DNA of 64,000 nt, from positions 434,001-498,000 of the forward strand of contig NZ_JACJRC010000001.1 in assembly GCF_014697025.1 (NCBI RefSeq). The letters are read 5' to 3'. The notes under the pieces were generated by a model. The model ran no database searches, was not told the DNA's origin, and worked only from the letters and a program-made list of their open reading frames with translations. The DNA is from Alkalinema sp. FACHB-956. Its GTDB lineage: Bacteria; Cyanobacteriota; Cyanobacteriia; Leptolyngbyales; Leptolyngbyaceae. This document shows positions 1 to 64,000 of this stretch, piece after piece (position 1 is the stretch's first letter; the number at the start of each line of letters is the position of its first letter). The position numbers and the translations under genes were made by a program.

Positions 1-148
1 GCTGAATTAAATTGATGCTTTTACCCACACAAGTGAGAGCACTGAGAACGTGTTAGAGCACCCGAAATCTGAAACCTGCCTGGGAAGAATCATGACTTCG
101 CGACAGCCAGCTTCTAGATCAGAGTTCCCTAGACCCCACCCCATTTTC

Positions 149-1087
149 CTAGACCAAGCCAAATAAGCTAGCGAGTAATGCTTTTTGAGCGTGCATCCGA
201 TTTTCAGCTTGATCCCATACCCGAGATTGTGGGCCTTCCATCACTTCGTGGGTAATTTCTTCCCCTCGGTGCGCAGGCAAGCAGTGCAGAACGATCGCGC
301 TGGAATCCGCCTGCTTCAACAAGACTTCATTGATTTGGAACGGTTGGAAAATCGGAATGCGGGCATCCGCTTCGTCTTCCTGCCCCATGCTGGCCCAGAC
401 ATCGGTGTAGAGGACATGGGCTCCGGTAACGGCGGCGATCGGATCTTGGGTCAAAAGCACCTCCGATCTGCCCGCTGCTAAGGTTTGGGCCTGCTGGACA
501 ATGGCGGGGGCGGGTTGATAATCCGCTGGTGTGGCAATGCGAATATTCATGCCAACCGCTGCACAACCGATTAACAGGGAATGGGCTACATTATTCCCAT
601 CACCCAAGTAAGTTAAGGTCAGACCAGACAAAGCGCCAAAGGTTTCTTGAATCGTTTGCAGATCCGCCAAAATCTGACAGGGATGTTCCAAATCCGTCAG
701 GGCGTTGATGATGGGAATGTTGGCGTACTGAGCAAAAATTTCTAGATCGGCCTGGGCAAAGGTACGAATGGCGATCGCATCAAGGTAGCGATCGAGCACC
801 CGTGCTGTATCTTCTAAAGGCTCACCTCGGCCAATTTGCGTCACATTGACATTGAGATCTAAGACCTGTCCCCCCAGTTGAAACATCGCTGTAGAAAAGC
901 TGACGCGCGTACGGGTAGAAGCCTTATAAAACAGGAGTCCTAACGTCGGGATTTTTCCTGTAAAGCGCGGATTGACGGTTCCCGTTTTCAACGCGATCGC
1001 AAGATTGACCACATCTTGGATTTCCTCAGGAGTCAGATCCGCCAGACTCAAAATATCGCGACCTTTTAAACCACTTAAGCCACCCAT
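149..1087 (-). CDS. argF: Ornithine carbamoyltransferase
   Basis: Transfers the carbamoyl group of carbamoyl phosphate to ornithine, giving citrulline, in cytosolic arginine synthesis. The 312-residue length is normal for the family. The carbamoyl-phosphate loop STRTR is at residues 57-61, HPCQ follows mid-protein, and the ornithine-side motif HCLPAHRGEE is near the C-terminus, so the catalytic set is intact. The ATG at 1087 fits the family N-terminus. It stands alone: the next gene upstream is the htrA-type protease on the same strand, separated by a 344-bp gap with a terminator, so a separate promoter is likely. Confidence 0.97.
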   Translation of the reverse strand: MGGLSGLKGRDILSLADLTPEEIQDVVNLAIALKTGTVNPRFTGKIPTLGLLFYKASTRTRVSFSTAMFQLGGQVLDLNVNVTQIGRGEPLEDTARVLDRYLDAIAIRTFAQADLEIFAQYANIPIINALTDLEHPCQILADLQTIQETFGALSGLTLTYLGDGNNVAHSLLIGCAAVGMNIRIATPADYQPAPAIVQQAQTLAAGRSEVLLTQDPIAAVTGAHVLYTDVWASMGQEDEADARIPIFQPFQINEVLLKQADSSAIVLHCLPAHRGEEITHEVMEGPQSRVWDQAENRMHAQKALLASLFGLV

Positions 1088-1237
1088 GCCCCACCTCGGT
1101 AGACTGCATTCACACTAGAAATTGACAGCAAGACTGATCAATTAACAATCCCACTTTTAACAAGCCAACTAACAGGCAATTAGCTAGCTAACTAGCTAAT
1201 CGGCAATCAACAGGATCCAGTCTCCCTCAGAGTTCTG

Positions 1238-1305
1238 CACTCTTAAAGTCATTCACTTAAAGCTATTCACTCTTAAAGCCCTCCACTTTTAGAGCCATTC
1301 ACTCT
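1238..1305. repeat. Tandem repeat, about 16-bp unit, 4.3 copies
   Basis: Units at 1238-1253, 1254-1267 (2 bp shorter), 1268-1283, 1284-1299 and a partial at 1300-1305, each starting CACT and containing TTAAAG or a close variant. Non-coding. Confidence 0.75.
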
Positions 1306-1320
1306 GGGGCAACGTGCTAG

Positions 1321-1364
1321 ACCTAAAAAACAAAAATGCCCCAGCCATAGCGGTAAGGGCATTT
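1321..1364 (-). terminator. Rho-independent terminator of the htrA-type gene
   Basis: Inverted repeat AAATGCCC (1334-1341) and GGGCATTT (1357-1364). Read on the minus strand the stem is followed by a T-rich run (the complement of 1321-1335). It lies about 70 bp past the stop of the protease gene at 1432. Confidence 0.75.
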
Positions 1365-1431
1365 ATTTATCTTAAGCAGAAAGCAGACATCTTGCGCTAG
1401 CTGAACAAAGCTGGATGAGATGGCCGATCGG

Positions 1432-2712
1432 CTAAGCGTTTTCTTGTAATTCACCCGTTTTCACGGTTAATTGTTGGGCTTGGTTACCGCGTTGAATTTC
1501 AATTTTGAGCGACTGCCCCAGACGGCTGTTCTCCACCACTTCTTGCAGGTTTTCCGCCGATCGCACGGGCTGCCCATCGATCGCAGTAATGACATCCCCC
1601 CGCCGAATGCCAGCTTTGGCCGCAGGGGTACCGGGCATCACCTTGACAACGATCACGCCATTGACTTCCGGCACCAGGAACACCGCATTGGGATCATCGT
1701 TATTCTGCCGTGCCAGTTCTGGCGTCAACGTCGTCATTTGAACACCCAGGTAGGGATGGCGAATTTTCTCCCCTCGCGCCAATTGATCCTTGAGATCCTT
1801 TGCTTTATTGATGGGGATCGCAAAACCAATGCCCATGGCATCGGCCCGAATGGCGGTGTTAATGCCAATCACTTCCCCCCGATCGTTGACCAAAGGCCCC
1901 CCAGAATTGCCTGGGTTAATCGCGGCATCGGTTTGGATAAACTCCAACCGCTTATCGACCATTCCCACTTGAGCGCTCGATCGCTTGAGGGTGCTGACGA
2001 TCCCCAGGGTCACTGTATTATCTAAGCCCAGAGGATTGCCCACCGCGATCGCCCAATCCCCCACTTGTACATCACTGGAGTCTCCCAAGGGGGCAGTGGG
2101 TAAGTTACTCCCTTCAACCTTGACCACCGCTAAATCGGTAACGGGATCCACTCCCTTGACCCGCCCTTCAAACTTACGACCATCCTTCAGGGTGACGGTT
2201 ACCTTGTCTGCTCCATTCACAACGTGGGAGTTGGTCAAGATCACACCAGATTTATCAATCACGAAACCCGAACCTTGACCGCGCAATAATTCTTCCCGTG
2301 GTGCTAAAAGTTCATCTCCAAAAAAGCGACGGAAAAATGGATCCTCGAACATGGGATCCGGAATAGCCCGTCGGGTGATGGTCTTTTCGGTGTCAATGCG
2401 AACTACGGAATCCCCCACCCGCCGCACGGCTGCCGCCACAAAGCTGCCTCGTTCAATCGGTTTGGGTTCCCGCAGAGTAGGTTCCGGCTTGGGATTGGTC
2501 AAACTTTTTGCAGGCTGGCTGACTACCGTGGATTCAGCCGTCTTCTGAGATTGGGCTAAGGGCGAGTCTGGATCTGCCTGAACGGGGATTGTCCAACCCA
2601 CGATCGAGGAGAAAAAGACGAGCCCTGCTAACAGGAGCGATCGCACAGTACGCAATAACCGATGGGATTTCAACCGATGGGACTTCAAGGCTTGCATAGG
2701 CATCTTAGACAT
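1432..2712 (-). CDS. htrA: HtrA/Deg-family trypsin-like serine protease with PDZ domain
   Basis: ATP-independent protease/chaperone of the cell envelope (cyanobacterial HhoA/HhoB/HtrA group). Residues about 20-46 form a signal or anchor sequence ending VQA. The trypsin-like domain has the triad His163 (TNSHVV), Asp193 (VTDLAVV) and Ser270 (GNSGGPL). One PDZ domain follows at about 320-420. The 426-residue length suits this group. The start is uncertain: ATGs encode residues 1, 4 and 6. The N-terminus contains a duplicated KSHRL pair from a 15-bp tandem duplication at about 2656-2690. It is a single gene with its own terminator. Which of the three cyanobacterial paralogues it is cannot be decided here. 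Confidence 0.93.
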
Positions 2713-2848
2713 TTATCGACACATAGATCGATGAAAACTCGATCGACACAATCGATCGACCTAATAGATCGATCGACGAATACCCTACGCCCATTCTGGC
2801 AGGTTCAGGGGGGATCGGGTAGTTCGGAAACCTCACTTGCCGTCTAGT

Positions 2849-2942
2849 AATTATTTCAGGCTGGGAATTATTTCAGGCTGGTGATGGTCAGCGTTGTGGT
2901 CAGCGTTGTGGTTAGTACGATGTTGTGGTTAGTACGATTGTT
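2849..2942. repeat. Three adjoining short tandem duplications (17, 12 and 16-17 bp)
   Basis: A 17-bp unit beginning AATTATTTCAGGCTGG at 2849-2865 and 2866-2882. A 12-bp unit GGTCAGCGTTGT at 2886-2897 and 2898-2909. A GGTTAGTACGAT unit at 2910-2926 and 2927-2942. The three units are unrelated in sequence, so they arose as independent duplications side by side. Confidence 0.85.
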
Positions 2943-3006
2943 CAGAACCGTCATCCCCATGGATGGGTTGAGCGAAGTTCTGGGTGAAGTAACTTGCTCG
3001 GGCTGC

Positions 3007-3066
3007 TGTGTTTGCAGTAAGTGTGTTTGCAGTAAGTGTGTTTGCAGCAAGTGTGTTCGAAGCAAG
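3007..3066. repeat. 15-bp tandem repeat, 4 copies
   Basis: TGTGTTTGCAGTAAG at 3007-3021 and 3022-3036, then variants at 3037-3051 (one change) and 3052-3066 (more changes), suggesting older copies at one end. Non-coding. Confidence 0.9.
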
Positions 3067-3244
3067 TATTATCGAGGCAAATTAATCAAAAGCCTGAAAA
3101 TTGATCACGAGATTTGCCGGGACTAGTTCATTCCAAACCATCGGGCAAGGATGACTGGGCAGTCGAACTTAGGGGCAATGGCAGGGTTCTGATTGATTCT
3201 TCCACCGTCATTCAATTCAGCATTTGCAAGGATAAACAAGCGTT

Positions 3245-3856
3245 ATGGCTCTCAAAAACTTCCTGCCTAAAGTCTCTCCGGCGCTCTTTGCCTTGATATT
3301 AATCTGCTTTTTTATGCCATTCGTCACGATTTCCTGTAAAGGCCCAGGGCAGGAAATACCTTTGGTGAAGATGACAGGGTTTGAAGTGGCGACCGGAAAG
3401 AAAATAGCTAGCCCCAATTTGAATGCTTTAGGCTCTCCTGATACCTCGGCAAATTCTTTACCGAATTCGGGTAGTTCAAAACAAAACTCCAAGGAACCAG
3501 AAAACAAAGTCCCAGGAAATGCCCTAGCGGGCGTAGCCTTTGCGGTGGCCTGTGCAGGCGTAGCCTTGGGGTTCGTTGCAGTTCAGCAGCAGATGCTGAT
3601 CCAGGCTGCGATCGGGGGACTGGGTGCGATCGTATTGTTGTTCCTCAAACTAGGAATTGACGGCGGGCTGGCGGAAGAACTGAAAAAGTCAGGCAATGGC
3701 AACGGTGCCAGCCTCGGTTTGGAGAATATGATTGGCACAACCTATGAGATCGGTTACTGGCTATCGTTGCTGCTGTTTATTGCCGCAGCAGGTTGGAATG
3801 GCTACCTCTACTGGCAGGACAAGCAAAGCAATGCACCCAAGCCGCCGTCTCTTTAG
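3245..3856 (+). CDS. Multi-pass membrane protein of unknown function
   Basis: A 203-residue protein I do not recognise. Hydrophobic segments lie at about residues 10-30 (ending MPFVTISC), 97-114, 119-137 and 170-190. A polar Ser/Asn/Lys-rich loop at about 35-92 joins the first two segments. The MPFVTISC-type end of helix 1 followed by a G/P-rich stretch is seen in small bacterial membrane proteins of unknown role. AAGGA lies upstream of the ATG but at long spacing. It is flanked by repeat-filled gaps, so context gives no hint. Confidence 0.75.
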   Translation: MALKNFLPKVSPALFALILICFFMPFVTISCKGPGQEIPLVKMTGFEVATGKKIASPNLNALGSPDTSANSLPNSGSSKQNSKEPENKVPGNALAGVAFAVACAGVALGFVAVQQQMLIQAAIGGLGAIVLLFLKLGIDGGLAEELKKSGNGNGASLGLENMIGTTYEIGYWLSLLLFIAAAGWNGYLYWQDKQSNAPKPPSL

Positions 3857-4233
3857 ATCCCATCTTTTATTAGATCCCATCTCCTAAGCTGCCATCTCCT
3901 GAGCAAAGTGCACCAACCACTGAAGATAAAGTGCACCAGATAAAGTGCACCACTGAGGGATCGGGTGGGATAGAACCTCAAGTTAGAATGGGCCCTTACG
4001 AAGCTAGTCAATAGCTTCGTAAATCCTGAGAAAACACTGCATTAAACACCTCTGCGATCGTGAAAGGTTTGACGATTCCAGAGTTTTTTTCGTGAACCTG
4101 TTCCAGATCTAGTGGCACTGTATAGCAGACTGTATAGCAGAGAGTTGCGATCGCGGCCCCATTCGAATGAACAGCCTCCCCTCAGACGATCGCACTACAC
4201 TAAAAGGAGAAATCAGCCAGGTTCTAAGGATCG
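3857..4233. other. Intergenic region upstream of the metal-sensor gene
   Basis: No gene seen. Short repeats include AGATCCCATCT (twice near 3856-3885), AAAGTGCACCA (three copies at about 3905-3952) and TGTATAGCAGA (two copies near 4120-4142). The sensor's promoter and operator must lie here, but I could not identify a CsoR/InrS-type site by eye. Confidence 0.5.
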
Positions 4234-4668
4234 ATGACCCAAACTGACCGTTCTTCTTCTCACGAGTCATTCCTGTCTTCCCATTCCCATCCTCCGAATT
4301 CAGGGCACTCCCATGACTCGAGCCATTCCCACAGCAGTCATTCCCACGGCAGTCATTCCCACGGCAGTCATTCCCACAGTCATCATTCCCACGGCCACAT
4401 TCATAGCGAAGAATCAACCCGACGGTTAGTCAACCGTTTGTCGCGGATTGAAGGCCATATTCGTGGCATCAAGACGATGTTGCAGGAAAATCGCTCTTGT
4501 CCCGATGTTTTGGTGCAAATTGCTGCGGTACGGGGTGCACTCGATCGAGTCGGTCGAATCATCTTGGATGAGCATTTGACCGAGTGCATTGCCCGTGCCG
4601 CTAAGGAAGGCGATATTGAAGCAGAGATCGATGAACTCAAAGCAGCCCTCGATCGCTTCTTAATTTAA
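4234..4668 (+). CDS. CsoR/RcnR-family metal-sensing repressor with His-rich N-terminus (InrS-like)
   Basis: A predicted cytosolic, all-helical DNA-binding repressor released by metal. The C-terminal part (about residues 61-144) is the CsoR/RcnR fold. The first-shell ligands are Cys89, His114 and Cys118, the C-H-C set of CsoR and of the cyanobacterial nickel sensor InrS rather than the C-H-H of RcnR; His75 could add a ligand. Residues 1-60 hold 18 histidines, mostly in HSHGS-type pentapeptides encoded by a 15-bp tandem repeat (4324-4398). Known InrS proteins also have a His-rich N-terminus, so nickel sensing is the best guess; copper or cobalt is possible. AAGGA precedes the ATG. No exporter gene is adjacent. 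Confidence 0.88.
   Translation: MTQTDRSSSHESFLSSHSHPPNSGHSHDSSHSHSSHSHGSHSHGSHSHSHHSHGHIHSEESTRRLVNRLSRIEGHIRGIKTMLQENRSCPDVLVQIAAVRGALDRVGRIILDEHLTECIARAAKEGDIEAEIDELKAALDRFLI
4324..4398 (+). repeat. In-frame 15-bp tandem repeat coding the His-rich tail
   Basis: Five consecutive 15-bp units beginning CATTCCCAC at 4324, 4339, 4354, 4369 and 4384. Units 2 and 3 are identical. Each unit codes one His-Ser-His pentapeptide. Confidence 0.9.
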
Positions 4669-4694
4669 AGACCAACCTAAAACAGGCTGATCAT

Positions 4695-4732
4695 CTGGGG
4701 GATTACCTGGGGGGGATTACCTGGGGGATTAC
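4695..4732. repeat. 12-bp tandem repeat, 3 copies
   Basis: CTGGGGGATTAC at 4695-4706 and 4721-4732, with a 14-bp variant (two extra G) at 4707-4720. It lies between two convergent genes and overlaps the last codon and stop of the minus-strand Rossmann protein. Confidence 0.85.
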
Positions 4733-5388
4733 CCGATCGCGCTAAACAGCTCACCGAAGGACTTGTGGGGGGCATCGGGTTTAGCCACAATTTCAACCAC
4801 TTTATTCTTCGCTTCTGTGGCCAGAGCGGCTTCTACACACACCTGCGCGACCTTAGTGCGAGGAATGCTGCCCTCAAACAAGGTATCGGCGTTGGACATC
4901 ACAATCGCATCACTGTTGTCGTCATTTTTCAGCCCGCCGGGACGCACGATCGTATAGGTCAAGCCACTGCGCTGGAGGTATTCTTCAGCCCATTTTTTCC
5001 AGACGAGAATTGCCCAGAATAAATTCAGCGGATGCAACAGCTTCGAAACACAAAGGGAGGTCACTAGGACAAACTGCTCCACCCCCTGGGTTTTGGCCGC
5101 ATTAATCAAATTTTTAGTCCCTTCAAAATCTACCAAATAGGGCTGTGTTGGATCCAAGCTTGGTCTTGCACCCGTGGCACAAAAGACGACAGTCGCATCC
5201 CCGATCGCGGCAGCCAAAGTATTGCCTTGCAGCACATCACCCGTCACCACCTCCACAGAGGCGGGGAGCAGGTCTTTTGCCTTGTTGGCATCCCGTACCA
5301 AGACCCGAACAGCAATGCCGCGATCGACCAGTTGTTGCACAATGCGTCGGCCTGTTTCTCCCGTAGCTCCTGCGACAAATGCCTTCAT
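4729..5388 (-). CDS. NAD(P)-binding Rossmann-fold protein (atypical SDR, NmrA-like)
   Basis: A 219-residue single-domain protein. The N-terminal dinucleotide motif GATGETG is at residues 7-13, followed by an acidic/basic loop compatible with NADP. The region with LVTSLCVSK and the IVRPGGL stretch match atypical SDRs of the group found in cyanobacteria and plastids. No clear YxxxK catalytic pair is visible, as in many members of this class that act as NADP-binding sensors or reductases of unknown substrate. It is convergent with the metal sensor; the stop sits in a 12-bp tandem repeat, so the last residues may vary between strains. Confidence 0.85.
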   Translation of the reverse strand: MKAFVAGATGETGRRIVQQLVDRGIAVRVLVRDANKAKDLLPASVEVVTGDVLQGNTLAAAIGDATVVFCATGARPSLDPTQPYLVDFEGTKNLINAAKTQGVEQFVLVTSLCVSKLLHPLNLFWAILVWKKWAEEYLQRSGLTYTIVRPGGLKNDDNSDAIVMSNADTLFEGSIPRTKVAQVCVEAALATEAKNKVVEIVAKPDAPHKSFGELFSAIG

Positions 5389-5751
5389 ACCTGTTCTCTA
5401 ATCCTTTGTCTGCTAATATGGCGATCTTGATTTAGTATGGCAATCTCACCGATTTCCAAGATACCGCAGGAATTCTTGAGGTTGTTTTTCGGTGATTTCT
5501 CCAACTTCGTTGCGGAATTCACCAAGCTATGCTGGTAGCGTATCCGGTAAGGCAGCCGTTAGGATGGTTGAGGTCTACTGGTTATGTTGCTTGTAAGCTG
5601 CATAACTAGTCTCATGCAGTCCTAGATATGACGAGGGATTCCCTAGGAATCAATTCTTAGCCGATCGCAGTTGACCCCTCAGTCACTGCTTTGATCCCAT
5701 CTAGGAGAATCTTGTTGCTGCCCCGACGGTTTGTCCTGAGCGGAACTGATT
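5389..5751. other. Divergent intergenic region
   Basis: No gene seen between the Rossmann-protein and DUF1997 genes. There is a repeated TATGGC(G/A)ATCT motif near 5419-5446 and a small dyad GATTCC-N3-GGAATC at 5637-5651. Neither can be assigned a role. Confidence 0.45.
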
Positions 5752-6405
5752 ATGCAAGCCCAGCCCAACGATCGCACCTTTGATTCTTTTGTCGATATCG
5801 TGGCCGAGCCAACCATTGAGCCCACCACTAAGTTTCACACGATTTTTGTGGACTGCATGGAGATGTATGCCGATGCAGCCATGGTCGCTCGCTATTTGGA
5901 TAATCATTCCGAGTGGTTTCGTCGCTGTGCCCAACCGATGAAGGCAGATCCGATCGGCAACACGGGCTATATCTTAACGATCGGGAATTATGGCGCTCTA
6001 GGGTACGAAATCGAACCTAAAATCGGTCTTGACCTGTTACCGCAACAAGAAAGTGTTTATCGGATTGAGACCATTCCTGTGCCTGGTTTTGTGGCTCCTG
6101 GTTACGATGTAGACTTTAGAGCCTCAATGGAATTGGTGGAACATGAGCCCACTGAAGAGGATGGACTAGATAACGGGGCAAAAATAACCCGTGTGCAGTG
6201 GCATTTGGATCTGACGGTGCAGATTCAATTCCCCAAGTTTATCCAAGCTCTCCCCAAATCGCTGATTCAGGCTACGGGGGAACGCTTACTCGATCAAATC
6301 ATTCGCCAAGTGTCGCGCCGACTGACCCACAAAGTTCAGACGGATTTTCATAGCACCTACAATCTGACTATTCCTAAGACCCAACGACGCTGGTTTTTCC
6401 AATAG
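5752..6405 (+). CDS. DUF1997 family protein
   Basis: A 217-residue soluble protein matching the DUF1997 family shared by cyanobacteria and plastids. Its core, about residues 25-200, resembles a lipid-binding START/SRPBCC-like fold (alternating strands, a YLDNHSEWF helix, then PGFVAPGYDVDF). Function is unknown. There is no signal peptide or membrane segment. The ATG at 5752 is preceded by GGAAC. Its 3' end overlaps the convergent cytochrome gene by 32 bp (6374-6405), so the two transcripts overlap. Confidence 0.8.
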   Translation: MQAQPNDRTFDSFVDIVAEPTIEPTTKFHTIFVDCMEMYADAAMVARYLDNHSEWFRRCAQPMKADPIGNTGYILTIGNYGALGYEIEPKIGLDLLPQQESVYRIETIPVPGFVAPGYDVDFRASMELVEHEPTEEDGLDNGAKITRVQWHLDLTVQIQFPKFIQALPKSLIQATGERLLDQIIRQVSRRLTHKVQTDFHSTYNLTIPKTQRRWFFQ

Positions 6406-6892
6406 CATTCGGCTTTTCCTTGTCTTTTTCCCGTGGGCTAGCCATTTGCAGGGATTGCAGGTCGATCGAGCTATCTTTCCAATCCTGGGCTGCTTGACTA
6501 AGGACATAGCGCGCAACGGCTTCAATTTCCTCTAGGGTCAAATTATCGGAAAAGGCGGGCATGGCATTTTTGCCGTGGATAACCTGGTTTTTAATGGCCA
6601 CGATCGAATCCATTTCGTACTTTTGCAAAGTCTCGAGGTGGAGATTTTTTTCGGCCAAGATCACGTTATTGCCACCAATGTGACAGGCCGAGCAATTTGC
6701 ACTAAAAATTTTTTGTCCTAGGGAGGGTACTGGGGCAGAGGGGCTGGGGCTGACGGATGGCTTGGGGACTGGAGCAGGAGACATCAGCGCGGCGGAAGAG
6801 GGCAGTGGCCCCATCAGACTGAAACACCCCAGGGCAAACACGATCGTGATCAGTCTTTTCAACAGTCTCACAGCCTTTCTCCCACAACCCAA
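6374..6892 (-). CDS. petJ: Cytochrome c6-like protein with Pro/Ser linker and C-terminal tail
   Basis: A class I c-type cytochrome of the c6 group, the lumenal carrier from cytochrome b6f to photosystem I. Haem motif CSACH is at Cys67-Cys70-His71 and axial Met111 lies in KNAMPAF, exactly the c6 pattern. Residues 10-36 form a signal or membrane anchor. A Pro/Ser-rich stretch (about 38-57) precedes the haem domain, where normal mature c6 begins almost at once. After the usual end of c6 (near Trp138) there are 34 extra charged residues coded over the convergent DUF1997 gene. It is last in the psbV-psbV2-petE-petJ series. It could be a normal c6 with odd ends or a tethered paralogue. Confidence 0.85.
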   Translation of the reverse strand: MGCGRKAVRLLKRLITIVFALGCFSLMGPLPSSAALMSPAPVPKPSVSPSPSAPVPSLGQKIFSANCSACHIGGNNVILAEKNLHLETLQKYEMDSIVAIKNQVIHGKNAMPAFSDNLTLEEIEAVARYVLSQAAQDWKDSSIDLQSLQMASPREKDKEKPNAIGKTSVVGS

Positions 6893-7005
6893 AAATCCAC
6901 AAAACCACTATACCAACTCGTGTCTTCTGCCTAGAACTCTATTGAAGAACTCTACCTGGACCCACTGACTTAATCCCAGTATGAAAGCCTTAATCTCAGC
7001 ATGCA

Positions 7006-7036
7006 AAAAGAGATGCTACTGAGTAGCATCTCTTTT
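7006..7036 (-). terminator. Terminator downstream of petE
   Basis: A perfect 14-bp stem, AAAAGAGATGCTAC (7006-7019) against its complement at 7023-7036, with a 3-nt loop and a T-run at the end on either strand. It lies 128 bp past the petE stop and upstream of the cytochrome c6-like gene, so petE and that gene are probably separate transcripts. Confidence 0.8.
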
Positions 7037-7163
7037 CTGGAGTGAATTCTGCGTGGTTAAATTCTTGCTATAGATTATTGGATTGGGGATTGACTCAGTT
7101 CTACCACTCAGTCTCACCTAGGATATCCGGACAAGCAAGTATTCCCTAGAACCCTGGAGAGAA

Positions 7164-7568
7164 CTAGTTGACAACGATTCTACCAACCATTCCTGCACCC
7201 CGGTGAGGCATACAGAAGTAGCTGTATTCACCCGCAGGAGCATCAGCAGGGAAAGTCACGGAAAAAGTTTTCCCTGCACCTTCCAAAGACTTATGGGACA
7301 GAGAAGCAGCGAGCGCGCTGTCTCCACCGGGAACTTTATCAAATTGCACATTATGGGGAGGCAATTGCCCAACTTCCCAAGTTACCGTGTCACCGGGTTT
7401 GATGTTAGCAACAGCAGGTTCAAATACCAGACCTTTGGTTGTCCCCATCTTCACCGTCACGTTAGCGGCTTCAGCAGAAGCAGCACTGAAGAAGAAGCTG
7501 CCAACAACTAAAATTACTGCAACTGCTGCAACAACCAGCTGCCGACTAACCTTAGCAAAAGCTTTCAT
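7164..7568 (-). CDS. petE: Plastocyanin precursor
   Basis: A blue-copper protein that carries electrons from cytochrome b6f to photosystem I in the thylakoid lumen. The signal peptide ends AEA at residue 35, leaving a mature protein of about 99 residues, normal for cyanobacteria. Copper ligands are His72 (PPHNV), Cys119, His122 and Met127 (CMPHRGAGM), all present. It lies between psbV2 and the c6-like gene, and has its own terminator at 7006-7036. In many cyanobacteria petE and petJ are switched oppositely by copper; no binding site for such a regulator could be recognised here. Confidence 0.97.
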   Translation of the reverse strand: MKAFAKVSRQLVVAAVAVILVVGSFFFSAASAEAANVTVKMGTTKGLVFEPAVANIKPGDTVTWEVGQLPPHNVQFDKVPGGDSALAASLSHKSLEGAGKTFSVTFPADAPAGEYSYFCMPHRGAGMVGRIVVN

Positions 7569-7743
7569 ATCGATCCCTCGGATACTAAAACCGTTCCATA
7601 GGAGATCATATCTTAGACGGGTTGTCGTAGGACAGGTCGTCGTAGGATTTTTTCGAGCTCACGCTTACAATCCACACTACAATTCACTGCGCTACATAGC
7701 CGATCGACCTTATTAAAAGAATTCACAGAGACGATCGACACCA

Positions 7744-8259
7744 CTACATGGGCGATCGACCCCAACCGGGTGCAACTTCGGCGGCGCGGAGGATAAATGC
7801 GGCAATGCTTTCCACCTCTGCTGGAGAGAGCCAACTTTCGCTAACTTCCCGGCAGTATAAGTTGTCATCACTGCCATCGTAGGCCAGGGGGTGGCGCATG
7901 TAGGTGACTAAGGCATTGAGGGTATCACGGGGTGGGGTGGCTGCTTGCAGGGCGGGTAGGGCGAGAGACACGGTTGGATTGGCTAGAGTAGAGCCGCCAA
8001 CATGACAACTTTGGCAAGTTTGGGAAAAGAGGGTTTTGCCCTGCAATAACTCTTGGTAGCCAACTTCTCGGGTGGCTCCAGTGCGATCGATCGGTAAACT
8101 AGCAGCCTCACTGGGTAAAACCTTAAGATATTGCGTCACGTAGGGATCCAAAGCGGCTTGGGCCGGAGCCGCAAACAGGACTATTGCTGGAAACACCAAT
8201 GCCAGTAATAGTCCTAGCAAACAAGCGCGTCGTAAGCGATTCGTGAATGTTGTCAACAT
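7744..8259 (-). CDS. psbV2: PsbV2, cytochrome c550-like protein with His/Cys haem ligands
   Basis: A lumenal c-type cytochrome related to PsbV. The signal peptide ends AQA at residue 36. Haem motif CQSCH is at Cys82-Cys85-His86. Where PsbV has its second axial His, this protein has Cys136 (NLYCREV). In mature numbering these are about His50 and Cys100, matching the His51/Cys101 pair known from PsbV2 of Thermosynechococcus. The tail GWGRSPM echoes the C-terminus of PsbV. It follows psbV with a 282-bp gap on the same strand, as in Thermosynechococcus. Its role is not established; low abundance and no firm photosystem II binding are reported for the family. Confidence 0.9.
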   Translation of the reverse strand: MLTTFTNRLRRACLLGLLLALVFPAIVLFAAPAQAALDPYVTQYLKVLPSEAASLPIDRTGATREVGYQELLQGKTLFSQTCQSCHVGGSTLANPTVSLALPALQAATPPRDTLNALVTYMRHPLAYDGSDDNLYCREVSESWLSPAEVESIAAFILRAAEVAPGWGRSPM

Positions 8260-8474
8260 CGTTTTTGGTATCGAACTGTGGAAACAGCCCGGAGAGGTGT
8301 GGGGAAAACGAACACTGCGTAATGGAACCGATCTGGAATGGGTTTGGAACGGATCTGAACCCGTGAACGATCGAGGCTCAAATTGAAAGAAAAGCCGACC
8401 TCTGCATCTGCAAAAATCGACTTTCCTCCCAAATTATTTAATGATGAAACAACAGCTTCCAACTTAACTGGCTA

Positions 8475-8498
8475 GGCGAAAGCACTGGCGAAAGCACT
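8475..8498. repeat. 12-bp tandem duplication
   Basis: GGCGAAAGCACT at 8475-8486 and 8487-8498 in the psbV-psbV2 spacer. An arm pair CAACTTA/TAAGTTG (8460-8466, 8507-8513) surrounds it, but there is no T-run and no terminator is claimed. Confidence 0.8.
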
Positions 8499-8541
8499 AT
8501 TGTGGCTAAGTTGAAGAATGCCTGAATCGATTACTAAATTC

Positions 8542-9030
8542 CTAGAAGTAGATCTTACCGCCGCCCCAACGATCGCCAACAACCTTGGGCTGCAATAGGA
8601 TATGACCTGCAATTTCAAACAGATCATCATCGGTCAAGTTGCGCATTTCAGGGAAAATATCAGCGCTCTTCAAGCTGGGGTGAACTTCCGCGATCGACTC
8701 TGTCCCATCATAGGAGGTGGGATCCTTCATATAGTCAACCAGGGCTTCAATACTGTTCCGATTGGGGGTTGCCAATGACAGCGCTTCAGGATCTAAACCT
8801 ACGTTGGGATCGGTTTTAGTAATTCCACCCACATGGCATTGAGCACAGGCGTATTGGAACAGCCGCTTCCCTTCGGAAACCTGCTTGAGGCTTAGAGTAA
8901 CAGTATCCCCAGAAGAGTTGAGGGGGACTGTCCGAATCTTTGTGTCCAACTCGGCTGCCTGTGCCCCTTGGATGAATTGAAAAGTAAAGAATACGGCGGT
9001 TACGGCCAGCCAAAAGAATCTCTTAAGCAT
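8542..9030 (-). CDS. psbV: Photosystem II extrinsic cytochrome c550
   Basis: An extrinsic lumenal subunit of photosystem II that shields and stabilises the Mn4CaO5 cluster. The signal peptide ends AQA at residue 25. The mature protein of 137 residues starts AELDTK. Haem motif CAQCH is at Cys62-Cys65-His66 and the second axial ligand His117 (EVHPSL) is mature His92, the canonical bis-His pair. The C-terminus WGGGKIYF is the family hallmark. It is first in the minus-strand electron-carrier cluster. The ATG at 9030 has AAGGAGAA just upstream. Confidence 0.98.
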   Translation of the reverse strand: MLKRFFWLAVTAVFFTFQFIQGAQAAELDTKIRTVPLNSSGDTVTLSLKQVSEGKRLFQYACAQCHVGGITKTDPNVGLDPEALSLATPNRNSIEALVDYMKDPTSYDGTESIAEVHPSLKSADIFPEMRNLTDDDLFEIAGHILLQPKVVGDRWGGGKIYF

Positions 9031-9225
9031 GGTTCTCCTTCAGAAGTGGCTCGGATCAGATTCACAACACAACAATGTCTTTTAATACCAATATCACGGG
9101 ATTGGACAATCACTAATGGCAATCTTAGAGTTACCTTTACAAACTGCAACAAAAAGCTAGAATTGTCGATTTTTCAGATGGATCCCCCGAAAAACTGTTG
9201 CCCAAATTTCGGCAGAACCTTCCCT

Positions 9226-9283
9226 AAAATGAGCTGCGTAGTGAGCTGCGTTTCGACACAAGCATCTCACTACGAGCAGCTCA
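9226..9283 (-). terminator. Terminator downstream of accD
   Basis: On the minus strand two nested stems form one long hairpin: outer TGAGCTGC/GCAGCTCA (9276-9283 with 9230-9237) and inner GTAGTGAG/CTCACTAC (9266-9273 with 9238-9245), with a 2-nt bulge and 20-nt loop. TTTT follows. It lies about 45 bp past the accD stop. Confidence 0.65.
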
Positions 9284-9326
9284 CTCACGACTTCACTGAG
9301 AAATGCATTCCAAAACGGCTCTGCAA

Positions 9327-10265
9327 TTACCCTTCAATGTGGCTTAGCGGCTTCACATCGGGCAGGTCACTCGCGAGATGATGGCGCACCAAATCCGTGG
9401 AAGCGGGGGTTGGCTGATGGAGATCGATTAACTGAGCTAACGTCTTTTTCAGTTGGGTGCGCGGCACAATCAGATCCACAAATCCGTGCTCCAAGAGGTA
9501 TTCCGCCGTTTGGAAGTCATCGGGCAGTTTTTCCCGCAGGGTTTGTTCAACCACCCGTCGTCCCGCAAAGGCGATCGTGGCCTTGGGTTCCGCAATGATG
9601 ACATCACCGAGCATGGCAAAGCTGGCTGTGACCCCGCCTGCGGTGGGATGGGTCAGCACAGGAATGTAGAGCAAGCGCTGATCACGATGACGATCGAGGG
9701 CACCGGAAATCTTCGCCATTTGCATAAGGCTCAACATGCCTTCCTGCATTCTGGCTCCCCCGGAGGCGCAGACAATAATCACCGGCAGGCGTTGTTGTGT
9801 GCCCCGTTCGATTAAGCGGGTCAATTTTTCGCCCACGACGGATCCCATGCTACCGCCCATAAAGCGGAAGTCCATGACCCCGAGGGCAACGGTTGTGCCT
9901 TCTAACTGGCCTACCCCAGTCTGCACCGCATCCACCAGCTTGGTTTTTTCCTGCATTTCCCGCAGGCGATCGGTATAAGGTTTACGATCGCGGAATCCCA
10001 GCGGATCTATAGACCGAACGGATTCATCCAGGGCGGTCCAAGTATCGGCATCAATTAGCTGACGAATGCGCTCATCGCTATAAACCCGCATGTGGTGGTT
10101 GCATTCCAAGCAAACCATCTGGTTGGTTCGCAAATCCTTGGTATACATCAACGCCCCACACGACTCGCACTTTGTCCACAGGCCATCTGCAATCTCTCGT
10201 TCCTGCTGCGGCTCTGAGGAAGGATTTTCTTTGCGCCGATTCGCAAACCAATCAAACAACGACAT
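9327..10265 (-). CDS. accD: Acetyl-CoA carboxylase carboxyltransferase beta subunit
   Basis: Half of the carboxyltransferase that moves CO2 from carboxybiotin to acetyl-CoA, giving malonyl-CoA for fatty acid synthesis. The N-terminal zinc ribbon has Cys33, Cys36, Cys52 and Cys55. The crotonase-like core includes SGGARMQEG and the [14 protein letters not shown] acyl-CoA/biotin region. The 312-residue length is normal. It is a single gene with its own terminator. The AccA, AccB and AccC genes are elsewhere, but the biotin ligase gene (birA) lies about 1.4 kb away. Confidence 0.98.
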
Positions 10266-10714
10266 GGAAATTCACCGACTGGGTAGAAACTGGATAAACA
10301 AACGAAGCGATGAAAGTAGCACAGCCCCATACGACGATGAAGGCATTGCCGTCAAGGCATAACCGGGTACTGGCTGAAGCATTCACGGGTCATAACTGCT
10401 GGGCATAACCGAACTGGGTATAGCTGAACTAGGCACAACCCAAAATTGTAACCAAGGGTCACAACCAAAAGGGTTGACGGTCAAAAATGACTGGTGAAGG
10501 GATACCCGTAGGGGTCACTGTATCATAGACAGCCCCCTGCTCTGCTCCGTGTGCCGGAATTGGTCAGAGCAATCGAATGTCAGCAACTACTAACAAGGCG
10601 TCACAGGTATCGTGAAGTTTTAAGGCGATCGCACTAAACTGACAGACAGAGCACCGTTCCGGTGTGGGCAGGGCACGGATTATCTGTGCCCGAATTTATT
10701 TTTGGGTTCAGACT
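10266..10714. other. Intergenic region upstream of accD
   Basis: 449 bp without a gene. The part nearest accD contains loosely repeated CATAAC/GGGTA-type pieces (10357-10440). A hairpin is at 10671-10691. A stretch near 10540-10600 looks faintly tRNA-like but does not fold as one. Confidence 0.45.
10671..10691. other. Small hairpin, possible terminator
   Basis: GGGCAC (10671-10676) pairs with GTGCCC (10686-10691) around a 9-nt loop. A T-rich tail follows on the plus strand only, where no gene ends. It sits past the pgeF stop on the minus strand but lacks a T-run in that direction, so its role is unclear. Confidence 0.35.
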
Positions 10715-11518
10715 CTAGTCCACGACTGACAGGCCACGGCTGACAATCCCAGCCCATTGCGCCTTCCTCAAGGGGGCTCGACGGTGGGAAAAGAAGTTAT
10801 CAGGATCCTGATAGGTGCAGTGGGGAGAAATGGCGATTTGCTCCGGTGCTAGCCCCAGTTGTTCAAGTTGGAGGGCATTGACTTGGCGCACATTGAGGCG
10901 CACTTTACCAACCTGCGGATCGGGTAACACGGGGGAATGGGGCAACGCTTGTAGATGGGCGATCGCTTCATCCAAGGCCATTTCAGGGGTTTCGGGGGCA
11001 ATGGTTGCTGCCGTTTGCACCGCCACATCAGTATCTACCTGATAGACTTCCCCAGCGATCGCGGGTCCCATAGCTACCCGCAGATTAGCTAACTGACTAC
11101 CGTGCTGAAGTAAACGTTCGATCGCCCCAGGCACGATTTTTTTTGCCGTTCCGCGCCAACCTGCATGGACTGCGGCCACCTGGCCCGTCTGGACGTCGCC
11201 AATGAGGACTGGGGTACAGTCGGCGGTACACACCCAAACCGCTTGATGGGCGTCCTGGGAAATCACCCCATCTCCATCGGGCAAATTATCAGCGTGCAGG
11301 GGGGAGGGCATCTCCGCCGGGGCTAAAACTTTGTCGCCGTGGACTTGCTTGGCACGATAGGCGATCGCCTGGGGATAGAGTTCGGCGGTCAGTTCAAACG
11401 GTGTTTTAGGCGCAAATTTCTGGGTAAACCAACCGTGCTGCCACGGTTCCAGTAAACTGCAAGTCAGGTAGGGCAGGTCGTTCCACGTTTGCCAATGCCA
11501 GGTATGCATAGAGTTCAA
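10715..11518 (-). CDS. pgeF: Peptidoglycan editing factor PgeF (laccase-domain, YfiH family)
   Basis: A 267-residue YfiH/PgeF protein. The family removes L-Ser wrongly inserted in peptidoglycan precursors, and also shows multicopper-oxidase or purine-nucleoside activities in vitro. Conserved metal and active-site motifs are present: QVHGDKVL, TADCTPVLIGD, AAVHAGWRGTAKK and the C-terminal HCTYQDPDNFFSHRR. It is cytosolic with no signal peptide. It diverges from birA, from which it is separated by about 136 bp. Confidence 0.92.
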   Translation of the reverse strand: MNSMHTWHWQTWNDLPYLTCSLLEPWQHGWFTQKFAPKTPFELTAELYPQAIAYRAKQVHGDKVLAPAEMPSPLHADNLPDGDGVISQDAHQAVWVCTADCTPVLIGDVQTGQVAAVHAGWRGTAKKIVPGAIERLLQHGSQLANLRVAMGPAIAGEVYQVDTDVAVQTAATIAPETPEMALDEAIAHLQALPHSPVLPDPQVGKVRLNVRQVNALQLEQLGLAPEQIAISPHCTYQDPDNFFSHRRAPLRKAQWAGIVSRGLSVVD

Positions 11519-11654
11519 GTTCTGTAGGCCAAGTTCTAGGGCTCAAGCTGAGATCAACCCAGAGGGATAAACACAAACATGGTAGCGTTGATAGCGGTTT
11601 TCCCTAGGCAATCCATGCCAGCCTTTGCGCCCCTTACCCTGAGCCCGTGAGTCC

Positions 11655-12665
11655 GTGCCTTTTAACCTAGCCAAATTTGATGCTGCCTTGCAGACGTTGC
11701 TTCAATTCAATCATGGGTTGACTGCTGCAACTTTGCGGCCATCCCTCAAACTGCATTACTTTGCAGAACTCGATTCAACGAATCGCAAGCTGTGGGAATT
11801 GCTGGCCCAGGGTGCATCGGAGGGCACGATCGTGCTGGCGGAGACGCAAACAGCAGGTAAAGGCCAATGGGGACGATCGTGGGACTCTCAGACGGGCGGT
11901 TTGTATCTGTCGATCGCGCTCCAGCCGGACTTAGACGTGGAAGAGGCTGCCCAACTTACGCTCTGTAGTGCTTGGGGCATTGCCACGGCCCTGCGGGAGT
12001 TTCCGGGTTTATTGGCTGCTGACGCGAAGAAGGTTGCTGGGCAGGATCCCTTACAGGATCCCTTACAGGTTGCTGAGCCAGTTCCCACAGAATTTCCCGT
12101 ACAAGTGCCTATGCCCGTACAAGCACCTGTACAAGTGCCTGTACAAGTCAAGTGGCTTAATGATCTGGTTCTGCAGGGACGCAAGCTCGGCGGGATTTTG
12201 ACCGAAACTCGTCTTCGCCAGGGAAAAATCCATCAGGCGGTGGTGGGGGTTGGGATTAACTGGTGTAACTCACCCCCACCCCCAGGAATATGTTTGCAGG
12301 AGATCTTGCAAAGCCAGCCCGTTCCTGGTTTAGAATCCTTGGAAAGTTTGGCCGCGATCGTCACCTTGGGGGTGATAGGTGGCTATGCAACTTGGCGAAC
12401 CTATGGTGTGGCTGCAATGTTACCCAGATATCTAGATCTGTTGGTCAACCTTGGGCAAACTGTCACCTGGGAAAGTTACAGGGGCGTTGTGGTTGGGGTT
12501 ACGGCTCAAGGGAACCTTCACGTTCGCTTGCAGTCTAAGGCAGAGATGTCCCCGCTGGAAATCCAACAGGCCGTCAGTGGCAATCCCAGCCCAGCCCCCG
12601 AGTCTAGCCAAGACCGATACCTTCCCCCAGGAATGGTGCAGTTAGGCTATTCTGGACAACAATAA
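11655..12665 (+). CDS. birA: Biotin--[acetyl-CoA-carboxylase] ligase
   Basis: Joins biotin to the carrier subunit of acetyl-CoA carboxylase via biotinyl-AMP. The short form lacks the DNA-binding domain. Core motifs are ELDSTN, the biotin/AMP loop AGKGQWGRSW, KWLNDL (usually KWPNDL) and LGGILTE, with the C-terminal capping domain after about residue 275. A low-complexity insert at about 125-163 (DPLQDPLQ, then PVQ/PVQVPM repeats) interrupts the catalytic domain just before the KWLNDL strand; it is coded by short tandem duplications. The family start matches a GTG at 11655. The 336-residue length is longer than usual because of the insert. Confidence 0.93.
   Translation: MPFNLAKFDAALQTLLQFNHGLTAATLRPSLKLHYFAELDSTNRKLWELLAQGASEGTIVLAETQTAGKGQWGRSWDSQTGGLYLSIALQPDLDVEEAAQLTLCSAWGIATALREFPGLLAADAKKVAGQDPLQDPLQVAEPVPTEFPVQVPMPVQAPVQVPVQVKWLNDLVLQGRKLGGILTETRLRQGKIHQAVVGVGINWCNSPPPPGICLQEILQSQPVPGLESLESLAAIVTLGVIGGYATWRTYGVAAMLPRYLDLLVNLGQTVTWESYRGVVVGVTAQGNLHVRLQSKAEMSPLEIQQAVSGNPSPAPESSQDRYLPPGMVQLGYSGQQ
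12044..12147 (+). repeat. In-frame low-complexity repeat inside birA
   Basis: AGGATCCCTTAC occurs twice in tandem (about 12045-12068, 12-bp unit). It is followed by several GTACAAG(T/C)(G/A)CCT-type 12- to 18-bp units to about 12147. All preserve the frame and code Pro/Val/Gln repeats. Confidence 0.8.
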
Positions 12666-12773
12666 TCCCAATCGTTCATCCATCCCAATCATTCATCCCA
12701 ATCAGTTAACCATTTGACCCCGGTGAGCCTTCGTGGTAGGCCGCCACTGGGGTGTAGAGGAGTAAGAACAAGC

Positions 12774-14081
12774 ATGACCCAGCGTCCCCCGATGAACCCG
12801 TCCCCTAGCTGCAATGGCCGAACCTCGCTGATTCGGACGATCGGCTTTTGTTTGGGGAGCCTGAGTATGCTGGGTTCCACCGTTGCCCAAGCCCAAACCT
12901 CGGATCCTTTAAAGCTGCTGATTTCTGAAAAAGCGCCCACTGAGCTTGCTGCGTCCGGTGGCGATCGGGCGATCAACCCAGCGTCTACCAAGCCGGATGA
13001 TCTGCCGATCGAGCTAGAACTGCCGGAGCCCTCTCCCCAGGTCTCCTTAGCCCCGTCATCCGCGAGCCCAGCTTCCCCAGATATGGGCGCGGCTCCGCTG
13101 CCCGATGAACCGGCTCCTGTGGCACGAGAGACAGCACCGCCGGTGGAAATTGTGCCGTCTCCCGTGGAAACAGCACCTAGCCAACCGAACGAAGCCCCCT
13201 ATATTGCGCCCGATGCCATCATTTTTTCTGAGCGCTCTTCTGGCTGCGAACAAGCAGTGAAGTGGGGCAAGACCGCCGGAAGTGTCTGTGGTGGGGCGAA
13301 TGTGGCCTCTGGCTCCCAAGGTGCTGGGCGATCGACCAGCGGAAAGGCCGCGATCGGTGCCCAGGGGCCCGCGACCTACGCCGTCGCCACGCCGGAAACC
13401 ATGAGTGCGGCTCCAGTCCGGTTAGGCCCTGTCAGCTTTGGAAGTGCTGGGGTGCAGTTTACCCCCCCTTCGCTGAAACCCTACTTCAACTCCGCCATCA
13501 AGCTATCCAAGCTAACGCCCATTCGCAACTTGGGCTTAATTTTTCCCCTAGCCATCCCCGCAGAAATTACTTCAATTTTCGGCTGGCGCATCCACCCCAT
13601 CACGGGGGATCAGCGGATGCATACTGGAACTGATATTGGTGCCCCCATGGGAACTCCGGTGTTGGCTGCTTTGACCGGACGGGTTCTGCTAGCAGACTTG
13701 CTGGGTGGCTATGGCTTAACCGTGGCCTTGGAACATAACAACGGCACCCAACAAACCCTATACGCTCACCTGTCGGAACTCTTCGTGAAGCCGGGTGAGG
13801 TGATTCAAAAGGGCACGGTGATTGGGCTTGTGGGCAGTACCGGAAATTCCACCGGGCCGCACTTGCACTTTGAACTGCGGCAACAAACGGAAGATGGCTC
13901 TTGGGTAGCGCAGGATGCAGGGCAGGAATTGGAGTTTGCCATGGCTAGTTTGGTGAAGTCTCTGCAAATTGCCCAGCAACCTCAAAAGATTGCCCAAGGC
14001 CAGCAGCCAGCAGTCTCCACCAACCTGCAACCCATTCAATCCAACCTGCCGGGTCCAGGAAGTCAGCCTGCCAAGCCCTAG
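12774..14081 (+). CDS. Secreted M23-family (LytM) peptidoglycan endopeptidase
   Basis: A predicted zinc peptidase cutting peptide cross-links in the wall. I choose the ATG at 12774 (435 residues) because GAGGAG lies upstream and a signal peptide follows, ending VAQA at about residue 40; a TTG at 12714 would add 20 residues. A long Pro/Ala/Ser-rich linker (about 55-150) leads to the C-terminal LytM domain. Zinc ligands are His283 and Asp287 (HTGTD) and His365 of HLHF, with His363 catalytic. No LysM or coiled-coil domain is evident. A terminator-like structure follows at 14171-14231. Confidence 0.88.
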   Translation: MTQRPPMNPSPSCNGRTSLIRTIGFCLGSLSMLGSTVAQAQTSDPLKLLISEKAPTELAASGGDRAINPASTKPDDLPIELELPEPSPQVSLAPSSASPASPDMGAAPLPDEPAPVARETAPPVEIVPSPVETAPSQPNEAPYIAPDAIIFSERSSGCEQAVKWGKTAGSVCGGANVASGSQGAGRSTSGKAAIGAQGPATYAVATPETMSAAPVRLGPVSFGSAGVQFTPPSLKPYFNSAIKLSKLTPIRNLGLIFPLAIPAEITSIFGWRIHPITGDQRMHTGTDIGAPMGTPVLAALTGRVLLADLLGGYGLTVALEHNNGTQQTLYAHLSELFVKPGEVIQKGTVIGLVGSTGNSTGPHLHFELRQQTEDGSWVAQDAGQELEFAMASLVKSLQIAQQPQKIAQGQQPAVSTNLQPIQSNLPGPGSQPAKP

Positions 14082-14170
14082 TTTCTTCGGTGTAAGAGGC
14101 TGCTAGTCTGGTTCGATCGTTTCGCGATCGCTGAACAGCATTTCCCTGCGATCGTTTGATAGTCTGAAGC

Positions 14171-14231
14171 CCAGCAATCTACAATGAAGCAACATTGACA
14201 GCAATGTGCTAGTTCAGGATTGCTGGTTTTT
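14171..14231 (+). terminator. Terminator-like nested hairpin between the M23 and rseP genes
   Basis: Outer arms CCAGCAATC (14171-14179) and GATTGCTGG (14218-14226), followed by TTTTTG. An inner stem ACATTG/CAATGT is at 14192-14197 and 14202-14207. It probably ends the M23 transcript. It lies 44 bp before the rseP start, so it could also act in the rseP leader. Confidence 0.6.
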
Positions 14232-14274
14232 GTATTGCTCAAATTGTGTCTGTCCTAGATTTCCCCTTTAATCT

Positions 14275-15351
14275 ATGCCAATTTTTCAGGTCATTCTGAT
14301 TCTCGCCTTGCTGATCTTTGTGCATGAGTTAGGCCACTTTTTGGCGGCACGGCTCCAAGGAATCTACGCCAACCGATTTTCGATCGGCTTTGGCCCGGTG
14401 CTCTGGAAATACCAAGGTAAACAGACAGAATATGCTCTCCGGGCCTTACCTTTGGGTGGTTTTGTGGGATTTCCTGACGATGATCCAGATAGTGACATTC
14501 CCCCCACAGATCCCAACCTGTTGCGTAATCGTCCCGTCTTCGATCGGGCGATCGTCATCAGTGCAGGGGTGATTGCCAATCTGATTTTTGCCTATGCCGT
14601 TTTAGTTGCTCAGGCAGGGACAGTCGGTATTCCAACACCGATTTTTAAACCAGGGGTGCTCCTGCCCAAAGTCGAACAGGCGTCTGTAGCCGAAAAAGCC
14701 GGACTGCAAGCGGGGGACGTTGTTCTAGCCATTAACGGCAAGCCCATTCCAGCAGCCAGTAACTCCCCCGATCGCCTGCGCCAAGCGATCGAAACCAGCC
14801 CTAATCAGGAATTGCAGTTACAGGTGCAGCGCAAGCAGGAAAATCTGACGATCGCCATTACACCGGAACTGGATCAAAAGAAAAAAGTCGGTCGGGTTGG
14901 GATTGGGCTGTTTCCCATGCTGGAAAAAGTGGAGATCAAAAAGCCCCGCAATCCGATCGAATCCTTGACCCTGGCCGCCGATGAATTTAATCGGATTACG
15001 ACCCAAACGATCGCGGGCTTTGGTATGTTGGTCAGCAAGTTCAGTCAAGTGGCTGATCAAGTGGCAGGGCCGGTGGCGATCGTTCGTCAGGGTGCCCAGT
15101 TAGCCCAGGATGATCCGCGTCGGCTGTTTGGCTTCGCTGCCTTGATTAGCATTAACCTAGCGGTGATCAATATTCTGCCGTTGCCAGCGCTGGATGGGGG
15201 GCAATTGGTTTTTATTCTGTTTGAGGCGCTGTCCGGGAAACCTGTGCCCAAGCGGATTGAAGAGAGCTTTATGCAAACCGGATTGGTGTTGCTCCTCGGG
15301 CTTGGCGTATTTCTGATTATCCGAGATACCGCTAACTGGATCCAGCAGTAA
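14275..15351 (+). CDS. rseP: Site-2-type intramembrane metalloprotease RseP
   Basis: A zinc protease that cuts transmembrane segments, for example of anti-sigma factors. Zinc motif HELGH is at His17-Glu18-His21 in the first membrane helix. One PDZ domain (about residues 120-195) follows. The second active-site motif NILPLPALDGG, with the third zinc ligand Asp, is near residue 300. The last helix is at about 335-352. The 358-residue length with a single PDZ is typical of cyanobacteria and Gram-positives. The M23 gene lies upstream and nth downstream, on the same strand, but terminators lie between. Confidence 0.95.
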   Translation: MPIFQVILILALLIFVHELGHFLAARLQGIYANRFSIGFGPVLWKYQGKQTEYALRALPLGGFVGFPDDDPDSDIPPTDPNLLRNRPVFDRAIVISAGVIANLIFAYAVLVAQAGTVGIPTPIFKPGVLLPKVEQASVAEKAGLQAGDVVLAINGKPIPAASNSPDRLRQAIETSPNQELQLQVQRKQENLTIAITPELDQKKKVGRVGIGLFPMLEKVEIKKPRNPIESLTLAADEFNRITTQTIAGFGMLVSKFSQVADQVAGPVAIVRQGAQLAQDDPRRLFGFAALISINLAVINILPLPALDGGQLVFILFEALSGKPVPKRIEESFMQTGLVLLLGLGVFLIIRDTANWIQQ

Positions 15352-15364
15352 TCTTCGGATGAAT

Positions 15365-15413
15365 CAATGGCTCGATCGTTGGGATGAAATCGGCGATCGG
15401 GCCATTGGTTTTT
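15365..15413 (+). terminator. Terminator downstream of rseP
   Basis: Arms 15365-15378 and 15394-15407 pair over 14 bp with one G-U wobble, around a 15-nt loop, followed by GTTTTT. It starts 13 bp after the rseP stop. Confidence 0.8.
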
Positions 15414-15500
15414 CTAGGGGACTTTTCCCGTTGGAGCTCTGATTCTCCTGGGGGAAATTCTCAAACATCTCTGTTCTGATTGCCATGAAAACGACCTACC

Positions 15501-16211
15501 ATGCAAGCTGAAGCGACGCCTCCCACCCGTCGGACTCGTCTCCCGGCCAAAAAACAACGGGCCTTAGAAGTTTTGGTGCGTTTGAAACGGCTATATCTTG
15601 GGGCGACCTGTTCCTTAGATTTTGAAAATCCCTTGCAGCTTTTGGTTGCCACCATGCTGGCGGCGCAATGTACCGATGAACGGGTGAACAAAGTCACGCC
15701 TGCCTTGTTCCAGCGCTATCCCAACGCCCAAGCCTTTGCAGAAGCTGACCTAGACGAGTTGGAATCCCTCGTAAAATCGACGGGCTTCTACCGCAATAAG
15801 GCGAAAAATATTCGGGCAGCCTGCCAGATGATTCTGGAGCAGTTCGAAGGGGAGGTGCCTCGCACGATGGAAACCCTGACGCGTTTGCCGGGAGTGGCTC
15901 GCAAAACGGCCAATGTGGTGTCTGCGGTGGGGTATGGGGTGAATTTAGGCTTTACGGTAGATACCCATGTGACGCGCTTGAGCAATCGGTTAGGCTTCAC
16001 TAAGCACCAGGATGCCGTCAAAATCGAGCGGGACTTAATGAAATTGTTTCCCCAGCCAGAATGGGAAAATACTTCGATCCATCTGATCTACCATGGTCGT
16101 GCCATTTGCGATGCCCGTAAGCCCCTGTGCGAAGCCTGCGAACTGGCGGATTTATGTCCTTCAGCGGGGAAGGTGAATCGCCAAAAGGAACTTGCAAAGC
16201 GCGGTAAGTAG
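15501..16211 (+). CDS. nth: Endonuclease III
   Basis: A DNA glycosylase/AP lyase for oxidised pyrimidines in base excision repair. The helix-hairpin-helix motif LPGVARKTANVV carries catalytic Lys135, and Asp154 (VDTHV) is the second catalytic residue. The [4Fe-4S] cluster ligands Cys203, Cys210, Cys213 and Cys219 show the C-x6-C-x2-C-x5-C spacing. It is 236 residues long, with an N-terminal basic extension of about 18 residues beyond the E. coli form. Confidence 0.97.
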   Translation: MQAEATPPTRRTRLPAKKQRALEVLVRLKRLYLGATCSLDFENPLQLLVATMLAAQCTDERVNKVTPALFQRYPNAQAFAEADLDELESLVKSTGFYRNKAKNIRAACQMILEQFEGEVPRTMETLTRLPGVARKTANVVSAVGYGVNLGFTVDTHVTRLSNRLGFTKHQDAVKIERDLMKLFPQPEWENTSIHLIYHGRAICDARKPLCEACELADLCPSAGKVNRQKELAKRGK

Positions 16212-16317
16212 AGGGTCAGTAGGGGGCGCGATCGGCTGGTTTGCTGGGCCTGGGGTTAACGCTGGAATTGAGACCCTGACTCACCCCTTTCTATCAAGAT
16301 TGTTTGACAAATCGCAG

Positions 16318-16346
16318 GTTACAGATCGGGAATTGTTCGATATAAT
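16318..16346 (+). promoter_or_regulatory. Possible sigma-70-type promoter of rpsN
   Basis: A -10 TATAAT (16341-16346) lies 17 bp after GTTACA (16318-16323), which matches four of six -35 positions. It is 35 bp before the rpsN ATG, which has AAAGGG just upstream. Confidence 0.5.
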
Positions 16347-16380
16347 CAGAAACGCTGTATAAAACGGTTCAAAGGGTTTC

Positions 16381-16683
16381 ATGGCTAAGAAAGGCATGAT
16401 TGAGCGCGAAAAAAGGCGCGAAAAGCTGGTTGCCAAATATGCTGAAAAGCGGGCTGCGCTGAAGGCAGAATTTGAAAGCATCGAAGATCCCATGGAGAAG
16501 CTGGAAGTTCATCGTAAGATCCAGCAACTACCTCGCAACAGTGCCAAGATTCGTCTGCACAACCGTTGCTGGGCTACGGGTCGTCCCCACGCCTATTACC
16601 GTGACTTTGGGTTATCTCGTCACGTTCTCCGCGAAATGGCCCACCAAGGGCTGCTTCCTGGAGTCGTGAAGTCTAGCTGGTAG
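16381..16683 (+). CDS. rpsN: 30S ribosomal protein S14
   Basis: A small-subunit head protein that binds 16S rRNA near the 3' domain. It is 100 residues long, the zinc-free long form without CxxC pairs, with the conserved C-terminal block [23 protein letters not shown] region (residues about 59-81). It stands alone outside the ribosomal operons, as is usual in cyanobacteria and some plastids. Confidence 0.98.
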
Positions 16684-17011
16684 TTGACCACGCTAGTCTA
16701 GTTGGTTCGGGACTGTAATTAGGTTTGAAAAACTGAGTTTTAGGCAGAGAGTGATGTCGTTGCAAGTTAAGTCCTCTCTCGCTTAAAGCTCAATTTTTAT
16801 GTCTACCTCAATTTTGATGCCTACTATTCGCAGGCAAGGTCAGTCCTGCTGTTCCACTGGCTGCCATCACAGCGACTCCTGCAAGTGACCCACACCACAG
16901 CAACTGCTACCACGCTACTACTGCCCGCAGCCAAATCACTGACTGTCCGACTGACTGCCCGACTGACTGCCCGACCGACTGCCCGACTGACTGTCCGACT
17001 GACTGCCCGAC
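16684..17011. other. Intergenic region rpsN to the 119-residue protein
   Basis: No gene seen. The first 230 bp is unremarkable; the rest is the 12-bp GACTGACTGCCC array described separately, which runs into the 3' end of the following minus-strand gene. Confidence 0.5.
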
Positions 17012-17022
17012 TTACTGCCCGC
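16941..17022. repeat. 12-bp tandem array, about 7 copies, entering a gene 3' end
   Basis: The GACTGACTGCCC unit repeats with small changes (GACTGTCC, GACCGACTGCCC, GACTTACTGCCC). The sequence flanking it on the left (16917-16938, CTACTGCCCGCAGCCAAATC) nearly repeats the one at the right end (17011-17031), which codes the C-terminus of the next gene. The array therefore seems to have grown inside a duplicated gene end. Confidence 0.85.
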
Positions 17023-17371
17023 AGCACAAATCGCTAACGCCTAGGCTTTCCATGACTAATTCACTAACGGCATTGGCGACTGCAAAATTACCAAAGAAAC
17101 TTTTAGAAAAATCAAAATTCTCTAATTCAGTCACCAGCGCGAGGGTTAGCGTAATCAAGTCGTTCTCGCCTTCCATCCGTTGCCGCACAAAGATTTGGGA
17201 TGCCCGATAGGCAATCTCTGCATTGACGGCTTCTGGAATAAATTGTTCGTCTAACCAACGGTGAAGCTTTTGTCGCAGCCATTCGCCTTCCTGTTCGGGC
17301 TGAGTCGCTGTATGCAACGTTACCGAAGGAATGGGTTCGGCGTGGTCGGTATTTGTTTCCCAATAATTCAT
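17012..17371 (-). CDS. Conserved hypothetical protein (119 residues)
   Basis: I do not recognise the family. It is a soluble, mostly helical protein with no signal or membrane segment. A helix-rich core runs from about residue 30 (WLRQKLHRWLDEQF) through EIAYRASQIFVRQRMEGENDL to FFGNFAVANAVSELVMESLGV. AAGGA sits 10 nt before the ATG. The stop codon and last codons (CCGQ) lie in the edge of the 12-bp tandem array, so the C-terminus may be recently altered. It is divergent from aat. Confidence 0.7.
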   Translation of the reverse strand: MNYWETNTDHAEPIPSVTLHTATQPEQEGEWLRQKLHRWLDEQFIPEAVNAEIAYRASQIFVRQRMEGENDLITLTLALVTELENFDFSKSFFGNFAVANAVSELVMESLGVSDLCCGQ

Positions 17372-17644
17372 GGACGGTTATTCCTTTCAGGCGGCGGTAT
17401 AGTGCCACCCATCCACAAGCAGAGAGCTAATCCAAACTATACACCAGCCAATCTGTGACTGTGGGGGAAATCGTTGGTTTGTAACGGGTTCGCAACGATC
17501 GAGCGGTTTAATGGAATCCGTTATTCTTTTGCTGGTTGTCCGGGTCTGTGCCTGTTGTTTCTGTACTTGTTGTCTTTCTGCATGATGTCCTGGTGCATGA
17601 TGTACTGTGAAAGTAATCGTTTGAGCTGAACCCCTCGCTGAATC

Positions 17645-18238
17645 ATGGAACTTGATGTGCCCTCGATCGTGCAAGCCTACGCAGAGGGCTACTTTTTGAT
17701 GGCGGATGATGACCATCAGTTGGGCTGGTATGTCAGTCGGCAGCGGACGCTGATTCCTCTGGACGATCGCTTCCGTTATCCCAAATCCCTACGACGGGCA
17801 CTGAATCAGAATCGCTTTGAAGTTGCTATCGATCGGGCCTTTATGGAGGTTGTGGAGGGCTGTGCCGATCGGGACACCACCTGGATTTCCGAAGAACTGA
17901 AACTGGTGTATTACAAATTGCACCAAGCGGGTTGGGCCCATAGTTTTGAGACCTGGCAGGGAGATCATCTGGCGGGGGGCATTTTGGGTATTGTGATTCG
18001 TGGGGCCTTTATTGGTGAATCGATGTTCTATCGCATTCCCGAAGGCTCAAAGGTGGCGATGGTCAAGCTGGTGGAGCATTTGCGCAATCGTCAGTTTGTC
18101 CTATTTGACGCCCAGATGACCAACCCCCATTTGGAACGCTTCGGTTCCTACATCATCAACGATCGGCAGTACCAAGTCCTCCTCAACCAAGCATTACAAC
18201 AAAACTGCCAGTTTCTAGACGAGCCAGCTCCTAGATAA
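17645..18238 (+). CDS. aat: Leucyl/phenylalanyl-tRNA--protein transferase
   Basis: Adds Leu or Phe from its tRNA to N-terminal Arg or Lys of proteins, tagging them for ClpAP/ClpS degradation (N-degron pathway). The 197-residue protein covers the GNAT-like Aat domain, with AEGYFLMAD, CADRDTTWI, GWAHSFETW, GGILGIVIRGAFIGESMF and LFDAQM motifs in order. It is convergent with the cupin gene, with only 23 bp between stops. Confidence 0.95.
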   Translation: MELDVPSIVQAYAEGYFLMADDDHQLGWYVSRQRTLIPLDDRFRYPKSLRRALNQNRFEVAIDRAFMEVVEGCADRDTTWISEELKLVYYKLHQAGWAHSFETWQGDHLAGGILGIVIRGAFIGESMFYRIPEGSKVAMVKLVEHLRNRQFVLFDAQMTNPHLERFGSYIINDRQYQVLLNQALQQNCQFLDEPAPR

Positions 18239-18261
18239 GGGCTAATCCACTTTTAATTCCG

Positions 18262-18786
18262 CTAATCCGCCCAAACAACTGGCTTGTCAATCGCTACCCC
18301 ATCTACGATCGTGTGAATGGATTCATAGGACTTTTGAAGGACCTGCACCACGATCGTCACTAATGTGTTCGTTCCCGTATTGCGCCAACACCGCTCCCCT
18401 TCTGGTGCCACCCGTACCACGGAGCCGGACTGCACTGAAAAACACTCTCCATCTACCTGAAACTCTCCTTGTCCTTGGATAAACAGGTAAATCTCTTCAC
18501 TCTGCTGATGCTTGTGATAGAAGGGCACTGCCCCACCAGGAGGCATCACATTCAGGGAAATTTCTGCTCCGGTCAGACCCAGTAATTCCTTCAGAAATAA
18601 CTTCCCTTGCACCTTGAAGTTACGGGTTTTCAAATCAAACGTTGCCTGCTCCAAAGATTGCCACCGATCGAGCAGCAACGCTGAAAAATTCTCCCCTTGC
18701 AAGGTTTGGGCACTGTCTGGAAGCTGTTGCACAGGATTGGTCATCGTGTCTGCATGGGATGCATGGGTGTCGAAGGAAGAAGTCAT
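18262..18786 (-). CDS. Cupin-domain protein
   Basis: A 174-residue single-domain cupin. The first metal motif reads HKHQQSEEIYLFIQGQGEF (His-x-His then Glu) and the second half is less conserved (EGERCWRNTGTN, with no clear His), so metal binding may be partial. I choose the ATG at 18786; a GTG three codons upstream is the alternative. It is transcribed divergently from an HxlR-type regulator, a common pairing in which the regulator controls the enzyme. The substrate is unknown. Confidence 0.8.
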   Translation of the reverse strand: MTSSFDTHASHADTMTNPVQQLPDSAQTLQGENFSALLLDRWQSLEQATFDLKTRNFKVQGKLFLKELLGLTGAEISLNVMPPGGAVPFYHKHQQSEEIYLFIQGQGEFQVDGECFSVQSGSVVRVAPEGERCWRNTGTNTLVTIVVQVLQKSYESIHTIVDGVAIDKPVVWAD

Positions 18787-18811
18787 TGGATTCACTTTTA
18801 AATTGCAATTT

Positions 18812-18845
18812 ACAAGTTAGACTCTATCAACTTCGCTTGTATAAT
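18812..18845. promoter_or_regulatory. Candidate promoter/operator between cupin and HxlR genes
   Basis: TATAAT (18840-18845) lies 17 bp after TTAGAC (18817-18822), reading toward the HxlR gene. Overlapping it are the dyads ACAAG/CTTGT (18812-18816, 18836-18840) and AAGTT/AACTT (18814-18818, 18829-18833), a plausible operator for the dimeric regulator. Confidence 0.4.
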
Positions 18846-18908
18846 GCAAGTCATCAAGATAAATTCGAGTTGAACCCTTTCAATCCCGTTTCCATTGTGC
18901 CTGTACCT

Positions 18909-19310
18909 ATGCCGCCTGAGCGTCGATCGGCCTGTCCTATTGCTTGTGCCTTGGATCTCATTGGCGATCGTTGGACGTTGTTAATCATTCGCGATATGTT
19001 GTTTTTCAACAAACAGCGATTCGAGGAGTTTTTAGAGTCGCCAGAAGGCATTTCGACGAATATCTTGACCAATCGTTTAAAGATGTTGGAAGAGTTCGGC
19101 CTGGTCGAAAAAAAACGCTACAGCAGCCATTCCCGCCGTATGAACTATTCCTTGACGGACTATGGTAGAAGTCTCAGACCTGTATTGAAAGCGATGTTGG
19201 CCTGGGGAACAAAGTACATTCCGGAAACTCAGACAATGCTTCCCGCTTCTACGGATCAGCCTATGTTGGATCAGATTGTGCCAAATGCTGGCGAGATTGT
19301 GGAAAAGTGA
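18909..19310 (+). CDS. HxlR-family winged-helix transcriptional regulator
   Basis: A MarR-like winged-helix regulator. It has the HxlR signature CPIACALDLIGDRWTLLIIRD near the N-terminus, the Cys often acting as a redox or electrophile sensor. The recognition-helix region ISTNILTNRLKMLEEFGLVEK and the beta wing RMNYSLTDYGRSLRPVL follow. The ATG at 18909 gives 134 residues; a GTG at 18897 is possible. The open frame runs further upstream but across the divergent promoter, so that part is not counted. It probably controls the cupin gene and itself. Confidence 0.88.
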   Translation: MPPERRSACPIACALDLIGDRWTLLIIRDMLFFNKQRFEEFLESPEGISTNILTNRLKMLEEFGLVEKKRYSSHSRRMNYSLTDYGRSLRPVLKAMLAWGTKYIPETQTMLPASTDQPMLDQIVPNAGEIVEK

Positions 19311-19346
19311 GCGAATCGCAGACAAGAAGCGAATCGCAGACAAGAA
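19311..19346. repeat. 18-bp tandem duplication
   Basis: GCGAATCGCAGACAAGAA at 19311-19328 and 19329-19346, immediately after the HxlR gene stop. The remaining 190 bp to serS shows nothing else. Confidence 0.9.
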
Positions 19347-19532
19347 GCTAATCGGGTTGTATAAGCCGCTAGTTGGTCATCTATTGATCGGAACAGCTGG
19401 CTCTGCCCTGAATGGATCACTGCCACTGAGAATGACTTCAAGCAGGAATCTCAAAATTCCGCGCTGTGGCGTGCGCCTTCTCCCGATCGCCTTGTATCCT
19501 GTTCTATGGACAAATTTACCGATTAAAAACCC

Positions 19533-20810
19533 GTGCTTGACCTAAAGCTCCTGCGAGAAAATCCAGACCTCGTAACCCAAAAGTTGGCCCAGCGAGGGGG
19601 AAACTATGACATCCAGCCAATTCTAGACTTGGATCAGCAGCGTCGTGACCTAGAACAACAGCGATCGGCCCTCCAAGCACGGGGCAACGAAGTGGGTAAG
19701 CTCGTCGGCCAAAAGATGAAATCCGGCAGCAAGCCCGACGATCCAGAAATTTTGGCGCTGAAGGAAGAAGGCAACCAAGTCAAGGCGCAACTGGCGGATC
19801 TGGAGCCGCGCGAGAAGGAAATTAAGGCGCAAATCGAAGCCCTCGTCTTACAATTACCCAATTTGCCCAGCGACACCACGCCGATCGGGAAAGACGAAAC
19901 GGAGAATGTGGAAGTGCGCCGCTGGGGTGATGAGTACAAACCCAGCCATGCTGTCCTGCCCCACTACGAAATTGCTGAAAAATTGGGGATTCTGACCACC
20001 GATCGGGCCACCAAAATTGCCCAGACCCGCTTTGTAGCCTTACTCGGTGCAGGGGCAGCGCTGGAGCGAGCCTTGATTCAGTTCATGCTGGATCAACACA
20101 TCGCAGCGGGTTACTTGGAAGTCTTGCCGCCCTTTTTGATTAACTCCACGTCGTTAACCGCGACAGGCCAGTTACCCAAGTTCGCGGAAGAAAGCTTTAA
20201 ATGTGCTGAGGATGACCTGTGGCTGGCTCCGACGGCAGAAGTACCGGTGACTAACCTCTATCGGGATGAAATTATCGATAGCGGCCAGTTACCGATTCAC
20301 CACTGTGCCTATACCCCCTGTTTCCGGCGGGAGGCGGGTAGCTATGGTCGGGATACCCGTGGGTTGATCCGGCTGCACCAATTCAACAAGGTTGAGCTCG
20401 TCAAACTGGTGCGGCCCGAAACCTCTGAGGAAGAGCACCAAAAACTGGTCGCCAGTGCTGAATCCATCCTGCAAGCCTTGAAACTGCCCTACCGCACGAT
20501 CGAACTGTGTACAGGGGATATCGGGTTTGGTGCAGCGAAGTGCTATGACTTAGAAGTTTGGCTACCCTCCGGCAATACCTATCGGGAAATTTCCAGCTGC
20601 TCGAACTTCGGTGATTTCCAAGCCCGTCGCGGCAACATTCGCTTTAAGGAATCCGGGCAAAAGGGGACGCAGTTTGTCCATACGTTGAACGGGTCAGGCT
20701 TAGCAGTGGGCCGCACCATGGCCGCTGTGTTGGAAAATTACCAACAACCCGATGGCACCATCCGAGTGCCCGAAGCCTTGCAGCCCTATCTCAAGCGGGA
20801 AGTGCTGTAG
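19533..20810 (+). CDS. serS: Seryl-tRNA synthetase
   Basis: Charges tRNA-Ser (and tRNA-Sec where present) with serine; class II synthetase, dimeric. The N-terminal antiparallel coiled-coil arm is at about residues 30-105. Motif 2 is [20 protein letters not shown] and motif 3 is [16 protein letters not shown]. The N-terminus [14 protein letters not shown] is canonical and fixes a GTG start at 19533. The 425-residue length is normal. It is convergent with ribE across a shared hairpin terminator. Confidence 0.98.
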
Positions 20811-20825
20811 GGCAGGGGTTTTCTG

Positions 20826-20860
20826 GCCATAGTTCTAGCCATAGTTCTAGCCGTAGTTGG
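20826..20860. repeat. 12-bp tandem repeat, about 3 copies
   Basis: GCCATAGTTCTA at 20826-20837 and 20838-20849, then a diverged third copy (GCCGTAGTTGGG), just after the serS stop. Confidence 0.8.
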
Positions 20861-20891
20861 GTAGACAAGCCATCATCGGCTAGAAAATTTG

Positions 20892-20923
20892 GGGGACGAT
20901 CGGCGAGATATCCGATCGTCCCC
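20892..20923. terminator. Bidirectional terminator between serS and ribE
   Basis: A perfect 12-bp stem GGGGACGATCGG/CCGATCGTCCCC (20892-20903, 20912-20923) with an 8-nt loop, between two convergent genes. A TTTTCT stretch follows on the minus strand after three A; the plus-strand tail is only moderately T-rich. Confidence 0.65.
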
Positions 20924-20966
20924 TGCTGTTATCTAGCTTTGGCTGCGATCGCTTAGAGAGACCCGG

Positions 20967-21668
20967 TTAAAGATAACCGTGTTCTGCTAGGAAATCGGTG
21001 GAAATAGCTGCATCGTGGGAGGCATAGCCATTCCCCGATCGGCTGCCCAGGGGGGGATTGGAAGCGGTACGATCGCTGCGCAAGAATTTTTCAACGTATT
21101 TGCCCAAAATATCGCCTTCCAAATTGACCCAGCTTCCCGGTTGAAGGTGACACAAATTGGTCGCCGTATAGGTGTGAGGAATCACTGCCACACTAAAGCG
21201 CGTCCCTTCCAGGTTACAATCAGCCACGGTCAAGCTAATCCCATTGACGGACACACTGCCCTTGGAGAGGATGTATCGGGCAACGGTGTCACTTTCCGTC
21301 GTAAACGTAATATCCCAGGATGTTGCAGCCTGCACAGCGGATTGGAAATACCCGATGCCGTCCACATGGCCGGTGACAAAATGGCCACCGAGTTTACTGC
21401 CGATCCTCAGAGACGTTTCTAAGTTAACCCGTTTGACTCGTCCCTCACTGCGACCGAGGGCAGTGCGCCGCATCGTTTCTGGGGAAACATCGGCAATAAA
21501 TCCGATCGGCAAAATTTTCACCACCGTCAGACACACCCCATCCACAGCCACACTATCTCCCAGTTCTAGGCCCTGGAGAATAATAGAATCCTCTGAACAA
21601 GTAATTTCTACATGCTCCGGATCGAGGGTTTGCAAGGTACCAACGTCTTGAACTAGTCCTGTAAACAC
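20967..21668 (-). CDS. ribE: Riboflavin synthase alpha chain
   Basis: Dismutates two 6,7-dimethyl-8-ribityllumazine molecules to riboflavin. It has two lumazine-binding repeats, each with its substrate loop: GDSVAVDGVCLTV in the first and KGSVSVNGISLTV in the second, with GHFVTGHVDG between. The start MFTGLVQ is the family hallmark. A 30-residue C-terminal extension (SDRTASNPPLGSR onward) goes beyond the usual end. It is a single gene, with no FMN riboswitch recognised upstream. Confidence 0.96.
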   Translation of the reverse strand: MFTGLVQDVGTLQTLDPEHVEITCSEDSIILQGLELGDSVAVDGVCLTVVKILPIGFIADVSPETMRRTALGRSEGRVKRVNLETSLRIGSKLGGHFVTGHVDGIGYFQSAVQAATSWDITFTTESDTVARYILSKGSVSVNGISLTVADCNLEGTRFSVAVIPHTYTATNLCHLQPGSWVNLEGDILGKYVEKFLRSDRTASNPPLGSRSGNGYASHDAAISTDFLAEHGYL

Positions 21669-22094
21669 AGCGTTTGCTTTGACTCAAAAGGGTGGATAGT
21701 GTAGCAAATATTTTTTGATCAAATTTTTTAAGTTTTTTAATCAGACTTTTGATTAGATGATCAGAGTTTTGCGATTGACGATAGGAAGATCATTGGTTGA
21801 GAATTTCACTTAAGCCGTTTGAAGTTTAATCTACGCTTGAATGTCGTAAACAAGAAAGTCATCGCTTGATATTTCTTCGACTTAGTTTAATGAAAGTACG
21901 AAGTCTTTTTTATTTTGGCAAATTCTCTAGGGAATCATTTAGGATTAAATTCAGGGATTTCTGGGATGTAGAAAATGAATTCATCATCTAAGGATCTCTC
22001 CATGCGTAGCCCCCAACGCAAAGTTTAGACCATGTTGATAATTAGTCTATATAGATAAGCTTCGTTTGCGACGGGTGTTCTTGAGGCGGGATCT
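21669..22094. other. Divergent intergenic region ribE / BFN-domain gene
   Basis: 426 bp, AT-rich, without a gene or notable repeat. A TTAGAC-N17-TATATA arrangement (22026-22031, 22049-22054) reading toward the plus-strand gene is the only promoter-like pair noted and is weak. Confidence 0.4.
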
Positions 22095-22598
22095 ATGATC
22101 GAAATGAAAGTGACGACGATCGCGGTGGATGCAGCAACCCGGAGTCCGATCGTCCTGCTCGAAGATGGTACAGGTCGTCGAGCGTTACCCATTTATATCG
22201 GGGAAGACCAAGCAAAGGCGATCGGCAGTGTGATGCGCAATATCACGCCGCCGCGCCCAGGTACCCATGATTTATTTGTCAATTTGCTGGATGCTTGGGA
22301 TATGGCCTTGGATCGCGTTGTCATCCATGCCCTCAAGGACAGTACCTTCTATGCGCTGCTGATCGTTAAACAGGGCGAGTTGAAGCGGGAAATTGATGCG
22401 CGACCCAGTGACGCGATCGCCCTAGCCCTGCGAGCAGGGGCTCCCATTTGGGTGATGGAAGAAGTGGTGGCGGATGCTTCCATTCCTGTCGATCGGGATG
22501 CCGACGAAGCAGAACGCCAAGCCTTCCGGGATTTTGTGGCTAACTTGAGCCCCTCTCAGTTAATTGAACGGAGTCGCTTTGATGCCAGTGGTGGCTAA
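22095..22598 (+). CDS. Bifunctional nuclease (BFN/DUF151) domain protein
   Basis: A 167-residue protein of the BFN (DUF151) family, implicated in nuclease activity and stress response in plants and bacteria. The DUF151 core covers about residues 1-135, with LPIYIGEDQAKAI, TPPRPGTHDLFVNLL and ARPSDAIALALRAGAPIWV. It is cytosolic. The acidic C-terminal tail AEERQAF-like helix (about 140-167) is as in other cyanobacterial members. It is common in cyanobacteria; its cellular role is not settled. Confidence 0.92.
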   Translation: MIEMKVTTIAVDAATRSPIVLLEDGTGRRALPIYIGEDQAKAIGSVMRNITPPRPGTHDLFVNLLDAWDMALDRVVIHALKDSTFYALLIVKQGELKREIDARPSDAIALALRAGAPIWVMEEVVADASIPVDRDADEAERQAFRDFVANLSPSQLIERSRFDASGG

Positions 22599-22648
22599 GT
22601 GAAATCGGCTAAGGCAGAGCGGCTAAGGCTGGGACGTGACACTGGGGG

Positions 22649-23155
22649 CTACTCCAGAATGTCCGTGACCTTGGTGAGCTCAATTTGATCTGACGGAAGG
22701 TCTAAGGGATAGCCCAAGCTGCGGGCTTTTTCGGTCATTTCATCGGAGAAAAAGTCTGGGCCAACGAAGTTATGGCAAGTCGCCCAGTAAACGGGATAGT
22801 CGCCTTGGTTATAGCCAAACCAGTCACCGCCGGGATTCAGCAGGTGGGCGTAGATCGTCCCATCACTTTCAAAGATGTAGGCAGGCTTTTGGGTGGAGCA
22901 ATGGACGTAGTTGGTTTGCGGCTCCCCAAAGTTGTCAGACGGCTCACTCTCCATAGGCCAGAAACGATGGGCAATCTGTACGCGGTAGAGGGTGCCCCGA
23001 TCGGTTTTGTCCATCACTGTTTTACTGATGAATTGACTATCCCAGCAGGTTCCCATGTGGCAGCGCCCAGGCAAAATAGGGCCGGCCAGAGTAACCTGTG
23101 CCGAGAGCAAGACGGGAGCGATACCCATCATTCCAGCTAGTAACTTTTGCATCAT
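22649..23155 (-). CDS. Secreted protein of unknown function
   Basis: A 168-residue protein with a signal peptide (residues 1-24, ending TLA-G). The mature part has four cysteines: a pair early in CHMGTCW, one in NYVHCST, and one in YWATCHNF, so two disulfides are possible. No catalytic motif is recognised. It is the single gene on this strand between the BFN-domain gene (convergent, 50 bp) and the dehydrogenase-like gene, 98 bp upstream; co-transcription with the latter is possible. Confidence 0.75.
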   Translation of the reverse strand: MMQKLLAGMMGIAPVLLSAQVTLAGPILPGRCHMGTCWDSQFISKTVMDKTDRGTLYRVQIAHRFWPMESEPSDNFGEPQTNYVHCSTQKPAYIFESDGTIYAHLLNPGGDWFGYNQGDYPVYWATCHNFVGPDFFSDEMTEKARSLGYPLDLPSDQIELTKVTDILE

Positions 23156-23253
23156 GACAGGGGTTTAATTGAGGTTGATCTAAGAGGTTGCTCTAAGTAG
23201 ATTTCTATCATGGGCTGGATGACTGCTTCTGGGCCAGCGTGGTTTCCGGGAAT

Positions 23254-24378
23254 TTACGGGCTTACCATTGAGGTCGATCGTCCTGCAATCCGTTGGAGCG
23301 CCGCTGCCAGCACATCCGGGGTTTGACCGGCCACACTCCACACCAACGCCTCCCGGTAGAGACGATTGGCCGGATGACTGCTCTGATTGGCGGCCCCACT
23401 CGAAGCGACAACCGCAGCCTGGGTACAGCGTAATGCTAGATCGATCGCCCAAACCCGGAGGGATAATTGGGCCTCGTAGTTCTGGGTTAAACGATGCTTT
23501 GAGTTCTGGTTCGTTAATGCTTGGTCAATCTCCGTGCGGCAGGTGTAGAGTTCTGCGGAGAGATCAGTATGGATCGGCCCGATCGCTAAAAAAGACTTAC
23601 GCTGCTGCATTTCCAAAAGCCAATCTAATCCCGCTTGGGCACACCCTAGGGCGAAACTGCTGTGGCTGAGGACGTTGGCCCGATCGCTGGCTGGCATCGC
23701 CCCCGCAGGCCGTATCGTTACCACTCGTTCCGACGGCAAAATCCAACGGTTCAGATTCCCTGTCACCGTTTGGGCCGCATTCATGGCCGCGAGTTGCATC
23801 GGTTCACTCAGCAGCAGAGATCCACCCGTAGATTGCGTGGTTGATTTGAACGGTAACAGGCCGTAGACCGCCGACCCATCGGATAACGTTGCTGCCAGAA
23901 TAAAATCCTGAAAAATGCCAGAGCCGGTAATCCAGGGAATGTAACCGTTGAGTTCATAGCCGTTAATTGTCTGACCGTCATCCACCACGATCGCGGTGAC
24001 CGGAGGATTGTCCACTCGTCGTAAATGGGAAAAGGCAATGCCGACCAGGGCTTCTCCGCTAGCCATTTTGGGCAGGTAGTCCGCTTGCAGCGATCGATTG
24101 TCACTATTCGCTAACATTCCCCCAGCACTTTGGTGTTGGGTTTGCAGAAAGGCCAACGCCCCAGACGATCGGGCCAAGCGTTCTTGGAACTGGGCAAATA
24201 CGAGGGCATCGATCGGTACTCCCTGCCAAGAGGGAAAGGCTTTGAGGGCTAACAGATCATGCTGTCCCAGGAGCGCTAAGGCTTGGGCTAAAGCGTCAGG
24301 ATTCCAGTCTAAGGTTTGTGCTTGGGGCGCAATGTGGGTTTGACAGAGTTGATCTGTGCGGGTTAGGAGCGGGTGCAT
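23254..24378 (-). CDS. Acyl-CoA dehydrogenase-like flavoprotein
   Basis: A 374-residue protein with the acyl-CoA dehydrogenase fold: helical N-terminal domain, then the middle beta domain with the flavin-binding PWITGSGIFQDFILAAT stretch (compare WITNG...AD in the family), and a C-terminal helical bundle. The C-terminal YEGT-type motif carrying the usual catalytic Glu is absent (VAGQTPDVL occupies the spot). The Arg-x-x-FG segment of the tetramer/FAD interface is changed to RKSFLAIGPI. It may be a non-dehydrogenase flavoprotein (monooxygenase-like) or have a different base. Most cyanobacteria lack a full beta-oxidation pathway. Confidence 0.75.
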   Translation of the reverse strand: MHPLLTRTDQLCQTHIAPQAQTLDWNPDALAQALALLGQHDLLALKAFPSWQGVPIDALVFAQFQERLARSSGALAFLQTQHQSAGGMLANSDNRSLQADYLPKMASGEALVGIAFSHLRRVDNPPVTAIVVDDGQTINGYELNGYIPWITGSGIFQDFILAATLSDGSAVYGLLPFKSTTQSTGGSLLLSEPMQLAAMNAAQTVTGNLNRWILPSERVVTIRPAGAMPASDRANVLSHSSFALGCAQAGLDWLLEMQQRKSFLAIGPIHTDLSAELYTCRTEIDQALTNQNSKHRLTQNYEAQLSLRVWAIDLALRCTQAAVVASSGAANQSSHPANRLYREALVWSVAGQTPDVLAAALQRIAGRSTSMVSP

Positions 24379-24395
24379 AGCAAAACAGCGATCGG

Positions 24396-24456
24396 CTGAG
24401 GGTTAGGGCTGAGCGTGAAAACTGAGGGTTAGGGCTGAGCGTGAAAACTGAGGGCT
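24396..24456. repeat. 26-bp tandem duplication
   Basis: Two perfect 26-bp copies beginning CTGAGGGTTAGGGCTGAG at 24396-24421 and 24422-24447, plus a partial third. They lie just upstream of the dehydrogenase-like gene start. Confidence 0.9.
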
Positions 24457-24647
24457 GCCAAGCTTAAAAAACATCGGCATGTTAAGCAGATCTCTAGCCA
24501 GTCAGGGTATTCTTTCACTAACGGCTATAAAAAACGGCCATAAAAATATTGTGCATAAAAGAAATTAGCGATCGGATGGCAGTAAGATTGCCGCAAAATT
24601 AAATTTGAAGAAGACGATTCAAGACTCTGGCTGCTGCGGGTGCAAGC

Positions 24648-25337
24648 ATGAACAATCCCCTCTATCTTTCCTTTAACGACTGGTTTGCCCAAGCTAGGCT
24701 CTTGCTGGACTTCCTCATCATTGCATGGGCTTTTACTGTCATTAACGGGGGCTTTTTTAACTGGCAGCTCAATCGATTGGGGGTATATCCACGGGATGTC
24801 TGGAGTCTATTTCGGATTCCCCTGGCCCCCTTTCTCCATGCAGATTGGAACCATCTCATTGGCAATACTAAATACTACTTACTGCTTGGGGGGATCTTAG
24901 TCCTGCGTGATCCGAGCGATTTTTCCATGGTGACGTTTGTGTCCCTGTGGGTTTCTGGGCTGCTGGGTTGGTTCTTTGGCCGAGCTAAAACCAGTTACAT
25001 TGGTGCCAGTGACATTAATGCAGGGTATTTTGGCTTCCTGCTGACTCAGATTTTAGTGAATAAAGATGCCTTCGCAGCGGTGTTCTTTAGTCTAATTATT
25101 TTTTCCTTCTTCTTTGGGGACATGATTGTCTTTCCAAGGCTGACTGGTGAAAAAACGCCTTGGAACTTTGGCAATACGCTAGTTTGGGGCATGACTCCCG
25201 TGGTTTCAAAGAATGTTGCCTGGGAAAGTCATTTATTCGGCTTTTTTGGGGGCGTCATTGCCGCTTATTACCGCCTTCCCTTAAAGGACTTGATTCAACA
25301 ACTAGCAATCCTCTGGAAAAACTTTACGGTGGGTTGA
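24648..25337 (+). CDS. Rhomboid-family membrane protein
   Basis: A 229-residue six-helix membrane protein with the rhomboid layout. HADWNHLIGN (residues 64-73) is the loop/helix-2 motif. The nucleophile position is Ser121 in GASD, and the His is His195 in SHLFGFFGG. Active rhomboids have GxSG; here Gly is replaced by Asp122 and followed by INAGYFGF. The Ser-His pair is kept, so activity is possible but not certain. No extra domain is present. It is a single gene 137 bp upstream of gatA on the same strand. Confidence 0.8.
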   Translation: MNNPLYLSFNDWFAQARLLLDFLIIAWAFTVINGGFFNWQLNRLGVYPRDVWSLFRIPLAPFLHADWNHLIGNTKYYLLLGGILVLRDPSDFSMVTFVSLWVSGLLGWFFGRAKTSYIGASDINAGYFGFLLTQILVNKDAFAAVFFSLIIFSFFFGDMIVFPRLTGEKTPWNFGNTLVWGMTPVVSKNVAWESHLFGFFGGVIAAYYRLPLKDLIQQLAILWKNFTVG

Positions 25338-25474
25338 TGGCAGCTTGAGCATTCCAGGCCAGAAATCACCGGGGATATTCGATTGCGTTTCCTGAAGAGC
25401 TCCATCGATTCTTCCAGGCCAATTCCTCCTATACTGGTAAGCTGGACGCGCATCAGAAGATAGAGGACGTAACA

Positions 25475-26923
25475 ATGGCATCCATTCGTGAGCTACACGA
25501 ACAGCTTGTCAAAAAAGAACGATCGGCGGTGGAAATTACCCAGGAAGCTTTAGATCGGATTGCCGCCGTGGATGGCAAAGTCCAGAGTTTCTTGATGGTG
25601 ACGGGCGATCGGGCGCTGGAACAAGCCAAGGCCGTGGATGCCAAAATCGCCGCTGGTGAAGAAATCGGGCTGCTGGCAGGCATTCCGATCGCGGTGAAAG
25701 ATAACATTTGCACCAAAGACGTGCGCACTACCTGTGCATCCCGCATTCTGGAGAACTTTGTCCCGCCCTACGACGCGACGGTTAACCAGAAGCTGCTGGA
25801 TGCGGACATGGTCATGGTGGGCAAAACCAACATGGACGAGTTTGCCATGGGTGGCTCCACGGAAACTTCCGCTTTCCAAAAAACCGCGAACCCCTGGGAT
25901 CTCGATCGGGTACCGGGTGGCTCTTCGGGTGGGTCAGCCTCTGCGGTGGCCGCTGGGGAAGCACCTCTGTCCCTCGGCTCCGATACTGGCGGCTCCATCC
26001 GTCAACCTGCTTCGTTCTGCGGCATTGTGGGTCTCAAACCGACCTACGGCTTAGTTTCCCGCTATGGGCTCGTTGCCTTTGCTTCCTCCTTGGATCAGAT
26101 TGGCCCCTTTTCTACCACGGTGGAAGATGCGGCGATCCTGCTGGGGGCGATCGCAGGCTATGACCCGAAGGACTCCACCAGCTTGAAGGTCGAAGTTCCT
26201 GACTATACCCAGTACCTCAAGACCGATCTGAAGGGTAAAAAGGTTGGAGTCATTCAAGAAACCTTTGGCGAAGGCTTGAACCCAGAAGTGGCGGCAGCCA
26301 CCCAGAAAGCCATTCAGCAACTCAAAGACCTGGGTGCAGAGATTATTGACATTTCCTGTCCTCGGTTCCGGTATGGTATTTCGGCCTACTACATCATTGC
26401 ACCATCGGAAGCCTCGGCTAACCTGGCACGCTATGACGGTGTACGCTACGGTCGCCGGGTAGAAGATGCTGAAGACTTGATGGAAATGTATACCCGCACG
26501 AGAGCCGAAGGCTTTGGGGCGGAGGTGAAGCGGCGGATCATGATTGGCACCTACGCCCTATCTGCGGGGTATTACGACGCCTATTACCTCAAAGCGCAAA
26601 AAGTACGCACCCTGATCAAACAGGACTTTGAAGCGGCCTTTGAAAAAGTGGATGTCCTCGTTTCACCGACTGCACCCACCACTGCCTTCAAGATTGGCGA
26701 TAAAATGTCCGATCCGCTCAGCATGTACCTGGATGACTTGATGACGATTCCGGTGAATCTGGCAGGGTTACCCGGTCTGAGTTTGCCCTGTGGCATCGAT
26801 TCCAACGGCTTACCGATCGGTTTGCAGATCATCGGGAATGTGCTGCGGGAAGATCAAGTGTTCCACACGGCCTATGCCTACGAGCAAGCTACCGAATGGC
26901 ATACCCAACGCCCAGCCCTGTAG
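25475..26923 (+). CDS. gatA: Glutamyl-tRNA(Gln) amidotransferase subunit A
   Basis: The amidase subunit of GatCAB. It releases ammonia from glutamine to convert Glu-tRNA(Gln) to Gln-tRNA(Gln), needed because cyanobacteria lack glutaminyl-tRNA synthetase. The amidase-signature Ser-Ser-Lys triad is seen as IPIAVKDN (Lys), [14 protein letters not shown] and [12 protein letters not shown] (two Ser). It is 482 residues long, with start [11 protein letters not shown] as in the family. A clear terminator follows at 27025-27068; gatB and gatC are not in the window. Confidence 0.98.
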
Positions 26924-26940
26924 TCAGAGCAGGATGAAGG

Positions 26941-27016
26941 CCATCAATTACCATCAATTACAATTACCATCAATTAACTGTAAGGCCACGAATTATTAAG
27001 ACCACGAATTATTAAG
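26941..27016. repeat. Two short tandem repeats (10 and 16 bp)
   Basis: CCATCAATTA in tandem at 26941-26960 with a further copy a few bases later, then (G/A)CCACGAATTATTAAG at 26985-27000 and 27001-27016. They lie between the gatA stop and its terminator. Confidence 0.85.
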
Positions 27017-27024
27017 ACCTAGGG

Positions 27025-27068
27025 AAGCTCTCCAGATGACTATCAAGTCAAGGCTGGGGAGCTTTTTC
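27025..27068 (+). terminator. Terminator downstream of gatA
   Basis: AAGCTCTCC (27025-27033) pairs with GGGGAGCTT (27056-27064), 9 bp with one G-U, followed by a T-run. Confidence 0.8.
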
Positions 27069-27212
27069 GATCGAAACTCTACCTGCTGTCGCTGAATGGC
27101 AGGTAGACTGTCAAATTTTGAAAAGGTTCCCGAAATCCATGGGATAGGGCGTGAATGGATGCATAGAAGATTCGATAGTCTGATATTCAACTATTTTGAA
27201 GGTTGCAGCTCT

Positions 27213-28088
27213 ATGCCCTCCCCTGATTTTTCGGCCATTCTCCCAAAAGTTTCACAGTTTGATTTCCAATACGAAACTGCGAAGTATCACCCCAAAATTG
27301 CCTTAACCCTCGCCAAGGCTTCGAAATTAGCCTATTTCGCCCCTGAAGATGTCATTCCATTTGTGAAACAGACTTGGCACTTTACAGATTGTCAATTCCT
27401 GAATGAGAAAGAAACCCAGGCCTACTTGATGGTGAATGATCAAGTCATCATCGTCGCCTTTCGCGGATCGACAGAGCAGGCAGATTGGCTGAATAACTTG
27501 AAATGTCTGATGCCAGAATCCGACGCCTTTGGTAAAGTCCATCCTGGGTTTCGCTATGCCCTCGATCACCTTTGGCAAAAAAGCTATGGCAAGAACAGCA
27601 AAGGTGAAGAAATGCGGTTTCTGGACTATATCAAGCAGTTACAACTCCAAAAACCGCGATCGCTGTGGTTTACCGGACACAGTTTAGGAGGGGCATTGGC
27701 AACGTTAGCGGTGGCTCGGCTCCGGGAAAAAGATATTCCTGTCTATGGCTTGTATACCTTTGGGTCGCCGCGAGTCGGCGATCGGGCCTTTGAACGGACA
27801 TTCAACGCTGATTTTAAATCCAAGAGCTTTCGCTTTGTGAATAACAACGATACGGTGACGCGCATTCCCCCGCGCGAAATGGGGTATAGCCATGCTGGTA
27901 CCTTTCTCTATTTCACAGCAACGGGACAAATCAAAACAGATCCCTACTTTTGGCTACAGTTTCTCGATCGCGTCCAAGGGAGCATGGATGATTTTATGAA
28001 ACCAGGCTTAGATTGCATTAACGATCATCGTATTGATTGCTATATCGATCGTTTGATTACTAATCTGAACGTACCAATTACATGGTAA
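27213..28088 (+). CDS. Class 3 lipase-family alpha/beta hydrolase
   Basis: A predicted lipase/esterase of the fungal lipase-like class 3 family. The triad is Ser157 (GHSLGG), Asp213 (NNNDTVTRIPP) and His272 (NDHRIDCYI). The oxyanion region AFRGSTEQADWLNN is at about residues 80. I choose the ATG at 27213 (291 residues) because GAAGG precedes it; the frame is open 39 codons further upstream. No signal peptide follows the chosen start, so it is probably cytosolic or membrane-peripheral. The substrate (galactolipid, acylglycerol or other) cannot be told from sequence. Confidence 0.88.
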   Translation: MPSPDFSAILPKVSQFDFQYETAKYHPKIALTLAKASKLAYFAPEDVIPFVKQTWHFTDCQFLNEKETQAYLMVNDQVIIVAFRGSTEQADWLNNLKCLMPESDAFGKVHPGFRYALDHLWQKSYGKNSKGEEMRFLDYIKQLQLQKPRSLWFTGHSLGGALATLAVARLREKDIPVYGLYTFGSPRVGDRAFERTFNADFKSKSFRFVNNNDTVTRIPPREMGYSHAGTFLYFTATGQIKTDPYFWLQFLDRVQGSMDDFMKPGLDCINDHRIDCYIDRLITNLNVPITW

Positions 28089-28323
28089 GAAATGTAAATT
28101 ACATGCAAATTACATCAGGTTGGTGAATCAGTCATAACAAGATAAACATGAACCACCGACCTTGATGCACTCGGACGGGTATAAACTGCTGACTTGTATG
28201 ACCCCCTGATCTGAATTCTGCAAATAGCTAAAAATGGCTCTACAAATTCTACAAATCGCTACAAATTGCAGTTAAGTTGCAAGGGTAAATTACAGTGGGC
28301 AGATTAATTGCGATCGCTGGGAG

Positions 28324-28420
28324 TTCTAGGGAATAGAACTCCAGCTTTACTTTATATTCTAGGGAATAGAACTCCAGCGTCACTTTATAAACGTCACTTT
28401 ATAAAAGCGTTACCTTATAA
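28324..28420. repeat. 33-bp tandem repeat with internal dyad
   Basis: TTCTAGGGAATAGAACTCC-type units at 28324-28345 and 28357-28378 are identical over 22 bp, at a 33-bp period. Each contains the dyad TTCTA-N5-TAGAA. The spacer part (ACTTTATA) is further copied at about 28380-28420. Confidence 0.85.
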
Positions 28421-28580
28421 AATTATGAAAAGCTTTTATTGCAAAATTACTCCGTGGTCATTCTGTAGTGATTTTATAGGTCTGAATTTGCCTTCAGGAA
28501 CTTTATAAATTGATAGCTTACTTTTTTAACTCAATTAAAAGTTTCTAAATTAAATAAAGATTAAAGATTCTCAACAAGAA

Positions 28581-28641
28581 TGAGGAATTCATTCGTCCAC
28601 AACTTTCCGAGTTATGAATGATTGGGTTGATGAATTCCTCA
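28581..28641 (-). terminator. Possible terminator of nblA
   Basis: Perfect 12-bp arms TGAGGAATTCAT (28581-28592) and ATGAATTCCTCA (28630-28641) with a 37-nt loop. On the minus strand the stem is followed by TTCTTGTTG. The large loop and interrupted T-run leave doubt; it could be a regulatory dyad. Confidence 0.45.
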
Positions 28642-28690
28642 CAATACAGTGCTCATAGCCACTCAGAGCCTTAGTTTCGTAACCTGTGGC

Positions 28691-28894
28691 TTAGCTTGAG
28701 CCTTCCCAGCCCTGCTCTTCTAGTCCCCATTCCTTGCGCAGAAAATGCTTGTAATAAGCATCTTTAATCAGCATCTGCTCGTAGAGATTCACCAGAAACT
28801 CTTGGGCTTGTTCCCGACTCATATCGCGTACCAACGTAGCAAACGATCGCAGATTGAATTGTTGTTCCAGCGTTAGCTCAATTGACTTATCCAT
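28691..28894 (-). CDS. nblA: Phycobilisome degradation protein NblA
   Basis: A small adaptor that brings phycobilisomes to Clp protease during nitrogen or other starvation. It is 67 residues from the ATG at 28894, chosen because AGGA lies 9 nt upstream. The N-terminal block ELTLEQQFNL and the MSREQAQEFLVNLYEQMLIKD helix are the NblA (Ycf18) signature. The C-terminus (KEWGLEEQGWEGSS) is longer than in the shortest members. An in-frame ATG at 28903 is the alternative. It has long non-coding flanks and is probably transcribed alone. Confidence 0.92.
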   Translation of the reverse strand: MDKSIELTLEQQFNLRSFATLVRDMSREQAQEFLVNLYEQMLIKDAYYKHFLRKEWGLEEQGWEGSS

Positions 28895-29231
28895 GATGGT
28901 CATTCCTGAAATAAGAGAGAGAGTAGTAATGTGGAGAAGATACAAGTGCTATCTCCACCTTTCCAGGATGATGGGCAATCTTAGGATTTGGTGTAGCTAA
29001 AGTAACGATTCCCGGCGATGAAGTCATTACTCAGCCTCAGATTAATTGATAGCTGGGTTAAACTTACCTGATAAGTTAAATTAACTAATTTGCCAGCAAT
29101 CCACAGATGAATAAATCTAATCATTCTCACTCTGTAGAATTACTGAATCTCGATTAGGATCTACGGGGTGAACTCTGCTGCATGAAATCTACAGGACAAG
29201 ATTTGTTTTGCTCAGTAGCTTCTGTCGAGGC
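28895..29231. other. Upstream region of nblA
   Basis: 337 bp without a gene. It should carry the nblA promoter. A GTA-N8-AAC sequence at 28993-29006 differs by one base from the NtcA box GTA-N8-TAC, but no -10 at the spacing expected for NtcA activation is evident. Confidence 0.4.
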
Positions 29232-29969
29232 TTAGGAGTTACCTGAAGGATCGATCGTGATGACTACCACAGTAATATTGTCTCGGCCTCCATGGTCCTT
29301 GGCCGCGTTAATTAAGGTACTCGCAGCCATATCACAGGCTCGAATTGTTTTGAGATTATTGGCAATCAGAGAATCACTAAGTTCTTCTGTGAGGCCATCA
29401 CTACACAGCAGAAGCCGATCGCCGGGTTTGACATCGATTTGCTGCATATCGATTTCTGAGCTTTCTTCCCGGCCAAGGCACTGGGACAGCACATGGCGCA
29501 TTGGGTGCACACGGGCCTGATCCGGGGTCAAGGTTCCAGAACTAACAGCACGGGCAATCCAAGTATGATCCCTCGTAATTTGTTCCAACGTAGCGCCCCG
29601 CATTTGGTACAGCCGCGAGTCACCCACATGGGCACACCACACCTCTCCCTGACGAAACAGCAGCGCCACTGCTGTTGTTCCCATGTCGCTGCGTTCCGGG
29701 TGTAGCTTTTGGTCGTAGAGAATCGCTTGATTCGCTTTTAAAAACGCTTGCTCCAACAAATCCTGGGAGGAATCCTCCGAATCCCAAAAGCGCTGGAAAT
29801 GGCCATACATTGCCTCGATCGCGAGACGACTGGCTTCCTGTCCCCCAGCATGGCCGCCCATTCCGTCCGCTACGACAAAGAATCTACCCTCAGGATCCGT
29901 GTGATAGGCATCCTGGTTAGCCGAGCGCACTAGCCCCGGATCAGTCATTCCTGCGAAAAAACGTTTCAT
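29232..29969 (-). CDS. PP2C-family serine/threonine phosphatase
   Basis: A metal-dependent protein phosphatase (PPM/Stp/PrpC type) that removes phosphate from Ser/Thr. Metal-binding Asp motifs are present: [31 protein letters not shown] and [11 protein letters not shown], plus [10 protein letters not shown] and [11 protein letters not shown] single catalytic domain spans the 245 residues from the ATG at 29967-29969; the longer frame would need a TTG. The AarF-like gene is 56 bp upstream on the same strand and the pseudokinase-like gene further upstream, so these may form a loosely coupled phospho-signalling group. Confidence 0.93.
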
Positions 29970-30025
29970 GAACAGACAGCACTCAGCGAACAAGGTTGAA
30001 GAAATGGAAACAAGGCGTAAAGCCC

Positions 30026-31717
30026 CTAGGGCAGTCGCTCAAAGCGATCGAGCTTAATTAACAGGCGTACTAGGGCAGTCCCTGCAGCTAGTGCTGCCAA
30101 GGCAGCCAAAACCGCCGCCCATACCCAATGGTTCACCAGTAGGATGGTTGCAGACAGGGTAAACGTACAAACCAACAATGTGTAGTTGGTTCCCATATTA
30201 ACCCCTGTCAGCTTGCGCAGCACACGATCGGTTTCGCTCGATCGCACCCGGACACGCAAGTCTCCCCGTTCCAATTTATCTAGGGTATCCTCAATCCGTC
30301 GGGGGAGTCCTAGGGCAGAATTACTGACCTGGGCCGCTTGACGACTCAGCTCATTTAATAGGTTGCCCGCTTCTGAATAGGGATTCTCATTGGCCATAAG
30401 CTGCATTGCAAAGGGTTTTGCAACCTCCATAAAATTAAACTCAGGATCCAAGCCTTTGCCCACTCCTTCCAACGTGGAAAACGCTCGCATCACAAAGGTA
30501 AAAGTTGCGGGAAAGCGAAAGGGCTGATCGTAGGCGATTTCATACAGATCATCACTGATGGCATTGATGGACTGGGTTTCAAAGGGTTTATCCATGAAGT
30601 TGTCCAGCATGTACTGCACCGATCGCCGCACTGGACCCGGATCATCCGTCGGAGTGAGCGCACCCAATTCCACCAGGGATTGAATCACCCGATCGGCGTC
30701 CTTTTGGGCAATGCCAAAAAAGGTTCCCAACAGTTTCTCGCGGGTTACGGATTTTACCTGACCCATCATGCCGAAGTCATAAAAGATCAGTTGGCCTTCT
30801 GGACTCACCGCTAAATTACCGGGGTGGGGGTCAGCGTGGAAAAAGCCTTTGTCCAAAATTTGCCGCAGATAGGATTGTGCCCCTAGTTTGGCAATTTCCT
30901 TACGATCGAGGCCCGCTGCTTCCAACGCTTCATAGTGGCTGATTTTGATGCCAGGAACATATTCCAGCGTTAAGGTGCGGGGAGAGGCATAGCGCCAGTA
31001 GACTCGAGGCACGCGAACCCCCGGCTCGTCCCGAAAATTGCGCCGGAACGTATCGGCATTGCGCCCTTCATTGAGGTAGTCAATTTCCTCCCAGAGGATT
31101 TTGCAGCATTCCTCATAGATCCCCATCCAATCCCGCCCTCGCCCCCATTTGGGATGGCTTTGGAAGTAGCGGGCAATGCCCTTGAGAATTTCCAGGTCGA
31201 TCGTAAATAGCTTGCGTAGGCCCGGTCGCTGAATTTTAACAACCACTTCCTCCCCAGATTGAAGCTGGGCCCGGTGGACTTGGCCTAGGCTGGCAGCGGC
31301 AAGTGGCACGGGATCAAAGCTGCGATAGAGGTCTGGGATCGATTTGCCCAGATCCTGGTGAATAATTTCAGCCACTTGCTCATAGCTGAAGGCTGGAACA
31401 CGATCTTGTAGCTTAGACAGTTCCTCGACGAATTCACTGGGAAATAAATCCGCGCGGGTTGAAAATAATTGACCCGCTTTAATAAATGTTGGCCCCAAAT
31501 CTAACAAGGTTTCCCGCACCCAGATTGCTAGGGCGCGTCTACGAACAGCTTTTTTCGATTCTGAGATACCCCCCCGGTAACTCCAAGCCTTCTCAAACAG
31601 CCAGTGCTCATAGAGCAACCGCAGCACAAAGGCCCAAATATCTACAAAGCGCCGCCGCCGGGAATAGTTGTCACGATTCCAGCGATAGGCTCGATCGGTA
31701 TAGGACTGGCTGCCCAT
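30026..31717 (-). CDS. ABC1/AarF/UbiB-family atypical kinase
   Basis: A membrane-associated atypical kinase-like ATPase of the UbiB/COQ8/ABC1K family, which supports prenylquinone (plastoquinone, tocopherol) metabolism in cyanobacteria and plastids. The family KxGQ motif is in [15 protein letters not shown]. Ala-rich nucleotide loop [21 protein letters not shown] (Lys), [11 protein letters not shown] and YDFGMMGQ (DFG) are all present. Two hydrophobic segments lie at the C-terminus (about residues 510-550). The 563-residue length is normal. The 104-residue coiled-coil protein is 54 bp upstream on the same strand. Confidence 0.94.
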
Positions 31718-31771
31718 GAAGCAATTCTCGGGGTAGAGAGGAACAAAACAAGGAAAGGGGAGGTAGCAGGA

Positions 31772-32086
31772 TTAGCTATCACCATTACGGTAACGCTGAA
31801 GTTCTGTGCGAACCTCAGCAATCTCAGCCCGCAGATCATCAATGATGGCCTGCAAGTCTCCGCTCCGAGACGGATTGGACGCTGGAGCAGTACTGCCTTG
31901 GGCATTAACGCTGACTTCTACTCGTTCTGTAACCTGCTGAACAAAGTTGCGCAGGGTTTCCCGCTGCTCAGCATCAAATTTACCTAGCTCGCTCAGGGCA
32001 TTGGTCACCGCTTTCTCAGCTTGCTCCGAGAGAATTTCTGCGATCGCGCGACCAACAAAAAAGGCATGAACCAAGGGACTACTCAT
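31772..32086 (-). CDS. Small coiled-coil protein, cyanobacterial (DUF6825-like)
   Basis: A 104-residue protein. The N-terminal half (SSPLVHAFFVGRAIAEILSEQ, then ALSELGKFDAEQRETLRNF) is conserved in cyanobacteria and I believe falls in DUF6825. The C-terminal 30 residues form a coiled coil (IIDDLRAEIAEVRTELQRY) after a Ser/Pro/Asn linker. It resembles phasin-type helical proteins. It lies directly upstream of the AarF gene, suggesting co-expression. Function is unknown. Confidence 0.75.
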   Translation of the reverse strand: MSSPLVHAFFVGRAIAEILSEQAEKAVTNALSELGKFDAEQRETLRNFVQQVTERVEVSVNAQGSTAPASNPSRSGDLQAIIDDLRAEIAEVRTELQRYRNGDS

Positions 32087-32190
32087 GGGAATGCTTTGCA
32101 GACGTTCGCAAAAATTATAACTTGCTTAACATTCCAGAGTCAGACGAATCCCGGAATCCATGCCCCAGTCTGTCGAATCAGCATCTCTCC

Positions 32191-34305
32191 CTAGGGTGTG
32201 GAGCCTGGAGGGAGGGGATCCGCCGATTTTGTGAGGGATTTGGGCGCTGCAATGGGGGGCGCAGGATCAGCCTCGCGGAGTTTTTGGGGTGGGGGTTCCG
32301 GCGCGGGGGGGGCGGGTTCTGCGGGGGCGGCTTTGGACGGTGCAGCAGAATTTTCGGGCGGGGGAGGTTCAGGGGCTGTGACCGTTGAGCGACGAGGGGG
32401 GGCTGCTACGGGCGGTTGCGATCGTGGGGGGGCTGGTTCAGGCTGTGCTGAATCTACAGGGCTGATAGGGGCTTCTGGACTGAACGGAAGTTCTCGGCGA
32501 GGGAGGGGAGATTCGATCGGTTCAGGAAACTCGTTGACTTCATTGCTGGGGGCAGTTGGACCAGAGCTGGCTGAGCCACTTTTGCCGCCGGAGATTTCAC
32601 TGGGAATCTCATCTGTGTTTTCTACCGCTTCAACGGAGCCTTTCCATTCCCGTTCAGGGAAGGACTGGCCAGCATGGAACAAACTAGATCCCGGACGTTG
32701 CCCTGCACTAAAGCGGAGCGCTAGCCCGAAGCTGATCCCCAGCGCGGCAGCGATCGCGCCAATCAGGACAAAGGCACGTTTGGAATATTTAGGAACAGTT
32801 AGCATGGACGATTTTGGGGTGTGAGATTGAGAAGCTTCAGAATGGGCGTCAAGATCTTGTGCGTCAAAATCTTGGGTCGATCGCGAGGATAGAGGAGACC
32901 CATGGGTCGATCCAGGGGGTGCTTCTGGACGGGGGGCTTCCGGTTCAGGCAGCGGTTCCTGGCGGTAGGGAGCCGGAGCCAAGGGAGTCGAGGCAGAGAA
33001 TCCGTCTGTCCTTGGATCTACCAAAGGCTCACTGCCTGCTGGTGAGAGAGAAGGGGGACTCTGCGGTAGTTTAGGCAGTGCGATCGAGTGAGGAGTCGTC
33101 ACAGCTCCCTGGGACAGATTTGCAGTCGTGGCAGCCGATTCAGATGCTTCCACAGGGGCAAGAGATTCAGTTGCCCTGGGAGAAGTCGTGGGGGGATCTG
33201 GGACTGGTAGCACCGTAGGGACATCGGGAAGATTGGGGCCGGGTTGCGGGGCTGCCGTTACTGGGTGTGTGGGAGCCGATAGGGTCGGCGGGAGACTGGT
33301 CGTGGGGGGGCTCGTAGAGGCAACCTTCGGTGAATGAGGGCGTTCAACTTCAGGACTTGCCTCAGGACTTGCCTCAGGATTTGCATCGGGACTGCTTGTG
33401 CTGGGACTGCTTGCACCGGGAGTACTTGCACTGGGAGGAGTACTTGCACTGGGAGGAGTACTTAGCGTGGCCGATTTACCCCCTAAAAGCTGCAAGAGGG
33501 TTTCCGCTGTTTGGATTCGTTGTTTGGGATCCGTTTCTAGGGCATGGCGCAATACTTTCTGGGCAACGGGAGGCAGTAAAGGCAGTAAGGGAAATTTCTC
33601 CGCGAAGTCGTTTGTAGAAGAGATGACCGGCGGATGATTGGAAAGGGCATGGTACAAAATGGCCGCAATGCTGTAAAGATCGGTTTGCGGAGTCGCCCCT
33701 TGGGTGAGCATTTCCGGAGCCCAATAGAGCGATCGCGCTGGATCCAGTGATTTCGATGCAGCCGGAATCAGCCCGGTACTAAATCCCACGACGACAATTA
33801 AGTTGGTGCCCGTGCGCTGAATCAGTTGCCGGGGGTGCAGGTTCCCGTGCACCAAGTGATTCTGATGGGCAATGCGCAGGGCAGCGGTGGCTTGGCACAG
33901 GGCCTGTAGGGCAGCCTTCGGAGCAATGGGAGAGCCTGCACTCAACAGATCCGCCAGCGTGTGGCCTGGAACGTAGTCCATCACGACAAACGGGTGCTCT
34001 GCTTCCAAAAAAAAGTCAAGAACACGAATGAGGCTGGGATGTTGGCTAGCGGCAAGAATGCGCGATCGATCGAGGAAGCGTTGGCAGAGTTGAGCAAATT
34101 TGGGATGGGTCTGCAAACTGGGGTTAAAGGTTTTGATCGCCACTGTCTGTCCGGTTGCAGTCACGGTGGCCCGGTAGGTGATGCCAATTCCCTGTCCATC
34201 CAACGGATGGTTCAGCAAGTATTTTCCGCTTTGCAGGGTTGTTCCCGCGTTCAGTTGGATTCCATGGAGTTGTCCTCCCCTGACCTGCGTATCCCTGAGT
34301 TGCAT
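32191..34305 (-). CDS. Kinase-like (probable pseudokinase) membrane protein with Pro/Ser-rich tails
   Basis: 704 residues from the ATG at 34305 (GAGG 7 nt upstream; a GTG nine codons earlier is possible). The N-terminal 290 residues follow a Ser/Thr kinase domain: Gly-rich loop near 36-44, Lys58 (VAIK) and APE at 196-198 are kept. HRDLKPEN is HGNLHPRQ (Asn155 in place of the catalytic Asp), and DFG is GFS at 174-176. Both catalytic aspartates are therefore lost. Then come a Pro/Ser/Thr-rich region (about 295-505), one membrane helix (about 508-532) and a Pro-rich extracytoplasmic tail. The layout matches Pkn-type kinases with a sensor tail, but no PASTA or other domain is seen. It is probably a scaffold or sensor rather than an active kinase. 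Confidence 0.85.
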   Translation of the reverse strand: MQLRDTQVRGGQLHGIQLNAGTTLQSGKYLLNHPLDGQGIGITYRATVTATGQTVAIKTFNPSLQTHPKFAQLCQRFLDRSRILAASQHPSLIRVLDFFLEAEHPFVVMDYVPGHTLADLLSAGSPIAPKAALQALCQATAALRIAHQNHLVHGNLHPRQLIQRTGTNLIVVVGFSTGLIPAASKSLDPARSLYWAPEMLTQGATPQTDLYSIAAILYHALSNHPPVISSTNDFAEKFPLLPLLPPVAQKVLRHALETDPKQRIQTAETLLQLLGGKSATLSTPPSASTPPSASTPGASSPSTSSPDANPEASPEASPEVERPHSPKVASTSPPTTSLPPTLSAPTHPVTAAPQPGPNLPDVPTVLPVPDPPTTSPRATESLAPVEASESAATTANLSQGAVTTPHSIALPKLPQSPPSLSPAGSEPLVDPRTDGFSASTPLAPAPYRQEPLPEPEAPRPEAPPGSTHGSPLSSRSTQDFDAQDLDAHSEASQSHTPKSSMLTVPKYSKRAFVLIGAIAAALGISFGLALRFSAGQRPGSSLFHAGQSFPEREWKGSVEAVENTDEIPSEISGGKSGSASSGPTAPSNEVNEFPEPIESPLPRRELPFSPEAPISPVDSAQPEPAPPRSQPPVAAPPRRSTVTAPEPPPPENSAAPSKAAPAEPAPPAPEPPPQKLREADPAPPIAAPKSLTKSADPLPPGSTP

Positions 34306-34690
34306 CGCCCAGCCTCTCTGAAATTGCTCCACCTATGCTAACTGTTTACGCACCCTTTCCAGGGGATCGGGGCAAGAATCTCACCCAAAAGGCAGGATAG
34401 AATTAATTTCGCAAAGATCGATGATCGATCGCTAAATCCGCTACAACCCAGGAGTCGATCGCACAGTATGATTAAGAGCTATTTAATTAATTGCTTAAGT
34501 TCTCTTGACTGCAACTGATTGCAACTGAGTTTGATTGCAACTGGGTTTGAGTCAAACTGAGTTGTATATAAGCGGCTACGTCTTGTTCGGCCATTCAATC
34601 AAGCGCATTGGTTGAACTCAGTTTCCGGATTACAACTTGTTTTAGATTTCCCTTTCGAGATTCCCACTGAGATTCCCTCCTAGCAATAAC
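34306..34690. other. Divergent intergenic region upstream of the siroheme genes
   Basis: 385 bp without a gene. An overlapping repeat of (A)TTGCAACTG(A/G)GTTTG units occupies 34507-34561. No cobalamin riboswitch was recognised. Confidence 0.45.
34507..34561. repeat. Short tandem repeat, 10- to 17-bp units
   Basis: GACTGCAACT, GATTGCAACTGAGTTT and GATTGCAACTGGGTTT follow one another, then a diverged AGTCAAACTGAGTT. Confidence 0.75.
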
Positions 34691-35641
34691 TTGAGTACGC
34701 CTTTGGCTTGGTTGAGTACATCCTTGAACGCTTACCTATTTGTCACCCATGGCAGTCGTGACCCCCGTTCCCAGCGTGCTGCCTTAAGATTGGCCGAGCA
34801 ATTTCGCGATCGCCTAGGCCAACCTCCCCTGGTTCTCGATTCCTATGGCCAGGATTGTTCAAGCGCAACGCGATCGACGGGAGAGACGCGATCGACGATG
34901 CTGAGCAGGCCGGTCGCGGTTGGCACAGCCGCATTGGAATGTATGCCGGAGCCCTTACATCAGCAGATTATTGCCTTTGCCCAGCCAGTGGCCCAGGCCG
35001 GGGGCAAAACTGTGACGATCGTCCCCTTGTTTCTTTTGCCGGGGGTGCATGTGATGGAAGATTTACCGCAACAGATTTCGATCGCGCAGCAAGCACTGGC
35101 CGAGTCCCAAACGGCGGTCATGCTCAAAATGATGCCGTTTTTGGGCAGTGATCCAGAGTTGCTCCCCCTACTCCAGCAACAGTTTGACCAGGCTTTACCC
35201 CCGCAAACACCCGCGCCCTCCCAGTCCCCCTTACTGTCCCCGATACGCATTTTGCTAGCCCATGGCAGTCGTCGTCCAGGGGGCAACACGATCGTGGAAC
35301 AGTTGGCCCAGGCCCTGGATGCCCAGATAGCCTATTGGTCAATTGCCCCCAGTTTAGAGGATTGCTTAAATCAATCTCTTCATAGAAATGTTTCCCCAGA
35401 AACAAACTCTGAGAACCATCTACCTAGTGCGGCAGAACCCGCAGTGGTCAATAGACCCATTGTCATTCTTCCTTACTTCTTGTCTGAAGGAGGCATTACC
35501 GATGCGATCGCAGAACAGGTACGATCGTGGTCTCATCGTCCCAACCGTCCACAGGTTCAACTGTTGTCAACCCTCGATACCAATCCCGCTTTAGTGGATT
35601 TGATATTAAAACAGTTGAAGCCTGAATGCGTCCATCCGTGA
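34691..35641 (+). CDS. Sirohydrochlorin chelatase with two CbiX domains
   Basis: Inserts Fe2+ (siroheme) or Co2+ (cobalamin) into sirohydrochlorin. Two CbiX-like halves are visible: the first begins FVTHGSRDPRS at about residue 18, the second LLAHGSRRPGG at about 190, each with the conserved active-site His. A short repetitive insert (ATRSTGETRST, near residue 60) lies in the first half. No ATG is available near the expected start; a TTG at 34691 is assumed, and another TTG a few codons later is possible. The cobA gene lies downstream on the same strand, 150 bp away, which favours a siroheme role for both. Confidence 0.88.
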   Translation: MSTPLAWLSTSLNAYLFVTHGSRDPRSQRAALRLAEQFRDRLGQPPLVLDSYGQDCSSATRSTGETRSTMLSRPVAVGTAALECMPEPLHQQIIAFAQPVAQAGGKTVTIVPLFLLPGVHVMEDLPQQISIAQQALAESQTAVMLKMMPFLGSDPELLPLLQQQFDQALPPQTPAPSQSPLLSPIRILLAHGSRRPGGNTIVEQLAQALDAQIAYWSIAPSLEDCLNQSLHRNVSPETNSENHLPSAAEPAVVNRPIVILPYFLSEGGITDAIAEQVRSWSHRPNRPQVQLLSTLDTNPALVDLILKQLKPECVHP

Positions 35642-35791
35642 ATGGAGGGATGCTATTGGCTGCAATATCTTGATTAACGCAATCATGGATTCAATCTTGA
35701 TCCATTGTTTTTTCTTTTTCATTCCTGTATCTTTAATATTTTTCTAATTCGCCCTACTTATTCACCGTCGTGGTTTCAGTGTGACACCTCT

Positions 35792-36571
35792 ATGACCCAG
35801 CGTTCTATGGCCTTCGGTAAAGTCTATCTCGTTGGTGCAGGCCCAGGCGATCCTGGTTTAATGACGCTAAAAGGCAAAGCGCTTCTAGAATGTGCGGATG
35901 TTGTAGTCTATGACGCATTAGTCAGTCCGCCTATCCTCGCAATGATCAATCCTCAAGCTGAAAAAATTCATGCCGGCAAACGCAGAGGACAGCATTCGTT
36001 GTTGCAGGAAGAGACGACGAAATTACTGATTGAAAAGGCCCAGGACGCCGCGATCGTGGTGCGACTCAAGGGCGGTGATCCATTTATCTTTGGGCGGGGC
36101 GGCGAGGAAATGGAAGATCTGGTGGCAGCGGGAGTTTCCGTCGAGGTCGTTCCGGGCATTACCTCAGGCATTGCAGCCCCTGCTTATGCAAACATTCCCT
36201 TAACCCATCGGAATTACAGTTCCTCGGTGATATTCGTTACCGGTCACGAATCGGTTGAGAAATACCGCCCCGATGTCAATTGGTCTGCGATCGCCCACAG
36301 TGCTGAAACCATTGTCGTTTACATGGGGATACACAATCTCCCTCACATTGTTGAAGCCTTAATCGATGCTGGGTTATCTGATACAACTCCGATCGCGTTA
36401 ATCCGCTGGGGTACCCGTCCCGATCAAACCGAATTGATCGGCCACCTAGGCGGAATTTTGCAAGCGGTAGAAGAGAGTAAATTCACAGCCCCTGCGATCG
36501 CAGTGATTGGCAACGTCGTGCAATTTCGCGAAGTTGTGACTCAAGCCCCCCCAGCGTTGGTGATGGCTTGA
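35792..36571 (+). CDS. cobA: Uroporphyrinogen-III C-methyltransferase
   Basis: Methylates uroporphyrinogen III twice with SAM to make precorrin-2, the entry to siroheme (and cobalamin). It has the SUMT fold: VGAGPGDPGLMTLKG at the N-terminus, VVRLKGGDPFIFGRGGEE and VEVVPGITSGIAAPAYANIPLTHR. The ATG at 35792 gives 259 residues, normal for a stand-alone SUMT; the frame is open upstream but that part (FFLFHSCIF...) is not family-like. With the upstream chelatase it supplies siroheme for nitrite and sulfite reductases; the precorrin-2 dehydrogenase is not here. Confidence 0.96.
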   Translation: MTQRSMAFGKVYLVGAGPGDPGLMTLKGKALLECADVVVYDALVSPPILAMINPQAEKIHAGKRRGQHSLLQEETTKLLIEKAQDAAIVVRLKGGDPFIFGRGGEEMEDLVAAGVSVEVVPGITSGIAAPAYANIPLTHRNYSSSVIFVTGHESVEKYRPDVNWSAIAHSAETIVVYMGIHNLPHIVEALIDAGLSDTTPIALIRWGTRPDQTELIGHLGGILQAVEESKFTAPAIAVIGNVVQFREVVTQAPPALVMA

Positions 36572-36614
36572 GCAGACGTTCTACCGCACAGCTCTAGAAT
36601 GGTTGGGTGACAGG

Positions 36615-37940
36615 CTATAACAGAGCCGCTGCCCGCTCTGCCAAGATCGATCGCTCACCCCGTGCCAAGGTGATGTGACCTGCGATCGCCTCGGATTTGA
36701 ATCGCTCCACTGCGTAGGTCAAGCCATTACTGGCCGCATCCACGTAGGGGTTATCGATTTGATCCGGATCGCCTGTCATAACGATTTTGGTGCCTTCCCC
36801 TGCCCGAGTCAGAATCGTTTTGACCTCGTGAGGGGTCAAGTTCTGCGCCTCATCCACAATCAGAAATTGCTGCGGTAAGGTGCGCCCCCGAATGTAGGTC
36901 AGCGGTTCAATCTGCAACAACCCCCGTTCAATCAGCTCCTCATGGCCTTTGCGCCAATGGGAGGGCTTGCCAGTACTGTCCTGAGTCCCAAAAATGAGAT
37001 CAAAGTTATCGAACAGCGGCTGCATCCAAGGGGCCAGTTTTTCCTCAATGTCACCGGGGAGATAGCCGATATCCCGACCCATCGGCACCACAGGCCGGGA
37101 AATCAACAGACGGGAATAGAGCCGTTCATCGGCTACTTTGTGCAGCCCCGCTGCGATCGCCAAGAGTGTTTTTCCGGTGCCCGCAAAGCCGACCAACGTG
37201 ACTAATTGAATGTCATCCCGCAGGAGTAAATCAAAGGCGAAACTTTGTTCTCGGTTGCGGGGCTGGATGCGGGAAATGCCGGAATGGGGAAACTTGGTAA
37301 TGGGCACCAGTTTTTTGCCACTGCCATCGACGATCGCTAAGGCGGTGTGGGAAGGGTTGAGTTGGTTGACCAAGGTAATGGCCTGGTTCGGGAAAAATTC
37401 TCCGGGGAGTATCACGCCCCCTTCCCGAAAGAGTTGACTAATCACCTCAGCATCGACAAGGACTTCCGCTGAGCCTGTGTAGAGATCCGAAATATCGACC
37501 TTATCGGTTTCGTAGTCACTGACATCTAACCCAAGGGCATCCGCCTTGATCCGTAGATTCGTATCTTTGCTGACTAGGACAACGGGGCATTGGCATTGCC
37601 GCCGCAGTTCCAGCGCCACCGCTAAAATCTCATTGTCCGCCCGATCGCCCTCTAGTTCCGGCGGCAGCTCCCGCAGCGTTTCTCGATGACAGAGCGCAAC
37701 CCGCAAGGTGCCTCCGTTATCCAGGGGAATGCCTTGAATAATCGTTCCTTGCTGGCGCAGTTCATCCAACATACGGGACACTTGACGTGCATTCCGTCCG
37801 GTCGTCTCTGGCTGTTTCTTGAAGCGATCGAGCTCTTCGATGACCGTAATGGGCAACACGACATCGTTTTCTCCAAAGCGATGGATAGCAGCAGGGTCGT
37901 GAAGCAGAACGTTGGTGTCCAGGACAAAGGATTTATTCAT
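36615..37940 (-). CDS. PIN-domain / PhoH-like ATPase fusion
   Basis: A 441-residue PhoH-family protein of the YlaK/PhoH2 type. The N-terminal PIN RNase-like domain is at about residues 1-140: VLDTNVLLHD, EELDRFKK, DNEILAVAL and VSKDTNLRIKADALGL, with the acidic residues kept. The C-terminal PhoH ATPase has Walker A GFAGTGKT and Walker B LIVDEAQN, followed by MTGDPDQID. PhoH2 proteins are reported as RNA-unwinding ribonucleases. It is cytosolic and convergent with cobA. Confidence 0.94.
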   Translation of the reverse strand: MNKSFVLDTNVLLHDPAAIHRFGENDVVLPITVIEELDRFKKQPETTGRNARQVSRMLDELRQQGTIIQGIPLDNGGTLRVALCHRETLRELPPELEGDRADNEILAVALELRRQCQCPVVLVSKDTNLRIKADALGLDVSDYETDKVDISDLYTGSAEVLVDAEVISQLFREGGVILPGEFFPNQAITLVNQLNPSHTALAIVDGSGKKLVPITKFPHSGISRIQPRNREQSFAFDLLLRDDIQLVTLVGFAGTGKTLLAIAAGLHKVADERLYSRLLISRPVVPMGRDIGYLPGDIEEKLAPWMQPLFDNFDLIFGTQDSTGKPSHWRKGHEELIERGLLQIEPLTYIRGRTLPQQFLIVDEAQNLTPHEVKTILTRAGEGTKIVMTGDPDQIDNPYVDAASNGLTYAVERFKSEAIAGHITLARGERSILAERAAALL

Positions 37941-38241
37941 GCACAGGCTGAGTGATATATGTGATGGCAGTATACCCCTCTCAATCTGTCAATGGCACGG
38001 TCGATCGCGTTTGTTCATGCAAGGGGCGTTCGACAGAAAGGCCGATCGATCATGCGGAAACTCACAATTCTCTCAGCAGACTTTGAACAATCCCGACTAC
38101 ACTAATTGAAGATATCTGAAGACTCTGAAGATTCTGAAGATATGGGTGTCTGTGGGTGATCCACGGGTGTGAATTTTGCCGACATTCACCGTCCTGAATT
38201 CGCTTTTCTGTCCAAACTGCTTCTCTGGATCACGTTGTTGT
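37941..38241. other. Divergent intergenic region PhoH / EcfT
   Basis: 301 bp without a gene. A GAAGA(T)(A/T)CT-type repeat of 9-10 bp, three to four copies, lies at about 38105-38142. Nothing else is recognised. Confidence 0.45.
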
Positions 38242-39225
38242 ATGGATCTGCTGCGCTCTTTGCCCCTGGGACTGTATCTGGAACAGCCGATTACCTGGAT
38301 GCACAAGTTGGATCCTAGGACGAAGTTAGCGTGGCTCATGAGTTTCCTAGCGGCTCCCTTTTTGGCAACGGTGGAATGGCGAATTGGCTTGGTCGTGGCT
38401 CTGATGGGGTTAACCATGAGTGCCAAGATTCCGCTGCGGGTGTGGCGGCAGCAGATGGGGTGGTTAACGCTGCTCTGTGTGTATGTGGGGGTGTTGATTG
38501 CGATCGCGCCGGATGGCTTGAACGTGAATCCTCAGCCTCGGTTTCCGGAGAATGAATTAGTCTTTTCCCAGCAACCGGCTCAGATGGCTCCCTTGCCAGC
38601 GGAAAAACCTTGGTACAGTCGTTTGCTAGGGGGGGGATCCAACGAAGCGAAGGCCGCCCCGAAATTGCCTCAGCCCACGGATTATCATTATGTTGTGGCC
38701 AAGTTCGGTGTGTTTACCATTACCCAGCGATCGCTCAATTTAGCGCTGCGGTTTGCCACGCTTTTATTCACATTGCTGTATAGCACGACGCTGTATTTAC
38801 TCACCACAGCTCCAGAGGAAATTACGGCAGGTTTGGAAGATTTACTGGAACCCTTGCGGCGGTTTAAAATTCCGGTGACTGAAATTGCATTGACACTTAC
38901 GTTATCACTACGATTTATTCCGCTGGTGTTGGAAGAATTTCAAAACTTGGTGCGATCGATTCGTACTCGCGCGATCGATTGGAAAAAGCTGGGGTTAAAA
39001 CGCACGATTAAAGTGTGGGTTTTAGTTGCAGAACGCCTGTTAGAGAACTTACTGTTGCGGGCAGAACAAATTGCCAGTGCGATGAAAGTCCGGGGATTTA
39101 CCAGTCCCGATCGCCATCGGGTGGAATGGCATGAATTACAGTTACGGCACTGGGATTGGGTCTCGCTAGGGGTTCTGGCCCTGCTATGGATTGCTAGATT
39201 GGCTTGGGGGACTGAGACTAGCTGA
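38242..39225 (+). CDS. Energy-coupling factor transporter T-component (CbiQ/EcfT family)
   Basis: The membrane coupling subunit of an ECF-type vitamin or metal importer. It is 327 residues from the ATG at 38242 (a TTG 22 codons earlier is less likely). Membrane helices are at about 30-50, 55-85, 165-190 and 300-320. The two coupling-helix motifs that touch the ATPases read RTRAIDW and IASAMKVRGF, matching the Ala-Arg-Gly pattern. A polar Pro-rich loop at about 100-155 is larger than in Gram-positive EcfT. No ATPase or substrate-binding subunit lies nearby, as is usual for cyanobacteria; the substrate is unknown. Confidence 0.9.
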   Translation: MDLLRSLPLGLYLEQPITWMHKLDPRTKLAWLMSFLAAPFLATVEWRIGLVVALMGLTMSAKIPLRVWRQQMGWLTLLCVYVGVLIAIAPDGLNVNPQPRFPENELVFSQQPAQMAPLPAEKPWYSRLLGGGSNEAKAAPKLPQPTDYHYVVAKFGVFTITQRSLNLALRFATLLFTLLYSTTLYLLTTAPEEITAGLEDLLEPLRRFKIPVTEIALTLTLSLRFIPLVLEEFQNLVRSIRTRAIDWKKLGLKRTIKVWVLVAERLLENLLLRAEQIASAMKVRGFTSPDRHRVEWHELQLRHWDWVSLGVLALLWIARLAWGTETS

Positions 39226-39266
39226 GTTAGGGGCACTGAGCATGGAACTCCCGTCACAAAGGCTAG

Positions 39267-41012
39267 TTACTTAGATGGGCCGGAGGACGGAGCACTGGGA
39301 CTGGGGAGGCTCGGACTGGGCAGGTCGCCGGGTCGATCGCCCTTTTGCATCAACAAGGTCACATCATAGCGAGTCGTTCGATCGCTGGTGACGACGGTGG
39401 TAATCCCGATCGCTTGAATGGCATCCAACCAGACTTGACTACTTTCAGGAAAGCGCAATAGCGGTAGCCCCTTAAAGCCACCGGCCCGTTTCACATCCAT
39501 AAAAAAGTTACCGCTCACCGCATCGTTACTCGGCGCGATCGCCTTCTGGAACAATGGACTCGCCGAGAGCGTATTAGCGGGACGGGGGAGCAGACTGGAG
39601 ACCACCGGAGCCCCCAGGGTGAGAAACGCTACATTGCCATCTAGCCAACCACGGGTAATGCCCACTTCCGCCGAGGGCATCCGCCAGTTCACCACCTCTT
39701 GCCCCGATACTTGCCCTGCTTCCACCTTGAAACTGAACTTCTTCGCCATGGTTTCGTCCAGTTGCTTCAGGGCCTTTTCCGCCGCTCGACGATCGCTAGT
39801 CTGAGCCATGATTACTAACCCGATCGGCGTGGTCGGCGGACTACCCGGAGGCGCTGCCACTAGGGAAAGCGAAAATTCACCCTGCATCCAATTGACAAAA
39901 TCCTGCTCTAGATCCATCCCCAGCGCACCCTTCACCTCCTGCCGGAAGCTGACCGGATCGAGCAGCTTGACGGGCATTGTGGCAAAGTCGCGGGTGTAGT
40001 CTGTCCAGAACTGCTTAAAATCCCCCCCCGAGGCCATCAGAACCGTATCTCCGGGTAAGCGGGTCGGCATCGTTTTGGCCGTGTTGCGCACGGAGAATTT
40101 GCGATCGCCATCGGGTTTCAGCCAGAACACACTGTTGAGCGTAATCCCATCGTTCTCAAGATTCGCCACCGTGGCCCAACCTTGGCTCTGCTTCACCTGC
40201 TCAAGGCTCTGTTGCGGGAGGTTGCGATTGGTGTTGGCGTTACCCGACATCACCATTTCTGGCAGGTTCATATAGACACTGGCAAACCCGCGTCCTTTCT
40301 GGATTTGTCCCAGGGCATTGGCATAGCCCGGAGTCCCCGCCAGGGATTTTCCCCCTTTATGGGTCTCGATCGCCCGTTCGATGGCCCGAGCACTATTGGA
40401 CACCAGAATAAACTTGCCGTCGATCGCGGCAATATCCACATTCTGCGAGGGTTGTTCCCCCTTTGCCTCCCGAACTTGAATCCCTTGGTAGGTGCGCTCT
40501 GTCCATTGCCGTCCGGGAAGATTACGGGGCCGATCGAAGACTTCCTTCGCCTTTAAGGCATTGTTAATCGGAAGAACCAGGACCGCGGGCTGGGCATTGG
40601 CGGGTTGGGGCGGTTGACCATTCTTCGGCGGTTCCAATTCCGATTGGGGCGACAGCATGGCCAGGGTGACCTCCGGGCCAATCCACGGTTGAATGTCCTG
40701 TTCGTAGCTCAGTCCATTGGCCGTCAGGAAGCGATCGCGCAATTGGGCGAGGTTTTGATCTAGTGCTGCTTGGCTTTGGGGCGTGCCAAAGGTGCGCAAT
40801 TGTTGCCATTGGTTGCCGTCTGTGGTGAAGGACACCACCATGAGCGCATCCTGGGGAATCAGGGTTGCGCCACTCGGCAACGTGCCCGGAGCAAAATTGG
40901 GGCGAGTCAAGGTCCAGAAGGCAAACCCGCCCCCTACAATCAGGAAAGCGGCTCCCGCTAGGGGCAGCAGGAAGGAATTAGGTTTCTTCTGGAAGAGGGT
41001 TTTGGCGTTCAT
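39267..41012 (-). CDS. DUF3352 family membrane-anchored protein
   Basis: A 581-residue protein with one N-terminal membrane helix (about residues 15-35, LLPLAGAAFLIVGGGFAFW) and a large, probably lumenal or periplasmic, domain. I assign DUF3352, a cyanobacterial family of unknown function, from the TLPSGATLIPQDALMVVSF opening and overall layout. The C-terminal 20 residues are Pro/Ser-rich. It is convergent with the EcfT gene, 41 bp apart. Confidence 0.7.
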   Translation of the reverse strand: MNAKTLFQKKPNSFLLPLAGAAFLIVGGGFAFWTLTRPNFAPGTLPSGATLIPQDALMVVSFTTDGNQWQQLRTFGTPQSQAALDQNLAQLRDRFLTANGLSYEQDIQPWIGPEVTLAMLSPQSELEPPKNGQPPQPANAQPAVLVLPINNALKAKEVFDRPRNLPGRQWTERTYQGIQVREAKGEQPSQNVDIAAIDGKFILVSNSARAIERAIETHKGGKSLAGTPGYANALGQIQKGRGFASVYMNLPEMVMSGNANTNRNLPQQSLEQVKQSQGWATVANLENDGITLNSVFWLKPDGDRKFSVRNTAKTMPTRLPGDTVLMASGGDFKQFWTDYTRDFATMPVKLLDPVSFRQEVKGALGMDLEQDFVNWMQGEFSLSLVAAPPGSPPTTPIGLVIMAQTSDRRAAEKALKQLDETMAKKFSFKVEAGQVSGQEVVNWRMPSAEVGITRGWLDGNVAFLTLGAPVVSSLLPRPANTLSASPLFQKAIAPSNDAVSGNFFMDVKRAGGFKGLPLLRFPESSQVWLDAIQAIGITTVVTSDRTTRYDVTLLMQKGDRPGDLPSPSLPSPSAPSSGPSK

Positions 41013-41289
41013 TCGCTAACCGGGATCAAGCAATGCCATTGCAATCTATCAACAGCCAATGTACCAGAGTCTATCCATTCTTCACGCGGCTTGAGCAGCA
41101 ATTCCACAGAAAAAATTAAGATTAGTCGATTATTTTCTGGAATACGACGATCGAATCTAGGGACGCAATGTCGAGTCTAGACCCGCGTTGCAGGACTCTT
41201 CGTCAAACACTGTGCGGTTTTTGTGGTTTTCCAACGGAATTTTCAGGAAACAATCACAATTTCCCAAGAAAAAACAATTTTTCAAAAAA

Positions 41290-42438
41290 TCACCTTGAAA
41301 TCGATCGATACAGCGTATCCCGTTGCTGGGCAGGCCGATCGAGGCTGGCGATCGCTTGGGTTAAGGTCTCCACGGTTTGGCAAGTGCCCCCGATCGCACC
41401 TGCCATGGTGGTGATATGTTCCTCCATCAATGTGCCCCCGATGTCATTGCAGCCCCAAGTCAGCGCAGCGATCGCGCCCGGTAAACCCAATTTGACCCAA
41501 CTGGGTTGGTGGTTGGGAATCCAGTTGCCGAGGTAAATGCGGGCGACGGCAGTTAACTGTAACGAGGCGGCTAAATCCGGTTGATCCCGTCCGACTCGAC
41601 TGCGCAACGGTTTGGGGGCTTCTTGGCCGACAAAGGGCAGCAAAATAAATTCCGTAATGCCGCGATCGCCGCGATGCTGGGCTTTTTGTTGCAGTTGCCG
41701 GAGTTGTTCTAGGTGCGCAATTTGTTGGGCCGGGGTTTCGATATGCCCCGACAGCATTGTGCTGGTGGTGGGCATCCCTAAGGTATGGGCTGTGTGAATA
41801 ATTTCAACCCAAGTGGCTGCATTAATTTTCTCTGGACAAATGACGCGCCTCACGGTGTCATCCAGGACTTCCGCTGCCGTTCCGGGCATGGAATCGACCC
41901 CCGCTGCCTGCAATGCCGCAATCACCTCGCCGTAGGTTAGGCCATCCTGCCGCGCAATAAATTGAATTTCTTGGGGAGAAAAGGCATGGAGATGCAAATG
42001 GGGAAAGGCGGATTTAATCGTAGCGACTAATTTTAGGTAATAGGGTAAGGCCCGATCGTCAATTTTGGCCTGGGGATTGAGGCCCCCTTGCATACAAATT
42101 TCCGTTGCGCCTTGCTGCACCGCTTCGGTCGCCTTGGCCAAAATGGTGTCCCAATCTAACCAATAGGCTCCCGATTCCTCCGCATCGCGCCGAAACGCGC
42201 AAAAGCTGCAATGCTGTTCGCAAATGTTGGTGTAGTTAATATTGCGATTGACCACGTAGGTGACGGTGTCGCCGATTTGCTGTTGGCGAAGGCGATCGGC
42301 GGTTTCACGAATGGCCTCTAGTGCTGTGGGACTGGTTTGACGCAGCAGGTACAAGCCTTCCTCTGGCGATAAATCATGCCCTGCTAAGGCATGGTTCAAC
42401 AGGGTATCCAAGGATAACTGACTGGTTTCTAAATACAT
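41290..42438 (-). CDS. cofH: F0 synthase subunit CofH (radical SAM)
   Basis: One of the two subunits that make 7,8-didemethyl-8-hydroxy-5-deazariboflavin (F0) from tyrosine and a pyrimidine. In cyanobacteria F0 serves mainly as the antenna of deazaflavin-type DNA photolyase. The [4Fe-4S]/SAM motif Cys73-x3-Cys77-x2-Cys80 lies in [22 protein letters not shown] and HAFSPQEI follow as in CofH. It is 382 residues long. The CofG partner and photolyase are not in this window. Confidence 0.95.
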
Positions 42439-42619
42439 TGCTGATAGGAATTTATGAATCGACTTTGAAAAGAATGAACTAGAAAGCAGGGGATGCAGTG
42501 GCGATTATAGGAAGATGGCTAGGCAGTGAGCTTTAGGCCATGGGCTTGTCGAAGCAACACGATCGCTAGGCGATAGCAGACTATCAAGCTGCTGTTCAGG
42601 CTGCAATTCAAGCTGCAAC

Positions 42620-43480
42620 TTAAGGGCTACTCAGTAGGCTCAGCAACCGATCGGCATCTTCCAAGTCTCCAACAATTCGTCGCATGGGTAAAGGACTCAC
42701 CCGCACCAAGGTGGGCATCGCAGTCACTTGATCGAGTTCTGCTTGTTCTGGGTTCTTGGAAATATCGATCATTTTGAGTGTGTAGGGTTGATCGATACAT
42801 TGTTCCAGCAAGGTATGGAGATTTTGCAAGATGCGTTGGACATTGCCACTACGGCTGGAGAGATAGAGATGGAAGACGTAGGTGGGGGAGGGAGTTGGGT
42901 GGGGAATGGGGGAATGGGGGAGTGGGAGAGTGGGGAGTGGGAGAGTGGAGGAGTGGGGGTGTGGGGTGTGGGGGTGTGGGGTGTGGGGTGTGGGAGAGTG
43001 GGAGGGTGAGAAGGGGGCAGGAATGATGGGGTGGGATGGCTCGATCGGGGATGGACGATCGGTGTCGTCTAGGCGAATGACCCAGTCATGGCATTCCCAC
43101 AGGACTGGAAATTGTTGGCGGTAGGTGGATAGTAATCGGGGGGTACAGAGTTCTGGGGTTGTTTGTACGGTTTGCCACTGCTGCGGTTCGAGGCCAAATA
43201 ACGCTTCTAACAAGACACGGTAACGAATCACACCCGGAGCGGCGGTCGCTAAAGTGTTGACTTTTCCAGTGTGAGCGTCCTGCCAGCGATCGACCGTTGC
43301 GGTATAGCAAGGCAAGAGAAAATGAGGCGGTTCTGAGAGTCCCAGCCAATCCTGCAAGGCTGCACAGAGATGGAGGTGCCAACGGGACTGCTTGTTTGCG
43401 TCAATACAATAAACTAAATCTCCGCCTGGAGTAAAAAGAGCAATGCCCTTGAAGGTCTTGGGAACGGAGAGGTGTTCCAT
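42620..43480 (-). CDS. KaiB-fold domain fused to a cyanobacterial N-terminal domain
   Basis: 286 residues in three parts. Residues 1-140 are a soluble domain I do not recognise (starts GIALFTPGGDLVYCIDANK). Residues about 148-198 are a Pro/His/Ser/Thr low-complexity linker coded by a G-rich repeat tract. Residues about 200-286 match the thioredoxin-like KaiB/SasA-N fold: YVFHLYLSSRSGNVQRIL, then LKMIDISKNPEQAELDQVTAMPTLVRVSPLP, with the VDISK-type and cis-Pro PTLV motifs seen in SasA. No kinase part is present, so this is not SasA. A link to the circadian clock is possible but unproven. It is followed by a FetB-like permease gene on the opposite side of a 77-bp gap (next minus-strand gene upstream is cofH's neighbour, downstream order cofH). 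Confidence 0.82.
   Translation of the reverse strand: MEHLSVPKTFKGIALFTPGGDLVYCIDANKQSRWHLHLCAALQDWLGLSEPPHFLLPCYTATVDRWQDAHTGKVNTLATAAPGVIRYRVLLEALFGLEPQQWQTVQTTPELCTPRLLSTYRQQFPVLWECHDWVIRLDDTDRPSPIEPSHPIIPAPFSPSHSPTPHTPHPHTPHPHSSTLPLPTLPLPHSPIPHPTPSPTYVFHLYLSSRSGNVQRILQNLHTLLEQCIDQPYTLKMIDISKNPEQAELDQVTAMPTLVRVSPLPMRRIVGDLEDADRLLSLLSSP
42885..43020. repeat. G-rich low-complexity tract (minus-strand coding linker)
   Basis: About 135 bp of G3-G5 runs spaced by GT, A or AGTG on the plus strand. It is made of diverged GTGGGGTGTGGGG and GGGAGAGTGGGGAGT units. It is translated on the minus strand as Pro/His/Thr/Ser repeats. Confidence 0.85.
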
Positions 43481-43557
43481 TAGGTTAGGAGAAACGGCTG
43501 ACGTTTCATGATTCCCAGCGGTTGGATAAACTACGGGGAATTACCCACCATTGTGGA

Positions 43558-44322
43558 TCACCAGCGGCGCAACTGGGCAGCCGGTGTAAAAAATTGTTGG
43601 GTGATGCCTGCCAGAAGACCCAGGAGGGTGATCAGTGTGGCAAGCAGGGTCATGAAGAGAATCAGGAGTTGATAGGCTCCAGCTTGCAGGGGATCGAAGC
43701 CAGCGAGTAAGGTGCCTCCCATAAAACTTGGCAGGATTGCCAGCCCCGCGATCGTCAGAGCGTTCAGGGTGGGCAACAGTCCGGCTCGAATCGCGGCTTG
43801 GCGGTAGGGGGCAATGGCGATCGTGGGGCTGGCTCCGAGGCTGAGGTGGGTTTCAATTTCCTGGGTGTTGTGGCTGAGGCTGTGGATGAACTGCTCTCCG
43901 GCGATCGCGGCTCCGTTCATGGCGTTGGCAAAGACCAGTCCCGACAGCGGTAGCAAAACGCGCGGCTCGTACCAAGGGGTGGACTGCACCACAAAGGTGA
44001 ACACATAGCCCAGGGTGACGCTACTGCCCAGGAAGAGTGAACCGAGGGTGATGGGCAAGAGGTAGGGGATCCGTTGGCTGAGTTGTTTTTGGGTGACGAT
44101 CGCGGCAACAAGCAGGAGCGCCAAGACCGCAATGAGGGTTAAAACCGGATCGCGCACGATAAAAATCGTTGCCAGAATATAACTAAATACGATCATTTGC
44201 AGGATCGATCGCCCCGCAGCCACCACCACACTCCCGAGCAGATCCAACCGTTGCCAAGCAGCGAGAATTAGGGTTAGGACAATTAACCCCAGCGCAAAGA
44301 TCAACTGTGTAGGCGTATCCAC
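43558..44322 (-). CDS. FetB/UPF0014-family ABC transporter permease
   Basis: A 254-residue permease with about six to seven membrane helices. It matches the UPF0014 family, whose E. coli member FetB exports iron with the ATPase FetA. Family features are HLSLGASPTIAIAPYRQAAIRAGLLPTL (coupling region) and the LPSFMGGTLLAGFDPLQAGAYQLLI stretch near residues 190-225. The start is a GTG at 44322. No ATPase gene is adjacent, so the partner must be elsewhere. The VWA gene lies 59 bp upstream on the same strand. Confidence 0.88.
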   Translation of the reverse strand: MDTPTQLIFALGLIVLTLILAAWQRLDLLGSVVVAAGRSILQMIVFSYILATIFIVRDPVLTLIAVLALLLVAAIVTQKQLSQRIPYLLPITLGSLFLGSSVTLGYVFTFVVQSTPWYEPRVLLPLSGLVFANAMNGAAIAGEQFIHSLSHNTQEIETHLSLGASPTIAIAPYRQAAIRAGLLPTLNALTIAGLAILPSFMGGTLLAGFDPLQAGAYQLLILFMTLLATLITLLGLLAGITQQFFTPAAQLRRW

Positions 44323-44381
44323 TGCAATTCCTACCAGACAAGCCCTGTTATTATCCCCTAAAAGCTAAGAGGCTGCAGGAA

Positions 44382-45620
44382 TCATCCCTGGAGGACAGTT
44401 TTGGAGGCGATGCGGGTTTGTTTGCGATCGCGTTCGGAAAGGGTTTCACCGGATTGCAAGCGGGTAGCGGTTTCCTGGAGCACCGTGGCTCCCGCCCGAT
44501 CGCCCATTTGCAAGGCAGTATTGGCAGCGGTTTGCAGCATCGTGGCCGCTCCGGTTTTGTCCCCCTGTTGCAGCTTGTTTTCGGCGATTTGGGTTTGGCG
44601 ATATTTGGCCAGGGCCAGGATGTGGGTTTGGACAGCGGGGTTGGGCTGGGGGGTGTAGGTGGGGACGGCTTGCAGGGTGATGGGGGAGATATCGGAGGCG
44701 GTGGTGGTGCCCGTCAGGGGGTTGTCGTAGCGGACTTGGACTTGGGCGACGGTGTGGCTACCCTCCGGAAGCTGATCGAAATAGAGGTTGGCCAGTACCA
44801 CGCGGGGCGCATCGACTAGGAGATCTCCCAACCGGGCGATCGCGATGTCGCCTTCCATCGTCACCGGCAGTTCGATCGTCTCCGGAGCCACCTGAGCGAG
44901 GGGTTTCAGTTCGGCAAGGCGGGTGTTGGGGGCCAATTTCAGCATCAGGTGGGCGTTGGTCAAGCCGACGGATTGCGCCCGGTTCAGCAGGCGATCGAAT
45001 TCCGTCACGGCTAGTTCCGGCGCAGCGATGTAGGCCAAGGCCCCAATGCCTGCATCAGCAATTTGTTCGAGAATATCCTGATTCCAGTTATCGCCGAAGC
45101 CCAAAGCATTAATTGTCAGGCCGTAGCCCGTGGCCACGTGGGCCAGTTTGAGGCAGCGATCGTTGTTGCCATGTTCGTTTTCGCCGTCGGTCAGCAGGAA
45201 AATTTGCGAGACCGTGCCCTGTTTGCCCTTAGCGCATTCTTCGATGCCGAGTTTTAAGCCTTCGTCGATGTTGGTGCCGCCGGTGGCGGTGAGGGCATCC
45301 AGTTGGGATTGAATGTCAGCGGGCTGGTTAACGGTTTGGTTTGCCACGAGGACGTGGGCTTCGTGGTTGAAGGCGATGATGGTGATGCGATCGCCGGGGG
45401 TGAGTTTTTCGATCAGCCCTTTGGCCGCCTGTTTAACGGTGTCCAGGGATTTACCCCGCATGGAACCGCTGTGATCCAGGATGAGACAGAGGTTGAGAGG
45501 AACCTCTCGGCTGCTGGGTTCCGGCATCGCAAAAACGGAGATGGCCGCTTGGCGTTGGCTGTTGGCTTGGGTTACGTCCAGTTGGACGTCGCTGAGGGCA
45601 ATTTCTAGACCAACTTTCAT
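44382..45620 (-). CDS. VWA-domain protein
   Basis: 412 residues with a von Willebrand A domain at about residues 40-215. The MIDAS metal site is complete: DHSGS (Asp49, Ser51, Ser53), the Thr of TGGTNI and the Asp of LTDGEN. The rest is a beta-rich domain (about 225-320) and helical C-terminus. There is no signal peptide or membrane helix, so it is cytosolic, unlike many VWA proteins. Members often act with MoxR-type ATPases or serine/threonine kinases; none is adjacent. Its partner is unknown. Confidence 0.9.
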   Translation of the reverse strand: MKVGLEIALSDVQLDVTQANSQRQAAISVFAMPEPSSREVPLNLCLILDHSGSMRGKSLDTVKQAAKGLIEKLTPGDRITIIAFNHEAHVLVANQTVNQPADIQSQLDALTATGGTNIDEGLKLGIEECAKGKQGTVSQIFLLTDGENEHGNNDRCLKLAHVATGYGLTINALGFGDNWNQDILEQIADAGIGALAYIAAPELAVTEFDRLLNRAQSVGLTNAHLMLKLAPNTRLAELKPLAQVAPETIELPVTMEGDIAIARLGDLLVDAPRVVLANLYFDQLPEGSHTVAQVQVRYDNPLTGTTTASDISPITLQAVPTYTPQPNPAVQTHILALAKYRQTQIAENKLQQGDKTGAATMLQTAANTALQMGDRAGATVLQETATRLQSGETLSERDRKQTRIASKTVLQG

Positions 45621-45755
45621 AGAAAAATCCTTGGGAACCGGGTGAGGCTGAGCGATCGAAAAATCTGTTCAATGGAACGATCGTTGGATGGAGCGATCGT
45701 GGTTTACCCAAGTCTACGCATCCAACTGAGCGTTTTCCAGAAACGGGAGCCTTCC

Positions 45756-47561
45756 CTACTCAATCCGCAAATTTTCCGGCATCCGCAGGTAAATCCCACG
45801 GGGATCATTGAGCGATCGCAGGGTATTAAACTCGGTCTGTAACTTCTTAAATTCTTCGGTAAACGGATCATTGCCCTGGGGCTGAGCTTCTATCTGGGCA
45901 CCAAACAAACTCCGCAGCACCCGTTCTTCAAAGCTAGTGGGTTCAGGGTATTCCTCTACCTGCCAGTTATCGCCTAATTTTGCCCGATTGGCCGCTTCTT
46001 TAATTGCCGCTTCCAATCCCCCTAACTCATCCACCAAACCAATTTTTTTCGCTTCGGCCCCCGACCAAACTCGGCCTTGGGCAATTTCCGCCACCTTGGC
46101 TTTGTCGAGCTTGCGGGATTCCGCTACCTTAGTGAGAAACTGATCGTAAATTTGGCCAATAATGCGTTGAACGATCGTAATTTCCTCCTGGGTTTTCGGG
46201 CGGGAAATGGTTGCTCCATCGGCAAATTTGCCTGTTTTGACGACATCCCAGGTAATGCCATTATCGTTGGCCAGTTTTTGAATATTGGGCAACAGTCCAA
46301 ACACCCCGATCGACCCGGTAATCGTCGTCGGTTCTGCAAAAATCCGATCGCCATAGGTGGCAATCCAATAGCCCCCCGAAGCCGCCACACTGCCCATGGA
46401 GACAATGACGGGTTTAACCTTGCGAGTGACAATCACTTCCCGCTGAATGATATCGGAGGCCGTGGCACTTCCACCGGGACTATTAATGCGTAGGACAACG
46501 GCTTTTACATCCTTGTCCTGTCGCAGTCTGCGCAGCGTTCTCGCAAAACTATCGCCCCCAATCTGTCCGACATCTCCTGAACCGTTAACAATTTCACCTT
46601 CGGCATAGACCACAGCGATTTGATTTTCTGAAACTTTTTCGACGCGATCGCTGATGGCTTCAGCATAGTTCCGCAGGGAAATACCTCGAAAGGATTTCGT
46701 TTCGTCTTCTTCACCCGTTAGCTTTTTCAACTCATCCAACACTTCATCGGCATAGACCACGCGATCGACCAATTTGGCTTGCTTGGCATCTGCTGCGGTC
46801 AAAATGCCCTTGGTATCCGAGAGCTTTTGCAAAACATTGGGATCTAAATTGCGCGCCTTGCCGGTTGCGGTTAAAAATTCGCCCCAAATGTCATTTAACA
46901 GTTTGGTGGTTTGTTCTTTGCTGGGATTACTGCTCCGTTGGCGCAAAAACGGTTCCACCGCCGACTTATATTTCCCCCGCCAGATCGCCTGCACGCCCAC
47001 CCCAAATTTCTGTAAAGCCTGGGAAAAGAACATTGTCTGGGAACTCAGACCGTTCATTTCCACTACCCCCATGGGATTGACCGCAATATTGTCTGCCACC
47101 GACGCGAGGTAATATTCCTTCTCGCCCCATTCCACGTCGTAGGCGTAGATCTTCTTCCCGGATGCTTTAAATCGTTGCAGGGCTTCGCGGACTTCCTTGA
47201 GGGTGGCATAGCCGGAGCCATTGCGGCTGGAGGAATCGCGGGCGGTCAGGTACAGGGCCAGAATGCGATCGTCCTTAGCGGCTTGATCGATCGTGGTTAA
47301 TACCGTGCGCAGGGTGACTGTGCTCTGAAGGTTGCCAGCAACGGTATCATTCACTACTTCCTGAGGACTCCGTTCCGGTTGGGAATCCGTAATCGGCTGC
47401 GCCAAGTCCATGACCAACACGGTTTTATCTTTGACCTGCGGGCCGGTGCTGCGAGAACTCGCCAGCCCCATGATGAGAAAGAGCAGGCCACCGAGGCTGA
47501 CACCGGAGAAAATCAACAGCCCTACAAGAGTGGCCAGGGTGGTCTTAAGGAAGTCGCGCAT
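45756..47561 (-). CDS. sppA: Signal peptide peptidase SppA, long (67K) type
   Basis: A membrane-bound serine protease that degrades cleaved signal peptides; the cyanobacterial SppA1 type is also linked to light acclimation. It is 601 residues from the ATG at 47561; the longer frame would need a TTG. An N-terminal anchor is at about residues 8-30. Two S49 domains are present: the first contains GEKEYYLASVAD with the likely general-base Lys, the second SVAASGGYWIATYGDRIFA with the nucleophile Ser. It is of normal size for the double-domain form. Confidence 0.93.
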   Translation of the reverse strand: MRDFLKTTLATLVGLLIFSGVSLGGLLFLIMGLASSRSTGPQVKDKTVLVMDLAQPITDSQPERSPQEVVNDTVAGNLQSTVTLRTVLTTIDQAAKDDRILALYLTARDSSSRNGSGYATLKEVREALQRFKASGKKIYAYDVEWGEKEYYLASVADNIAVNPMGVVEMNGLSSQTMFFSQALQKFGVGVQAIWRGKYKSAVEPFLRQRSSNPSKEQTTKLLNDIWGEFLTATGKARNLDPNVLQKLSDTKGILTAADAKQAKLVDRVVYADEVLDELKKLTGEEDETKSFRGISLRNYAEAISDRVEKVSENQIAVVYAEGEIVNGSGDVGQIGGDSFARTLRRLRQDKDVKAVVLRINSPGGSATASDIIQREVIVTRKVKPVIVSMGSVAASGGYWIATYGDRIFAEPTTITGSIGVFGLLPNIQKLANDNGITWDVVKTGKFADGATISRPKTQEEITIVQRIIGQIYDQFLTKVAESRKLDKAKVAEIAQGRVWSGAEAKKIGLVDELGGLEAAIKEAANRAKLGDNWQVEEYPEPTSFEERVLRSLFGAQIEAQPQGNDPFTEEFKKLQTEFNTLRSLNDPRGIYLRMPENLRIE

Positions 47562-47953
47562 AGAAGAACCGAAGAAATGGGACGACAGGAGCAATCACGA
47601 CGATCGGTCAAAGGTTGAAAGGTTGGACTTCCTGCTAGGCCCAAATTCGCCAACAAGATTTGCCAACAAGATTTGCCAACAAGATTCGCTAACCCGATCG
47701 CTGATCTTGCAATGTACTTGTCTTCTCTATGCTAATCAGGAGAACCCGGATTCGGTTAACAATTTATGGACGGTGGCCAGTAAATCAGGGGGAGGAGGTT
47801 GGTTCTGCGATCGCGCTGATCTGAAATCGAGCTGAGGGGCATCGTAGCCCGATCGTCTCGGTAGACTGCATCGTCCCGGCATACCATCAGCCAAGATCCC
47901 GTAAGCTGGTAAAGTATCGATGTTTTGAAGATTAGTCAACCATTAGTAAACCT
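47562..47953. other. Divergent intergenic region sppA / ispF
   Basis: 392 bp. A 13-bp tandem repeat lies at about 47651-47690. A 67-codon minus-strand ORF (47736-47939) has no recognisable homology or ribosome site and is not called. Nothing else is seen. Confidence 0.45.
47651..47690. repeat. 13-bp tandem repeat, 3 copies
   Basis: CAACAAGATTTGC at about 47651-47663 and 47664-47676, and a variant (CAACAAGATTCGC) after. A 13-bp unit would break frame, and it is in non-coding DNA. Confidence 0.85.
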
Positions 47954-48430
47954 ATGGCAATTCGAATTGGCAACGGCTATGACCTACACTGCCTCGTAGA
48001 AGGGCGGGACTTGATTCTAGGCGGAATTAAAATCGATCATTCCAAAGGTTTACTGGGGCATAGTGATGCGGATGTCCTGACCCACGCCATTATGGACGCG
48101 ATGCTGGGTGCCCTCAGTTTGGGGGATATTGGCCACTACTTTCCGCCGACCGATCCGCAATGGAAAGGTGCAGATAGCCTCAAGCTTTTGGAACAGGTTC
48201 ATCAACTGATTCTCGATCGGGGTTGGCGGATTGGGAACCTGGATTCGGTGGTGATCGCAGAACGGCCCAAGCTCAAACCCCACATTCCTGCAATGCGCGA
48301 TCGCCTAGCAGAAGTGCTCAACATCGATCCCGATTTAATTGGCATCAAAGCGACGACTAATGAGAAACAGGACGCGGTAGGACGGGAGGACGCAATCATC
48401 GCCTATGCGGTGGTGTTGCTTGAAAAATAG
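47954..48430 (+). CDS. ispF: 2-C-methyl-D-erythritol 2,4-cyclodiphosphate synthase
   Basis: The fifth step of the non-mevalonate (MEP) isoprenoid pathway; forms MEcPP from CDP-ME 2-phosphate. It is a homotrimer. Zinc ligands include Asp10 and His12 (GNGYDLH) and the His of [18 protein letters not shown]. The C-terminal [15 protein letters not shown] is the family signature. It is 158 residues long, normal. It supplies precursors for carotenoids, phytyl chains and plastoquinone. Confidence 0.98.
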
Positions 48431-48484
48431 CGGGTGTCGAGAATGCAGGAATCGGGCCGCTGAATGCAGGCTCATTTCTGCCTC

Positions 48485-49573
48485 TCAAGCTTTCTGCTTC
48501 TCAAGCTTGCGGCTGACCTGGGACATACTGAAACAGACCATCCAGTAGATGAAGCCAATAAATAAATACACTTCCGTTTGTCGATCGCTAAAGTCTGGTT
48601 GGGACAGAATTGTGCGAGAAATTCCCGTTAGTTCAAACATCGAAAACAATCCTAGTAACGACGTATCTTTGAATAGAGAAATAAACTGTCCCACAATGGC
48701 AGGGGTAGAAATGCGTAACGATTGGGGCAATATGATTAAAGTCAATGTTTGAATCGTATTGAGTCCGAGAGCTTTGGCCGCTTCGGTCTGTCCTTTGGGA
48801 ATCGCCTGGAGACCCGATCGCACATTTTCCGCCAGATAGGCCGCGTTAAACAGCATCAGTCCTGCGATCGCCCGCACCACCCGATCGAGGCGAATTTCAT
48901 CGGGCAGCAGCAACGGCAGCATCACCTGCGCCATAAATAAAATCCCGATTAGCGGTAAGCCCCGCACCAGTTCGATGTAACCCGTACAAACCCAACGCAC
49001 GATCGGCAAGGTAGACTGTCGGCCTAGGGCCAGCAAGATACTGAACGGAAACGCTAGTAAGATACTGACTGCGGCAGTCAAGAGCGTCAGAAACAAGCCG
49101 CCCCATAAACTTGTGCGGACAAACTTCAGCCCTAAGCCGCCATTGGCCAAGTAGGCGATCGCGCAGAAAGCGATCGGAAGCAGGGCATAGAATACTAACT
49201 GAATGCGCTTCTTGACCCGTTGGGATTGCACCCGTTGGGATTGCACAGATTGCATAAATTGGGGCACAGTCCAGAGCGCAGTCATTCCGACAAATACGCC
49301 CAATACAGCCCACAGCCGCCACACCTGATTTACCGGATAGCGCCCCACGAAAAATAAGCGCAGATTTGCCGTAATCACCGTCCATTGGGCCTGTGCCAGC
49401 CAACTCCAAAACCCATAGCCCACCCAGACTAAAAACGCAAGGCATAGCAGGGTCAAGAGGCTATTCAACGTTGTGTTAAACAGATTCTTCTGTAACCATT
49501 GTGGAATCTGTTGTAGCGTTTGTTGTCTCGTCTGTGCTTTTGGAGGAGTCGGAGGCTGGGAATTCTGCATCAT
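48485..49573 (-). CDS. Polar amino-acid ABC transporter permease (NatH/BztC type)
   Basis: 362 residues, the larger of two adjacent permeases. The C-terminal half holds the binding-protein-dependent permease domain with the EAA loop (EAAKALGLNTIQTLTLIILPQSLR region, about residues 275-300) that docks the ATPase. Extra N-terminal helices (about 30-140) are typical of the BztC/NatH class. The N-terminus is Gln/Pro-rich. It forms an operon-like pair with the next gene, 76 bp apart. The solute-binding protein and ATPase genes are not here. Confidence 0.92.
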   Translation of the reverse strand: MMQNSQPPTPPKAQTRQQTLQQIPQWLQKNLFNTTLNSLLTLLCLAFLVWVGYGFWSWLAQAQWTVITANLRLFFVGRYPVNQVWRLWAVLGVFVGMTALWTVPQFMQSVQSQRVQSQRVKKRIQLVFYALLPIAFCAIAYLANGGLGLKFVRTSLWGGLFLTLLTAAVSILLAFPFSILLALGRQSTLPIVRWVCTGYIELVRGLPLIGILFMAQVMLPLLLPDEIRLDRVVRAIAGLMLFNAAYLAENVRSGLQAIPKGQTEAAKALGLNTIQTLTLIILPQSLRISTPAIVGQFISLFKDTSLLGLFSMFELTGISRTILSQPDFSDRQTEVYLFIGFIYWMVCFSMSQVSRKLEKQKA

Positions 49574-49649
49574 CGTAACTCTAATGGATTATTGCAAGCG
49601 ATCGGTCAAAGATGGATTCCAACAAGTGACAGTGCTCAGGAGTTCCCAG

Positions 49650-50627
49650 TTACCGTTCCACAAGCTGGACACGCCGATTGAATTGATTGAGCACCCAGGC
49701 GATCAATAAGCTGAGGGAAAGATAGGTCAGGGAAATCAGAATCATCACTTCCACGGCACGCCCCGTTTGGTTAAATGTGGTAGACGAGACCGCATACAGA
49801 TCGGGATAGCCCACGGCGATCGCTAAACTGGAATTCTTCGCTAGGTTCAAATATTGGTTGGCCAGGGACGGAATCATAGATCGGAGTGCCTGAGGCAGAA
49901 TGATGAACCGCAACGTTTGACCCGGCAATAACCCCAGCGATCGGGCTGCTTCCCACTGCCCCTTGGGAACGGATTGAATTCCCCCCCGCACAATCTCGGC
50001 AATAAACGTTCCGGTGTACAGCGTCAGCCCCGTGAGCAGCGCCGAGAATTCCGGAGAGAGTGGCAACCCCAACAGATTAATGCCCCCTTTGCTGAACTGG
50101 ATCAGGCCAAAGGAGACCACCTGATCCGACTTGGTCAAACTGGTGAAGACAAAGTACCAGAACAGCAGTTGCAATAACAGCGGCATATTGCGCAGCGTTT
50201 CCACATAGACCTTAGCCAGTTGTCGCAGCAGCCAGTTATTGGACAACCGCGCCACGCCCGCCACAAACCCCACTAACGTCGCGATCGCAATCCCACTCAC
50301 AATCACCCGCAGAGAGTTGAGAAAGCCAACAAACATCGCCATGGCGTAGCGATCGCTGGGTTGGTAGGCGATCGGCGTTTCGCCAATACTAAACCCCGCC
50401 TGTGATTCTAGGAATTTGAACCCCAGCCGAATTCCCAGTCGTTTGAGGTTGTGATCGAGGTTGTAGCCTAAATAACTTAATGCTGCAACGACGAAGAGAA
50501 CGACGATCGCCTGCCAAAAGAATTGCCAGAACTTTGCCTGTCGCCACCAGCGAGTCTTTGGCCGCGAGGGTGGCCCCAGGGATGGGTCTGTCTGTCGTTG
50601 ATTTGGATTTCGGCCAGTGGAACTCAT
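49650..50627 (-). CDS. Polar amino-acid ABC transporter permease (NatG/BztB type)
   Basis: 325 residues from the ATG at 50627 (GGAAG upstream); an ATG seven codons earlier is possible. It has one N-terminal helix (about 35-55) and then a BPD-permease domain with the EAA loop WEAARSLGLLPGQTLRFIILPQALR region near 240-265. It is paired with the NatH-type gene downstream. Together they would form the membrane core of a neutral/acidic amino-acid importer of the cyanobacterial Nat-I type, with BgtA-like ATPase and NatF-like binding protein coded elsewhere. Confidence 0.92.
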   Translation of the reverse strand: MSSTGRNPNQRQTDPSLGPPSRPKTRWWRQAKFWQFFWQAIVVLFVVAALSYLGYNLDHNLKRLGIRLGFKFLESQAGFSIGETPIAYQPSDRYAMAMFVGFLNSLRVIVSGIAIATLVGFVAGVARLSNNWLLRQLAKVYVETLRNMPLLLQLLFWYFVFTSLTKSDQVVSFGLIQFSKGGINLLGLPLSPEFSALLTGLTLYTGTFIAEIVRGGIQSVPKGQWEAARSLGLLPGQTLRFIILPQALRSMIPSLANQYLNLAKNSSLAIAVGYPDLYAVSSTTFNQTGRAVEVMILISLTYLSLSLLIAWVLNQFNRRVQLVER

Positions 50628-50773
50628 AGATCTTCCGTGATGCGCCATTCATCTATTATCCAGCAGAGAATCCTATACTGGAAAGCACGCCAAAAAGATC
50701 TTCCCTCGTTGGATGACGCGATCGGGGCTGCGTTCCTAGCCTAGTCCCGTTCCCCCGTTGCATAAACCGCTGG

Positions 50774-51985
50774 ATGTCCCTCAGTACGTCTCTCAATATG
50801 TCCCTCAGCCTTTGCATGATTGTCAAAAACGAAGCAGCCAATCTTCCCCGCTGCTTGGATAGTGTGAAAGATGTGGTTGATGAAATGATCGTGCTGGATA
50901 CGGGGTCAACGGATCAGACGATCGCGATCGCCCAATCCTACGGCGCAAAGGTCTACGAATTTACCTGGTGTGATGATTTTTCTGCGGCTCGCAATGCTGC
51001 GCTGCCCTATGTGACCGGAGAATGGGTTCTAGTTCTGGATGCCGATGAAGTTTTGCTCCCCGCGATCGTGCCAGCCTTAACAACCGCCATCCAAAATTCC
51101 AAGGCTTTAGTCATCAACCTCGTGCGCCAAGAAGTCGGAGCCCCCCAAGCTCCCTATTCCCTCGTCTCGCGCCTCTTTCGGAAACACCCTGCTATCTACT
51201 TTCAGCGGCCTTACCACGCCATGATTGACGACAGTGTGGAGACGCTATTACAGCAGGAATCCCACTGGGAAATTATTAACTTACCAGACATCGCCATTTG
51301 GCATGATGGCTATCAACCGGAAATGATTGCTGCACGGGATAAATGGAAGAAAGCTCGCACCACTATGGAAGGCTTCTTAGCCCAGCATCCCAACGATCCC
51401 TACGTCTGTAGCAAATTAGGTGCGTTGTATATTCAAATGGGAGAAACAACACGGGGAATTGAACTTTTACAACGAGGTTTGCAAGCAGAAACGATCGATG
51501 TATCAACTCGGTACGAATTGCATTATCATCTTGGTTCTGTCTACCAAGAATTACAGGAACCCTTACAAGCTGATGAACAGTATCAGCAAGCCATGCAGCA
51601 GCCAATCCTGCCGATGCTCAAACTCGGTGCGCTGCATAACTGGGCTGCTTTGCGGCAAACCCATGGGGATTTGGAAACTGCAAAGTTACTCTACGAACAG
51701 GCCTTAGCGATCGCCCCCGATTTCACGATCGCCCATTACAACCTAGGTATGACGCTGAGGGCATTGGGCGATTTGGCAGGGGCGATCGGGCATTATCAAA
51801 CGGCCATCCAACTGCAACCAGACTACGCCGATGCCTATCAAAACCTGGGGGTGGTCTTGCTGAAAATTGGCGATGGGGCTGGGAGCCGTGCAGCCTTTCA
51901 GCAAGCGATCGCCCTCCATCAACAACAAGGGTCTCCAGAAGCTCAGCGACTTCAGCAGTCATTAAGAGATCTGGGAATGTTATAG
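50774..51985 (+). CDS. Family 2 glycosyltransferase with C-terminal TPR repeats
   Basis: 403 residues. The N-terminal GT2 domain (about 8-230) opens SLCMIVKNEAANLPRCLDSV and has the sugar-nucleotide DxD-type motif VLDADEVLLP near residue 92. After about 200 come at least four TPR units, the last two reading APDFTIAHYNLGMTLRALGD and QPDYADAYQNLGVVLLKIGD. No membrane helix. Typical of cytosolic glycosyltransferases acting on glycans or proteins; the acceptor is unknown. The start may be the ATG at 50774 or the one 24 bp later. Confidence 0.9.
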   Translation: MSLSTSLNMSLSLCMIVKNEAANLPRCLDSVKDVVDEMIVLDTGSTDQTIAIAQSYGAKVYEFTWCDDFSAARNAALPYVTGEWVLVLDADEVLLPAIVPALTTAIQNSKALVINLVRQEVGAPQAPYSLVSRLFRKHPAIYFQRPYHAMIDDSVETLLQQESHWEIINLPDIAIWHDGYQPEMIAARDKWKKARTTMEGFLAQHPNDPYVCSKLGALYIQMGETTRGIELLQRGLQAETIDVSTRYELHYHLGSVYQELQEPLQADEQYQQAMQQPILPMLKLGALHNWAALRQTHGDLETAKLLYEQALAIAPDFTIAHYNLGMTLRALGDLAGAIGHYQTAIQLQPDYADAYQNLGVVLLKIGDGAGSRAAFQQAIALHQQQGSPEAQRLQQSLRDLGML

Positions 51986-52202
51986 AAAATGCTCCGTAAA
52001 TCTATTGAGGCAATAATTGCCAACCCCGTAGATTTACTGATTTAAGGTGAATTGAACGTCAAGAAGGCGATCGTAATATCGCTAAATATTCGGGAATTGT
52101 TAGCCTAATGGTGGAATGTTGGTGCACGAAGGGAATTCTGGAACCATACATAGATGTCTTTCGGTATCGTTCCCGCGCTCCCTCTATCTAGGCTAAGGTT
52201 TT

Positions 52203-54482
52203 ATGGTAGTTCCCGTTGATTTGAGTGCACAAGTTCCTCCTGTAGCCACTTTTACAAGCCCCAATGCTGCTGAAATATTGGTTCTTGATGCATCCCTTTC
52301 TCCTGAAGAGGTTCAGTTTTTACAACAGTTGTGGGATGCGATCGACTATGGCATTTTTATATTGGAGGTCATCGAAAACGGTCAAGATTTTCGGTACGTC
52401 AAGTTCAACGCCACGATGACTCGCACCAGTCCTATTCCTGTCGATTATCTGTTGGGGAAAACGGTGAGAGAGGCACTTCCTCCAACGATTTCCGACATCT
52501 GTTTACGACGGTATCAGGCTTGTTTTAATTCTGCCCAAACGGTTTCCTTTGAAGAACATTTTGAATTAGAAGGAAATAGGGTCTGGTGGTTGCTAACGGT
52601 CAAGCCTTTGTGCTGGGGGACGGCGGGCATTCAGCAATTGATCGCCACCGCTGTTGATATTACCGCACAAAAGGAAATCGAAGCAGAGATTGGAATTCGT
52701 GAAGCGAAGTTTCGACGATTTGTCGAAAATGCCGATGATCTCATCTACGAAGTTGATGCCGCAGGGAACTTCACCTATCTGTCGCCTCAGTTCAAAACCA
52801 TGTATGGCTATGAGGTGAAAGCGTTTTTACGAAAATCCTTTGTCTCGATCGTCCATCCTGACGATCTGACCCGAGTAGCTGCAAGTAACCAACATTTATT
52901 ATTGACTGGAGAGCGCCAATCAGGACTGGAATTCCGAACGTGTCGTAGGGATGGCAGTTCAATTTGGATTGTTTGCAATAATTCCCCTATTAAAAATGAA
53001 TTGGGTCAGGTCATTGGTTTCCATGGAATTGCTCGGGATGTCAGCGATCGTAAAGTGGCAGAAGCCCAACTCCAAGAGCAAACTCGCTACAAAACGCTCC
53101 TCAGCCACATTGCCAATCAAATTTGTAATGCACTGAGTTTAAACACAGTTATTGAAACGACAATTCACGCCTTACATGAGCTGCTTGAACTGGATTATTG
53201 TGGATTTGGTTGGTTCCACCCCAACGGAGCAGAACCCATTTGGGAAATCATAATGGATGCCAGACCTGAGGGTTTCCCGAGCTATGTAGGAAAGTATCCA
53301 GCCTCTTTATTGGGCAGCGGTTCTGACTTACTCATACAACATCAAACGATTATCATTAATGATAGTCAAGACGTTGAAGATCCAGTCTTTCGAGCTTTGC
53401 TAGATTCATCTAACATTAAGTCCGATGTCACGTTGCCCATCAGAACTGCGGGCGATCGCATTGGGCTTCTATTTTGTTTGTATTCCCAAAAATACCACCA
53501 CTGGAGTGACCCGGAAATTGAGTTGCTCAATGCCATTGGGAGTCAAGTCTCGATCGCCATTGACCAAGCTGATCTCTATGCCCAAACACGGGCAAAAAGC
53601 CAAAAACTGGAAATCACCTTGCAGGAATTGCGGCGCACGCAAGCTCAGATGGTGCACCATGAAAAAATGTCGAGCCTTGGCCAACTGGTTGCAGGAATTG
53701 CCCATGAAATTAACAATCCTGTCAACTTCATTCATGGCAATATCAACTATGCCGCAGAATATACCCAAGACCTTCTGGGGTTAATTGAACTCTATCAGAA
53801 GGACTATCCTAACCCGACCTCCGCCATTGCCGACTATATTGAAGAAGTTGATCTAGAGTTTCTCAGTCAAGATTTACTGAAGCTACTGAATTCCATGAAG
53901 GTGGGAACGGAACGCATCCGCGAAATTGTGAAGTCCCTGCGCCTATTTTCCCGGTTGGATGAATCGGATGTGAAATCTGTCGATATTCATGAAAGCATGG
54001 ATAGTACATTAATGATCCTACAGAATCGTCTCAAAGGTAAGCCAAATTGTCCTGGGATTCAAGTCATTAAACAGTATGGTACCTTGCCTTCCGTGGAGTG
54101 CTATGCAGGCCAACTCAACCAAGTTTTCATGAACATCTTGGCCAATGCGATCGATGCCTTAGAGGAAAGGGATAAGCATCGTTCCATTCCAGAGATGGAA
54201 GCTCATCCCAGCCAAATCACCATTACAACTTCGTTGCTGGAGGAATCCGACGGTAAGCAGTGGGTGGAAATTGCGATCGCGGACAATGGCCCAGGGATTC
54301 CTGAAGACATTCAAGGCCGAATCTTTGACCCATTTTTTACGACCAAGCCCGTGGGTCAAGGGACGGGGATGGGACTATCCACCAGCTATCAAGTTATTGC
54401 CGATAAACATCAAGGGAGTCTGACCTGCTCGTCAACCGTGGGTCACGGCACGGAACTCGTGATTCGCATTCCCCATCGTTAG
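52203..54482 (+). CDS. PAS-PAS-GAF sensor histidine kinase (copy 1)
   Basis: A 759-residue soluble sensor kinase. PAS-like domains are at about residues 40-160 and 170-285, the second ending GFHGIARDVSDRK. GAF is at about 300-455. The dimerisation/phospho-acceptor helix has His501 (AGIAHEINNPVNF). The ATPase domain has NAIDAL, DNGPGIPED and GTGMGLSTS. There is no membrane helix, HAMP or receiver domain. The next gene is a close paralogue with the same order of domains. AAGG lies 4 nt before the ATG. No response regulator is adjacent; the ligand is unknown. Confidence 0.93.
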   Translation: MVVPVDLSAQVPPVATFTSPNAAEILVLDASLSPEEVQFLQQLWDAIDYGIFILEVIENGQDFRYVKFNATMTRTSPIPVDYLLGKTVREALPPTISDICLRRYQACFNSAQTVSFEEHFELEGNRVWWLLTVKPLCWGTAGIQQLIATAVDITAQKEIEAEIGIREAKFRRFVENADDLIYEVDAAGNFTYLSPQFKTMYGYEVKAFLRKSFVSIVHPDDLTRVAASNQHLLLTGERQSGLEFRTCRRDGSSIWIVCNNSPIKNELGQVIGFHGIARDVSDRKVAEAQLQEQTRYKTLLSHIANQICNALSLNTVIETTIHALHELLELDYCGFGWFHPNGAEPIWEIIMDARPEGFPSYVGKYPASLLGSGSDLLIQHQTIIINDSQDVEDPVFRALLDSSNIKSDVTLPIRTAGDRIGLLFCLYSQKYHHWSDPEIELLNAIGSQVSIAIDQADLYAQTRAKSQKLEITLQELRRTQAQMVHHEKMSSLGQLVAGIAHEINNPVNFIHGNINYAAEYTQDLLGLIELYQKDYPNPTSAIADYIEEVDLEFLSQDLLKLLNSMKVGTERIREIVKSLRLFSRLDESDVKSVDIHESMDSTLMILQNRLKGKPNCPGIQVIKQYGTLPSVECYAGQLNQVFMNILANAIDALEERDKHRSIPEMEAHPSQITITTSLLEESDGKQWVEIAIADNGPGIPEDIQGRIFDPFFTTKPVGQGTGMGLSTSYQVIADKHQGSLTCSSTVGHGTELVIRIPHR

Positions 54483-54592
54483 AATAGTAAACTATAGGTA
54501 CGCATAGGGAATTCTGGAATTATTGTGGAGAGTCCTTGAGAATCGTTCTTGAGTATCGTTCCCCCTACTTCCTCTACCTAGGCTAAAGTTTT

Positions 54593-56869
54593 ATGAAAGT
54601 TCCCATTGATGGCCCTGGCACTTCGTTTACGGATGGGGTTCTTTCTTCAGAACAACCCGCATTATTACAGCCCCAAGTTTTACAACCCCAAGTTTTACAA
54701 CCCCAAGTTTTACGACAATTGTGGGATACCTTAGATGGCATTTTTGTCTTAGAGGTCATCGACAATGGTCAGGATTTCCGGTACGTCAAATTCAACGCGA
54801 CGATGGCTCGCACCAGTCCTATTCCCGTCAATGATTTGCTAGGAAAGACTGTGTGCGAAGCCCTTCCAGCTAACATTGCAGACCTCTATCTGCGTCGATA
54901 TCAAGCTTGTTTCTCCGCTCAAAAGGCGATTTCCTTTGAAGAATATTTCGAACTCGACGGTCATCGCACTTGGTGGTTACTGACGGTCAAGCCGCTCTCC
55001 TGGGGGGAACAGGGTATTCAACAATTAATCGTCACGGCGACTGATATTACCGTACAAAAAGAAATCGAATTAGAAATTAGCTTACGTGAAGCGAAATTCC
55101 GGCACTTTATCGAAAATGCAGATGATCTCATCTACGAAGTCGATGCTGCGGGGAACTTCACCTATCTGTCACCTCAGTTCAAAACCATGTATGGTTACGA
55201 GGTGCAAGAGTTTTTATTCAAACCCTTTGGTCTTTTCATCCATCCTAACGACTTACCTCGGGTGATTGCTAGTAGTCAGCATTTGTTGCAAACCGGAGAA
55301 AAGCTATCAGGGCTTGAGTTTCGCACTCGGCGGAAGGATGGAAGTTGGATTTGGATTGTTTGTAATAACTCGCCTATCAAAAACGAATTGGGCCAAGTCA
55401 TTGGTTTCCATGGAATTGCTCGGGATGTCAGCGATCGAAAAGTAGCAGAGGCTCAACTCCAAGAACAAAATCGCTATAAAACCCTTCTCAGTCAAATCAC
55501 CAATCAAATTTGTAATGCACTAAGTTTAAATACAGTTATTGAAACGACAATTCAAGCCTTACATGAGCTTCTTGAATTGGACTATTGCGGGTTCGGTTGG
55601 TTACGCCCCCAGGAAGAAGAATCTGTTTGGGAAATCATTATGGATGTCAGACCCGACGGGTTTCCCAGCTACGTCGGAGAATATCCCGTCTCTTTATTGG
55701 GGAATGCTTCCGATTTGCTCATACAGCATCAAACGATTGTGATTAATGACAGTCGAGAGGTTGAGGATCCGGTCTTTCGAACTTTACTAGATTCACTCAA
55801 TATTAAATCCGATGTGATTTTATCTATTAGAACGGCGAACGATCGCATTGGCCTCCTATTTTGTCTATATTCCCAAAAATACCACCACTGGAGTGAAGCG
55901 GAAATTGATTTACTGAATGCTGTTGGGAATCAAGTTTCGATCGCCATTGACCACACCGATCTCTATACCCAAGCACAGGCCAAAAGTCAGGAACTGGAAA
56001 TCACCTTACAGGAATTGCGGCGCACGCAAGCGCAAATGGTGCACCATGAAAAAATGTCGAGCCTCGGCCAATTGGTTGCAGGGATTGCCCATGAAATTAA
56101 TAATCCCGTCAATTTCATCCATGGCAATATTACCTATGCAGCAGAATATACCCAAGATCTGTTGAATATTGTTGAACTCTATCGGAAAAACTATCCGAAC
56201 CCGAGTTCCGCGATCGTCAATCAGATTGAAGCCATTAATCTAGAGTCTCTCAATCAAGATCTGCTCAAACTCTTAAGTTCCATGAAAGGTGGAACAGAAC
56301 GCATTCGCGAAATCGTGAAGTCTCTACGCCTATTTTCCCGGTTGGATGAGTCGGATGTGAAAGCCGTCGATATCCATGCAGGCATTGACAGCACATTAAT
56401 GATTTTACAGAATCGCCTCAATGGAACAGACAACCAACCCGGAATTCAAGTCGTTAAACAGTACGGCACATTACCGCAAGTGGAATGCTATGCTGGGCAA
56501 CTGAATCAAGTATTCATGCATATTTTAGCCAATGCGATCGATGCACTCAATGAGAGGGATCGTCATCGCAAACTCCCAGAAATAGCAGCTCATCCTAGTC
56601 AAATTACGATTACCACTGCGTTACTGGATGACCCCTGTGGCAAGCAGTGGGTGGAAATTGCGATCGCGGATAATGGCCCAGGAATTCCGGAAGACATTCA
56701 AAGTCATATCTTCGACCCATTTTTCACGACCAAGCCCGTGGGGCAAGGGACAGGGATGGGACTATCCACCAGCCACCAAATTATTGTTGATAAACACCAA
56801 GGCCATCTGACCTGTGTTTCCACAGTGGGTCATGGAACGGAACTTGTGATTCGAATTCCCCATCGATAA
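54593..56869 (+). CDS. PAS-PAS-GAF sensor histidine kinase (copy 2)
   Basis: A 758-residue paralogue of the preceding kinase, alike along its whole length, with near-identical stretches in PAS2 and the kinase core. The phospho-acceptor is His500 and the ATPase motifs DNGPGIPED and GTGMGLSTS are kept. The main difference is at the N-terminus, where residues about 25-40 are three QPQVL pentapeptides coded by a 15-bp tandem repeat. The leader before the ATG (CCTAGGCTAAAGTTTT) also resembles that of copy 1, so the duplication included the 5' region. Likely a recent tandem duplicate with some divergence of the sensory part. Confidence 0.93.
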   Translation: MKVPIDGPGTSFTDGVLSSEQPALLQPQVLQPQVLQPQVLRQLWDTLDGIFVLEVIDNGQDFRYVKFNATMARTSPIPVNDLLGKTVCEALPANIADLYLRRYQACFSAQKAISFEEYFELDGHRTWWLLTVKPLSWGEQGIQQLIVTATDITVQKEIELEISLREAKFRHFIENADDLIYEVDAAGNFTYLSPQFKTMYGYEVQEFLFKPFGLFIHPNDLPRVIASSQHLLQTGEKLSGLEFRTRRKDGSWIWIVCNNSPIKNELGQVIGFHGIARDVSDRKVAEAQLQEQNRYKTLLSQITNQICNALSLNTVIETTIQALHELLELDYCGFGWLRPQEEESVWEIIMDVRPDGFPSYVGEYPVSLLGNASDLLIQHQTIVINDSREVEDPVFRTLLDSLNIKSDVILSIRTANDRIGLLFCLYSQKYHHWSEAEIDLLNAVGNQVSIAIDHTDLYTQAQAKSQELEITLQELRRTQAQMVHHEKMSSLGQLVAGIAHEINNPVNFIHGNITYAAEYTQDLLNIVELYRKNYPNPSSAIVNQIEAINLESLNQDLLKLLSSMKGGTERIREIVKSLRLFSRLDESDVKAVDIHAGIDSTLMILQNRLNGTDNQPGIQVVKQYGTLPQVECYAGQLNQVFMHILANAIDALNERDRHRKLPEIAAHPSQITITTALLDDPCGKQWVEIAIADNGPGIPEDIQSHIFDPFFTTKPVGQGTGMGLSTSHQIIVDKHQGHLTCVSTVGHGTELVIRIPHR
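54668..54712 (+). repeat. In-frame 15-bp tandem repeat in kinase copy 2
   Basis: CA(G/A)CCCCAAGTTTTA at 54668-54682, 54683-54697 and 54698-54712, differing at one base. Copy 1 of the kinase lacks it. Confidence 0.92.
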
Positions 56870-56872
56870 CGG

Positions 56873-57031
56873 GGGTCGATGGCAATCTGTGGGTCGATGG
56901 CAATCTGTTATCTGTTATCTGTTGCCAGGGGCGATCGCGCTTTAATGCTCAGAGGTCTATTGGCTGCCTCCGCCTCAAAGTGGCGGTTGCGGACTCAAGA
57001 AAAAAGTCTGTAGCAAGAAAAAAGTCTGTAA
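56873..57031. repeat. Two 18-bp tandem duplications after the kinase genes
   Basis: GGGTCGATGGCAATCTGT at 56873-56890 and 56891-56908, and CAAGAAAAAAGTCTGTA(G/A)-type at 56996-57013 and 57014-57031. The second overlaps one arm of the epimerase terminator. The DNA between is unremarkable. Confidence 0.85.
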
Positions 57032-57054
57032 CAGAGTCAACCTGCCACAGACTT
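57015..57054 (-). terminator. Terminator of the glycan-locus epimerase
   Basis: AAGTCTGT (57022-57029) and ACAGACTT (57047-57054) pair. On the minus strand a TTTTTT run follows. It lies about 70 bp past the epimerase stop. Confidence 0.75.
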
Positions 57055-57122
57055 ATCGCGATACCAAACTCAAACAATAGATAACGGTTGCATTCTGCTG
57101 ACGGGATGGATGCGCTGTTCCC

Positions 57123-58103
57123 TTAGCTGACCGACGAACTCACCGAAGTCGCTTCAGCGTACAATTCCTGAATCCAAGCCCACTCTTGCTCCAGGCCCTC
57201 GCGCAAGGCTACCTGTGGATTGTACCCCAGGATTTCCCGTGCCTTGGTCACATCGGCTGCTGTATGTCTTGCATCGCCCCGTGCCTTCTCAATGTGATTG
57301 CGCTGAATGGGTTTGCCGATAATGTCCTCCATCAGGTTCAGCACGTCTGCCAGCACAACCCGACTGCCACCGCCAATATTGAAAATTTCCCCCACTGCGC
57401 CAGGGGCTTTCGCTGCGGCTAAGTTGGCGGCCACTGCATCACTAATGAACGTAAAATCACGGGTTTGTTGCCCATCGCCAAAAATATCGATCGGGCGATC
57501 GTTCATTGCAGCCTTAAAAAACTTGTGAAAGCCCATATCTGGCCGTTGACGAGGGCCATAGACTGTAAAGTAACGCAGGGAGACAAACGGAACACCAAAG
57601 TTGTCGTGATACAACCCACACAACCGTTCTGCGGCTAGCTTGGTAATGCCGTAGGGAGAAACGGGCTGGGGCGGAATGGTTTCGTAGGTGGGCAGGGTTT
57701 CCGCGTTGCCGTAGATGGACGAAGTCGATGCGTAGATAAACCGTTGCAGGTGTTTCGCATCCTTGGCTGCTTCCAGCATCACCTGGGTTGCATTGATGTT
57801 GCGCTCTGTATAAGCCCGGAAACTTGTGCCCCAGCTGGCCCGCACCCCGGCCTGGGCCGCTTGGTGATAGACAACATCCACATCCTGAAGCAATAAATTC
57901 CAGTCAAGGAATTGAATATCGCCCTCAATCAGTTGAAAATTCGGATGATCCACAAAACTTTGCAAGTTTCGCCGTTTCAACTGCGGATCATAGTAATCGT
58001 TAAAGTGATCGATCCCAATCACCCGATCGCCTTGCTTTAACAAGGTTTCGGCGACATGAGAACCGATGAATCCAGCCACACCTGTTACAACATTTATTCC
58101 CAT
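57123..58103 (-). CDS. NAD-dependent sugar epimerase (UDP-glucuronate 4-epimerase-like)
   Basis: An extended-SDR nucleotide-sugar epimerase, 326 residues from the ATG at 58103. NAD motif VTGVAGFIGSH is at the N-terminus. The catalytic Tyr and Lys lie in SPYGITKLAAE, preceded by STSSIYG. RYFTVYGPRQRPDMGFHKF is the hallmark of the glucuronate-epimerase (CapI/GAE) branch. It would supply UDP-galacturonate or a similar sugar for the surrounding glycosyltransferases. It is last in the minus-strand glycan series and followed by a terminator. The frame is open upstream but without an ATG. Confidence 0.92.
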   Translation of the reverse strand: MGINVVTGVAGFIGSHVAETLLKQGDRVIGIDHFNDYYDPQLKRRNLQSFVDHPNFQLIEGDIQFLDWNLLLQDVDVVYHQAAQAGVRASWGTSFRAYTERNINATQVMLEAAKDAKHLQRFIYASTSSIYGNAETLPTYETIPPQPVSPYGITKLAAERLCGLYHDNFGVPFVSLRYFTVYGPRQRPDMGFHKFFKAAMNDRPIDIFGDGQQTRDFTFISDAVAANLAAAKAPGAVGEIFNIGGGSRVVLADVLNLMEDIIGKPIQRNHIEKARGDARHTAADVTKAREILGYNPQVALREGLEQEWAWIQELYAEATSVSSSVS

Positions 58104-58255
58104 ACGGCATCCTATTGGGTCAGGATAATACTGTAAATTGAAAGCCTGTCCTTCGCCATCCGCGATTTCATCCCTCAACAGAAATTTGCTGAGTGCTCTC
58201 TGAGTTCAATCCTAGTTCTGCGGATTGGCGGGTGGCACCCCAGAAATCCTCGATC

Positions 58256-59173
58256 TTAGCCCCTGACTTTATTCACTAATCGCTTTAAAAAGCTAGCTTT
58301 GGGCGATTTGACCGGAGCAGTCGGGGTTTCAAAGGTGGGCATCTCTTCGCCGAGGTAGCGATGCTTGGCCCACAGATCCCAGTAGGGACAACCGGGTTGA
58401 ATCCGAATGCCCGCCCAGTGGAGATACTGTAAGGGCTGATTGCAGGTGGGGTCGAAGGGGCGATCGTTGTTCAGCACAAACTGGGGACTGCCCGCCCAGC
58501 TACCGGGGGCACCTCCTTCCCGCCGCACGACGTTGAAGCGTTTGGCCACCCGCTTGAGAATCATGTAGTTGATGATGGGCTGGTCGGAGGTTTTTTGGGA
58601 AAAGTCGAAGAATTCAGGGTGTTGAGCACATTCAGCAAAGGTTTCCAGCAAGTCTTTTTCCTGGATTACCCCTTTTCTGGACGCCCACCAACCGCCATTA
58701 AACAGATCTTGCAAGTCTTGCTCAGTGAAAATGCCTTGGGTTAATACGGCTTCAGAAAAGACGTTTTTGATGCCCCCGCGATGTTGATAGTCGCAGCAGA
58801 GGAAATCATAATCCTGCAAATAGTTGAGATTATCAACAATCTTTTCAAAAACAACAATGTCGGTGTCGATGTAGAGAAATTCCTCGAAGGGGCCAAACCA
58901 ACAGGCTTGCTTGCGGAATTGGTTGGGCCGTGCAAAGAAGTTGCCCCCAAAGGTCTCATGCAACTGCCGAGACAGTCGATCGATCAATTCCAAGTCTTCA
59001 TAGACGGTGACGCCAAATCGTTGATTCAGCAGGGCGGCAATGCTGTGATAGTTGTCGTCGTAGGGAATTAAAACGATCGGGGTTTCGGTGTCATATAAAC
59101 GAATGCTATTCAGGAGCGCGATCGCATGATCGGTCACTTTATCATTCGCTGTGATGTAAATGCCACGACTCAT
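58256..59173 (-). CDS. Glycosyltransferase-like protein (Npun_R2821/R2823 family)
   Basis: 305 residues from the ATG at 59173, chosen because AAGGAG lies 6 nt upstream. It is a GT-A type fold: GIYITANDKVTDHAIALLNSI opening, then the sugar-nucleotide DxD in FLYIDTDIVVF. YLHWAGIRIQPG near residue 255 resembles the closing motif of GT8-like enzymes. I place it in the cyanobacterial Npun_R2821/Npun_R2823 family. The next gene upstream codes a relative. Donor and acceptor are unknown. Confidence 0.82.
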   Translation of the reverse strand: MSRGIYITANDKVTDHAIALLNSIRLYDTETPIVLIPYDDNYHSIAALLNQRFGVTVYEDLELIDRLSRQLHETFGGNFFARPNQFRKQACWFGPFEEFLYIDTDIVVFEKIVDNLNYLQDYDFLCCDYQHRGGIKNVFSEAVLTQGIFTEQDLQDLFNGGWWASRKGVIQEKDLLETFAECAQHPEFFDFSQKTSDQPIINYMILKRVAKRFNVVRREGGAPGSWAGSPQFVLNNDRPFDPTCNQPLQYLHWAGIRIQPGCPYWDLWAKHRYLGEEMPTFETPTAPVKSPKASFLKRLVNKVRG

Positions 59174-59445
59174 GGCGAACTCCTTCAAAGGTGCGTTCAA
59201 CGCAGGATACTGCATTAGGGTGCCCAATTCAGAGGCAGAAATAAATCCCTTCCGCCAATTCCTACGCAAATTTCTAGCGCGATCGCCCTAACCACAATGC
59301 CTTAAAAACCTGTCAACTTAGAAGCCTGTGATTATCACAACTTGCGATTATCGCGGCAAAATATCGTCTAACCGCAGTTGAAGATTGGGGAACAGCGGAG
59401 AGACGATCGATTCCCCGAGGTGATTATGAGCCAGCAAGATAGAAA

Positions 59446-60447
59446 TTAGCGACCGATCGGGGTACGGCATAGTTTTTTCAAAATTCGATCGGCCAAGGGG
59501 GGGCGATCGCCGGAACGCGGTTTGCCAACAAAGCGGGGCTGCTGGCTGGGATCGTGCCAATAGCGGTATTGTAGAAAAATGTCGCGGTAGGGCAACGCCA
59601 GATTTTCCCCCGCACAGAGTCGTTGAAACAAACTGGACGATAAACCAATGTAATGTAAATAGGTGAGCGGAACTTCATGATCATAGAGCTGTCGATCGCG
59701 ATAGACAAAATGATCCGACGTTACACAGCAGCCCGTTTGTGCTTCCAGCGGCAGTTCTAGCGCGAGGTTATAGACCGACAAATTCGATCGCATCACCCAA
59801 TAGTTCAACAGCGTTTGGTCAGGAGCCATGCAATAGAGAATCTCTGACTCTCCCGATTGTAAATGGGTTAGTAATTCCTGCAACTGCGTCTCAGAAAAGG
59901 TATCTCGCTTCGCCGCATAGAAACCTGAACAGAAAATTTCTCGCGCTAACCGATCGTTCGCAAACACCTGCGACAATTTTGACGATCGATGATTGTACAC
60001 ATGGGAGAGATCGCGATGTTGGAAGTCGTAGACGATCCAGTCATGGGTTGTTAATTGCTGAAATAAGGGACGTACATCCTGGAGCAATAACGTATCCGCA
60101 TCCATGTAGAGAAAGCGATCGAAGGGCCCATAAAACGCAGCCAAGCGACGATGGGTGCCAAAGCGATAGTAGGGATCTGTCGTAATTTCCTGCCAGCGCT
60201 GCTTGGCTTGGGGACAGGCATCCCACATCGCCCGCGCCCAGTGATCCCAATAGGCCAGCACGGCGCGATCGCGAAAGATTTGTACCTGAGGGCGGGCTTG
60301 AATCACCTCCGCTAATCGATCGCAGCGATCGTCGTAGGGGAAAATGCAAACGGGAAACTCCGGCCCCATCGTCGCTTCAATGCTGTTGAGCAGCGCGATC
60401 GTTTGATCGAGAACCCGATCGTTTGCCAGGGTACAAATGCCATCCAT
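59446..60447 (-). CDS. Glycosyltransferase-like protein, related to the downstream gene
   Basis: 333 residues from the ATG at 60447; an ATG four codons upstream is possible. It has the same plan as the next gene: GICTLANDRVLDQTIALLNSI at the start, DxD in FLYMDADTLLLQ, and YLHYIGLSSSLF near the C-terminus. The middle (DHWARAMWDACPQAKQRW) differs, so a different donor or acceptor is likely. It is 53 bp downstream of the GT10-like gene, so they may be co-transcribed. Confidence 0.82.
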   Translation of the reverse strand: MDGICTLANDRVLDQTIALLNSIEATMGPEFPVCIFPYDDRCDRLAEVIQARPQVQIFRDRAVLAYWDHWARAMWDACPQAKQRWQEITTDPYYRFGTHRRLAAFYGPFDRFLYMDADTLLLQDVRPLFQQLTTHDWIVYDFQHRDLSHVYNHRSSKLSQVFANDRLAREIFCSGFYAAKRDTFSETQLQELLTHLQSGESEILYCMAPDQTLLNYWVMRSNLSVYNLALELPLEAQTGCCVTSDHFVYRDRQLYDHEVPLTYLHYIGLSSSLFQRLCAGENLALPYRDIFLQYRYWHDPSQQPRFVGKPRSGDRPPLADRILKKLCRTPIGR

Positions 60448-60500
60448 GCGTTTACCCATTCCCCTCAACTACGCTTCCACTACACTTGCAATCACTGCAC

Positions 60501-61469
60501 CTAAAACTTTGCCACATACTCTGCCAGCCAATTCACCAAATTCAACTTGTGCAGGATGATTTGACGGGCTTCGGCGATCGCGTCCTTGGCTTCATACCAA
60601 GCATCCGGGGTTGCCGTCACTTCCCGAATGTACTGCAAGCCTTTTTCATCCAAACTGGGCAGTCGCAGAAAACTACCGGGCGGCAAAAGCTTATCCGCAG
60701 CAGATCCGCCGTAGTAAATTGGCAAACACCAGCTCAGCAGCGAATCCCATAGCTTTTCGCTGACATACCAGTCATTGTCCGCATAGTTTTCGATCGACAA
60801 ATTGTAGTAATAGGGAGCCATGCCATACCACTTGTTATTAATTGCACTGGCCTTGGCCCAAGTAGGCAATCCCCGACCATAAAAGTCACAGTCCAGATCA
60901 CTTTCATGAATTAGTTGGAGAAATGCCAGACGAGTCCGGTGATTAGCCGTGCGATCGATGCCAGAAGTAATCCAGCTACAGGGCTTGACCTTGGGCGGTG
61001 GCGGCATTTGCTCCAGTTCCGCAAAGGTGTTGTTAACATACCAAATTGCGGGCATATAGTCCGGTTGGGGAGCGTGGTCATCTGGCCCAGAAATATAGTG
61101 GCAGTAGGGTTTTGCCTGGTTATAGGTGGCGATATTTTTATGGACAATTTCTGCCAGCGGAGGTTCGCGCCAGAGAAAAAGGGTGCGTTCCGGGGGAACC
61201 CCTCGGCGTTTAGCCTCTAGCGCTGTTTGCAGATCGATAAATTGCTTTTGTCGGCGTTGATTTTTGAGGGGATTCCAATGCCTTTGTGGAACCTGGGGAA
61301 AGTCATGGAAGTTATACATCAGCATAAAATCCGGACGCTCCGCATTGGCCAAAATCTGAATACGATCCCATTGGCCAAAGGGTTGCTTTGCTTGATTCCA
61401 AAGCCAATCGATCGAGCAGGGGTTCAGCCCCACATAACTGCTCATCATCCCAATCACAGTTCGATTCAT
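60501..61469 (-). CDS. GT10 (fucosyltransferase-like) glycosyltransferase
   Basis: 322 residues. The C-terminal half matches GT10: NLSIENYADNDWYVSEKLWD, then CLPIYYGG and LPPGSFLRLPSL, the donor-binding pattern of alpha-1,3-fucosyltransferases. The N-terminal half is less conserved. The donor may be GDP-fucose or another GDP-sugar. Its ATG overlaps the stop of the ABC exporter gene by 4 bp (ATGA), implying translational coupling and a shared pathway with the exporter. Confidence 0.85.
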   Translation of the reverse strand: MNRTVIGMMSSYVGLNPCSIDWLWNQAKQPFGQWDRIQILANAERPDFMLMYNFHDFPQVPQRHWNPLKNQRRQKQFIDLQTALEAKRRGVPPERTLFLWREPPLAEIVHKNIATYNQAKPYCHYISGPDDHAPQPDYMPAIWYVNNTFAELEQMPPPPKVKPCSWITSGIDRTANHRTRLAFLQLIHESDLDCDFYGRGLPTWAKASAINNKWYGMAPYYYNLSIENYADNDWYVSEKLWDSLLSWCLPIYYGGSAADKLLPPGSFLRLPSLDEKGLQYIREVTATPDAWYEAKDAIAEARQIILHKLNLVNWLAEYVAKF

Positions 61470-63343
61470 CGCACCACCTCCTGGGAACTTGCTAGATCGT
61501 CTAAACAGCTGTCCTGCGTGGAGAGATTAGAATCCAATGGGGTGTGGTGACTGGAATCACTAAACTGCATGGCACAAAGTTTGGCGTAGTAACCGCCCTG
61601 CTGGAGCAGTTCGGCGTGGGTTCCCTGTTCCACGACGCGGCCTCGATCGAGGGCCACCACTTGATGGGCCTTTTGAATGGTCGAAAGTCGGTGGGCAATC
61701 ACCAATGTTGTGCGATCGCGGCTTAAATCATCGATTGCCTGTTGCACCAAACGCTCGGATACCGTATCCAGCGCACTGGTGGCTTCATCCAGAATCAAAA
61801 TTTCCGGATCGCGCAGGAGGGCACGGGCGATCGCGAGCCGTTGTCGCTGTCCCCCGGAGAGTAACACCCCCCGATCTCCGATGAGCGTATCTAAACCTTG
61901 GGGTAATTTTTGAATGAACTCATAGGCATTTGCCCGTTGGGCAGCGGCAATAATCTCGGCTTCTGTGACATCAGGACAAGCGTAGGCAATGTTATTGCGA
62001 ATCGTATCGTTGAACAGGAACGTATCCTGACTGACAACCCCCATGGCCCGCCGCAACGATCGTAAATCGAAATCCCGCAAGTCTTGGCCATCTAAGGTAA
62101 TCCAGCCTTCGGTGGGATCGTAAAAGCGGGTGAGCAAATCGGCGATCGTGGATTTTCCCGCTCCTGACGCCCCGACCAAAGCCACAGTTTTACCCTTGGG
62201 AATCGTTAGAGAAATCTGGCGCAAAACAGGATTTTCTTGACCGGGATAGGCAAAACTAACCTGATCAAAGCGAATTTCGGTCTCTAGTCCTTGGTAGCCG
62301 TAGAGATTGCGCTGGGGCATGAGGGGCTTATTGTCGGATCGCAGCAGATCTTCCACGATCGCGAGACTGGGAGTCGCATTGGCCAAGGTATTTCGCGCAC
62401 TGTTAAGCTGGCCAATCACAGGTAGCATTCGAAAGAGTAGCAATAAATAACTCAGTAACAATGCTGAAGTGGCTGCAATTTGATCCGCAAACAGCGATCG
62501 ACCTAAAATCACGATCAACAGAATCGTTATAATACCTGCAACTTCATTAACCGGGCCTACGATCGCAAAATTGGCCTGGGATTGAAAATCCGCTTTTTCT
62601 CGATCGGAAATCATGCGTTCAATTTTGTCATATTCTGCTGATTCATTGCTCGTTGCCTTAATTAACCGAATCCCATTGAGGATTTCCAGCAACTTCACTG
62701 AATACAGTCGAGAGTTATTCGATAACTCATAACCAAAGCGTTTCGCCCGACGAACGAAATATTGATTGGCAATCGCAACGAGTGACAATAACGCTGTAGA
62801 AATAATAGTCAGTTTCCAGGAAATCGCTAACAACAGCGTTAAAAATACAAAAATAGTAATGATATTAATGCAAATCCCGATCGTCGCTTTTAAGGCATTG
62901 GCAGACTGTCCCACCTCAGAACCAATGCGATTGACGAGATCCCCCACCTTACTTTTCGTAAAGAAATCCAGATCAACCTGCAATAACAATCTCAATGCAT
63001 CCCGCCGCATCCCATTGGTCAGTAGCCGAATCAGATGTGTCGAACTTAATGTACTTGCATAACTCGCAGCATTTTTGAGAACGATCGCCGCCAGAATCAC
63101 CCCGAACAATACGATCGCAGAGGGATTCTGATCCAGTCCGGCGAAACGCAGGGTTTTCTCAATTACCGGAGGCAACCCTTTCATGCTCTCAGCTTGCCCT
63201 AGGAAATTTAGCAGAATTGGAGCGATGAGTGCCGTACTCACCCCGTTAAACAACGCGCTGGAAAATCCTAGGAGAATGGTGAGAACAATCCAACCAGGAT
63301 AGCGACGAATATATTTGAGCAGCAGGGGGTTAGGTGAATTCAT
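61466..63343 (-). CDS. MsbA-like ABC exporter (fused membrane and ATPase domains)
   Basis: A 625-residue half-transporter that dimerises to flip lipids or lipid-linked glycans. The six-helix membrane domain is at about residues 18-325. In the ATPase domain, Walker A is GASGAGKST, the signature VLLSGGQRQRLAIARAL, Walker B ILILDEATSALD, and the switch is AHRLSTI. There is a C-terminal extension of about 30 residues. It overlaps the GT10-like gene by 4 bp. Context favours export of the glycan made by this locus rather than drug efflux. Confidence 0.93.
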   Translation of the reverse strand: MNSPNPLLLKYIRRYPGWIVLTILLGFSSALFNGVSTALIAPILLNFLGQAESMKGLPPVIEKTLRFAGLDQNPSAIVLFGVILAAIVLKNAASYASTLSSTHLIRLLTNGMRRDALRLLLQVDLDFFTKSKVGDLVNRIGSEVGQSANALKATIGICINIITIFVFLTLLLAISWKLTIISTALLSLVAIANQYFVRRAKRFGYELSNNSRLYSVKLLEILNGIRLIKATSNESAEYDKIERMISDREKADFQSQANFAIVGPVNEVAGIITILLIVILGRSLFADQIAATSALLLSYLLLLFRMLPVIGQLNSARNTLANATPSLAIVEDLLRSDNKPLMPQRNLYGYQGLETEIRFDQVSFAYPGQENPVLRQISLTIPKGKTVALVGASGAGKSTIADLLTRFYDPTEGWITLDGQDLRDFDLRSLRRAMGVVSQDTFLFNDTIRNNIAYACPDVTEAEIIAAAQRANAYEFIQKLPQGLDTLIGDRGVLLSGGQRQRLAIARALLRDPEILILDEATSALDTVSERLVQQAIDDLSRDRTTLVIAHRLSTIQKAHQVVALDRGRVVEQGTHAELLQQGGYYAKLCAMQFSDSSHHTPLDSNLSTQDSCLDDLASSQEVVR

Positions 63344-63430
63344 GGGAGCCTAGGGCCGCGATCGGAAGAACAAGATCAAAAAACAAAATTGGGAACGACA
63401 AGGTTGAGGAATAAGCTGAAACAGTGGAGT

Positions 63431-64000
63431 TTATGAATTGGCTTTGAGGAGTCGTAAAGACTGCAAAACTCGCTGGGAACGGGGGCCTCGGTATTTCTCA
63501 TACAAAATAAAGTTGGGTGTGCGGCAACGTAGTTGATACAGCAGTTGTAGGAGCCAACGTTGGCGCACGGTCCAAATCTGATTCCAGAGTTTCAAATGCA
63601 CTGGAATCGTCAGCATTTTGACAAGACGCTGGAAGTTTTCCGTCTGCTTTTCCTGAATGGCTTCATTGACTAGAAGATCGATCGCCGCTTGGCATTGGGG
63701 GAGCCGTTGGGGATAGTGCTGCGCCAGGGTTTCATAAAACAGAATGTAATAACTGCACATGTAGACCCAATGATTGGTGCGGTTGGTTTGATGCTTCGTG
63801 TAAAAGGCACCGACCATCGGGGTATGGATAAATTCTGCGCCTCGCTCCAAAATTTCGATCGCAAAATACCGATCGCCCAATGCCTTGAACTGCTCCGGGA
63901 ATTTCGCCAATGCCAAGACACTGCGATGCATCAACATACATTGCTGCAATGCGGGATGGGGCGTGTTGACCAAAAAATCTGGCAGCAACAGCCGCTGCAC
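63431..64000 (-). CDS. Glycosyltransferase-like protein, 5' end beyond the window
   Basis: Only the C-terminal 189 residues are inside the window; the frame runs off the right edge. MHRSVLALAKFPEQFKALGDRYFAIEIL resembles the part of GT2 enzymes after the DxD, where the acceptor loop and an E/D-rich helix lie. The last 100 residues are helical and basic. It is 87 bp upstream of the exporter on the same strand, so it belongs to the glycan locus. The assignment to GT2 is tentative. Confidence 0.6.
   Translation of the reverse strand: MQRLLLPDFLVNTPHPALQQCMLMHRSVLALAKFPEQFKALGDRYFAIEILERGAEFIHTPMVGAFYTKHQTNRTNHWVYMCSYYILFYETLAQHYPQRLPQCQAAIDLLVNEAIQEKQTENFQRLVKMLTIPVHLKLWNQIWTVRQRWLLQLLYQLRCRTPNFILYEKYRGPRSQRVLQSLRLLKANS

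Follow-up and report, generated by a model that had tools for sequence, protein, structure and literature searches.

The gene at positions 42,620 to 43,480 of the window, which is a stretch of 64,000 nucleotides from the cyanobacterium Alkalinema sp. FACHB-956, encodes a KaiB-4-type protein, and in most relatives that carry such a gene it stands directly behind pilT2, which encodes a second ATPase of the PilT type in cyanobacterial type IV pili. Within the protein, the KaiB domain is predicted to rest in a fold-switched, thioredoxin-like shape, and the residues associated with the return of KaiB to its ground state are changed throughout the family. From the sequences, the models, and the gene order, the reading that we tentatively favor is that KaiB-4 could be a fold-locked KaiB adaptor that lets the state of KaiC influence the pilus motor, with putative binding to both KaiC and PilT2. 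The genomes and loci of our survey are cited below by G and L numbers, and, once the survey had been completed, counts were based on 78 intact genes, with the broken gene of G147 left out.

The open reading frame begins with ATG, lies on the reverse strand, and comprises 286 codons. Its N-terminal domain (N-domain) is 44 to 59% identical across 53 aligned relatives, with 19 invariant positions over 54 sequences, the window's included; because of this conservation, the frame is not a chance one. Pfam places KaiB (PF07689) at residues 205 to 283 (E value of 1e-22; 80 bits, against a curated cut-off of 27). The KaiB domain is C terminal, and the Pfam and NCBIfam searches agree with the original prediction that no kinase follows it. 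A low-complexity linker of about 60 residues joins the two domains; a 17-mer from the repeat that codes for it occurs, with up to one mismatch, at three places in the genome, all of them within the array at 42899 to 43008. The protein is 286 amino acids (aa) long, and the 78 intact members measure 231 to 290 aa (median, 252). The features of the locus are as follows:

42620..43480, reverse strand: kaiB4-type gene (elongated KaiB), an open reading frame with a Pfam match
43061..43480, reverse strand: N-terminal domain, residues 1 to 140, conserved in Cyanobacteriia, of no known family
42881..43060, reverse strand: linker, residues 141 to 200, rich in Pro, His, Ser, and Thr, with low model confidence
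42899..43008, no strand: short tandem repeat of period 8/15, in frame, coding for much of the linker
42629..42880, reverse strand: KaiB domain, residues 201 to 284, predicted to be fold-switched (thioredoxin-like)
42737..42751, reverse strand: PEQAE motif, residues 244 to 248, in the second helix of the modeled KaiB domain
41290..42438, reverse strand: cofH (FO synthase subunit 2), downstream neighbor
43558..44322, reverse strand: UPF0014/FetB-like permease, upstream neighbor, standing where most relatives have pilT2

This architecture has already been described. Passages of Schmelling 2017 (PMC5520375) present an “elongated KaiB” of about 250 aa, the N-terminal extension of which (about 150 aa) is conserved only among cyanobacteria and has no recognized domain. 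Passages of Wayment-Steele 2023 (PMC10808063) give the name KaiB-4 to the KaiB domain of elongated KaiB and report that the isolated Thermosynechococcus domain (8UBH, KaiB-TV-4) is a monomer, stably fold-switched by nuclear magnetic resonance. The best Protein Data Bank (PDB) match of the window protein is that same structure, 8ubh, and an N-terminal extension together with a KaiB domain is present in the window protein and in 78/78 intact members; the architecture being known, the window therefore adds one further member of elongated KaiB. It shares with the published proteins an extension of about 150 aa without known homology and a KaiB domain at the C terminus that closely resembles KaiB1, and it differs from them in its long, repeat-coded linker and in that pilT2 does not adjoin the gene. 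The same genome also carries a kaiA-kaiB1-kaiC cluster and SasA. Its fourth, weak match to the KaiB profile (21.8 bits; L004 1393 to 1710, G000:C17) looks like a plain thioredoxin, with the motif WCGPC.

The original prediction saw a SasA-N/KaiB pattern in the C-terminal 85 residues. The NCBIfam model for KaiB (NF006798) scored 68.7 bits, whereas the “histidine kinase” model NF006800/PRK09303, which we take to be SasA, scored 24.8 bits, far below its cut-off of 342; for that reason, the label of a SasA-like sensor without its kinase was rejected. Furthermore, averaged over all 78 intact members, the window's among them, the KaiB domain is 41% identical to the KaiB1 of the window's genome and 29% identical to that genome's SasA. 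By sequence, then, the window protein resembles KaiB more than SasA. The equivalog cut-offs for circadian KaiB1 were not reached (TIGR02654, 67.5 versus 145.3 bits; NF006798, 110 bits required), and a quick tree, single and subsampled, grouped 16 short KaiB sequences with a support of 0.99 and KaiB-4 as one clade with only 0.14. A redox enzyme was also considered and rejected, since the single cysteine of the KaiB domain (residue 228) leaves it without a cysteine pair.

To model the protein, we used AlphaFold2 with the family alignment of 54 sequences (mean pLDDT of 83, pTM of 0.56, with low values in the linker). Residues 201 to 283 take the order β-α-β-α-β-β-α of fold-switched KaiB, and the top Foldseek matches were 5jwr_B, the fold-switched KaiB in a complex with KaiC-CI and KaiA (TM score of 0.81 by target, 1.9 Å), and 8ubh (0.80). 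The fold-switched KaiB of Legionella (4kun) also reached 0.80, and the N-terminal domain of SasA ranked 11th, with 0.67. The KaiB/thioredoxin fold proposed at the outset is thus borne out, the model giving no sign of a non-KaiB fold, and the window's KaiB domain is predicted to stand by default in the fold-switched shape. In this it would differ from KaiB1, which is in the ground state by default according to passages of PMC10808063.

Three residues of KaiB, K57, G88, and D90, are suggested as regulators of fold switching in passages of PMC5520375. In all 78 intact members, K57 is replaced by Q, H, R, or N and G88 by M, L, I, T, F, or V; the place of D90 is an alignment gap in 78/78, and in an ungapped reading it is D in one member and, in the others, most often G, A, S, T, or N (S in the window). 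The alignment thus gives good support to the view that KaiB-4 has changes at the residues linked with the refolding of KaiB to its ground state. KaiB1, at about 100 aa, has all three of these residues and lacks the N-domain; its tail after the G88 place is 25 residues long, against 2 to 15 (median, 5) in the 78 KaiB-4 sequences. What the two have in common, besides PF07689 and the mean identity given above, is the motif of the α2 helix.

That helix contacts KaiC, according to passages of PMC6769508, and its motif is kept in the intact members: P51 and E55 are each present in 77 of the 78, and A54 in 75. The charged lateral contacts, which in the same passages make KaiB assemble cooperatively on KaiC and which SasA also mostly lacks, are kept only in part (R23 is R or K in 52 members, K26 is K in 16, E84 is D or E in 54, and D91, the D90 place, is D in 1), and KaiB-4 can therefore not simply replace KaiB, which counts against the adaptor reading. 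We infer from the alignment and the model that KaiB-4 would have a KaiC-ready shape by default and would bind KaiC in a manner more like that of SasA than like that of the KaiB ring. Its likeness to the N-terminal domain of SasA thus lies in the thioredoxin-like fold and the mostly absent ring contacts; it differs in having no kinase, in the C-terminal position of the KaiB domain, and in the lower mean identity.

The domain of about 140 residues in front of the KaiB domain, which the original prediction had called unrecognized and cyanobacterial, has kept that status while proving to be conserved in all 54 aligned sequences. Modeled alone, it gave a pLDDT of 89 and a pTM of 0.84. Pfam searches of the 54 members returned only scattered matches in this domain (best E value of 0.019, PapD-like, in 6/54 members), a profile search of the N-domain against the PDB returned nothing credible (best E value of 0.021, stathmin), and the whole protein had no relative in PHROGs. 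Weak structural matches were to ADF-H/gelsolin-like folds (best Foldseek E value of 0.015; best VIA Z score of 4.6, with a root mean square deviation of 3.1 over 82 aligned residues), a resemblance too weak to claim. Neither a longin nor a roadblock fold, suspected from the strand order, was among the best 50 matches listed by Foldseek or VIA, where an absence proves nothing, and neither is claimed. The N-domain has no clear match to solved folds.

The gene's surroundings in other genomes offer a pointer to function. pilT2 lies upstream of kaiB4 on the same strand at 69 of the 78 intact loci, immediately adjacent in 67 and one open reading frame away in 2, and of the 20 families with kaiB4, 19 show the linkage; PilT2 is nevertheless a separate protein. 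The gap between the two genes is at most 100 bp in 41 of the 69 cases and 3 to 9 bp in seven, values that depend on the start codons chosen. The next most frequent neighbor families occur at 36/78 and 28/78 loci. The former is a short conserved protein (L040 10380 to 10751) and the latter a putative UDP-GlcNAc 2-epimerase (L039 5171 to 6325), presumably that enzyme by its motif; both are found upstream of pilT2 and on the opposite strand. A second set of named loci, the best 80 of 436 matching stretches and partly overlapping with the first set, shows the ATPase at 64/80 loci upstream of kaiB4 in the same orientation (distance of at most 663 bp, score of at least 477 bits); among the other 16, four end near a contig end and one has the ATPase on the opposite strand. 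The linkage, which is not visible in the window itself, suggests the likeliest way to the “unknown activity” that the original prediction tied to the clock.

The linked ATPase that we scanned matches TIGR01420 with 440 bits (cut-off, 319), and the five that we viewed all have a proline-rich N terminus, that of L068 being the least so. Passages of two reviews (PMC12288463 and PMC4390875) define PilT2 as a PilT homolog by its proline-rich N terminus. By sequence features, the linked ATPase fits this published description of PilT2, a type IV pilus ATPase; the pilT2 locus tag in Nostoc punctiforme is Npun_F2507. In the open-license PubMed Central (PMC) literature, “elongated KaiB” appeared in PMC5520375 and PMC10808063, no paper was found with both pilT2 and KaiB, and none of the papers naming pilT, KaiB, and “cyanobacteri” deals with the kaiB4-pilT2 pair, as judged from titles, beginnings of abstracts, and passages. 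Searching the same literature by locus tag added nothing on KaiB-4. We therefore did not find the gene context of kaiB4 in print, within open-license PMC, and this context is what the present analysis adds.

Taken with the degraded contacts of the cooperative KaiB ring, the pilT2 linkage could also mean that KaiB-4 no longer works through KaiC and is a partner of PilT2 (a chaperone, scaffold, or regulator), its stable thioredoxin-like KaiB domain serving as a protein-binding module. The Legionella protein with the matching fold is an analogy in favor of this, being non-circadian according to passages of PMC10808063. Such a role would not account for a KaiC-facing α2 motif that is nearly invariant, and kaiC accompanies the gene in nearly all carriers (as it does in non-carriers of the class); we consider this explanation distinctly unlikely.

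The survey covered 292 genomes of the phylum, 139 in the window's class and 153 outside it. The N-domain was found in 79/292 genomes, comprising 79/139 in the class and 0/153 outside; because a profile search of the same genomes with the N-domain returned 79 carriers as well, equal to the single-sequence search, no divergent extra carriers came to light. KaiC exceeded its curated cut-off in 78/79 carriers and in 60/60 non-carriers of the class. The lone carrier below it, G039, has weaker matches (best E value of 2.6e-46). Carriers are thus not genomes without kaiC, as they might have been had the link to KaiC in the original prediction been wrong; since every class non-carrier also has KaiC, however, this co-occurrence cannot discriminate. 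KaiA matches, some of them broken copies, were found in 77/79 carriers versus 44/60 non-carriers (Fisher P = 4e-5, ignoring shared ancestry), and PilT2 in 74/79 versus 41/60 (Fisher P = 1.7e-4, again ignoring shared ancestry). PilT2 was scored as present at 380 bits or more, with the addition of a fragment in G227 (337 bits) and, the match list being capped, with weak genomes judged by the E value of the genome row; the carrier tables for all three proteins were compiled by hand. Two genomes, Mastigocoleus testarum BC008 and the metagenome-assembled genome (MAG) PMM_0008, have two kaiB4 loci each (L124/L125 and L134/L142), either duplicates or assembly effects. At L130 4755 to 5485, in a low-coverage MAG, the two domains of kaiB4 are split by a frameshift that is probably an assembly error.

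The enrichment of KaiA among carriers would also suit a role within the clock itself. Here KaiB-4 would be a competitor of KaiB1 and SasA for binding to KaiC and would tune the phase or period of the Kai oscillator, the N-domain would act in sensing or localization, and pairing with pilT2 would reflect co-expression, not contact. The predicted fold-switched domain speaks for such modulation, as does the persistence of KaiB-4 in genomes without PilT2. Passages of PMC4431719 add that in Cyanothece 51142 the gene bearing the name kaiB4 (cce_0145) rises by day with kaiC1 and kaiB1; comparison of the cce_0145 primers with the kaiB4 loci examined gave two matches only, for one primer, with 4 mismatches, and its identity with elongated KaiB is putative. 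Modulation of the oscillator leaves the pilT2 linkage across 19/20 families unexplained, and at least 41 non-carriers have KaiC along with KaiA and PilT2 matches and do without KaiB-4. On balance, we regard it as somewhat unlikely.

The pairing has exceptions. Nine of the 78 intact loci, the window's among them, are without pilT2 linkage. PilT2 is present but unlinked in five genomes (the window's, G185, G289, G191, and G286), and intact KaiB-4 occurs without PilT2, at the cut-off used, in four (G051, G233, G183, and G268). These five and these four, together with the 41/60 class non-carriers that have PilT2 alone, count against an adaptor between KaiC and PilT2. G147 (L080) lacks PilT2, and its kaiB4 is broken; it belongs with G183 and G268 to genus g46, and these three genomes of about 3 Mb have no PilT2 match at an E value of 1e-60, with kaiB4 broken in one and intact in two. 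At L208 (G197, about 6340 to 6765), a remnant that retains the KaiB domain and the last part of the N-domain lies behind pilT2, as if the N-domain were being lost; that mainly the KaiB domain remains beside pilT2 also counts against the adaptor, as does an N-domain without a recognized fold. Apart from L208, none of the 20 inspected pilT2 loci without an adjacent kaiB4 had an N-domain or kaiB4 remnant directly downstream.

In the window, in two other genomes of its family, and at 7/80 named loci, cofH directly follows kaiB4. This gene of F420/FO biosynthesis was seen behind kaiB4 at L037, L038, L121, L122, L130, L150, L175, L192, and L193. Two named loci, in Leptolyngbya sp. FACHB-36 and Stenomitos rutilans, have the order pilT2-kaiB4-cofH; because relatives show this order, the window's locus is most simply read as its rearranged descendant, from which pilT2 has split off. 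That cofH, a cofactor gene, is also a kept neighbor in some lineages, and that the partners are unlinked or missing in several, would be expected if the pair were merely an old operon retained for co-expression, with KaiB-4 and PilT2 functioning separately. However, the pair outlasts other neighbors widely (69 versus 36 of 78 loci), and ordinary cyanobacterial gene order is not as stable as this, so an operon of that kind seems very unlikely to us.

In the adaptor that we tentatively prefer, a KaiB domain held in the fold-switched form that binds KaiC would be tethered by the flexible linker to the cyanobacterial N-domain. The KaiB domain would dock on the CI ring of KaiC once the sites for KaiB and SasA are exposed, needing no slow refolding and probably forming no cooperative ring like that of ordinary KaiB, while the N-domain would bind PilT2 or the pilus base. 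By such contact, KaiC's phosphorylation state might set pilus retraction, which would be a non-transcriptional clock output. In the window's lineage, where kaiB4 would have moved away from pilT2, both proteins would act in trans. The fuller version, in which KaiB-4 serves the clock directly as an output arm that bypasses transcription, and in which its N-domain passes the state of KaiC to PilT2 and so times pilus retraction, phototaxis, or filament gliding daily, is in our estimation unlikely.

We know of no KaiB-4 in Synechococcus elongatus, where the clock can thus reach pili by another route. Some background nonetheless makes a clock-pilus link plausible: natural competence in that species, which needs a type IV pilus, is clock controlled according to passages of PMC7125226, and a 2024 title cited in PMC12288463 announces clock-regulated oscillation of its type IV pili. 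The effect of PilT2 on pili is itself weakly established, a further point against the adaptor, because pilT2 mutants reportedly remain piliated and transform with normal efficiency and the reviewers doubt the negative phototaxis seen in the Synechocystis mutant (passages of PMC12288463); the N. punctiforme mutant has slightly fewer pili (passages of PMC4390875). In the same passages of both pilus reviews, the role of PilT2 is unsettled.

The authors of PMC10808063 close, in the passage concerned, by asking what the KaiB-4 copy does. The conserved pairing merges two open questions, the role of KaiB-4 and the role of PilT2, into one testable hypothesis; with the linkage so strongly conserved, a specific function of KaiB-4 can therefore be put to the test. 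If KaiB-4 does bind both KaiC and the pilus motor, clock output would pass by protein contact instead of by RpaA-driven transcription. The pairing with pilT2 thus points to a connection, one open to testing, between cell movement and the day-night clock.
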